From: an uncultured Sporosarcina sp. | GTDB lineage: Bacteria; Bacillota; Bacilli; Bacillales_A; Planococcaceae | Direction: 5' to 3' | Length of the DNA: 32,615 nt | Assembly (NCBI GenBank): GCA_948469885.1 | Contig: CAOKMT010000023.1 | Location: forward strand, 1-32,615 | In this document: one piece after another, positions 1-32,615 of the stretch | Layout: each line of letters opens with the position of its first letter | How positions within the stretch are numbered: position 1 is the stretch's first letter | Program-made: the position numbers and the translations under genes | Notes under the pieces: model-generated | The model's input: only the letters and a program-made list of their open reading frames with translations | Database searches by the model: none | Told to the model about the DNA's origin: nothing

Positions 1-2
1 TT

Positions 3-302
3 AAACATCGCCAACAAGATAACCGTTGGGCCTATATTGCATCGGATATATATGAAGCCATGGCGGGAAAATCGAGGGTTCAACTGACAGGAATGTCTTA
101 TAAAGTGAAGAAAGGACATGCCTATGTTTGGCTAAAAACGGATTTGACTGAACCGCCTTCTGAAGAAATCATGCAGGAAATTGAATCAGCCATACAAGTG
201 TATTTTGATTTACCAGAAACAAAAGAAACCATCCAAAATGAACCTTATACAATTGAATTCTTATTAAAGAATGAAAAGTCTTTTATAAAAATCGCAAACT
301 AA
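3..302 (+). CDS. C-terminal part of an unrecognised protein
   Basis: The frame is open from the first bases of the window to the TAA at 300-302, so this is the last ~99 residues of a gene that begins outside it. The ATG at 60 is only an internal methionine: the frame continues upstream (…RWAYIASDIYEAM) and there is no Shine-Dalgarno sequence before it. The visible part is hydrophilic, mixed alpha/beta in character, and has no membrane segment, signal or metal-binding motif that I can name. A clear terminator follows seven bases after the stop. I do not recognise the family. Confidence 0.6.
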   Translation, partial: KHRQQDNRWAYIASDIYEAMAGKSRVQLTGMSYKVKKGHAYVWLKTDLTEPPSEEIMQEIESAIQVYFDLPETKETIQNEPYTIEFLLKNEKSFIKIAN

Positions 303-308
303 AGATAG

Positions 309-346
309 GCCAAACACTTTATGCATGAGAAGTGTTTGGCTTTTTC
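309..346 (+). terminator. Rho-independent terminator
   Basis: An 11-bp perfect stem (GCCAAACACTT at 309-319 with its complement at 330-340) is followed at once by a T run. It sits directly after the stop of the preceding plus-strand gene. Confidence 0.9.
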
Positions 347-375
347 GATTTTTGCTAGATTTAACCATAACAAAT

Positions 376-414
376 CACCCCAAAAGTTAGATTTTGACTC
401 TAACTTTTGGGGTG
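376..414. repeat. 16-bp perfect inverted repeat resembling IS3-type ends
   Basis: CACCCCAAAAGTTAGA at 376-391 and its exact complement at 399-414 are separated by 7 bp. The motif CCCCAAAAGTTAGA is one I associate with the terminal repeats of IS3-family elements in Bacillales; that is recalled, not checked. With no transposase between the arms it could be a minimal relic of two ends brought together, or simply a hairpin that ends transcription from the minus-strand oxidoreductase gene. Confidence 0.5.
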
Positions 415-457
415 CACTTCAATCGGTATGTCAGCTACTTTGCAAGGTGGATATTCC

Positions 458-1435
458 TTAAATGATAGTAAAAACAACACGTGGTTTACCAGGAGCCTTA
501 TCCCAAACACTCTCGATAGATGAAAGGGAGACAACATTTGTATGAACTTGTAGCTTTGCCGGCTTAACTGCCTCAAAAACACTTCTAATTGTATCAAGCA
601 ACTTGGGCATTGGTAAGCTTCCAAGACCACTACCCATTAGTTGGATTGCTGTGGAACGAAGGATCGAGCTCGGTATTTCAATAGTCTCTTGACGACTAGA
701 CGCGCCACAATTCACAAAACGTACTGAATGACCGTCAACAACAGACTGATCCACCGCTTTCATAATTGTTTTAGCACTTTCTCCCCACAAATAGTCGACA
801 ACAACATCAATACCTTTAAGAAACTGATTCTTTAATGCCTCTTCAAACTTCTTAGCCCCGAATTCATCAGTACCATCAAGTTGAAACGGCACAACTGCAT
901 CTGCACCTAATACCAATAATTCTTGAAGCTCTTGTTCATTTCGACCAGTTGCAATGACTTTTTTTGCACCAAGGTGCTTAGCAATTTGAACAGCAAGCCG
1001 ACCAGAAGTACCGGTCGCTCCGTTAATCAAAACCGTTTCATTTCGTTGTAACTGAGCGCGTTCAACTAATGCTGCCCAACCTGACATGCCGGGATTAGCA
1101 ATTGCGGCTGCCGTAATATCATCGAGCTCATTTGGAATCTGCACGATATGATCTGCACGAACAAGAGCCTGCTCAGCAAGTGCTCCATACGGTGCTTCCG
1201 GTAAAAAAAAGTAGACACGTTGACCGTCAGCGGTTACACCGACTCCTTCAGCACCTGCGACCTTTGGGAAAACTGTATCTGAACTGTAATGATTTCCTTG
1301 AGATCGAACCTTACTCAGATGGCTAAGCGCCGACGCCTTTACATCAATTAGTATCCTATCTTGGCTGGCTGTTGGAGCTTCAAACTCACCATACACGGGT
1401 GATTGTCCTTTTGCATTAATAATTGCTGCTTTCAT
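458..1435 (-). CDS. Quinone oxidoreductase-like MDR family protein
   Basis: A 325-residue NAD(P)H-dependent oxidoreductase of the medium-chain dehydrogenase/reductase superfamily, closest in character to quinone oxidoreductase-like enzymes that reduce quinones or activated alkenes. The N-terminal half is the GroES-like fold. The Rossmann fold is shown by LINGATGTSGRLAVQIAKHLGAK near residues 136-156, with the AxxGxxG type nucleotide loop. The structural- and catalytic-zinc cysteine clusters of true alcohol dehydrogenases are absent, which fits the zinc-independent branch. The ATG at 1435 is preceded by AAAGGAAG at proper spacing. It lies 179 bp downstream of an FMN reductase on the same strand, and both may answer to the HxlR-type operator at 2244-2262. 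Substrate unknown. Confidence 0.85.
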   Translation of the reverse strand: MKAAIINAKGQSPVYGEFEAPTASQDRILIDVKASALSHLSKVRSQGNHYSSDTVFPKVAGAEGVGVTADGQRVYFFLPEAPYGALAEQALVRADHIVQIPNELDDITAAAIANPGMSGWAALVERAQLQRNETVLINGATGTSGRLAVQIAKHLGAKKVIATGRNEQELQELLVLGADAVVPFQLDGTDEFGAKKFEEALKNQFLKGIDVVVDYLWGESAKTIMKAVDQSVVDGHSVRFVNCGASSRQETIEIPSSILRSTAIQLMGSGLGSLPMPKLLDTIRSVFEAVKPAKLQVHTNVVSLSSIESVWDKAPGKPRVVFTII

Positions 1436-1509
1436 CCTGTATCTTCCTTTCTAATATTAATTCTCTTATTCACACTCGGCTTCATGCTTAACAAAAGAGT
1501 CTTAAAATA

Positions 1510-1536
1510 GAAATAGGCGCAGATTCCAAGCGCCCG
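1510..1536 (-). terminator. Weak hairpin between FMN reductase and oxidoreductase genes
   Basis: On the minus strand GGCGC (1530-1534) pairs with GCGCC (1516-1520), followed by a T-rich stretch (TATTTCTATTTT). It would end or attenuate transcription leaving the FMN reductase gene. The short stem makes this tentative. Confidence 0.35.
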
Positions 1537-1614
1537 ATGCTTGAAGTTTGTTATAAAAGCTCTGTCTTTACAATTCGTTCCTTCATAAATTGTTAGTAAA
1601 GAAGTACAATTTCT

Positions 1615-2169
1615 CTATCCCCGATATTTATCAATCAAATTAACAAACGCGCCGACGAATGATTGTAAAAATTGAACGGTTCCTTCATTATTAACTTTAC
1701 CGTTCTCGTCTAATAATGTAGCTGCATGACTAATATAAGCTTCTGGTTGTTGAACCACTGGCATATTTAAGCAAACAAGTGATTGACGTAAATGATGGTT
1801 TGCACCGAACCCACCTAAATTACCAGGTGATTGACTAATAATAGCTGCCGGTTTACCATTCCATATACTCGCCCCATAAGGCCGTGAACCTATATCTAGT
1901 GCATTACTTAATACAGCTGGCACAGAACGGTTATATTCGGGTGTTACAAATAAAAAAGCATCCAATTGATTGATCTTGTTACGGAATTCCGTGTATTCTG
2001 TCCGGGTATTATTTTCATTATCCTCATCTTGGTTATAAAATGGGAGATTTCCAATTTCGATAAATTCTGTTTCATATCCTTCGGGGAATAATTCTGCAAC
2101 GTTACTTGCAAATTTTTTAGACAAAGATTCTTTCCGTAAGCTCCCAACTAAAATTCCAATTTTCATCAT
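1615..2169 (-). CDS. NADPH-dependent FMN reductase / azoreductase-like flavoprotein
   Basis: A 184-residue flavodoxin-fold enzyme of the NADPH-dependent FMN reductase family (azoreductase/chromate reductase group), expected to reduce FMN, quinones or azo compounds in the cytoplasm. The phosphate-binding loop GSLRKESLSKK (residues ~9-19) and the family motif TPEYNRSVPAVLSNALD (~76-92) are both present. Length is normal. Two adjacent ATG codons (2167-2169 and 2164-2166) lie a few bases after the AAAGGATGAG ribosome-binding site at 2175-2184, so the exact start is uncertain by one codon. An HxlR-type inverted repeat lies 75 bp upstream (2244-2262), matching the one before the hxlR-like gene at 7251-7589. 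This suggests induction by electrophile or quinone stress. Confidence 0.88.
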   Translation of the reverse strand: MMKIGILVGSLRKESLSKKFASNVAELFPEGYETEFIEIGNLPFYNQDEDNENNTRTEYTEFRNKINQLDAFLFVTPEYNRSVPAVLSNALDIGSRPYGASIWNGKPAAIISQSPGNLGGFGANHHLRQSLVCLNMPVVQQPEAYISHAATLLDENGKVNNEGTVQFLQSFVGAFVNLIDKYRG

Positions 2170-2225
2170 TTCATCTCATCCTTTCTATCAATCCTATTAT
2201 TCCTAATAAGCACTATCTTTGTAAG

Positions 2226-2268
2226 TAGGCACTTTAAGGTGGATTAGTATACAAAAAGATACTAATGG
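2226..2268. promoter_or_regulatory. HxlR-type operator, copy 1
   Basis: TTAGTAT and ATACTAA form an inverted repeat at 2244-2262 around an A-rich core. The block from about 2220 to 2268 is nearly identical to the minus-strand sequence in front of the hxlR-like gene (complement of about 7598-7645), including GTAAGTA to the left and CAAAAAGATACTAATGGG to the right. Here it lies upstream of the minus-strand FMN reductase gene. On its plus side no hxlR gene remains. Confidence 0.6.
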
Positions 2269-2366
2269 GCATTTAGAATTGACTTAGTTTCATTGTTATC
2301 CAGTCTTCTTGATTTAAAAGAGCCGACTATTTCCATCGTCGAATAAATAGGCATGGACATGAGGGC

Positions 2367-2562
2367 TTAGAAAATAGCATCATCCGATTTAGTCAGAGGC
2401 TCTCCCCTATTACTAAGAATGTCTGGCAACTCGGGAAGTTCACGTAGACTATTAATCGCATCGGGATCAGACCCCATGTCAAATACAGTCGTGACACCCC
2501 ATTCTGCCATTTGTTCAAGCTCTTCTTTACCTACTTCGCTACTTAGGTGGATATGGGCATCA
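2367..2562 (-). pseudogene. Amidohydrolase fragment cut off by the IS element
   Basis: The minus strand encodes about 64 residues, beginning DAHIHLSSEVGKEELEQ, continuing with AEWGVTTVFDMGSDPDAINSL, and ending in TAA at 2367-2369. DAHIHL is the DxHxH metal-binding motif of the amidohydrolase superfamily (imidazolonepropionase-like), normally found after ~55-60 N-terminal residues. Those residues and the C-terminal two-thirds are missing. The frame runs straight into the right end of the TnpB element. With the TTTAT on the other side of the element the reading becomes F-I-D-A-H-I-H-L, the usual motif, so the element inserted here. Further upstream the sequence past the element does not look like an amidohydrolase, so the N-terminus was lost or replaced separately. 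Confidence 0.6.
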
Positions 2563-2760
2563 TTGAACTACCCACCACTTACTCGACCTTACGGTCTAAT
2601 TGAAGTGGGGGATTCCTAAGAACACCTTCGTAACCGAAAGTTTTGATTAGGCTATCCCCGTAGTTCCTACGGTTAATCGCATAGCTTCCTTGCGAATATT
2701 GACACTTGCGTTAATATCCCTGTCGTGATGCATGCCACAAGAAGGGCAATCCCATTCACG
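2563..2760 (-). ncRNA. Predicted omega-RNA of TnpB
   Basis: In this family TnpB uses a guide RNA made from the 3' end of tnpB and the right end of the element, with the guide read from flanking DNA. Here the right-end hairpin (GACC/GGTC inside CCACTT/AAGTGG, about 2574-2611) would be the scaffold's 3' part. The guide would start at 2562 and run toward lower coordinates (TGATGCCCATATCCAC…), that is, into the amidohydrolase remnant. The 5' end is not visible from sequence and the upper coordinate is a guess. Confidence 0.45.
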
Positions 2761-3765
2761 AAGGTTCAATTTCTTAACGGCTTTATTTCGGTAGTTACAG
2801 TTGGAACAGAGTTGAGAACTGGCAAAAGTTTTAGATACAGCAACTACTTCTTTGCCGTACCATTTTGCTTTATATTCAAGCATCATTCTAAATTGTGACC
2901 AAGATACTTCGCTAATTGCTTTCGCCAAGTTTCGTTGCTTTAACATGTTTGACACTTGCAAATCTTCAATACCGATGATGTCGTGGTTTTTGACAATCTG
3001 GGTAGAGATTTTATGCAAATAGTCTGTTCGTGCATTCGTGACACTTTCATGAATTTTCGAAACTTTTATACGTTGCTTATGCCAATTTGAAGATCCTTGC
3101 TTCCGCCTTGACAGGATCCGCTGGGCTTTTGCTAACTTTTCTTCCAATTTACGAAACCATTTAGGGTTGCTAAATGTTTGACCAGTTGACAGAATGGCAA
3201 AGTCTTTTAGTCCTAGATCAATTCCAACAAAAGCATCTGTTTTAGGGAATGGTTTCATTTCTGTTTCAGACAAGACGGAAACAAAGTACTTGCCACTTGG
3301 CGTTCGTCTAACAGTAGCGTTAAGAATACGCCCTTCCACTTCACGGCTTTTTGCAAATTTAACTAAACCAAGTTTCGGCAACTTAATTTTATTGCCAACA
3401 ATGGCAATATTCCCGTTCGTATGCTTCGTGGTGTAAGATTGTACTTTATTCTTTTTGGACTTGAATCTCGGTGCCTTGTTTTGTTTCTTGAAAAATCGAG
3501 TGTATGAATCAGCGAGATTTTTAAGTGATGATTGGAGGGCGACGCTGTCCACTTCTTTCAACCAAGCCAATTCTTTCTTTAGCTGGGTTAATTGTTTCGA
3601 ACAGGAATTGTAAGTTAGTCCTTTGCCTGTTTCTTTGTAGGTTTCATTCCATCGTCCTAAAAAATGATTAAATACAAACCGGCTACAGCCTATCGTTTTG
3701 GCAATCAATACTTCCTGCTCTCTGTCTGGATAGATGCGAAATTTATGTGCTTTATTGACTAGCAT
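2647..3765 (-). CDS. tnpB: TnpB RNA-guided nuclease
   Basis: An RNA-guided DNA nuclease of the OrfB/TnpB family, the ancestor group of Cas12. It begins with the helix-turn-helix-like segment [18 protein letters not shown] and carries the three RuvC acidic residues in [18 protein letters not shown] and HDRDINAS. Between the last two lies the zinc finger CSNCNYRN…CPSC. No disruption is visible and the length (~372 residues) is normal, so it should be active. An upstream frame extension to 3795 exists, but the ATG at 3765 is preceded by GGGGTGAAATCA, a good ribosome-binding site, and matches the family N-terminus. It is the only protein of the element; TnpA is absent. Confidence 0.92.
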
Positions 3766-3928
3766 TGATTTCACCCCATTTCCAAGTCTATACAACCATT
3801 ATAGAACGTAGGTTCCTAACTTACAAACCTTTAGGCTGCCGCCTAACCGACATTCATCTCCCACTTACCTATTGGGCTACGCCCTACACAATCCCTGAAG
3901 TGGGAGCCTTCTGTCGGAAAACGATAAA

Positions 3929-4639
3929 AAAGAGGATATGATTATGTCGTTGAAAATTTTGGTTCTAGGCTAGAACAACTCGGAATTGTATGAGTACCTG
4001 ACGACTGTTTTCTTTTCAAAAGTTTCATTCTGGATTAGTAAATAAAGAGTAGGTTATATACTTACACATTGTAAAAATTCGAGTCTGACAAGAACATTGC
4101 GTGGGTACCTGGCATCTTTTTTTAGAATTCCACATACCTACCATCTGACATTGGAATACATAAAAAAGTTCATTCAAAAACAGGTTTTGGGAATAAGAAG
4201 GGATAATTGGAGGACAAATGGTTACCGACCTACCCATTGCCTACTCGCGATATCCGGGCACCAGACTTGGTACTTTCGGACTTCGTATCATGTCAACTAG
4301 CTATACATGGGGAGACGATGCTTTGATTTGCGACAGTTTGAGCCAACAGGACCAGCTTGGATATACACTGAAAAACTTATACGCAATCCGTATTCCAGTG
4401 GGGTTTTTACGATGTTCCAGCCTGAACAAATCAAGAAGTTATCCTCATTATTTTTCAACGCCGTAAGGAGAGGTCCTTTTTGCGGGCGAGCACGCTTCCA
4501 CCTTACATAGTTGGATTCAAAGAGCAATAGAATCGGGATACAGGTAGCCGAAGTCAATGAGAGAAATTAATTGGCAATGAATAATTAGAAAGAGATTAGA
4601 AAGCCTTTGTTTATAATAATAATGGGCGTATAAAAGTAA
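3929..4639. other. Gene-poor stretch between IS element and DUF779 gene
   Basis: About 700 bp without a convincing gene. A plus-strand frame of 82 codons at 4218-4466 has a good Shine-Dalgarno sequence (TTGGAGGACAA), but its protein is not recognisable and ends in low-quality sequence. An overlapping frame (4307-4510) reads in a more protein-like manner (PTGPAWIYTEKLIRN), which hints at a frameshifted relic. At 3940-3972 a very short frame starts with M-I-M-S-L-K-I-L-V-L-G and stops; it looks like the first residues of a nucleotide-binding protein. Best read as decayed DNA at an insertion hotspot. Confidence 0.4.
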
Positions 4640-4690
4640 ATTTGGCTGGTTTAAGTCTAGTGGTATACCGGACTCAAACCAGCCAAATAG
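4640..4690 (-). terminator. Terminator of the aldehyde dehydrogenase operon
   Basis: ATTTGGCTGGTTT (4640-4652) pairs with AAACCAGCCAAAT (4676-4688), with a further AGTC/GACT pairing inside. On the minus strand the stem is followed by TTTACTTTTA. It lies 65 bp downstream of the DUF779 stop. Confidence 0.65.
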
Positions 4691-4754
4691 CTGCATTATA
4701 TAAACCTTAACTCTTGAAGTCACTACCAGTTAAAGCTTCTTTAAACTCTACCTA

Positions 4755-5081
4755 TTACCCGACTATCCGGGACCGAATTACGAAGGACTTATCCTCTGTA
4801 CTTTCTAATGAGAAAGAATTTCCGATTCCATCTGTCACATCGATAATGATTTGCATATGTTCCCAGTAGGATAAGTTTGAACCATGCATATAATAGGGCA
4901 CGTCCATAACTAATCCCATTTTCTTGTCTTGGCTACCGATATGAAAATCATTTGCAGTCATGCAGATGGGGGAAGTGCCCTCACAGCAACCTTCTGAATG
5001 AACAAATAGGAGTTCACCATGTTGTCTTTGTAAGTTTTTGATGAGTTCTTCCGCTTCTTTTGTGGCAATCACTTTTTTCAT
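4755..5081 (-). CDS. DUF779 family protein, aldehyde dehydrogenase partner
   Basis: A 108-residue DUF779 protein, a small soluble family almost always encoded beside acetaldehyde-type aldehyde dehydrogenases. Typical features are HSEGCCEGTSPICM with paired cysteines (~residues 28-41), and the C-terminal half with a Trp-Glu-His segment. The role is not established; the cysteines suggest metal or redox function. It begins one base after the stop of the aldehyde dehydrogenase gene, so the two are co-transcribed and probably translationally coupled. A terminator follows at 4640-4690. Confidence 0.88.
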   Translation of the reverse strand: MKKVIATKEAEELIKNLQRQHGELLFVHSEGCCEGTSPICMTANDFHIGSQDKKMGLVMDVPYYMHGSNLSYWEHMQIIIDVTDGIGNSFSLESTEDKSFVIRSRIVG

Positions 5082-5082
5082 C

Positions 5083-6606
5083 TTAGAAAAAGCCCATTGA
5101 ACCTTTATTGTAGCCCACCAACAGGTTTTTTGTTTGCTGATAATGACTTAGCATCATCAAGTGGTTTTCACGACCGACCCCGGACTGCTTGTAACCACCG
5201 AATGCAGCATGTGCAGGGTATTGGTGATATGTGTTTGTCCAAACACGGCCAGCTTGAATTGCACGACCTGCACGATATGCAGTTTCACCGTTACGTGACC
5301 ATACACCTGCGCCCAGACCGTATACTGTATCGTTTGCAATTTCAATTGCTTCGTCAAAGTCTTTAAACGTTGTGACAGAGAGGACTGGACCAAAGATTTC
5401 TTCTTGGAAGATACGCATGTCGTTGGTACCCTTGAAAATGGTTGGTTCCACATAGTAACCTTCGGCCAGGTCATCTTCCAATCTATTTTGGTTACCACCG
5501 ATTAGCAGTTCAGCACCTTCTTCTTTACCGATCTCGATATAAGAAAGGATTTTATCTAACTGTTGTTTTGAAGCTTGTGTGCCCATCATTGTTTCCGTAT
5601 CTAACGGGTTTCCGATCTTAATCGCTTTTACACGTTCCATTGCTTTTTCCATAAATGTATCATAGATGGATTCATGGATTAACGCACGTGTTGGAGCTGT
5701 ACAGATTTCGCCTGAGTTAAGGGCGAATAGGACAAACCCCTCAATTGCTTTATCTAAATACTCATCATCTGCATCCATGATATCTGGGAAAAAGATGTTT
5801 GGTGATTTACCACCAAGCTCTAATGTCACTGGAATAATATTTTCTGTCGCGTATTGCATGATCGAGCGCCCTACTGCCGTTGAGCCAGTGAACGCAATTT
5901 TAGCAATGCGCGGGTTTGACGCAAGTGGTTTCCCGACCTCTAAACCTGTACCTTGTACGATGTTCAATACACCTTTCGGTAAAATGTCTTGGATCAATTC
6001 CATTAATACGGAAATCGAAGCTGGCGTTTGCTCGGCCGGCTTCATTACGATACAATTTCCTGCCGCCAAAGCCGGTGCTAATTTCCAAGTAGCCATAAGT
6101 AACGGGAAGTTCCAAGGAATAATTTGTCCAACTACTCCTAGTGGCTCGTTGAAATGATAAGCTACTGTATCATTGTCAATTTCACTAATACCGCCTTCTT
6201 GTGCCCGTATAGCGCCTGCAAAATAACGGAAGTGATCTACAGCTAGGGGAAGGTCTGCATTCAATGTTTCACGTACCGCTTTACCGTTGTCCCAAGTTTC
6301 GGCAACAGCAAGCATTTGCAAGTTTTCCTCAATGCGATCTGCAATTTTATTCAAGATCACTGCACGGTCGGCCACACTTGTTTTACCCCAAGCATCTTTG
6401 GCCGCATGTGCTGCATCAAGAGCAAGTTCAACATCTTCAGCGGTTGAACGTGGAACGCTTGTAAACACTTTACCCGTAACCGGGGAAATGACGTCAAGGT
6501 ATTGACCTTTCACAGGCGCAACCCATTCTCCGCCAATAAAGTTCTCATATCGTTCTTTAAAATGGACTAAAGAACCTTCTGTATTAGGATTCGCATAAAT
6601 CGTCAT
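5083..6606 (-). CDS. NAD-dependent aldehyde dehydrogenase (acetaldehyde type)
   Basis: A 507-residue aldehyde dehydrogenase, full length for the family, oxidising an aldehyde (probably acetaldehyde or another short-chain aldehyde) to the acid with NAD. Catalytic residues are visible: Asn166 in PWNFP, the general base Glu263 in LELGGKSPN, and the nucleophile Cys302 in [11 protein letters not shown]. The coenzyme loop FTGSTAVG is near 239-246. The first 20 residues and the pairing with DUF779 fit the ExaC/AldA-like group. The start is supported by AGGAGG at 6614-6619. The 640 bp upstream contains no gene, so its promoter lies there. I could not pick out a convincing -10/-35 pair or cre site. 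Confidence 0.93.
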
Positions 6607-6788
6607 GTATAGAACCTCCTATAATTCTTAGTATCGTAGCGTTTCGACACAAATTAGACAAAACTTGCTACAAATCTAGTCTACTATCCATATTATCTTG
6701 AATCCAACATATTGCTCATTAATAAAGATAAGTGCCAGATGATTGCGGGTAGATTACGCGAATTAGATGCTACACAGACAATTCAACC

Positions 6789-6848
6789 AAAAAGCATATA
6801 ATAGAAATGCATCCGAATGAAGATGCACTTCTATTATGTGCTTTTATT
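6789..6848. terminator. Long bidirectional terminator-like hairpin
   Basis: AAAGCATATAATAGAAATGC (from 6791) pairs with a right arm ending at 6844, about 23 bp with two mismatches and a 7-9 nt loop. It is flanked by A residues on the left and T residues on the right. No gene now lies immediately upstream on either strand. Confidence 0.6.
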
Positions 6849-7073
6849 ATTGATGTTGACTTTTATACTTGAACAAAAGTTGTTGAATCCCTTCCTTCGT
6901 AAGAAAGACAGACAATATTTACGATAGATTTTCAAAAAGAAATAGTCGAACATAAAAGGGTTAGTAGATAATCAGATTTTATTTGAGTTTATTGTTATCG
7001 GTTTTGTAATGAATAATCATGTCAAAAAGTTAAATATTTCCAATTTTGTCCAACTAAATACAATTAAATTGAT

Positions 7074-7119
7074 AAGGGGAAGGAAAACACAGTGACTTAT
7101 TGTTTTTTCCTTCCCTTTT
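7074..7119 (+). terminator. Terminator-like hairpin
   Basis: GGGAAGGAAAACA near 7078-7090 can pair with TGTTTTTTCCTTCCC at 7101-7115, followed by TTTT. The two extra T residues in the right arm form a bulge. Confidence 0.4.
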
Positions 7120-7250
7120 CATATTGTGTCTTCTTATCGGTAGCTGACATTTCTTTTTTCTACGCCTGCTTCATGGCAAGGTAGCTAATTCTCTTATGAA
7201 AAGACTTTCATGACGAACAATTACTATCAATATAGACGCTTTCGGCCTAA

Positions 7251-7589
7251 TTATTGTTCGGCTTTTTTTATGTTACGAAGTGTATGAGCTGTTCCCCAAT
7301 CATGCATAGCTACTAAAATAGGTTCTAAACTCTTTCCATATTCAGTAATAGAATACTCTACCTTTGGAGGCACCTGTGGATATACTTTACGTGTAATTAT
7401 ATCTTCTTCTTCTAATTCGCGCAGCTGACTTGTTAACATTTTCTGTGTGATTTTTGGCACCCTTCGTTTGAGTTCACCAAATCTATGCGTACCTTCCTGC
7501 AATAGAATTAATAATATAATTGGTTTCCATTTCCCTACTAATATATCTAGCGCATCTTCCACTCGACATAATTCTGGCTGCATTTCCAC
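7251..7589 (-). CDS. HxlR family transcriptional regulator
   Basis: A 112-residue winged-helix regulator of the HxlR (YodB/CatR/HypR) family. It has the standard pattern: N-terminal Cys8, the helix LDILVGKWKPIILLILL, the recognition region FGELKRRVPKITQKMLTSQLRELE, and the wing with YSITEYGKSLEPIL. In YodB/HypR the N-terminal cysteine senses quinones, diamide or hypochlorite; here Cys8 is conserved, so redox sensing is likely. The start is GTG at 7589, placed by GGGGG at 7597-7601 with 7-nt spacing; the ATG two codons in is too far from it. It is divergent from the monooxygenase-FMN reductase pair and has an operator in its own leader (7604-7623). Confidence 0.9.
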   Translation of the reverse strand: MEMQPELCRVEDALDILVGKWKPIILLILLQEGTHRFGELKRRVPKITQKMLTSQLRELEEEDIITRKVYPQVPPKVEYSITEYGKSLEPILVAMHDWGTAHTLRNIKKAEQ

Positions 7590-7597
7590 TTTAATTC

Positions 7598-7645
7598 CCC
7601 CATTAGTATCTTTTTGGATACTATACCACTTAAAAGTACATACTT
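7598..7645. promoter_or_regulatory. HxlR-type operator, copy 2
   Basis: TAGTATC (7604-7610) and GATACTA (7617-7623) form a perfect inverted repeat with a 6-bp spacer, just upstream of the hxlR ribosome-binding site. The same block, with few differences over about 45 bp, occurs at 2220-2268. Position and symmetry fit autoregulation by the HxlR protein, with control of the divergent operon likely. Confidence 0.65.
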
Positions 7646-7743
7646 ACATAAAAAATAAATACAACTTATACTAACACTGTACACCGATATCCGAAAGAGT
7701 AAATAAGAAAAGTGGAAGAAGTGACAATGCTGATGCCATAAAC

Positions 7744-7773
7744 TTGTCCTCTACACAGTCTATAAAATACAAT
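7744..7773 (+). promoter_or_regulatory. Candidate promoter of the monooxygenase operon
   Basis: TTGTCC at 7744-7749 and TACAAT at 7768-7773 with an 18-bp spacer, 46 bp ahead of the monooxygenase start. A second TACAAT-like hexamer lies at 7796-7801. Plausible SigA type, unproven. Confidence 0.4.
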
Positions 7774-7818
7774 AATGAAATTATTTACACATATTTACAA
7801 TAGAAAGGTTGATAAAAA

Positions 7819-8877
7819 ATGAAAAAGTATCGTATTGATCAAAGTAAAGGTTTAGAATTTGGAATTTATACACTTGGAGATCATCTCCCGGATCCACACA
7901 CAGGAAAGCGCATTTCTGCTGAGCAACGTATTCATGAAATTATTGAGTTAGCAAAGTTAGCAGAACAAGCAGGCGTGGATTTCTTTAGTGTTGGTGAAAG
8001 TCATCAAGACTATTTTGCAACACAAGCGCATTCTGTTGTGTTAGCGGCAATTGCTCAAGCGACGCGTAAAATTAAAATTGGAAGTTCTTCTACGATTATT
8101 AGTACATCGGACCCAGTTCGAGTGTATGAAGATTTTTCAACGATTGATTTGATTTCCAATGGTCGTGCTGAAATTGTTGCAGGTCGTGCTTCTCGTATAG
8201 GGCTTTACGAATTATTAGGCTATAATGTCCGAGATTATGAAGCGTTATTTGAAGAGAAATTTGACTTATTACTTAAGATCAATGAAGAGGATGTAATCAA
8301 TTGGAACGGAGAATTTCGTGCCCCGTTAAACAATGCTGAGATTTTGCCACGACCTAAAAATGGATCGCTGCCAATTTGGCGTGCTGTGGGCGGTACTCCC
8401 GCAAGTGCTATGAAGGCTGGGTATGCTGGTGTTCCAATGATGCTCGCTACATTAGGTGGTCCTGCTAGTATCTTTAAGAATACGATTGATGCTTACCGAG
8501 ATGCTGCCAAGGGCAATGGTTTTGAGCCAGCCACTCTTCCGGTTGGAACAACTGGTTTTCTCTACGCAGCTGAATCCACACAAGAGGCAATGAAAGAGAT
8601 GTATCCATATATTAATGAAGGAATGAAGCGAACAAACGGGCAAGGTTTTCCGAAACAAGCATTCGCTCAGGCCGCAGATAAACGCAATGTAATAAATGTG
8701 GGCAGCCCACAGGAAATCATCGAAAAAATACTATACCAACATGAGTTATTTGGGCATCAGCGTTATCTTGCACAAATGGATTTTGGTGGTATGCCATTTG
8801 ATAAATTAGCACAAAACATAGAGTTAATCGGTACAGAAATATTACCAGCAATTAAAAAATATACGGCAAAAAAATAG
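7819..8877 (+). CDS. Luciferase-like FMN-dependent monooxygenase
   Basis: A 352-residue luciferase-like monooxygenase (LLM class flavin-dependent oxidoreductase), which uses reduced FMN and oxygen to oxidise an organic substrate. Family signs are the N-terminal FGIYTLGDHLPDP strand, EQAGVDFFSVGESHQDYF, IKIGSSSTIISTSDPVRVYEDF and SNGRAEIVAGRASRIG. The C-terminal region includes GSPQEIIEKIL. It appears close to the CE1758-like subgroup, whose members are paired with a dedicated FMN reductase, as here. The start is preceded by AAAGGTTG, and the next gene begins 12 bp after the stop. Probably regulated by the divergent HxlR protein. Substrate unknown. Confidence 0.9.
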   Translation: MKKYRIDQSKGLEFGIYTLGDHLPDPHTGKRISAEQRIHEIIELAKLAEQAGVDFFSVGESHQDYFATQAHSVVLAAIAQATRKIKIGSSSTIISTSDPVRVYEDFSTIDLISNGRAEIVAGRASRIGLYELLGYNVRDYEALFEEKFDLLLKINEEDVINWNGEFRAPLNNAEILPRPKNGSLPIWRAVGGTPASAMKAGYAGVPMMLATLGGPASIFKNTIDAYRDAAKGNGFEPATLPVGTTGFLYAAESTQEAMKEMYPYINEGMKRTNGQGFPKQAFAQAADKRNVINVGSPQEIIEKILYQHELFGHQRYLAQMDFGGMPFDKLAQNIELIGTEILPAIKKYTAKK

Positions 8878-8889
8878 GGGGATACGAAT

Positions 8890-9456
8890 ATGAAGATTGT
8901 AGGATTATCAGGTTCAATTGTTGGCTCAAAAACACGCACGGCTATGGATAATACAATAAAACTAATAAAAGAAAAATATCCCAATGCCGAAATTACATTA
9001 ATAGACTTAGCTGATTATAACGTTCAATTTAGTGATGGACGCAATTACTTGGAATATGAAGGTGATACAGGATTTGTTACAAAAACAATAATGGAAGCAG
9101 ATGCAATTATCATTGGGACGCCTATTTTTCAGGCGTCGATTCCAGCTACATTAAAGAACATTTTTGATTTGCTACCGGTTAATGCTTTTCGCGATAAAGT
9201 AGTGAGTATGCTTGTAACAGCTGGATCGTCAAAGCACTACTTAATTGCTGAACAGCAGTTAAAACCGATATTAGCTTATATGAAAGCACAGATTGTTCAA
9301 ACCTATGTATTCATTGAAGAGAAAGACTTCCATCGTAAAGAAATTGTAAACGACGATGTGCTTTTCCGAATTGAACGTTTAGTTGAGGATACTGTTGTAT
9401 TAACAGAAACGTATACAAATATTCGGGAAGCGAAAGAAGAGGAATACGATTTTTAA
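8890..9456 (+). CDS. FMN reductase partner of the monooxygenase
   Basis: A 188-residue NADPH-dependent FMN reductase with the flavodoxin-like fold, expected to supply reduced FMN to the monooxygenase encoded 12 bp upstream. It shows the phosphate-binding loop GLSGSIVGSKTRTAMD (residues ~5-20) and the flavin-contact segment GTPIFQASIPATLKNIFDLLP (~76-96). The ribosome-binding site AGGGGGAT sits 7-8 bases before the ATG. It resembles the CE1759-like LLM-partner reductases rather than the azoreductase-like protein at 1615-2169; the two share fold but little sequence. No stem-loop follows except those of the small mobile element from 9505 on. Confidence 0.88.
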   Translation: MKIVGLSGSIVGSKTRTAMDNTIKLIKEKYPNAEITLIDLADYNVQFSDGRNYLEYEGDTGFVTKTIMEADAIIIGTPIFQASIPATLKNIFDLLPVNAFRDKVVSMLVTAGSSKHYLIAEQQLKPILAYMKAQIVQTYVFIEEKDFHRKEIVNDDVLFRIERLVEDTVVLTETYTNIREAKEEEYDF

Positions 9457-9504
9457 TTGAACAAGACACTTGCAATTGAAATGAGTAACTTCCTGCTATA
9501 TAAA

Positions 9505-9713
9505 GTGAAACTTCAATCAGTGGGGATTTTCTTCATCCCCACTGATATTGATGAACATAGGCTAAGTGCGTCACGTCCTGTGACACCGCCTATGTAACCA
9601 ACATCCCGTTGCCCCGAACCAATCGGGCTTTTACGGGCAGTTGATCTCCCGCTTAATCTTTATCGCTTTTGCTTAAATCTTGAAGTGGGAGTCTTACTGC
9701 CCGTTAATGCGGG
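9505..9713 (-). mobile_element. 209-bp non-autonomous IS200/IS605-type element
   Basis: A gene-less segment with the same architecture as the TnpB element at 2563-3923. At the left end (high coordinate) TTTAT (complement of 9714-9718) precedes a nested stem. Its outer arms are ACGGGCAGT/ACTGCCCGT (9633-9641, 9696-9704) and its inner arms CTCCCGCTT/AAGTGGGAG (9646-9654, 9683-9691). The inner right arm AAGTGGGAG is identical in both elements, while the outer stem has changed on both sides, so pairing is conserved. A second hairpin (ACATAGGC/GCCTATGT, 9555-9562 and 9588-9595) follows. The right-end hairpin is ATCAGTGGGGAT/ATCCCCACTGAT (9516-9527, 9535-9546). The right boundary, TTCAC at 9505-9509, is inferred by analogy. 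Confidence 0.6.
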
Positions 9714-9756
9714 ATAAACAGAGTAAGAAAACTAAAGATGAAAAGGATGGGAAAGA

Positions 9757-9803
9757 TAAAAAAGCCTAATTCCTCTTTCTTTTTCAGCGAGGAATTAGAC
9801 TTA
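9757..9803 (-). terminator. Terminator of the sigma/anti-sigma operon
   Basis: A 12-bp stem (GCCTAATTCCTC at 9764-9775 with GAGGAATTAGAC at 9789-9800, one wobble pair) is followed on the minus strand by a T run. It lies 54 bp after the anti-sigma stop. Confidence 0.85.
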
Positions 9804-9856
9804 TGATTCTCCACAAACGCGCCGGATTGTGGAAGATTTTATTTTTGTTATTTGAG

Positions 9857-10705
9857 TTAGTCTAATATGTTTTTCACTGGTTTTGTAATACGCTTTTGAA
9901 TAAGCCAGCCCCCTAAAATGAACGTAGTAATGATGATAAACACAATCGGTAACTGAAAGACTGTCCATGTAGAAGGTGCATAATGTTTAATTTGGTGTGC
10001 ATTTTCAATTGTACCAAGATAGGAATCCTGATATTCATATTGCACTATCCATTGATCATTTGCCATTGCTACAGTTCCTATATCATAATCACTCGGAATG
10101 ATTGTCTCCGTTACCTTCCCATTTTCTCCAATGACAAGTACCGCTTTTGAATAGTCAATAGGAAAAATATTTGTTGGACCTCCTTTTAAACGTGTGACAT
10201 CATCTATATTTTCCGTAGAAAATACAGCTAAATGCTCTAGTTCCCCACCATATTCTTGGAAAATGGATTGGAGTGCTTTTTCATCTATATTATCTTGTGT
10301 CGATAATACTGCGAATGTCTTTTCCATAATATCCTGTTTATGCTGTTCAATTATCTGCATCTCTTCACGTCCATCGTCAAGATCAGACAATATGCTTAAA
10401 GAGTATATAAAAAATCCAACCGTCACGATGAGTCCTACCCAAAAAGAAATACCAATAAGTTTCGTGAAAGTTTTCTGTGCATTAAAAAAATGTGAGACTT
10501 TTAGAAAAGGTTTTTTTTGTTCTATTCGATCTGAAATTTCTGGTTGCTCTTGAATATCAAATTCTCCACGCATTTGATTGAGATATTCAGTACATTGTTG
10601 GCACGTGGTGATATGTTGCTCTACAAATCTTGAGCTTTCTTCACTACACAGATGATCTATGTAAGATGGTAGTAAATCACGTACAATATAACATTCATTT
10701 TTCAT
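9857..10705 (-). CDS. Anti-sigma factor with zinc-finger domain, membrane-anchored
   Basis: A 282-residue anti-sigma factor. The N-terminal ~50 residues form the zf-HC2/ZAS domain with H-x3-C-x2-C in EQHITTCQQC, the motif that binds and inhibits an ECF sigma factor. Two membrane segments follow: one near residues 82-107 (GISFWVGLIVTVGFFIYSL) and one near the C-terminus (FQLPIVFIIITTFILGGWL). About 130 residues of extracellular sensor-like sequence lie between them. The C-terminal anchor is unusual for the simplest anti-sigma factors. It overlaps the sigma gene by 11 bp. The signal it senses is unknown. Confidence 0.85.
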   Translation of the reverse strand: MKNECYIVRDLLPSYIDHLCSEESSRFVEQHITTCQQCTEYLNQMRGEFDIQEQPEISDRIEQKKPFLKVSHFFNAQKTFTKLIGISFWVGLIVTVGFFIYSLSILSDLDDGREEMQIIEQHKQDIMEKTFAVLSTQDNIDEKALQSIFQEYGGELEHLAVFSTENIDDVTRLKGGPTNIFPIDYSKAVLVIGENGKVTETIIPSDYDIGTVAMANDQWIVQYEYQDSYLGTIENAHQIKHYAPSTWTVFQLPIVFIIITTFILGGWLIQKRITKPVKNILD

Positions 10706-11177
10706 CTCTCATCCCTCGCTCTCTCAATTTTAACTTGGCCCTATAAAAGGTCACTCTTGCCCAATTCTCATTTTTTCGGTGTATTTCCCCAATTTCTTTA
10801 AAGGTCAAGCCCCCAAGTATACGAAGTAATACAATTTCTTTATGCGGTTCCTTTAACAAATGAATCAACCGGTATAGTTCAATTTTATTTTCACTTTCGA
10901 TTAGATTGTCTTCTTCTGAAGGTAGTTGGTTCAGTAGATGTGATAATTGCGGTTGTTTTACTTGTTTATCCACATATTTATAATATGTATACTTGGCAAT
11001 TTGGCAAAGCCAAACTGACATTTTGCATTCCCCATTATAAGTGTCGATTGAACGAACAGCCTGATAAAAAGTCTCTTGTGTTAGTTCCTCTGCTATGTCT
11101 ACATTACGACAAAGGACCATTAAATATTTAAAGACCTGATCAGAATATTGTTCATAGACTTCCGTAAGCTCGCCCAA
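10695..11177 (-). CDS. ECF-type RNA polymerase sigma factor
   Basis: A ~160-residue ECF sigma factor. Region 2 is seen in YSDQVFKYLMVLCRNVDIAEELTQETFYQAV and region 4 in LKEPHKEIVLLRILGGLTFKEIG followed by WARVTFYRAKLKLRERG. The frame is open to 11216, but the best start is TTG at 11177: it is preceded by AGGGGGGAGA with 3-6 nt spacing and gives the normal N-terminus. It overlaps the anti-sigma gene by 11 bp, the usual arrangement for a sigma factor and its inhibitor. A possible TTGTAA/GATATA promoter lies at about 11190-11220. No clear ECF-type AAC…CGT autoregulatory promoter stands out. Confidence 0.9.
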   Translation of the reverse strand: MGELTEVYEQYSDQVFKYLMVLCRNVDIAEELTQETFYQAVRSIDTYNGECKMSVWLCQIAKYTYYKYVDKQVKQPQLSHLLNQLPSEEDNLIESENKIELYRLIHLLKEPHKEIVLLRILGGLTFKEIGEIHRKNENWARVTFYRAKLKLRERGMRDEK

Positions 11178-11321
11178 TGTTCTCCCCCCTTTCAACCTAT
11201 ATATCCAAAAAACCATCGTTTCGTTACAAAGTTTTTATATTTTTTCATTCGCAGTATTTTAACATTTTTACATGTGATCACTACAAGTAGTAAAAGCTTT
11301 CTTAATGAGCCAATAATACAA

Positions 11322-11364
11322 TAAAAAAACCCGGACTGTTGATTTATCAACTTTTCGGGTTTAA
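11322..11364 (-). terminator. Terminator-like hairpin
   Basis: AAACCCG and CGGGTTT (ends at about 11327-11333 and 11355-11361) enclose a second GTTGAT/ATCAAC pairing. On the minus strand the stem is followed by a run of T residues, so it would end a transcript coming from the right. Confidence 0.6.
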
Positions 11365-11424
11365 TCAGTTATTAAATTTCAGTTTTCAATAAAACTTTAC
11401 TAGCGTCGCATTAAATAATTGTAA

Positions 11425-11453
11425 AAGCATCTTACTATTTAAGTAGGATGCTT
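11425..11453. terminator. Hairpin downstream of the small hydrophobic ORF
   Basis: AAGCATCTTACT and AGTAGGATGCTT form a near-perfect stem with a 4-nt loop. It is bordered by T-rich sequence on both strands, so it may terminate in either direction. It lies 46 bp after the stop of the 27-codon frame. Confidence 0.55.
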
Positions 11454-11498
11454 CTTTCTCTTGAAAACTCAATACTTTTTACTCGATACATCTCATCT

Positions 11499-11582
11499 TC
11501 AAATGTGTAAGTAATACAAAAACGTCCTAAATACAATAAGTAACACTAAAAGTACTATAAATATTATTAAAAACTTATCCAT
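11499..11582 (-). CDS. Putative 27-residue single-membrane-span peptide
   Basis: An ATG at 11582 with GAAAGAGAG seven bases upstream opens a frame reading MDKFLIIFIVLLVLLIVFRT followed by FLYYLHI and a TGA. Residues 4-18 are almost all Ile/Leu/Val/Phe, followed by an Arg, the pattern of a small inner-membrane protein or type I toxin-like peptide. Terminator-like hairpins follow at 11425-11453 and 11322-11364. Nothing shows that it is expressed, and AT-rich DNA yields such frames by chance. Confidence 0.35.
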   Translation of the reverse strand: MDKFLIIFIVLLVLLIVFRTFLYYLHI

Positions 11583-11928
11583 AATACTCTCTTTCATCTA
11601 GTTTTATTTAATATTTAAAAATTCATGTTACCGTTACCACCGGCAATCCAAATCTCCGACAATCAGTGTTTGATTATCTCATACTCTTTATTAGCCTATT
11701 CCATTACTAACAAATTTAATTAAACTGCTATGTCAAGAATTTGTCCTTAAGTATTTAGATTATATGAAAACTAATTTTACTTATGACCTTGATTTCCCCC
11801 ATCTCTTAACTTTATTTAATACGTTTGAATGTTAGTTCACTCGCCTAGTCACACATTAGGAATTTCCTTTGATCTATGCAATAATAATAGAACTAACGTT
11901 TCTATCATTAAGGAAAAGAGGTGTTCCT

Positions 11929-14070
11929 ATGAAACCCGTCATCCTCGCCGAAAAACCATCCCAAGCAAAAGCATACGCAGACGCTTTTACTGTCAAAAGC
12001 CGCCACAAAACACATATTGAGCTGGCACAAAGTAAACTGTTTCCACACGGGGCATTCATCACATGGGGCATCGGTCATCTTGTTGAATTGAAAGAGCCAA
12101 AAGCGTATGATGCGCGATGGAACCGGTGGACACTTGGGAGCCTACCGATCCTCCCCGACCGCTATGAATTTCAAATTGCGAAAGGCAAATATGCGCAGTT
12201 CCAAGTTGTTAAGAAATTGATCCATTCAGCAAATGTGGTCATTAATGCCTGCGACGTGGACCGTGAAGGCTCAAATATTTTTTATAGTATTTTCAACCAA
12301 ACCGGCGCGCGCAATAAAATTATAAAAAGGCTTTGGATCAATTCACTAGAAGTCGATGAAATTCGGAAAGGGTTTATGAACCTGCAAGATAACAGGAAAG
12401 ACTTGATGCTTTACGAGGAAGCGAAAGCGCGACAAATTAGCGACTGGCTCGTCGGCATGAACGGTTCCCGCCTGTACACGCTTCTGTTGAAAGCAAAAGG
12501 TTACGAGCAAGTCTTTCCGATCGGCCGTGTGCAATCACCGACCGTTTACCTCGTATACGAACGACAAAAAGAAATCGAGACGTTCGTGTCCGAACCGTTT
12601 TTTGAAGTGGATGCATCATTTACAGCCGAACAAGGTGTGTATAAAGGGAAAGCGAAAGTAAGAATGAAGAAGCGGGAAGAACTTGTAGCATTACTGAATA
12701 AACACGCAATCCGCCCTAACTCTCCCGGTGTCATTACATCCGTCGAGAAAAAAGACAAGCGGATTCCGCCACCACAGCTTCATTCCTTGTCGACATTACA
12801 AGCGACTGCGAATCGGCTATGGAAAATGAGCCCGGCGAACGTGTTAAAAACGATGCAGAGCTTGTATGAAAAAAAGCTCGTCACCTATCCACGTACCGAT
12901 TCACGCCATATTACGACGAGTGAATTCGCTTATTTGGTCGACCAAGTTGAAAAATATCAACAACTTATTAAACAGCCATTCCCGGTCCACTCACGCCAAC
13001 CGAAAAAGCGGTACGTCGACAATGCGAAAGTCGCCGAGCACTACGCCATCATCCCGACGAAAAAAGTGCCGACGGATGCCGCACTCGCTAAATTACCGCC
13101 GAATGAGCGCAAACTTTATGAGGAAGTTGTTCGAACGACGCTCGCCATGTTTCATACAGATTATTTGTATACCGAAACGAAAGTGACAACAAACGTTAAC
13201 GAATTACCGTTTTTCACGACCGGGAAAACAGAACGGGACAAAGGATGGAAAGCCTTGTTTCCGTCGCCTAAAAAAGAACAAGAGGAAGCGTTGCCGCCTC
13301 TCCGCCAAAACGAGTCTGTCGCAAGTGATATTCGCATCCATGAAGGAAAGACGACACCACCGAAACCGTATACAGAAGGACAACTCATTACCTTGATGAA
13401 AACATGCGGTAAGTTCGTGGAGGATCAAGACGAAACGGAAATCTTACAAGAAATCGAAGGACTCGGTACGGAAGCGACACGAAGTGGGATTATCGAGACG
13501 ATCAAAAAGCATGGCTATATCCAAGTGACGAAAAATATCGTCTCTTTAACCGATAAAGGACGCATTTTATGCGAAGCGATCGAAGGAAGTTTGCTCGCAA
13601 GTCCATCCATGACCGCGAAGTGGGAAACATATTTACGTAAGATCGGAAATGGTGAAGGGGCTGGCAAACATTTTCTAGATAACATCGGAAAGTTCATCCA
13701 TTCATTGATAGAAACGGTGCCTCGTCAAATCGAGTCGGCTTCATTCCAAGTGAAACATATTCCGTCGACTAAGAAAGCGACGACGAGGCGGAATGTAGAA
13801 GTCGCCCCTTGTCCGACATGCAAAAAAGGCATGATTGTAACACGTAAAGGTTTCTACGGCTGCTCATCCTACAAAGAAGGGTGTAAACAGACATTCCCGG
13901 GGATTTTTCTGAAAAAGAAACTGACACCTACGCAAGTGAAATTGCTTTGCACGAAAGGACGAACGAATGTCATAAAAGGATTCGTCGCAAAAAGCGGCGG
14001 CAAGTTCAATGCTACGCTTGTTCTAGAGGGAACGGCGCTTAAACTGGAGTTTGAAAATGAGAAAAACTAG
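11929..14070 (+). CDS. topB: DNA topoisomerase III
   Basis: A 713-residue type IA topoisomerase (TopB), which relaxes and decatenates DNA by single-strand passage. The Toprim domain is shown by VILAEKPSQAKAYA at the N-terminus (Glu8) and by ACDVDREGSNIFY with Asp109 and Asp111. The active-site tyrosine is Tyr320 in LVTYPRTDSRHIT. A C-terminal zinc-ribbon (CPTCKKG…GCSSYKEGC, ~residues 625-650) is typical of the Bacillus enzymes. Length matches the family. The frame is open to 11869, but the ATG at 11929 follows AAAAGAGGTGTTCCT and gives the family's N-terminus. It stands alone, with higher GC than the AT-rich DNA before it. Confidence 0.95.
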   Translation: MKPVILAEKPSQAKAYADAFTVKSRHKTHIELAQSKLFPHGAFITWGIGHLVELKEPKAYDARWNRWTLGSLPILPDRYEFQIAKGKYAQFQVVKKLIHSANVVINACDVDREGSNIFYSIFNQTGARNKIIKRLWINSLEVDEIRKGFMNLQDNRKDLMLYEEAKARQISDWLVGMNGSRLYTLLLKAKGYEQVFPIGRVQSPTVYLVYERQKEIETFVSEPFFEVDASFTAEQGVYKGKAKVRMKKREELVALLNKHAIRPNSPGVITSVEKKDKRIPPPQLHSLSTLQATANRLWKMSPANVLKTMQSLYEKKLVTYPRTDSRHITTSEFAYLVDQVEKYQQLIKQPFPVHSRQPKKRYVDNAKVAEHYAIIPTKKVPTDAALAKLPPNERKLYEEVVRTTLAMFHTDYLYTETKVTTNVNELPFFTTGKTERDKGWKALFPSPKKEQEEALPPLRQNESVASDIRIHEGKTTPPKPYTEGQLITLMKTCGKFVEDQDETEILQEIEGLGTEATRSGIIETIKKHGYIQVTKNIVSLTDKGRILCEAIEGSLLASPSMTAKWETYLRKIGNGEGAGKHFLDNIGKFIHSLIETVPRQIESASFQVKHIPSTKKATTRRNVEVAPCPTCKKGMIVTRKGFYGCSSYKEGCKQTFPGIFLKKKLTPTQVKLLCTKGRTNVIKGFVAKSGGKFNATLVLEGTALKLEFENEKN

Positions 14071-14383
14071 GCGGCACTGTAACGTGATTGGGACAGGTTA
14101 TTGAATGGGATCTAGATAGGAAAATCGCAAGAGAACCAATCAAAATTTAATGCCCACTTTCGTCGAAACCACGCTTTTGACGATAGTGGGCAATTCTTCA
14201 GTGTTTAAGTTAATGTATTGGTGATACCCTATGCCAATATTATTCCCCTTCCAAAAAGAATGTTTCTTCACGTTTTACAGCGTTTTTGAGTGGGAATCTT
14301 TATGTCAACATATATAGTTATAGTACCGAACAGAAATTCATTAATGACCCAACATTAAAAGACAGGCATTAGAATACTTTATT
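14071..14383. other. Intergenic region between convergent genes
   Basis: Contains the hairpin at 14151-14192. The rest (14193-14383) has no coding frame or repeat that I can support. Confidence 0.5.
14148..14198. terminator. Hairpin between convergent topB and esterase genes
   Basis: TGCCCACT (14151-14158) pairs with AGTGGGCA (14185-14192), extended inward by TCGTC/GACGA. Sequence on both sides is only moderately T-rich, so it could serve as a weak terminator for either gene. Confidence 0.5.
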
Positions 14384-15652
14384 TTAATCAATTACATCTG
14401 TAGGTGTTGCTTCTTTTAGAATAATTATGCCGTCATAGGCCTCATTAGGTATCATTTCAATCGTGTAGAACATTTTTAATAGCGTTTGCCAAGAACGAAA
14501 GTCGTCCCCTACGTTTACCATTTTTTGTTCGCTTCTTATAATGTCCGACAATTCTTTTGACTCACTAGCTTTTTCAAAATCAACGTAAAAGATATTTGGC
14601 TTTACTGCACTAAATGCACCAACTAAATCATTATGATTCTTTATCCTATAATTCTTTCTTTTATCAGATCCGCGGTTTAAGGCCTGAAATTCGCTATTCA
14701 TTAAGTCGGTACCAATTGCAAAGTACTCGGCCCCATATAACTCATCTAAATAACTTCCCATCGATTTATAACCAGCTAATGAAGCAGACGTTTTTTCGAT
14801 ATGCCCATTATGTCCAGAGAAGAATACCTTATCATGACCACGGGCCGCTTCAAATTCAACAATCCATTGTAAATTGTCCGCTAAATACTGATCGCGAAGT
14901 TGTTGGTAGTTTCCCTCATTTAGAAATAGCTCTGTTCGTTGTTTCATAAGTTGTGCATATTCTAAAGCCAAGGCAAACGCATCTGATGATGAACGTTCCT
15001 TATAAGCTACTTCGTTTGATTGCAGATCAAAAATAATATTATCGAGCACCTCGTAAATTTTTTTCAGTTGCTCCGTGGATAACGATCTCATTGTATTATT
15101 TGAAGCATGTTCTAGTTGAACTGCATATTTTTGTTCCGCATCCTTGTTAACCACTTCATAATAGTCAAGCAAACCTTTTTTACTGGAATCATATCGCTGC
15201 ATATCATTTCCGTAAAAATATATTTTCTCATCGTCACTGGCCGTAGCATTGTAATCACGCATCCATTGAACAAGATCGATCATTTGCTCCGTTTTATAAA
15301 TGCCGTAATCAAGCGCATTCACGGCTTCTTCTGCAGTACCTTTTCCAGCTAAAATGAACTGATTAATTTCCTGTCCTCCTCCAAAATCCCCTTCTATTAC
15401 AAATACACGGACATGTTCATTTATAATTAATGCTTCAAATACATCTTTTTTCAACTTCTGAAGTTCTACATTCCCATGTGTCGCCTCTCCCAAGCCAATT
15501 ATTCTTACATCATCCGGAATATTAATTTTTTCAACAGGCGAAATATATTTTTCTGCTTCTTCAAATACTTTACGATTATTACTGCACCCTAATAAAACAA
15601 TCATGAGACAAATAACAGCTAATAAAAATGGTTTCTTTTTAGAAAAGTGCAT
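14384..15652 (-). CDS. Erythromycin esterase-like lipoprotein
   Basis: A 422-residue member of the erythromycin esterase family (Ere/succinoglycan biosynthesis hydrolase fold), exported as a lipoprotein. The N-terminus has a basic stretch, a hydrophobic core and the lipobox LLGC at Cys23. The family motif GLGEATHGN (~residues 53-61) carries the catalytic-type Glu and His. FVIEGDFGGG and IYFYGNDMQR follow, and FFSGHNGHIEK lies further on. True Ere enzymes are cytoplasmic macrolide esterases, so a surface lipoprotein version probably has another substrate. It starts 19 bp after a DUF2812 gene controlled by PadR, with GAGGGG as ribosome-binding site. No resistance phenotype should be assumed. 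Confidence 0.85.
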   Translation of the reverse strand: MHFSKKKPFLLAVICLMIVLLGCSNNRKVFEEAEKYISPVEKINIPDDVRIIGLGEATHGNVELQKLKKDVFEALIINEHVRVFVIEGDFGGGQEINQFILAGKGTAEEAVNALDYGIYKTEQMIDLVQWMRDYNATASDDEKIYFYGNDMQRYDSSKKGLLDYYEVVNKDAEQKYAVQLEHASNNTMRSLSTEQLKKIYEVLDNIIFDLQSNEVAYKERSSSDAFALALEYAQLMKQRTELFLNEGNYQQLRDQYLADNLQWIVEFEAARGHDKVFFSGHNGHIEKTSASLAGYKSMGSYLDELYGAEYFAIGTDLMNSEFQALNRGSDKRKNYRIKNHNDLVGAFSAVKPNIFYVDFEKASESKELSDIIRSEQKMVNVGDDFRSWQTLLKMFYTIEMIPNEAYDGIIILKEATPTDVID

Positions 15653-15671
15653 ATTTAAATCCCCTCATTGT

Positions 15672-16241
15672 TTATTTTTCTTTTAACATTGAATACTTTC
15701 GATAAGCTTTATAGAAACTGATGCCAAAGAAAATAGCCATCAGGACAGGAAGCGATCTTAAAAGAGCAAATGGGGTTTCGAATAAAAATGCTTTCCAAAA
15801 TAATGAACCTTTCATATTCCAAAGACCTTCTGTTAAATATAAACCAGAATCTTTTAAAATCATATATGAATAAATCAATGACAGTATAGCGAAACTTGAT
15901 GAATAACTCATCAATCTTTTATAATAATTCCCCTTTGATTGGCGATCCGAGAAGATTTCATTTTGATTATCATCTTCTTTTTGCCAATAGTGTTTTCCAC
16001 CAAATTGCGACCCCTTTATACAGTTCCAGCCGAAATCCTCATAAATCCCTTTGTATTCCATGAATCTATTCTTTGATAAATAATCTTGATAATCCAGACG
16101 CATTACATATCTCTTGTCAGTTTTTTCGAAAGTGTATATTCCTAATCCACTAATATTTGTACAATGATAGCCTTTTTGTAATTGATCGTTCAGCCATTTC
16201 TCCTCTTTTTCCATATCAAAAAATGTTTTACATTTCTTCAT
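15672..16241 (-). CDS. DUF2812 domain membrane protein
   Basis: A ~189-residue DUF2812 protein: a soluble N-terminal domain of about 110 residues (FFDMEKEEKWLNDQLQKGY, YEDFGWNCIKG) followed by two membrane spans near residues 115-135 and 155-180 and a basic tail. The family is almost always found after a PadR regulator and its function is unknown. The frame can start at GTG 16250, but the ribosome-binding site AAGGAAG at 16251-16257 would then touch the codon; the ATG at 16241 has 9-nt spacing. It overlaps the PadR gene by 14 bp. A second, diverged copy is at 25425-26150. Confidence 0.85.
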   Translation of the reverse strand: MKKCKTFFDMEKEEKWLNDQLQKGYHCTNISGLGIYTFEKTDKRYVMRLDYQDYLSKNRFMEYKGIYEDFGWNCIKGSQFGGKHYWQKEDDNQNEIFSDRQSKGNYYKRLMSYSSSFAILSLIYSYMILKDSGLYLTEGLWNMKGSLFWKAFLFETPFALLRSLPVLMAIFFGISFYKAYRKYSMLKEK

Positions 16242-16545
16242 TCGATTCACTTCCTTCGTATAGGGATAATATATGCAATAACCTGTTTTGTTCCGTTTTC
16301 AAAATCGTGCTTCCTTCCGTAGTTATCCTATAAATCTTTCTTCGACCGGACTCTCCAACAGGTTCAATCCAACCATGCTTATTCAAGTTTTCAATCGCAC
16401 CGTATAATGTACCAGCTGCTAAAATAACTGTTCCATTGCTCATTTTCTCGATCTTTTGCATCACAGCGTAGCCATGAAGTGGCTCACGCAGAGCTAATAA
16501 AATATAATGCATCGTTTCAGACAATGGTAGTAATTTATGTTTCAC
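16228..16545 (-). CDS. PadR family transcriptional regulator
   Basis: A 105-residue PadR-type winged-helix repressor: LSETMHYILLALREPLHGYAVMQKIEKMSNGTV is the signature N-terminal helix-turn-helix, then LAAGTLYGAIENLNKHGWIEP and RRKIYRITTEG for the wing. The frame is open to 16638, but the GTG at 16545 follows AGAGGTG at 5-nt spacing and yields the family's normal start. It heads an operon with the DUF2812 gene and the esterase-like lipoprotein gene. Its promoter (16591-16619) is framed by an inverted repeat, suggesting autorepression. The inducer is not apparent. Confidence 0.92.
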   Translation of the reverse strand: MKHKLLPLSETMHYILLALREPLHGYAVMQKIEKMSNGTVILAAGTLYGAIENLNKHGWIEPVGESGRRKIYRITTEGSTILKTEQNRLLHILSLYEGSESNEEM

Positions 16546-16555
16546 ATTTTCACCT

Positions 16556-16619
16556 CTATTCAGTTTGACTATATAGTTCAACTTAACAATAATATAATAC
16601 AGTCCAACTGAATAGTCAA
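16556..16619 (-). promoter_or_regulatory. Promoter and operator of the PadR-DUF2812-esterase operon
   Basis: On the minus strand TTGACT (16614-16619) and TATATT (16591-16596) are 17 bp apart, a strong SigA-type promoter. The 10-bp inverted repeat CTATTCAGTT (16556-16565) / AACTGAATAG (16606-16615) flanks it, and AGTTCAAC/GTCCAACT half-sites lie inside. This fits PadR autorepression. Confidence 0.7.
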
Positions 16620-16676
16620 TAAAATTATTCGAAGGCACATACTGTGAAAAATTTTATAGTACTACAAACCTTAATC

Positions 16677-16718
16677 TAAAAAAGTCGATTTCCTCAACAT
16701 AGGAAAATCGACTTTTCA
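16677..16718. terminator. Bidirectional terminator-like hairpin
   Basis: AAAGTCGATTTCCT and AGGAAAATCGACTTT (16681-16694 and 16701-16715) form a long stem with a 6-nt loop. It has A residues on the left and T residues on the right. Confidence 0.6.
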
Positions 16719-16908
16719 CCGCAAGATCTTTTTCATAACGTTCAAAAAGGAGATGCGGTGACCGCTTGGTGGAATAACGGCAAATCCCATCACGAGCCTG
16801 ATATCTTACAGTCCCAGCAGAGAAAATGGTGATTAAACGAGACGGGCATATGAACAAATGATCCACATAGATTGATGCAAACATATCCAATTCAAATTAA
16901 TAGTGAAC

Positions 16909-16949
16909 TCAAAGCCTGATTGCTCTACTTAATGCAGTCAGGCTTTTTT
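16909..16949 (+). terminator. Rho-independent terminator
   Basis: AAAGCCTGATTGC (16911-16923) pairs with GCAGTCAGGCTTT (16934-16946) with a 10-nt loop and one internal mismatch, followed by a T run. It separates the upstream relic from the toxin-antitoxin promoter. Confidence 0.8.
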
Positions 16950-16960
16950 ATACACCTACA

Positions 16961-17031
16961 AGTGTGTTGTTTTAAACACACATATAATGGTATAGTATGT
17001 ATACATATGGAAATATGCGCATATACTAACG
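16961..17031 (+). promoter_or_regulatory. Promoter and palindromic operator of the toxin-antitoxin operon
   Basis: TTGTTT (16967-16972) and TATAGT (16991-16996) are 18 bp apart; TATAAT at 16983-16988 is an alternative -10. Dense palindromes follow: ATGTATACAT, ATATGCGCATAT, and an outer TAGTAT…ATACTA pair (16993-17028). This fits cooperative autorepression by an antitoxin or toxin-antitoxin complex. Confidence 0.6.
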
Positions 17032-17047
17032 GAAAGGATTGAGGAAA

Positions 17048-17440
17048 GTGAGTGTAAAATTTATGGAGAATGAAAATGAACCGAGATCGTTTGTTACATC
17101 CAGCACCTTGGATTTTTTACAAAATAATGTTTATAATATCACCGATTTGACCCGTTCAAATAAACTTACTGAAATACTCGAAAAGTTTTCTTCCGAAATG
17201 ACGGAAGAAGTGTTTATTGTTCAAAATGCAAAAAATAAAGATGCAAAAGGCGTGTTCCTTGACTTAGAGTTTTTCCAAGAACTACTCAAGTACAAAGAAG
17301 TATTTGATCAGTCTTTGGATACGGTATTACTAGAAGAAGCCGATGCTAGAAAAAACGAAGAAGCGACGCTCTCTTTAACTGATATTTTTGATGACGACGA
17401 GATTGACTTCGACCAATTGCTGAAAGAAATCGGTGATTAA
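17048..17440 (+). CDS. Phd/YefM-like antitoxin
   Basis: A ~130-residue protein with a Phd/YefM-like core: YNITDLTRSNKLTEILEKF (DNA-binding dimer domain), then VFIVQNAKNKDAKGVFLDLEFFQELLKYKEV. The C-terminal tail is acidic (SLTDIFDDDEIDFDQLLKEIG) and would wrap the toxin. The frame can begin with TTG at 17039, but AAAGGA at 17033-17038 is best spaced for the GTG at 17048; the ATG at 17063 is too distant. Its stop overlaps the start of the toxin gene (TAATG). It is longer than a minimal YefM, and the assignment rests on the core motif and on context. Confidence 0.75.
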   Translation: MSVKFMENENEPRSFVTSSTLDFLQNNVYNITDLTRSNKLTEILEKFSSEMTEEVFIVQNAKNKDAKGVFLDLEFFQELLKYKEVFDQSLDTVLLEEADARKNEEATLSLTDIFDDDEIDFDQLLKEIGD

Positions 17441-17826
17441 TGTTGAAAGTAAGGAACTTGGAAGAACTCAGCAACTATCTCATCGAAAAGTATAATGTTG
17501 AATTAAAGTTCATTCCCGAGGTTGCGAGAGACATTAAAGCGATCAATAAAGGAACTAGAACAGACGTATTAAAGCTCCTTATTTTGAGGGCTAAACAAGG
17601 CCCTTTATTTGTTCCTGATGGTGTCGCGAAATCATTGCATGGAAATTTACATGGCTTTGCAAAAATCAAATCCAATTCACTGAAAACGAGAGTTATCTAT
17701 CGACCAGTTGAAAATGAAATCATTCGGATGGAAACAATCGCAATAGGTCCAAGAGATAAAGAAAAAGCGTATAAACTAGCCGCTGAACGATTAGAAAAGT
17801 TTCTTCGCCATATGCACGAAGATTGA
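17440..17826 (+). CDS. RelE/ParE-superfamily toxin
   Basis: A 128-residue protein whose last ~95 residues look like a RelE/YoeB-type mRNA interferase: FIPEVARDIKAINKGTRTDVLKLL, KSLHGNLHGFAKIKSNSLKTRVIYRP, then METIAIGPRDKEKAYKLAAERL. The basic residues and the R-V-I-Y-R strand correspond to the toxin's RNA-contacting sheet. The N-terminal ~20 residues (VRNLEELSNYLIEKYNVELK) are an addition compared with the shortest RelE proteins. Its ATG overlaps the antitoxin stop by one base, so translation is coupled. The module lies alone between terminators and the thiamine operon. Confidence 0.8.
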   Translation: MLKVRNLEELSNYLIEKYNVELKFIPEVARDIKAINKGTRTDVLKLLILRAKQGPLFVPDGVAKSLHGNLHGFAKIKSNSLKTRVIYRPVENEIIRMETIAIGPRDKEKAYKLAAERLEKFLRHMHED

Positions 17827-17888
17827 CTTCAACAATTACAAAACAATCGTTCCACTTCCATGAAGAAATTGAATTTTAATTTTTGCAC

Positions 17889-17917
17889 TTTACAATCCCA
17901 AATCCATCCGCTACACT
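17889..17917 (+). promoter_or_regulatory. Candidate promoter of the ykoFEDC operon
   Basis: TTTACA (17889-17894) and TACACT (17912-17917) are separated by 17 bp. The transcript would start near 17924, about 55 bases before the TPP aptamer. Confidence 0.55.
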
Positions 17918-17979
17918 AGACTCGCTGGAAGAAATTCAGCACAATGATTGCTTCACATTAAAAATCACATACGTTTTCT

Positions 17980-18069
17980 GCACTAGGGGTGCCTACTTTC
18001 GGCTGAGATGAGAGCTTTTGCTCCGATCCCTTATAACTCGAACCAGATAATACTGGCGTGGGGAAGTGC
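17980..18069 (+). promoter_or_regulatory. TPP riboswitch (THI element)
   Basis: The conserved aptamer elements are in order: AGGGGTGCC, GGCTGAGATGAGAG, GATCCCTT, AACTCGAACCAGATAATA, CTGGCGTGGGGAAG. P1 is formed by GCACT (17980-17984) and AGTGC (18065-18069). It lies upstream of ykoF and is followed by a terminator, so thiamine pyrophosphate binding should stop transcription. Confidence 0.96.
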
Positions 18070-18108
18070 GGTTACTTTTTCCGTATATTTTTCTAGTACG
18101 CGAAAAAT

Positions 18109-18139
18109 AGCTGCATCTTCACGGATGTGGCTTTTTTTG
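18109..18139 (+). terminator. Riboswitch expression-platform terminator
   Basis: AGCTGCATC (18109-18117) pairs with GATGTGGCT (18124-18132) through seven Watson-Crick and two G-U pairs, then a T run to 18138. It ends 12 bases before the ykoF ribosome-binding site, as expected for transcriptional control by the TPP aptamer. Confidence 0.85.
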
Positions 18140-18163
18140 TGGAGAAAAATAGGAGGAATGGTT

Positions 18164-18769
18164 ATGAATACATCTTTTTCTTGTGGGACAAGCCCGATCG
18201 TCGGCTTGCGGTTTTCAATTCATCCGATGGCGGACAACTTTGTGGAGATTATAAAAGGGGCGCTTTCGGAAGCGGATACGTCGAATGTTTGGATGCATAC
18301 GGATGATGTGAGCACGGTCATGCGCGGAAAAGAAATTCATGTGTTCGATACGGCGAAAGCCATCGTGCTGCATGCGGCAAAAACAGGGGCGCATGTTGCC
18401 TTTAATGGGACGTTTTCGATCGGTTGTCCGGGGGATACAGCAGGTGATGTTTATTTGGAAAAGGATGATGTCTTGTTGAATGAGCCGAACGTCAAGGGAC
18501 TAAGCCAATATGTCTCTTCGCAATTTGCTTTATATCCAATGAACAACCCTGATTATATGTCCGTCATTTACAACGAAGTGGATCGTGCGAAAGGGCGCGG
18601 TGTGTTCAATGAAAGCATGCATTATGCGAGTGGCTTGCACGGCGATATTCACGAAGTGTTTGCGTTTTTGGAAGAGACTTTTGCCAATGCCCGGTCCGAG
18701 GAACACCGCCACCTCGTCATGACAGTGAATATGAGCATCAATAGTCCTTCACACGAGGGGATTTCTTAA
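18164..18769 (+). CDS. ykoF: Thiamine/HMP-binding protein YkoF
   Basis: A 202-residue YkoF-family protein, in B. subtilis a cytoplasmic thiamine- or HMP-binding partner of the YkoEDC transporter. It is a tandem of two similar domains: GLRFSIHPMADNFVEIIKGAL followed by DVSTVMRGKEIHVFDTAKAI, then SQFALYPMNNPDYMSVIYNEV and KGRGVFNESMHYASGLHGDI. The frame is open from 18008, inside the riboswitch, so the true start is later. AGGAGG at 18151-18156 fits the ATG at 18164 (7 nt) and not that at 18158 (1 nt). Expression is under the TPP riboswitch. ykoE follows one base after the stop. Confidence 0.92.
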   Translation: MNTSFSCGTSPIVGLRFSIHPMADNFVEIIKGALSEADTSNVWMHTDDVSTVMRGKEIHVFDTAKAIVLHAAKTGAHVAFNGTFSIGCPGDTAGDVYLEKDDVLLNEPNVKGLSQYVSSQFALYPMNNPDYMSVIYNEVDRAKGRGVFNESMHYASGLHGDIHEVFAFLEETFANARSEEHRHLVMTVNMSINSPSHEGIS

Positions 18770-18770
18770 T

Positions 18771-19352
18771 ATGTTGAAGTCATGGAAGCTGAAAGAAGTC
18801 GTCCTCATGTCCGTATTTTCCGTCGTTTTTGCTGTTGTGTATTTATTGTTCGTCCATGTGGGAAATATTTGGTCGGGGTTTATCGGGCCAATTGCCTATG
18901 AATGGATATTTGGCATTTGGTTCATCGTATCGATCATTTGTATGTACATCATTCGCAAACCCGGTGCTGCGGTCTTATCTGAAACGATTACAGCTGCCAT
19001 CGAAGTAATGATTGGGAACGCGGTTGGACCGCGACTCATTTTAAGCGGACTTATCCAAGGATTAGGTGCGGAGGCAGCATTCGCTGCAACAGGCTACAAA
19101 CGTTTCAACTGGTGGGTGCTCGTACTAGCGGGTATCGGATCTGCGGTTTTCAGTTTCGCTTATGGCTTTTTCGTTTCAGGTTACGCCGCACTGTCGCCTT
19201 CCTATTTAGCTTTAATGCTCGGGCTTCGGGTGATGAGTGGCGCGATTATTGCTGGATTCGGTGGGAAATGGGTATCTGACGGTCTTCTTGCAACGGGGAC
19301 ACTTCGTGGCTATGCCATCTCTTTAGAGAAAAGAGCGACTTCGATTGGGTAA
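18771..19352 (+). CDS. ykoE: ECF transporter substrate-binding membrane subunit YkoE
   Basis: A 193-residue integral membrane S component for the thiamine precursor HMP. Five or six hydrophobic spans are visible, beginning with VVLMSVFSVVFAVVYLLFV. The family segment AVGPRLILSGLIQGLGAEAAFAATGY (~residues 84-109) lies in the middle, where the S component binds substrate, and MLGLRVMSGAIIAGFGGKW near the end. It partners with the ATPase YkoD and the T component YkoC to form an energy-coupling-factor transporter. The ATG follows GAGGGG at about 8 nt. Confidence 0.92.
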   Translation: MLKSWKLKEVVLMSVFSVVFAVVYLLFVHVGNIWSGFIGPIAYEWIFGIWFIVSIICMYIIRKPGAAVLSETITAAIEVMIGNAVGPRLILSGLIQGLGAEAAFAATGYKRFNWWVLVLAGIGSAVFSFAYGFFVSGYAALSPSYLALMLGLRVMSGAIIAGFGGKWVSDGLLATGTLRGYAISLEKRATSIG

Positions 19353-20802
19353 ATTAAAAGAAAAGAACGCTCCGATTCGCACTTCTATTGTGATGAAACT
19401 AGACAATGTCACCTTCCGCTTTCCCGAAGATGACAAGCCGATTTTGCAAGATGTTTCATTCGTCATTCACCAAGGCGAGCGTGTCGTCATTACCGGGCAA
19501 AGTGGGAGTGGAAAAAGTACGCTGCTTTATTTGATAAACCGCCTATACCCGGCAAATTGCGACGGCATCCTTTCAGGGGAGATCACATTATGGGATAGAC
19601 AACACGAAGATTATTTGCCCGGTGAAGTAAACGCCCGTATCGCCACTGTTTTTCAAGATCCTGATGCCCAGTTTTGCATGCCGACCGTGGAAGAAGAAAT
19701 GGCATTTACACTTGAAAATTTAAACGTGCCAGGCATAGAGATGGAAAAAAGAATTACAGAAGCACTCGAAGCAACCGAATTGACCCATTTGCGGCATACA
19801 GTGATCCAAACGCTTTCGGGTGGGATGAAACAACGTGTGGCGACAGCTTGTGCAGTCCTTATGCAACCGGAAGTCCTTTTGCTCGATGAACCGCTGTCCC
19901 ATTTGGATCCATTCACTGCAAGAGAATATGTCACGTGGCTCGATGAACTTCAAACGAAGTACGGATGGACGGTTGTCGCAGTTGAACATCGGCTTGATCA
20001 TTGGGGCGACTTTTTCAATCGACGTCTCCAATTCGTCGGCGGATTTGTAGAACATTCTGATGCTGTCGTCGTGCCGCCGATTGTATTCAACAAAAGAAAA
20101 TCCACTCTAACAACGGAAACTGTATTTGAAGCACAAGGGATCTCTGTGGAAGTGAACGGAAAAAGCCTATTGGAGGATGTGTCCTTCAAGTTGAAGTCTG
20201 GGGAAATTGCTGTATTGGCAGGACCTAACGGAAGCGGAAAGTCGACGCTTTTTAAAGCGATTTGCGGCATACTTCCTCTAGCCAAGGGCTGCATCGAAAC
20301 CGGGCGCACTTATCCCGGGTATGTCCCCCAGTCGCCCGAGCATTTATTCGTGACACAACGGGTGGAAGACGAAGTGCTATTTTCGAAAGAGGCAGTACCC
20401 GAACTCGTTGGCGATATGATGCGCCGCTTGCGATTGGATGACATTGCGGATTCCCATCCGTTCGCAATTAGTCATGGACAGAAAAGAAGAACAGCAATCG
20501 CCGCGATGCTCACTGAAAAAAGACCGGTTCTTCTACTCGATGAGCCGACAAGCGGACAGGATGAGGCGGCATTGCATGAACTCCACCGTCTTGTTCATAC
20601 GCGTGCAGCAGAAGGACTTGCCGTTTTAATCGTCACGCACGATATGTCATTTGCTGCGTCTGTGGCGGATACGGTCTTTTTATTAAAAGAGGGGCAATTG
20701 ACGGGGCAGTTTCTTGCAGAAGACGTTTGGCAAAACGAGTCGCTGTTGTTGGCACATTCCTTATTGCCGCCAAGTGGAGGTATCCTTTATGGTACTTCAT
20801 GA
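19345..20802 (+). CDS. ykoD: ECF transporter duplicated ATPase YkoD
   Basis: A 485-residue fusion of two ABC ATPase domains. Domain 1 has Walker A GQSGSGKST (~residues 51-59), signature LSGGMKQR and Walker B VLLLDEPLSHLD. Domain 2 has GPNGSGKST, the variant signature ISHGQKRR and VLLLDEPTSGQD. It powers the YkoE/YkoC membrane subunits. The proposed start is TTG at 19345, overlapping ykoE by 8 bp; an ATG at 19393 also starts close to the first domain, but I see no better ribosome-binding site there. It overlaps ykoC by 14 bp. The second signature (ISHGQ rather than LSGGQ) is noteworthy but does not remove ATP-contact residues. Confidence 0.92.
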   Translation: MGKLKEKNAPIRTSIVMKLDNVTFRFPEDDKPILQDVSFVIHQGERVVITGQSGSGKSTLLYLINRLYPANCDGILSGEITLWDRQHEDYLPGEVNARIATVFQDPDAQFCMPTVEEEMAFTLENLNVPGIEMEKRITEALEATELTHLRHTVIQTLSGGMKQRVATACAVLMQPEVLLLDEPLSHLDPFTAREYVTWLDELQTKYGWTVVAVEHRLDHWGDFFNRRLQFVGGFVEHSDAVVVPPIVFNKRKSTLTTETVFEAQGISVEVNGKSLLEDVSFKLKSGEIAVLAGPNGSGKSTLFKAICGILPLAKGCIETGRTYPGYVPQSPEHLFVTQRVEDEVLFSKEAVPELVGDMMRRLRLDDIADSHPFAISHGQKRRTAIAAMLTEKRPVLLLDEPTSGQDEAALHELHRLVHTRAAEGLAVLIVTHDMSFAASVADTVFLLKEGQLTGQFLAEDVWQNESLLLAHSLLPPSGGILYGTS

Positions 20803-21556
20803 ACAGCTACACGAGATGAATCCAGCGATGAAGTTTCTCGTCGTCGTCGTTTCCATGCTTACTTTGGCTTGGTTTTTCAATCCGTGGACACCTGCTTTAT
20901 TTTTCGTCGGTGTTGTCCTGTTTCAATTCGTATGTAGTCTGATCAATTGGAAGTTATGGTTGCTCCTGATGATCCCTTTCGTCATTACAGCATTCGGCTA
21001 TTTATGGACGACGGTTTTATTCGCTGCAGAAGCTGGGGGAACGGTTATTTGGACATGGAAGCAGTTCGAAGTGACCGACGCGCAATGGACCCGCGCCTTA
21101 TCACTCGCATTCCGAGTGATCGCTTTTTCATCCATTTCGCTCTTATTCGCCTTGACGACGAAGCCAGTCACATTCGTTATAAGCTTAATGCAGCAATTCC
21201 GACTGTCGCCAAAACTAGCTTACGGCATTATGGTCGGTTATCAATTTTTGCCTGTCGTTAAAGAAGAGTTCATCCAAATTCGGCATGCGCATAGACTTCG
21301 CGGTGTTGGCGTAGAAAAGTGGTGGTGGCAACGGATTTACGGCATGAGAAGACTCCTGATCCCGCTACTTGCAGCAGCCGTACGCAAAGCTGAACGTGCC
21401 GCCTTTGCGATGGAGGCACGCGCATTTACAGGGAAACCGCGGACAACTTTTTTTAAACCAGTACCTGTGCGGATCCATGATTGGATACTCGTTTTCATTT
21501 TTGTCATGCTGCTCGTCATAAGTGGTCTATCGGGAGTTTTATTCATGAATAATTAG
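20789..21556 (+). CDS. ykoC: ECF transporter T component YkoC
   Basis: A 255-residue transmembrane coupling protein (EcfT/CbiQ type) linking the ATPase YkoD to the S component YkoE. Hydrophobic spans are at about residues 13-50, 52-75, 90-115 and near the C-terminus. The cytoplasmic coupling motifs A-x-R-(S/A) are seen as RHAHRLRGVG and KAERAAFAMEARAF. The frame is open to 20714 inside ykoD, but GTGGAGGTATCCTTT before the ATG at 20789 marks the start; the 14-bp overlap indicates coupling. It is the last gene of the riboswitch-controlled operon. Confidence 0.93.
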   Translation: MVLHEQLHEMNPAMKFLVVVVSMLTLAWFFNPWTPALFFVGVVLFQFVCSLINWKLWLLLMIPFVITAFGYLWTTVLFAAEAGGTVIWTWKQFEVTDAQWTRALSLAFRVIAFSSISLLFALTTKPVTFVISLMQQFRLSPKLAYGIMVGYQFLPVVKEEFIQIRHAHRLRGVGVEKWWWQRIYGMRRLLIPLLAAAVRKAERAAFAMEARAFTGKPRTTFFKPVPVRIHDWILVFIFVMLLVISGLSGVLFMNN

Positions 21557-21561
21557 GGAGA

Positions 21562-21607
21562 TAGCCAAGCCTTATCCCATTCTTCGAACTGGGCTAAGGC
21601 CTGGCAT
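21562..21607. terminator. Hairpin between convergent ykoC and DUF4129 genes
   Basis: GCCAAGCCTTATCCCA and TGGGCTAAGGCCTGGC (21564-21579 and 21590-21605) form a 16-bp stem with two mismatches. There is no T run on either side, so it is a weaker candidate. Confidence 0.5.
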
Positions 21608-21609
21608 CT

Positions 21610-22968
21610 TCATTCATTTGATAACCGCCGCTTTTTAGGCAACTGAAACTTGGAAAGCTGCTTCAATAATTCATGGTAGTCTGTTCCATGTGCTTGCCGC
21701 CCGCCATAATACGCCGCCTCATACTGTGCATTCATTTCGCGTAAAAGCGTTTGGAGTTGTTCAGGATGAGGGCCTGTATCGTTTCCATTCCCTTCAGCAA
21801 CAAGAATGCGAATCAGTTTTTCCACATACTCTCCCGATGTTTCGGACTTTCCACGAGTAATGCCATTCTTCTCCCCCCACTTTTGCACTTGCGTAAAATA
21901 CCAATAGATCGGCTGTTTGTAGTAACGTGGAAACGATGACCGCCATATCATCGTAAACCTAGTCATAACAGTCATTATCAATTTCTTCAAAGCATGCCAC
22001 CATGGGGTACGGGAAGAGAGAATCCGCTCCCTTTTCTTAGGCTTCGGCGGCTGCCATCCTTTTAAGAACTTGGAAAAGACGACGAGTAGGACGATGCCCA
22101 CGACGATGGCGATGATTGTGATGAACCATTCGATCGGCATGGAAAACAACAATTCTTCTCCCACTTCTTCTGCCCCCATCGCTTCTGGAGGCGCCATTTC
22201 AGGCAAAGGGCCTTCTGTTTCGGCCGGCGTGAATAAACCGAAAAACCAAGTCAACCAAGCGAGTACAGTTTTCCCCAATCCTTTCAATAATTGAAAGCCG
22301 CTCACCCCGACTGTCTGCAATGCTTGGCGTATGGAGGGTAGGAACAACAATGTACAAATAAGCGCAACTGCTAGCAGCAAGCCACTCATCACACCGGTGA
22401 ACCAGCCGGAATGCCCGACACTTTTCACTTCGATTTCGTCATCTTCCACCCGTTGGTCCAAGTTTTGCAATGTTAAAATCATCCCGATGAGTGTGAATGA
22501 AATTGCCAACAAGAATACGCCATGAAACCATTCGCTACTCCATCCGTTCGTGGAGAAAATCAAAGCAAGTATGGCATAGGCAATCATATTCGCTTCAAAG
22601 TGTTGCAACATTTGCAGGCGGTTCGGCTCCCGCTCTCTAAAAACAAAACTTGCACTTCGTACGAAAACGAAAATGACCGCGACACTTAAAACGACAGTGA
22701 GCAGCCACGCCCCTTCATTTATCGCTTTAATATTTTGAAAAACGATCCCACCTAAAAACAGTACATTGCCACTTAGTAAAATGACATAATGGATTTTCCC
22801 CGCCAATAAAGCATTAAACAAATAGCCTACGATGGCTGCTATACACCACCATGTCACGTTGACAAATACCGGCTTGTTCATTTCAATGCTTGCAAACATC
22901 GCAATGACATAGTAAACCCAGATCGCTTCACTAAACAGTAAAATTAACGACTTACTGAACAACTTCAT
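21610..22968 (-). CDS. DUF4129-type membrane protein of the MoxR operon
   Basis: A 452-residue polytopic membrane protein with about nine spans: six in the first 170 residues, others near 190-213, 233-247 and 280-299. A cytoplasmic tail ends in a DUF4129-like domain (WYFTQVQKWGEKNGITRGKSETSGEYVEKL, ~residues 355-385). B. subtilis has a transglutaminase protein (YebA) in the corresponding place; here no transglutaminase Cys-His-Asp core is seen. A short Pro/Glu-rich linker (LPEMAPPEAMGAEEVGEEL) precedes the last span. The start codon overlaps the DUF58 gene by 4 bp. Function unknown; likely part of a membrane complex with the DUF58 protein. Confidence 0.75.
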   Translation of the reverse strand: MKLFSKSLILLFSEAIWVYYVIAMFASIEMNKPVFVNVTWWCIAAIVGYLFNALLAGKIHYVILLSGNVLFLGGIVFQNIKAINEGAWLLTVVLSVAVIFVFVRSASFVFREREPNRLQMLQHFEANMIAYAILALIFSTNGWSSEWFHGVFLLAISFTLIGMILTLQNLDQRVEDDEIEVKSVGHSGWFTGVMSGLLLAVALICTLLFLPSIRQALQTVGVSGFQLLKGLGKTVLAWLTWFFGLFTPAETEGPLPEMAPPEAMGAEEVGEELLFSMPIEWFITIIAIVVGIVLLVVFSKFLKGWQPPKPKKRERILSSRTPWWHALKKLIMTVMTRFTMIWRSSFPRYYKQPIYWYFTQVQKWGEKNGITRGKSETSGEYVEKLIRILVAEGNGNDTGPHPEQLQTLLREMNAQYEAAYYGGRQAHGTDYHELLKQLSKFQLPKKRRLSNE

Positions 22969-24257
22969 AAGCTACTCACCGCCTCATCGGCCAACAATTG
23001 CTCGATTTGAGAGGAAACTTTCGTCAACTTCACCGCAAATTCGTTGTTGTATAAATAGTAAAAACGGATATGCCGCTTATGGCGGTGCTGTTCATACCAA
23101 CGATAATGGGCTTCTGTAATCCGTTCACAAAAAATGAATAACGGATAGGATCCTTTCTCCTCATAACCGAGTGCCTCAAGCGATGCCATTGTTCGACGAC
23201 TCGTGCGCTGTACCATTTTCGCCGTTTGGTCCAAAAAGAGCGTCAGTTTCGAACTAGGCGGGACAGATTGCAGTCGCTCCCCGCGATAATCAAGTCCATT
23301 GCTCGCAAAACCGATACTCATCTCCCGTTCTTGGTAAGTGACCGCTGTCGAGGCGATCAAGGAGAGGAAACTTTCAAAAGAAGCTTCCATCGTCTCGTAG
23401 TAATTTCGCTGTTTTTCTGGTTCGTCTTCATATTTCCACCGATCAATGGTAAATCCTTGAACATCAATATACATCATTAGTTGCTCGGAGACGACAGGCT
23501 GGTATACATTCGTCAACATTTTCCCGGTCCGTGCGCTCGCTCTCCAGTTAAACCTCCGCCATTCATCTCCCGGCTCGTATTCTCTTATGCCATTGATCAA
23601 TAAAGGGTCTTCCAAAAAGCCGCCTTGTTTGCCATTCACGCCCCATTGCATGGAAGGAGAAAATGGTGGGACGCGGACCGCTACCAATTTTGGATAGACA
23701 TACAGTTGCTTCTGAAGATTATATTGCGCTACTTTCTCGGTAAATCGGAAACCGTCTCCTGAGCGCAGCATCAATTTCCCGATTTCATAGACACCCCGCT
23801 TGTTGGCTTGTCCCTTGATCGTCCATGTCACTTCTTGATTGGCCCGAAGCCATAAAAAACGCATCGTATACGCTTTGCGTCTGTTGTCCCCCCATAAGAC
23901 CACCTCGCCTCGATTGAACTGCCATTCGAGCCAAACGAGTGGAAGCCATTTGTCATTTTTCACCGCCGCCTCCACAGTAAATTGATCTTCGTTAAAAAGT
24001 CGTGATTGAGGCACGTGCAATGCAGGTCGCAATTTCTTCAAGGCCCGTTCTTTCCATAAGATGATCAACCCGCCTAACATCAATAAAAATGTACTCATAA
24101 TGATCAAAGGCAAAAACTTGAACCAGATGGCGAGTAGCAACACACCAAGCAAACTCCACATGGCCACTGGCGTAAATAATAGACTCGCCTCTTTTGAAGG
24201 AAGCGAGTTCTCTTCTTGCTGCGGCGATTCGCTCCACTCATCTACCTCTTTTGTCAT
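22965..24257 (-). CDS. DUF58 domain protein (YeaD-like)
   Basis: A 430-residue DUF58 protein, normally encoded after a MoxR-type ATPase. Two adjacent membrane spans occupy residues ~28-66. Next comes a beta-rich region (RLFNEDQFTVEAAVKN, LVWLEWQFNRGEVVLWG). The hallmark DUF58 segment follows: INGIREYEPGDEWRRFNWRA then SARTGKMLTNVYQPVVSEQ (~residues 222-261). The C-terminal part has a vWA-like character (LMMYIDVQGF). It overlaps both neighbours by 4 bp (ATGA), so the three genes form one coupled operon. The family has no fixed function. Confidence 0.9.
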   Translation of the reverse strand: MTKEVDEWSESPQQEENSLPSKEASLLFTPVAMWSLLGVLLLAIWFKFLPLIIMSTFLLMLGGLIILWKERALKKLRPALHVPQSRLFNEDQFTVEAAVKNDKWLPLVWLEWQFNRGEVVLWGDNRRKAYTMRFLWLRANQEVTWTIKGQANKRGVYEIGKLMLRSGDGFRFTEKVAQYNLQKQLYVYPKLVAVRVPPFSPSMQWGVNGKQGGFLEDPLLINGIREYEPGDEWRRFNWRASARTGKMLTNVYQPVVSEQLMMYIDVQGFTIDRWKYEDEPEKQRNYYETMEASFESFLSLIASTAVTYQEREMSIGFASNGLDYRGERLQSVPPSSKLTLFLDQTAKMVQRTSRRTMASLEALGYEEKGSYPLFIFCERITEAHYRWYEQHRHKRHIRFYYLYNNEFAVKLTKVSSQIEQLLADEAVSSL

Positions 24258-25213
24258 ACACGAAGCACCTGTTCCTCCGGCAGCGGAACCTCAGCGATCA
24301 TTGCCTCCAAAAGTTCCTCAGGGCTCGTATCATTCATCCGCGCTTCCGTTTGCAAGATGAGGCGATGACTCCAAACGCTGATTACCATTTCCTTCACATC
24401 ATCGGGAATGACAAAATCGCGTCCGTTCAAAAATGCCCATGTCTTCGCCGTTTTGTAGAGCGCTTTGCTCGCTCTTGGACTAACACCTATCGAAATAAGT
24501 GAATGATTGCGCGTCTCAGAAGCGAGCTTCGTAATATAGTGTAAAATCGCGGAATCGACATGCACTTCCCGGCAAGCCCGCTGCAACTGCTCAATTTGTT
24601 CGGGGGTGAACTGACTTTCTACCTCTTCAAATGGGATATCATCTCCGACTTGCGCAAGCATTTGCGCTTCCTCTTCCATTGTCGGATAGCCCAGTTCCAA
24701 CTTCATTAAAAACCGGTCCATTTGTGCTTCAGGCAATGGGAAAGTTCCTTCACTATCCACTGGATTTTGTGTCGCCAAGACGATAAAAGGCGAGGATAGT
24801 GGATACGTTTCCCCTTCAATCGTCACTTGCCTCTCTTCCATACATTCCAACAAGCTTGACTGTGTACGCGGCAAAGCACGGTTAATCTCGTCGACTAACA
24901 ATATATTTGTAAATACGGCCCCTTTCCGCAAATAAAAGTCATTCGTTTTCGGATTGAAAATCGATCCGCCCAATATGTCCGAAGGCAAAAGGTCCGGCGT
25001 ACATTGGATACGGGAAAAGAGACAGTCCAATCCCCTAGCAAAAGCTTTCACCATCGTCGTTTTCCCGGTGCCAGGCAAATCCTCGAATAAAACATGGCCT
25101 TCCGTCAACAACGCAGTGAACAGTTTCTTGAATTCTTTATTTCTACCAATGACGACTTTCTCCATTTCGTTCCATAGACTCGTCAGTTGCTGTTGCAATT
25201 GTTTATTCTCCAT
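24254..25213 (-). CDS. MoxR family AAA+ ATPase (YeaC-like)
   Basis: A 319-residue MoxR-type AAA+ ATPase, a chaperone-like enzyme thought to remodel or activate partner proteins such as DUF58/vWA proteins. Walker A is DLPGTGKTT (residues ~45-53), and Walker B ILLVDEINRA includes Asp108-Glu109. The sensor and arginine regions follow in QSSLLECMEERQVTIEG, VLATQNPVDSEGTFPLPEAQ and SIGVSPRASKALYKTAKTWA. The ATG is preceded by GGAGGCGCC. It is the first gene of the moxR-DUF58-DUF4129 operon. Confidence 0.93.
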   Translation of the reverse strand: MENKQLQQQLTSLWNEMEKVVIGRNKEFKKLFTALLTEGHVLFEDLPGTGKTTMVKAFARGLDCLFSRIQCTPDLLPSDILGGSIFNPKTNDFYLRKGAVFTNILLVDEINRALPRTQSSLLECMEERQVTIEGETYPLSSPFIVLATQNPVDSEGTFPLPEAQMDRFLMKLELGYPTMEEEAQMLAQVGDDIPFEEVESQFTPEQIEQLQRACREVHVDSAILHYITKLASETRNHSLISIGVSPRASKALYKTAKTWAFLNGRDFVIPDDVKEMVISVWSHRLILQTEARMNDTSPEELLEAMIAEVPLPEEQVLRV

Positions 25214-25424
25214 TGGCGCCTCCTGTTAGATCATTCCGATTGTTACGTCTATTGTATCACTGATAAGGACGAAGCTTAGCTTGAAAAGTCACAGTTTTTG
25301 ATAGAGGAGATAGAGGTCCAAATGAAAAAGACACTTCCCTTAAGAGAAGTGCTTTTTCCGTAAGCGCTTTATAAACCCGATTATGGCATAGCAATGCCTT
25401 AAAGTTACTTATTCTGCCTCTATA
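25214..25424. promoter_or_regulatory. Divergent spacer with moxR promoter region and hairpin
   Basis: TACAAT (complement of 25251-25256) could be the -10 of the moxR operon; no good -35 is seen. A hairpin of CACTTC/GAAGTG type at 25324-25359 with A and T flanks probably terminates the DUF2812 transcript on the minus strand. Confidence 0.45.
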
Positions 25425-26150
25425 CTAATCTTTCCTTCCCGCGATTTTATGATAAAGAGACATGACGGCCCAAACAGCAGTTGGGAGAGTTATTGCTCCA
25501 GCTACCATAAATGTTAAGAGGCTAATTGTGGGGTCGTTGTCTGCAGTACCGACAAATAACAAAAGAATCGCCACGATTAATAAGATAAGGAATGGTATAG
25601 CTTTCACTAAATTGACTAATCCCTTTCTCCCTTCTACCTTCCATTTGTTACTGTATGTCATCATGATCGTCCATGCTATTGGGAGAGCAATGATGCTAAG
25701 AAACGTAGCCGCTACAATAAGTAATGATTCTAATATACCAGCGCTTATTATGGCACCAACCCATGTGAATGCTGTTATGAATGCAAGCGGGATTGCCAAT
25801 TTCATCATCGAATTACTCGAGTTTCTATACTTTTCGCTCCTCGTTTCACGGTCCGTATAAATCGGTTTTGTGCCAGGGTGTGCTCGAAATAAATGAATAT
25901 CTCCTTCTGAGGCAATATGCGACCATCCAGAAGATGAAAAAAGGTTAAAGTATTCTTCTTCATCCTCTTTTAATGAACGATAATCCACACTGTAGATATA
26001 ATCTGAGCAATCCCCTTTTACAAGCGTATATCCCATCAACTTAAAATCATTGACATGCCAACCCTTCAAAGAAAATCGGCGTAATTTATCCATATCCTTA
26101 TCCTCGGAAAATGCTAATCCACCGGACATTATATACTTCGTTTGTCTCAT
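25425..26150 (-). CDS. DUF2812 domain membrane protein, second copy
   Basis: A 241-residue DUF2812 protein. The soluble N-terminal domain (LRRFSLKGWHVNDFKLMGYTLVKGDCSDY, YFNLFSSSGWSHIASEGDIHLFRAHPGTKPIYTD shown in parts) spans about 110 residues. Four membrane spans follow (near 117-140, 142-165, 180-202 and 210-232), twice as many as in the copy at 15672-16241. The ATG overlaps the stop of the PadR gene (ATGA) and has GGAGGGGGAAG upstream. Role unknown; PadR linkage suggests response to a membrane-active compound, by analogy only. Confidence 0.85.
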   Translation of the reverse strand: MRQTKYIMSGGLAFSEDKDMDKLRRFSLKGWHVNDFKLMGYTLVKGDCSDYIYSVDYRSLKEDEEEYFNLFSSSGWSHIASEGDIHLFRAHPGTKPIYTDRETRSEKYRNSSNSMMKLAIPLAFITAFTWVGAIISAGILESLLIVAATFLSIIALPIAWTIMMTYSNKWKVEGRKGLVNLVKAIPFLILLIVAILLLFVGTADNDPTISLLTFMVAGAITLPTAVWAVMSLYHKIAGRKD

Positions 26151-26464
26151 TCTTCCCCCTCCTCCAACCTTGTTTCTGCTAATTGGATCATCAGTTTTCT
26201 GATCTTCACGTCTTCTTCTAAAATTTCTAGCCCCTTTTCAGTAAGCAGATAAACTTTACGCCTTGAATCCGACCAATCATGCAAATAAATCCACTCTTGT
26301 TTTAATAACTTTTTTATAATTGTGTACATTGAAGCAGGCCCTATAGTAATTGCGCCCTTTGTTGTTTCTTCAATCAAGCTCATGATTGCATAACCATGTC
26401 TTGGTTTAGTTAAAGCAGCCATAATATAAAACATGGAATCCGTTATTTGTTCCGTTTTCTTCAA
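26147..26464 (-). CDS. PadR family transcriptional regulator, second copy
   Basis: A 105-residue PadR repressor: EQITDSMFYIMAALTKPRHGYAIMSLIEETTKGAI is the family's helix-turn-helix, followed by IGPASMYTIIKKLLKQEWIYL and RRKVYLLTEKGLEILEED. The start is a TTG at 26464 preceded by GAAGGTGATGGA. It is paired with the DUF2812 gene through a 4-bp overlap. The upstream 26490-26574 contains three copies of one operator, one lying exactly in the promoter spacer, so strong autorepression is expected. It is about the same length as, but clearly diverged from, the PadR at 16228-16545. Confidence 0.92.
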   Translation of the reverse strand: MKKTEQITDSMFYIMAALTKPRHGYAIMSLIEETTKGAITIGPASMYTIIKKLLKQEWIYLHDWSDSRRKVYLLTEKGLEILEEDVKIRKLMIQLAETRLEEGEE

Positions 26465-26489
26465 TCCATCACCTTCTATATCTCTTTAA

Positions 26490-26574
26490 GATATATCATA
26501 ATGTGATATATCATTTGAGAACACTATATCATGATGTGATATATACGTCAATATGTATATCATAATCTGATATA
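26490..26574 (-). promoter_or_regulatory. PadR promoter with three operator copies
   Basis: Inverted repeats TATATCA-N5-TGATATA occur at about 26490-26512, 26525-26543 and 26556-26574, centred 33 and 31 bp apart. The minus-strand promoter TTGACG (26546-26551) and TATAGT (26523-26528) has a 17-bp spacer that contains the middle copy. Binding there would block RNA polymerase; the spacing of about three helical turns allows cooperative binding. Confidence 0.8.
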
Positions 26575-26616
26575 TATAAATGTAATACTTGTACTTTATA
26601 ATCGAATAAGAGCCCC

Positions 26617-26664
26617 ATTTAAAAAGGCACTTCCCAACAATTTGCTGGAAGTGCCTTTTTCAAT
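26617..26664. terminator. Terminator of the MMPL operon (bidirectional)
   Basis: AAAAGGCACTTCC (26622-26634) pairs perfectly with GGAAGTGCCTTTT (26647-26659), loop 12 nt. A residues on the left give a T run on the minus strand; T residues on the right do the same on the plus strand. It lies 25 bp after the MMPL stop. Confidence 0.85.
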
Positions 26665-26688
26665 ATTTTATCCTTACATATGTTTAAC

Positions 26689-28809
26689 TCAATCCATTTT
26701 CCTCGGCCAGAAACTCCACTTTCCAAGCTTGATTAAAATCGCTGGAATTAAAAGCGGTCGTACAATGAACGTATCGATCAAAATCCCGAGCGCCATGATC
26801 ATCCCAAATAGTTTCAACTCGTAAAGCGGCATTGTCGCTAAGACAAGGAATGTTGCTGCGAGAATGAGCCCTGCGGAACTGATGACGCCGCCTGTTCTTT
26901 CCACACCTCGTCGAACTGCATCTTCAAATGGCATCACTTTCAATTCTTCCCGGATTCTTGCGATTAACATAATCGAATAATCGACGCCAAGTGCAATCAG
27001 AAAGACAAATGAATAAAGTGGCATCCGGTAACTAATCGCATCAAGGTCTAAAAATACTTTAAACAAGTAAATCGATAAACCAAATGTAGCCGCGTATGAT
27101 AATAAGATTGTTCCCATCATATAAATCGGCGCAATCACAGAACGCGTTTGAAGCCCTAACATAATCGTAATGAGGAATGTCATCAGCACCATGACAAGTG
27201 TCGTATCCCGCTTATTAATGTCTCGTAAATCAGCATTCTTCGCTGTTTCTCCGGCGATCAATAGCTCTGTGCCTTCAAGCCCAGTAGCTTTCAATAATGA
27301 CTCGCCCTCATTACGAATTTCAAGGACTGTATCGAAAGCATTGACATCGTATGGATTGCCCTCAAATGTCAATGAGAATTTGGCACTTTTTTTATCTTCA
27401 GAGAGCGGATTGCCACGAGTCGACGCATCTTCAACACCCTCAATCCCATTAATTCCATCAACGACCGTTTGTAAACCTTCAGCATCTAACTCCTGATCGG
27501 AAACAAATAACAATGTCCCTGGCGCTAAACTTCCCGGAGAAAATGATTCCGACAACCGTTCATAGCCTACCCGCGAAGAGAGATCTTCCGGGAACGAGTC
27601 GATTAAGTCATAGGATTCTTCCATGTTTGTCACATTCCAAGTTCCAAGTAAAAGCAGAAGCGTAATCGGAACCATGAAAAGGACAGGGCGTTTTGTAACT
27701 GTATTTGCAATTTTACCCCAGATTGATTTCTTTTCCTTCGTCTCTTCACCGTATTTTGGAATGATCGGCCAAAACGCTTTTCTTCCAATGACCGCAAAGA
27801 GTGCCGGGAGCAATGTTAAACCTGCGATCAACATTGTCGCCGCTGCAATGACAAAAGCGGGCGCAAAGTTTCGATACGGTGCGTAAATCGTGAAAAATAA
27901 TGTAGCAACACCGAGCACAATCGTACTGCCGCTAAAGAAAATCGGCTCCCTTACATGCCGCATCGTTTCCCGCATCGCATCGTGTACCGATTCATGCCGT
28001 TTTAACTCCTCGCGATAACGTGAAAAGATGAGCAATGAGTAATCCGTGACAACTGCAAACAATAAAATCGTCATAATCGACAGCGCTTGGCTTTCAACTG
28101 TAAATAACCCTGCGGATGCTGACAAACCGATCACCCGGTCCACAACCGCATACACAATCGCCGCTGCAACAAGCGGGATTAGCGTTAGAAGCGGTGAACG
28201 GTAAATGACAAGCAGCAAAATCAAAATAATCCCGATCGTCGACAACAACAGCACGACATCCGCACGACTGAACAGCTCAATCGCATCAGCCGCAATCGCT
28301 GCGGGTCCCGTCCAAGACAACTCGACATCTGATTCTACCTGTTTAGAAACTTTATCTTTCATTGTGCCAATTAAATCATGTAACTCGCTGCCTTCTAATC
28401 CTTCAGGCATTGTAATCGGGACAAAAAATGTTTTTTCATCGTCCGAAAGAAAGGCTTCTAAATGATTCGCGTCTAAGTTCGCGATCGGAGGAAGTTCGAT
28501 TTCACCAAAAGGTGTCTCCGTCTCCACCGTCGCAAGTGCTGCCGTGAATTCTAAAATTTCCGCTTCCGTTAACCCCTCTTCTTTATGAAGGACTGAAAAT
28601 AACGGCATTCCCCCGTCTTGCGGAGAATGTTCTTCTATTTGCCGATCCGCAATAATCGAAGCAGCATCCGCCGGTAATCCCGCGTCTTTATTCGACTGTG
28701 CAAATTCCTTCGCGCCTGGTGCAAGCCCCGACAAAATGACTGTTAACGCAAGCCAGGCAACGATAAACGTCCACCATAACCGTTTGCCTTTCAACTTACC
28801 TTTTTCCAT
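26689..28809 (-). CDS. MMPL family RND-type exporter
   Basis: A 706-residue MMPL transporter. After an N-terminal span (LWWTFIVAWLALTVILSGLA) comes an extracellular domain of ~135 residues and a block of about five spans, then a second span-domain-spans half, the usual 12-helix layout. The two proton-relay-like signatures are FAVVTDYSLLIFSRYREEL and IALGVDYSIMLIARIREEL, each with the D-Y pair expected. It is similar to YdfJ/YdgH-type proteins in size and layout, which export lipids or toxic compounds. It starts one base inside the stop of the preceding small membrane-protein gene (TAATG). The shared promoter has an HssR-like box, so heme or a heme-related compound is my inferred substrate. 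Confidence 0.9.
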   Translation of the reverse strand: MEKGKLKGKRLWWTFIVAWLALTVILSGLAPGAKEFAQSNKDAGLPADAASIIADRQIEEHSPQDGGMPLFSVLHKEEGLTEAEILEFTAALATVETETPFGEIELPPIANLDANHLEAFLSDDEKTFFVPITMPEGLEGSELHDLIGTMKDKVSKQVESDVELSWTGPAAIAADAIELFSRADVVLLLSTIGIILILLLVIYRSPLLTLIPLVAAAIVYAVVDRVIGLSASAGLFTVESQALSIMTILLFAVVTDYSLLIFSRYREELKRHESVHDAMRETMRHVREPIFFSGSTIVLGVATLFFTIYAPYRNFAPAFVIAAATMLIAGLTLLPALFAVIGRKAFWPIIPKYGEETKEKKSIWGKIANTVTKRPVLFMVPITLLLLLGTWNVTNMEESYDLIDSFPEDLSSRVGYERLSESFSPGSLAPGTLLFVSDQELDAEGLQTVVDGINGIEGVEDASTRGNPLSEDKKSAKFSLTFEGNPYDVNAFDTVLEIRNEGESLLKATGLEGTELLIAGETAKNADLRDINKRDTTLVMVLMTFLITIMLGLQTRSVIAPIYMMGTILLSYAATFGLSIYLFKVFLDLDAISYRMPLYSFVFLIALGVDYSIMLIARIREELKVMPFEDAVRRGVERTGGVISSAGLILAATFLVLATMPLYELKLFGMIMALGILIDTFIVRPLLIPAILIKLGKWSFWPRKMD

Positions 28810-29207
28810 TATCGTTTCCCTTCTTTTTCAGTAAGGAATGTGACGATGACAAACAATGCAAAGCTGACAAGCAAAATCGTTCCGCCTACGATATAAAGAA
28901 TAAGAGACAATGTTGTATTGACATTAAACGGTTGCAAAAATTGTAACCACATACCAGCCGTCAATCCGATCGCACCGATAATCGCTGTCCATCCGTGAAA
29001 GGTGATCAGTTTCTTGGCCCGCACTTTATAAATTTTGTAAAAGACACCCCACGCGAACATGGACAGCCAACCAACTAACAAAATATGTGCGTGAATTGGC
29101 CGGAATGCATATGAACCCGCCCCTGCCATATGGGACCCCAACACCGTTCCGATCAAACCAAAGATTGCTGAAATGCGAATAAGTCGCAAACTCCATTTTT
29201 CTTGCAT
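28809..29207 (-). CDS. Small membrane protein resembling heme-copper oxidase subunit I helices
   Basis: A 132-residue protein with four membrane spans (about 9-30, 38-58, 69-90 and 98-124). RPIHAHILLVGWLSMFAWGVFY (given as RPIHAHILLVGW then LSMFAWGVFY) resembles the second helix of cbb3/NorB-type oxidase subunit I, where a His ligates heme. His26, His39, His41 and His71 are candidates. It is far too short to be an oxidase and lacks the binuclear-centre helices. The ATG is preceded by GGGAGGAATTTTAC. It is the first gene of the MMPL operon, behind an HssR-like box, which makes heme binding or handling plausible. I do not know a characterised homologue. Confidence 0.7.
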   Translation of the reverse strand: MQEKWSLRLIRISAIFGLIGTVLGSHMAGAGSYAFRPIHAHILLVGWLSMFAWGVFYKIYKVRAKKLITFHGWTAIIGAIGLTAGMWLQFLQPFNVNTTLSLILYIVGGTILLVSFALFVIVTFLTEKEGKR

Positions 29208-29226
29208 GTAAAATTCCTCCCGTGTT

Positions 29227-29276
29227 GTTCATGTTATATCTTCATGTTAAATACCCAACATGAACGGAAGATGAAC
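29227..29276 (-). promoter_or_regulatory. HssR-like box and promoter of the MMPL operon
   Basis: On the minus strand GTTCATCTT-CC-GTTCATGTT (complement of 29257-29276) is a direct repeat of 9-2-9 layout, like the S. aureus HssR site GTTCATATT-N2-GTTCATATT, with one change per half. TATAAC (29233-29238) is a probable -10, 18 bp from the box, and no proper -35 is present, as expected for an activated promoter. Two more half-sites lie on the plus strand, GTTCATGTT at 29227-29235 and CTTCATGTT at 29240-29248, over the -10. Confidence 0.7.
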
Positions 29277-29363
29277 TAGACATTACAAATTCAACTGGAA
29301 AGCACTCCTCATACTACTTCACAACACAAAATTTATTTGAGGTCTCAAAAATTACTATATGTG

Positions 29364-29398
29364 GAAATAAAAAAAGAGTGCCTGGTCTGCACTCTCCT
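29364..29398 (-). terminator. Terminator of the yihY-hssRS operon
   Basis: AGAGTGC (29375-29381) pairs with GCACTCT (29389-29395); on the minus strand it is followed by a run of T residues. It separates the two-component operon from the MMPL operon downstream. Confidence 0.85.
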
Positions 29399-29476
29399 TT
29401 ACGTTAAGCGATAATAATCTTTAATTAAATACGCTCCTAAGTCTTCTGACAACGATAAACAGAAGAAGCACGAAAA

Positions 29477-30856
29477 TTACCCAATCGGTAAAAAGACTGT
29501 AAAAGTTGTACCTTCGCCTTTCTTACTAACGACGTCCACCGTTCCCCCATGTAGCTTTACAACTTGTTGAACGATCGCCAAACCAAGTCCAGTCCCTCCG
29601 ATTTCACGCGTTCTTGAATCATCGACCCGATAAAAACGGTCAAAAATCCGCGTTATACTTTTTTCATCCATCCCGATACCATTATCCTGAACAGTCACTT
29701 TCACTTGGTTTTCATATACGGTCAATCCGATGTCTATCTCTCCGTCAACGTCTGTATACTTCAATGCATTGGACACAAGGTTTTCCCACACCTTTTCCAG
29801 AAACGCAGGATCTCCTGTCATACTCACTTCATCCAGGTCCATCGACAAAGACATATTCTTCTCTGCTAGTAACCACCTATACTTTCGGATGCTCTCTTTT
29901 AATTGCTCGTCTAACCGAAATCGCTTCCTTTCCAACGGAGAAACAAGTTGGTCTAGCGATGTCAAAAGTAAAAGCTGTTGCGTCAATGAAGACAGTCGTT
30001 CAGTTTCCGCCTGAATGACATTCGCGTAACTTTTTCGAGAAGCCTCTGTCAGCTCATCTGCCGCCAACAGGTCCGCGTATCCTTTAATATTCAAAAGAGG
30101 AGATTGAAAATCATGCGACACATCACTAATGAACTCTTTACGCATCCGATCATTCTCATCCAATCGCTCCGTCATTTGAAGAAAACTTTGCGCCAGTTGA
30201 CCGATCTCATCCTGTCGATGAATATGCAGTTCTCCTGTAAACTGTTCTTCCCCGACTTTTTTTGTTGCGCGCGTCAACTCCGTAATTGGATCGATTAGCT
30301 TTTTCGCGACAATCAGCATTGCGAGTAAACTGATCACCGTCATAATGACGACCATACCAGCTAAAAGAAAATGTACTTCGGTGAAAAGCATTTTAATATC
30401 CGGTCGTAGGAAGAGCGCATAACCTTTCCCTTCATAAGTAAAAGGGACACCGACTGTGTTTGCTGACTCATCCGAGAAAAATCCAGTGACAAATGTTTCA
30501 CTCGGAAGATTCCGCATACCATGGTAAGCTTCACCACGTAACACGTGATCTATCGATTGTTCTGAAAGGTTATTGTCACGGAAAGGGGCTCCGTATAAAC
30601 TTATTTCTTTTTGTTCATCCACTACATATAGCTTATACCCAGCAGCAGCTTGAGTGCGCAAGTATGCTTCAAGGGAGATCGCTTCGTTGGTATCAATAAA
30701 AGCCGCCATGCTTTCTGCGATTGCCATGTTCTTTTCATCATTTCTTCCTTTTAACACTTGGTGATAATATGTATTCACACTTAAAAATGCAACCAATCCA
30801 CTGATCACCATAATCGACAAGGTGATGATGACAAGCTTTGCGTAAAGGGACCTCAT
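29477..30856 (-). CDS. hssS: Heme-sensor histidine kinase HssS-like
   Basis: A 459-residue membrane histidine kinase. Spans are at about 8-30 and 161-185, enclosing a sensor domain of ~130 residues. That domain carries the pattern of S. aureus HssS: VNTYYHQ…YGAPFRDNNLS…YHGM…FVTGFF…NTVGVPF…FLRPDI. A HAMP domain (~186-240), the phospho-acceptor His248 in DVSHDFQSPL, the N box ENLVSNALKYT, and G boxes DNGIGMD and GGTGLGLAIV complete it. The H box (SHDFQSPL rather than SHEIKTPL) differs from HssS as I recall it. The start overlaps the response regulator stop (TAATG). Inferred to sense heme-induced stress and phosphorylate the co-encoded regulator. Confidence 0.85.
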   Translation of the reverse strand: MRSLYAKLVIITLSIMVISGLVAFLSVNTYYHQVLKGRNDEKNMAIAESMAAFIDTNEAISLEAYLRTQAAAGYKLYVVDEQKEISLYGAPFRDNNLSEQSIDHVLRGEAYHGMRNLPSETFVTGFFSDESANTVGVPFTYEGKGYALFLRPDIKMLFTEVHFLLAGMVVIMTVISLLAMLIVAKKLIDPITELTRATKKVGEEQFTGELHIHRQDEIGQLAQSFLQMTERLDENDRMRKEFISDVSHDFQSPLLNIKGYADLLAADELTEASRKSYANVIQAETERLSSLTQQLLLLTSLDQLVSPLERKRFRLDEQLKESIRKYRWLLAEKNMSLSMDLDEVSMTGDPAFLEKVWENLVSNALKYTDVDGEIDIGLTVYENQVKVTVQDNGIGMDEKSITRIFDRFYRVDDSRTREIGGTGLGLAIVQQVVKLHGGTVDVVSKKGEGTTFTVFLPIG

Positions 30857-31527
30857 TACTCAGCAACCTCAAGCTTATAACCAACACCACGAACCGTAGC
30901 AATGACGACCTGATCTGTCAGCTTCTCTAATTTGTTCCGGACTCGCCTAATATGCACATTCAACGTCTGTTCATCGCCTTCATAATCGTATCCCCATACA
31001 CGTTCTAAAAGAATCTCCCGCGTAAAAACAGCATTGGGGCGAGACGCCAATACCGACAAGAGTTCAAACTCTTTTAAGGGAAGCAACAAAACTTTTTTTC
31101 CAACAGACACTTCGTAACTTTGCCGGTTAATTTGTAGCGGACCTGCTTGAAGAAAAGCATCAACCGCCTTATCATATCTGCGCAAGATCGCATTGATCCG
31201 AAATTGTAATTCCTTTGGCTCAAAAGGTTTTACAACGTAATCATCTGAGCCTGACAGAAACCCCTTCTCTTTATCCTCCAGTTCGCCTTTCGCGGTAAGC
31301 AATAAAACAGGAATATCTGTTTCCGAACGAATTTTCTTCGTCAACGTATAACCATCCATACCCGGCATCATCACATCGACAACCGCTAAATCTGGATAAT
31401 CTGCCTCGATCAACGCCAATGCTTCGAAACCGTTTAATGCTTTTTGAACCGTATATCCCGCCTGCGTCAGCTGAATACTTACAAGTTCCAATATATTCGG
31501 ATCATCATCCACGACAAGTATTTTCAT
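30856..31527 (-). CDS. hssR: OmpR-family response regulator HssR-like
   Basis: A 223-residue OmpR/PhoB-type regulator. The receiver domain has VVDDDP, phospho-acceptor Asp51 in VVDVMMPGMDG, and Lys100 in YVVKPFEPKEL. The winged helix (FTREILLERVWGYDYEGDEQ, LNVHIRRVRNKLEKL, VRGVGYKLE) closely matches S. aureus HssR as I recall it, including WGYDYEGDE. The frame is open to 31692, but the ATG at 31527 is preceded by AGGAGAGGAT and starts the receiver domain (MKILVVDDDP). The gene begins one base after the yihY stop. Likely binds the direct repeat at 29257-29276. Confidence 0.88.
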   Translation of the reverse strand: MKILVVDDDPNILELVSIQLTQAGYTVQKALNGFEALALIEADYPDLAVVDVMMPGMDGYTLTKKIRSETDIPVLLLTAKGELEDKEKGFLSGSDDYVVKPFEPKELQFRINAILRRYDKAVDAFLQAGPLQINRQSYEVSVGKKVLLLPLKEFELLSVLASRPNAVFTREILLERVWGYDYEGDEQTLNVHIRRVRNKLEKLTDQVVIATVRGVGYKLEVAE

Positions 31528-31528
31528 T

Positions 31529-32350
31529 CTATCCTCTCCTCTTGTGAACAGAAATTTTTCTAAACTCCGCATTGAACAATCCCGACAACAAAAGAATAAC
31601 GGCCGTTGAATAAAACCATAGTACAAGTAAAATGATACCAGACAATTGGCCGTATAACATCGTGTAATCGACTTTGGAGGCATACTTGACAAACCCTAGC
31701 GCAAACACTTGCCAGCCAACCGTGGACAACAATGCACCTGGAAATGCTTCTTTTACGCTCACTTTACCGCTAGGGATCACTTTATAAAACAACAATAAAA
31801 ATGCAAACAAAAACAACGAGCCCATCGTCCACCGTACTGCAAAGCGGATTTGTAGCCAGCCTTCCCACAGTTGGACAGAATTCGTCTGATCGATACCTTG
31901 CTGAATCATTTGCTCGATGAGGGGAAGCAGCAACGAGAGCGGGATAACGCACATAAACAATAGGGTAATCGCCAAATCGCGGAGAAGCACTTTCCAAAAA
32001 GCATACCGACGTTTATACCCATTTGCCAAATCCAGTGAGCGGGCAAGTGATTGCACTGCCACAGAGGATAACCAAAACACCATGATTAAGCTGATATATA
32101 TCATATTTCCTTGGTTTTTATTTAAAATCATCCATACATTTCTTTCAATGAGCGCAAACACTTCTACTGGGGTAAAAGGCTGCAAAAAATCCAATAACAT
32201 CTCTTCATTGGCTATGAATAAGCTAAGCAAAGATAAGATAAAAATTAAAAACGGCAACATAGACACTAAAAGATAATAGGCCGTTTGTGCAGCTTGATCG
32301 AAAAAACGTTCTTTGAAAAAACGATCCATCACCCGTTTCACAATCAGCAA
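31529..32350 (-). CDS. YihY/BrkB family membrane protein
   Basis: A ~273-residue YihY (BrkB, formerly mis-assigned RNase BN) protein with six membrane spans, including SMLPFLIFILSLLSLFI, MIYISLIMVFWLSSVAVQSLARSL in the middle and GIILLVLWFYSTAVILLLSGLFNAEF near the end, a family signature. The frame opens at GTG 32386, but that lies upstream of the TATAAT at 32370-32375, so it cannot be translated from that promoter. AGAGGGGGTGG ahead of the TTG at 32350 decides the start; GTG 32341 is also possible. It heads an operon with the HssRS-like genes. The family's function is unknown. Confidence 0.85.
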   Translation of the reverse strand: MLIVKRVMDRFFKERFFDQAAQTAYYLLVSMLPFLIFILSLLSLFIANEEMLLDFLQPFTPVEVFALIERNVWMILNKNQGNMIYISLIMVFWLSSVAVQSLARSLDLANGYKRRYAFWKVLLRDLAITLLFMCVIPLSLLLPLIEQMIQQGIDQTNSVQLWEGWLQIRFAVRWTMGSLFLFAFLLLFYKVIPSGKVSVKEAFPGALLSTVGWQVFALGFVKYASKVDYTMLYGQLSGIILLVLWFYSTAVILLLSGLFNAEFRKISVHKRRG

Positions 32351-32369
32351 CCACCCACCCCCTCTTTCT

Positions 32370-32399
32370 ATTATATCCTTTAACACAAGAAGTCATGAA
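32370..32399 (-). promoter_or_regulatory. Promoter of the yihY-hssRS operon
   Basis: TATAAT (complement of 32370-32375) is a perfect -10. The hexamer TTCATG 18 bp upstream is a poor -35. The transcript would start near 32363, leaving a very short leader that contains the ribosome-binding site. Confidence 0.55.
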
Positions 32400-32492
32400 A
32401 GCCATCAGTGCATAAATCAATTCGGTTCATCCAAAAAATCATTTACAATGCACTTGGCAACCCTTCATAACTAAATCGGAGGAGGCAATATA

Positions 32493-32561
32493 ATGAAACG
32501 TAAAAAAATGGTTCACTTTTCTATATTTTCAAGACAAACAAAAAAAGCCACTACCTATTAG
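32493..32561 (+). CDS. Putative 22-residue peptide with strong ribosome-binding site
   Basis: GGAGGAGGCAATATA precedes an ATG that opens a short basic peptide (MKRKKMVHFSIFSRQTKKAT, then TYY and TAG). The Shine-Dalgarno sequence is as good as any in the window, but the frame runs into the rRNA terminator hairpin. It may be the truncated start of a gene lost when the rRNA operon took its place, or chance. I see no family. Confidence 0.25.
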   Translation: MKRKKMVHFSIFSRQTKKATTY

Positions 32562-32570
32562 GTAATGACT
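32533..32570 (-). terminator. rRNA operon terminator
   Basis: GTCATTACC and GGTAGTGGC (complement of 32561-32569 and 32547-32555) form a stem, then seven T residues on the minus strand. It lies just after the 5S rRNA 3' end. Confidence 0.85.
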
Positions 32571-32577
32571 TCTTTAG

Positions 32578-32615
32578 TGCCTAGCAACGTCCTACTCTTG
32601 CAGGGGGAGACCCCC
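32578..32615 (-). rRNA. rrf: 5S rRNA, 3' end (partial)
   Basis: Reading the minus strand, GGGGGTCTCCCCCTGCAAGA followed by GTAGGACGTTGCTAGGCA is the conserved last part of a Bacillales 5S rRNA. The gene continues beyond the window, so a ribosomal RNA operon lies just to the right. Confidence 0.93.

Follow-up and report, generated by a model that had tools for sequence, protein, structure and literature searches.

In S. aureus, the response regulator HssR binds a tandem repeat and activates the ABC-type heme exporter HrtAB. The heme pocket of its partner HssS comprises residues F25, R94, F128 and R163, with R94 acting as the propionate anchor. MMPL transporters have mostly lipids or siderophores as cargo, and FarE is a protein of the MMPL type.

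Here we analysed a 32,615-nt stretch of DNA (the window) from an uncultured Sporosarcina sp., a soil bacterium, whose assembly amounts to 3.59 Mb at a completeness of 88.5%. An earlier note had read four of its genes as an HssRS-like heme-sensing system that appears to control an MMPL exporter in place of HrtAB. Overall, our analysis supports this interpretation, with the MMPL protein as the putative carrier of heme and a small membrane protein as its putative binder.

Gene order, operator and promoter

The four ORFs lie on the minus strand, as previously described: an HssR-like OmpR-family response regulator (RR; 30856-31527, 223 aa, with Response_reg and Trans_reg_C domains), an HssS-like sensor histidine kinase (HK; 29477-30856, 459 aa, with HAMP, HisKA and HATPase_c domains), a 132-aa membrane protein (SMP; 28809-29207) and an MMPL/RND-superfamily transporter (26689-28809, 706 aa, PF03176). 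The order is RR-HK, a terminator-like hairpin, the operator, SMP and MMPL, and the SMP and MMPL ORFs overlap by one base where SMP ends. The hairpin, which was absent from the earlier note, lies between the HK and SMP genes at 29370-29400 on the minus strand and is followed by a U run; it folds at -13.5 kcal/mol (z -4.4), and the scan entered its stem at 29375-29395 on the plus strand.

The HssR-type direct repeat reported at 29257-29276 on the minus strand, GTTCATCTT-CC-GTTCATGTT, was recovered by sequence match, and a genome-wide search for further copies, as the note had proposed, revealed that it is the only copy with 0 mismatches in the 3.59-Mb assembly. The next-best copies, 11 in number, each carry 2 mismatches; one of these (on C122) immediately precedes a paralogous RR and another is on C113. 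The nine 2-mismatch copies given as loci fall within ORFs, two of them at the same time lying 105 and 217 nt ahead of a further ORF; these 11 copies were all that the box alone offered as a second HssR target in this genome. Exactly 11 nt before the box we observed a third half-site-like element, TGTAAT (29282-29287, minus strand), making the operator longer than earlier described: TGTAAT-N5-GTTCATnTT-N2-GTTCATnTT. This full operator is a perfect match at 29257-29287, against an expectation of 0 copies. The TGTAAT element is absent from the seven Staphylococcus-like and five Listeria-like promoters examined. The reported -10 without a -35 was likewise found: a -10-like TAACAT at 29244-29249 (minus strand) occupies the place of the genus consensus TAngAT, conserved across 64 aligned genus promoters (window included), and a sigma-70 scan returned no -35/-10 pair there.

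Scanning 398 Bacilli genomes with the full operator gave 41 matches in 37 genomes, against 0 for the reversed control. Among the 30 matches examined, 28 directly precede SMP (11), HrtB (15) or MMPL (2), the other two preceding a DUF2871 gene and an amino-acid permease gene. When the box alone was counted, at up to 2 mismatches within 250 nt ahead of an ORF, it was present before 71/91 SMP and 20/28 plano-type HrtB genes vs 9/930 other ORFs, the reversed box giving 0, 0 and 1, respectively. Across 19 genus HrtB loci, 14 carry the box with at most 2 mismatches and three with 3 mismatches, while in the other two (L197 and L201) it lies within an over-long ORF start. We take it as very probable that the regulator binds this operator.

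The sensor and its probable ligand

Comparison of the two-component pair with HrtBA-linked homologues agrees with the HssR/HssS likeness originally proposed. The RR shares 45-49% identity with HrtBA-adjacent RRs of Staphylococcus-like and Listeria-like loci, and 52-60% with other HrtBA-linked RRs. The HK shares 35-37% identity over its whole length, and 36-41% over its sensor part, with three kinases encoded divergently from HrtBA (L157, L158 and L160), which we infer to be of Staphylococcus origin; L157 and L160 match the published residue numbers exactly. Its pocket residues are F24, R93, F127 and H162, such that three of the four tested S. aureus HssS residues are kept and the fourth corresponds to R163H. 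Histidine in place of R163 is also present in 13/29 HrtB-linked kinases outside the genus and in Listeria-like kinases. Across the 68 genus kinases, F25 is kept in 67 and R94 and F128 in all, with His at 163 in all 68, and the pocket does not differ between genomes with and without HrtB. Closer similarity of the kinase to a non-heme family had been named as grounds for refutation; the pocket is instead largely kept, and 50 of 51 kinase loci, taken from the best-scoring part of the 398-genome search (L184 having come via the SMP search), adjoin HrtB, SMP or MMPL. We regard heme as very likely the signal.

Outside the genus, R94 is kept in only 2/10 MMPL-linked kinases (three carry K, and five N, D or S) vs 27/29 HrtB-linked ones, and four of these ten loci (L144, L148, L149 and L155) have no box with up to 2 mismatches before MMPL or SMP. 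This loss of R94, together with the boxless loci, suggests that some MMPL systems may respond to a different ligand. It also lends weight to the main alternative explanation, in which the circuit is unchanged but some other membrane lipophile serves as both signal and cargo. Candidates are antimicrobial fatty acids, a product of lipid damage or a compound acting on the envelope, and the MMPL protein would then be a FarE-like or envelope-stress exporter. Published work points in the same direction: the direct repeat of B. anthracis HitRS retains the four nucleotides that HssR needs, and HitRS cross-talks with HssRS and responds to envelope-acting compounds (PMC3968170, in excerpt), while FarE/FarR confers fatty-acid resistance on S. 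aureus (PMC12671165, in excerpt). However, the near-invariance of the pocket within the genus, in MMPL and HrtB species alike, argues against this explanation, as do an identical operator ahead of HrtB in sister species and the occurrence of SMP in both HrtBA and MMPL loci. We consider it unlikely for this locus.

Proposed exporter exchange and the small membrane protein

The transporter of the window matches PF03176 in two stretches (E 8e-104; 348 bits vs a cut-off of 20.5), its closest solved structures being MmpL4/MmpL5 (E ~1e-55). Boxed MMPLs do not form a single clade apart from boxless paralogs, and MMPL sequence alone is thus uninformative on control.

An intact hrtAB with a better box elsewhere had been named as one of the findings that would refute the reading; in the window's genome, 88.5% complete, HrtB gave 0 matches at 1e-10, and none of its nine FtsX stretches is an HrtB match at this threshold. 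Across 68 genus genomes, 20 carry MMPL at the locus without HrtB, five carry both, 43 carry HrtB without MMPL and none lacks both; HrtB is thus present in 43/43 genomes without MMPL vs 5/25 with it. This reciprocal distribution is strong by an uncorrected Fisher's test (p 6e-13), but on the tree it is not significant (0 pairs the same way, about three the opposite way; sign test p 0.25). Decay is seen in both directions: G013, an MMPL genome, retains a fragment of HrtB, and G015, an HrtB genome, retains remnants of MMPL. In eight cases HrtB-HrtA-RR-HK-SMP form a single locus. The soil species Sporosarcina jiandibaonis (L299, G003) has MMPL and no HrtB match, and S. ureae DSM 2281 (L315, G018) has a boxed HrtB and no MMPL adjoining SMP. 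The claim that MMPL stands in for HrtAB therefore holds for this lineage and fails for the genus as a whole, where HrtB is found in 48/68 genomes and is boxed in at least 14/19 loci. The genus also has another FtsX type, which scores ~1e-88 to 1e-106 against the HrtB profile; it was not counted as HrtB because its three examples L264-L266 lack the box (best 6 mismatches), and a further member, in L192, comes no closer than 5 mismatches.

The incompleteness of the assembly raises the question of whether HrtBA lies in an unassembled part of this strain's genome, with MMPL as an addition rather than a replacement, as the five genus genomes that carry both exporters would allow. This is quite unlikely, since 13 further genomes of the genus, with listed completeness of 90-100%, have MMPL and no HrtB match, among them four single-contig assemblies (G005, G038, G054 and G059), one of two contigs (G035) and one of five (G034).

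The small protein had been called His-rich, which proved incorrect: it has 4 His in 132 aa, with an invariant His-x-His (H39-A-H41) instead. SMP of the window has no Pfam match and no meaningful NCBIfam match. In remote relatives, a match is seen to the HxH helix of COX1/CcoN (a heme-ligand helix of cbb3 oxidase), and the HxH of one of these aligns with CcoN, although this homology is indirect and weak, the family's matches to DUF2871 and DUF3054 being equally strong. DUF2871 weakly matches 8 of 32 SMP alignment members (best E 0.0018 in L186, 18.9 bits vs a cut-off of 27.4), and DUF3054 matches seven (best E 0.0029). Assignment to DUF2871 was rejected, with no match for the window protein and none above the Pfam gathering cut-off, as was a full COX1/heme-copper oxidase subunit I, given the length of 132 aa and an HxH helix shared only through remote relatives. 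Seipin, the sole PDB profile match (E 0.13-0.27), was also rejected. We regard heme binding by SMP as somewhat more likely than not.

SMP heads the operon in the genus, MMPL is missing next to it in 43/68 genus genomes, and the orphan SMPs L176, L178 and L181 are boxed, all of which would fit SMP as the protein that defends against heme, with MMPL carried along as a passenger that transports something unrelated. Yet MMPL comes first below the full operator in seven Psychrobacillus-type loci, directly follows it without SMP in six genomes of family f36, and its presence mirrors HrtB absence, making a passenger role improbable. That MMPL imports heme, as proposed for mycobacterial MmpL3 and MmpL11, which are described as heme-uptake transporters (PMC7516205, in excerpt), is highly improbable, since here MMPL replaces an exporter under an excess-heme operator, and it would be strange for a response to toxicity to increase uptake.

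Preferred reading and comparison with known systems

We consider it probable that the locus encodes an HssRS response to heme stress in which the exporter, here MMPL, has been exchanged. The kinase would sense heme at the membrane surface through its pocket, as in S. aureus HssS, and phosphorylate the regulator, which would bind the three-part operator, standing in for a -35 box, and turn on the SMP-MMPL operon, with the terminator dividing this operon from the kinase gene. MMPL would use the proton gradient to clear heme, or a porphyrin resembling it, from the membrane, taking over from HrtBA; on balance we favour this role. SMP, whose His-x-His resembles the one in heme-copper oxidases, would store membrane heme or pass it on.

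More tentatively, the HssR regulon may be modular across Bacillales, with a three-part operator and an interchangeable exporter (ABC HrtBA, RND/MMPL, or an MFS pump in some Sporosarcina), to which small His-x-His membrane proteins (SMP, or DUF2871 in one genome of family f3) might hand the membrane heme they accept, whichever exporter is present. If the preferred reading is true, HssRS-driven heme export in Gram-positives does not depend on the ABC pump HrtBA: with the sensor unchanged, an MMPL pump powered by protons can do this work, in a soil genus whose sister species variously have one exporter, the other, or both. MMPL proteins would gain a heme-export role, SMP would be named as a candidate heme-binding family, and the 31-bp operator would let the heme regulon of many Bacillales genomes be recognised from their sequence. 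Among the listed titles and abstract openings of freely licensed PMC papers, we found no earlier report of HssRS with an MMPL exporter.

The closest described system, HssRS-HrtBA of S. aureus (also Listeria and B. anthracis), has an RR and kinase pair of similar length, the HssS heme pocket (3/4 residues shared) and an exporter operon preceded by the tandem GTTCATnTT operator; it differs in its ABC exporter, whereas the present locus has an MMPL/RND exporter, SMP as an additional gene, TGTAAT as an additional element, and His for R163, as in Listeria-like kinases. HitRS-HitPQ of B. anthracis, as described in excerpt, is an HssRS-related pair that acts on a comparable direct repeat ahead of a transporter, but is set apart by its response to envelope stress and its ABC transporter (PMC3968170). 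The excerpted account of FarER in S. aureus shares an RND-type Gram-positive efflux pump for a membrane-active host compound (PMC10019231), although FarR is a fatty-acid-linked TetR-family regulator and not part of a two-component system. HsmRA/HatRT of Clostridioides difficile and PefAB/PefCD of Streptococcus agalactiae likewise provide a heme-induced membrane heme store (HsmA) or a non-Hrt exporter (the MFS protein HatT, PefAB), but under MarR/TetR one-component regulators and, in the excerpted texts, without MMPL (PMC12670364, PMC2858704). Lastly, mycobacterial MmpL3/MmpL11 with Rv0203 also tie MMPL proteins to heme, under other control and with uptake proposed in the excerpted source (PMC7516205), where we would propose export.

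Operator and gene order of the locus

The locus comprises four minus-strand genes: in order, HssR-like response regulator (RR, 30856-31527), HssS-like kinase (HK, 29477-30856), 132-aa small membrane protein (SMP, 28809-29207) and MMPL/RND transporter (MMPL, 26689-28809). The direct repeat that the earlier note had placed before SMP-MMPL was confirmed: GTTCATCTT-CC-GTTCATGTT at 29257-29276 is the sole exact copy of the HssR-type box in the assembly (3.59 Mb, 225 contigs, 88.5% complete). HK and the box are separated by a hairpin (29370-29400; -13.5 kcal/mol, z -4.4) that is followed by a U run, and SMP-MMPL should therefore depend on its own promoter. Across ten sister genomes the HK-SMP gap is 82-95 nt, with the box close behind the kinase stop codon. 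Directly upstream of RR is a BrkB/YihY membrane protein gene (31529-32386, minus strand), the same neighbour as in many fetched loci of the genus (Sporosarcina); downstream of MMPL lies a separate small gene pair encoding a PadR-type regulator and a DUF2812 protein (25425-26464, minus strand).

For each ORF of the fetched loci, a few of which overlap, we scored the box at up to two mismatches across 250 nt of upstream sequence. It precedes SMP (71/91), plano-type HrtB (20/28), Staphylococcus-type HrtB (14/22) and Listeria-type HrtB (4/6), and the reversed motif was found before none of these (0/91, 0/28, 0/22 and 0/6). MMPL genes, most of which come after SMP, have it in 4/37 cases (reversed motif 0/37). 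Before RR it occurs in 8/123 (reversed 3/123), seven being shared divergent boxes of Staphylococcus-like loci (f9; this label, and Listeria-like for f16, genus g21, is inferred from gene layout and kinase numbering alone), and before other ORFs in 9/930 (reversed 1/930), several being an HrtB or SMP box seen from the opposite side. In its 19 fetched loci, HrtBA of the genus forms an operon lacking an adjoining RR-HK pair of the HssRS family; the box has up to two mismatches in 14 of them, three in 3, and falls inside an over-long ORF start in 2.

In the aligned promoters TGTAAT precedes the box by exactly one 11-nt period, and TAnnAT follows at a distance of 8 nt. Requiring at least 5/6 letters in promoters with a box at up to two mismatches (background 0.6%), TGTAAT is present in genus promoters of SMP (53/53) and HrtB (14/15), in further promoters of SMP (20/23) and plano-type HrtB (5/6), before MMPL (3/3 and 7/8), and in 49/54 titled SMP loci, whose genomes are partly those of the other sets. 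It precedes Staphylococcus-type HrtB in 7/15 and is absent from 5/5 Listeria-like and 7/7 Staphylococcus-like (L156-L162) promoters. In many species of the genus, TGTAA of the SMP promoter overlaps the kinase stop codon, which alone would suffice to keep it there; the overlap is found neither in the window nor at HrtB.

Scanning 398 Bacilli genomes for the 31-bp operator (TGTAAT-N5-box) at up to one mismatch returned 41 matches, spread over 37 genomes (control 0), although training matches are not independent because the pattern was built from promoters within the scanned set. Thirty matches with loci lie before SMP (11), HrtB (15), MMPL (2), a DUF2871 protein (1) and an amino-acid permease (1); the other 11, placed by coordinates, belong to SMP (3), HrtB (3) and MMPL (4), with one, in G406, left unassigned. 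The scan shows that the pattern strikes little else.

The permease match, at L408, is an exact operator. Several further repeats were observed. Downstream of the window's box, an inverted pair AACATGAAG-ATAT-AACATGAAC (29227-29248, minus strand), which recurs in sister species only in part, yields four half-sites facing one another. In L385 (genome G006), three tandem genes beside a more distant RR-HK pair each have their own GTTCAT repeat without TGTAAT; the two tested encode alpha/beta hydrolases. Contig C122 of the window's genome (L050, about 1079-2909) holds the closest paralog of the RR (52%), paired with a short-sensor kinase; just upstream of this paralog is a repeat with two mismatches, GTTTATATT-GA-GTTTATATT.

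Probable exchange of the exporter

The whole-genome search for hrtAB raised in the earlier note was run with a profile of 14 HrtB proteins (A1), and gave no match at 1e-10 in the window's genome, which is 88.5% complete. Among 68 genomes of the genus, 20 have MMPL beside SMP without plano-type HrtB (five, G016, G022, G040, G043 and G062, carrying only a second FtsX type not counted as HrtB, and G013 an HrtB piece only), 43 have HrtB and no MMPL beside SMP, five have both (G004, G006, G011, G053, G064) and none has neither. G022 (split MMPL) and G051 (one stop) were counted as MMPL-bearing, and G049 as MMPL-less despite a boxed MMPL elsewhere in its genome, as were G015, G039 and G057, which at other sites have pieces of MMPL or more distant MMPLs; both the G013 HrtB piece and the G015 MMPL pieces are interrupted by stops. 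This complementarity has a Fisher p of 6e-13, uncorrected for relatedness; on the kinase tree about three independent pairs change in opposite directions and none the same way, which is not significant (p 0.25). The genus kinase tree requires seven changes of MMPL state and nine of HrtB state. The second FtsX-ATPase pair in Sporosarcina (L264, L265, L266) is HrtBA-like and boxless, with its own RR-HK in L264.

On a wider kinase tree (60 rows; 15 near-duplicates or genus members left out), the linked exporter switches between HrtB and MMPL at least five times. Eight loci combine HrtB-HrtA-RR-HK-SMP: L135, L141, L184, and L365-L367, L373 and L374 from Bacillus timonensis, Bacillus sp. HNG and Ureibacillus; in L135 and L184, neither SMP nor HrtB is preceded by a box at up to three mismatches. 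The first gene after the box is MMPL in L357 and seven Psychrobacillus-type loci (L338, L339, L341, L343-L346); in Siminovitchia, Bhargavaea, Mesobacillus and Thalassobacillus, MMPL stands behind SMP. In six genomes of family f36 (L171, L172, L393-L396) the operator lies between HK and MMPL, without SMP, and five of the seven f36 genomes searched gave no HrtB match. Boxed MMPLs do not form a single clade relative to boxless paralogs. Three Sporosarcina genomes have, besides an MMPL, a 525-530 aa gene under the operator (TGTAAC variant; L386:5195-6772, L387:3135-4727, L389:2953-4530); Pfam identifies its product as an MFS exporter in L386 and L387, and in L389 the gene is assigned by size and place. 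The exporter slot under the operator can be filled by HrtBA, by MMPL or, in these three genomes, perhaps also by an MFS pump.

Candidate heme sites in SMP and the kinase

SMP of the window has no Pfam match, and H39 and H41 are invariant in 32 aligned relatives. Remote relatives match COX1 below the Pfam cut-off (L185, 30% identity, E 7e-7; L186, 26%, E 3e-5), and HAH of L185 aligns with H345-V-H347 of the cbb3 subunit CcoN1 (E 0.013), whose H345 and H347 we take to be heme ligands. Alignment members also match DUF2871 and DUF3054 weakly. We can reasonably infer that SMP would bind heme. A true DUF2871 protein (L424:1593-1988, E 3e-42), itself a small HxH membrane protein, lies directly under an HssR operator; among freely licensed PMC papers, four mention DUF2871 and, by title, none of them concerns heme.

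With the window's kinase as query against the 398 genomes, the best-scoring part of the matches was followed up, where 50/51 loci with a kinase from beyond the core genus set adjoin at least one of HrtB, SMP and MMPL (exception L173; L184 added from the SMP search, MMPL-linked L172 left out). S. aureus HssS residues F25, R94, F128, R163 and F165 follow the numbering published in PMC11237747, and 3/7 Staphylococcus-like loci (RR-HK divergent from HrtBA) carry all five at these numbers. The window's kinase, HssS-like as the earlier note had it, carries F24, R93 and F127 at the corresponding positions, with H162 and L164 in place of R163 and F165. His replaces R163 in 13/29 HrtB-linked kinases outside the genus, Listeria-like ones among them. 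The 68 genus genomes keep F25 (67/68), R94 (68/68), F128 (68/68) and His at 163 (68/68), with no difference in pocket residues between MMPL and HrtB species.

The chief doubt about the mechanism is a ligand other than heme. According to PMC3968170, B. anthracis HitRS, an HssRS-related pair with a similar repeat, can respond to envelope stress. R94 is also often lost in MMPL-linked kinases outside the genus, being kept in 2/10 (the others have K in three, N in two, D in two and S in one), against 27/29 of those linked to HrtB. Four of these ten loci (L144, L148, L149, L155) lack a box at up to two mismatches before MMPL or SMP, and the remaining six have 2 R, 2 K and 2 N.

Proposed mechanism and relation to HssRS-HrtBA

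We propose that membrane heme would bind the kinase pocket, and that the regulator would then bind the three-part operator, making up for the missing -35, so that SMP and MMPL are produced. SMP may hold membrane heme, which MMPL would expel using the proton gradient. The whole scheme, from heme sensing to SMP-MMPL export, probably applies. The earlier note had not seen such a detoxification route described, and the freely licensed PMC papers listed likewise showed no HssRS-MMPL link in title or abstract start. Compared with HssRS-HrtBA, the window's system appears to work alike and has the HssRS-family sequence features tested, with putative heme activation; its target, SMP-MMPL, departs from the HssRS definition.
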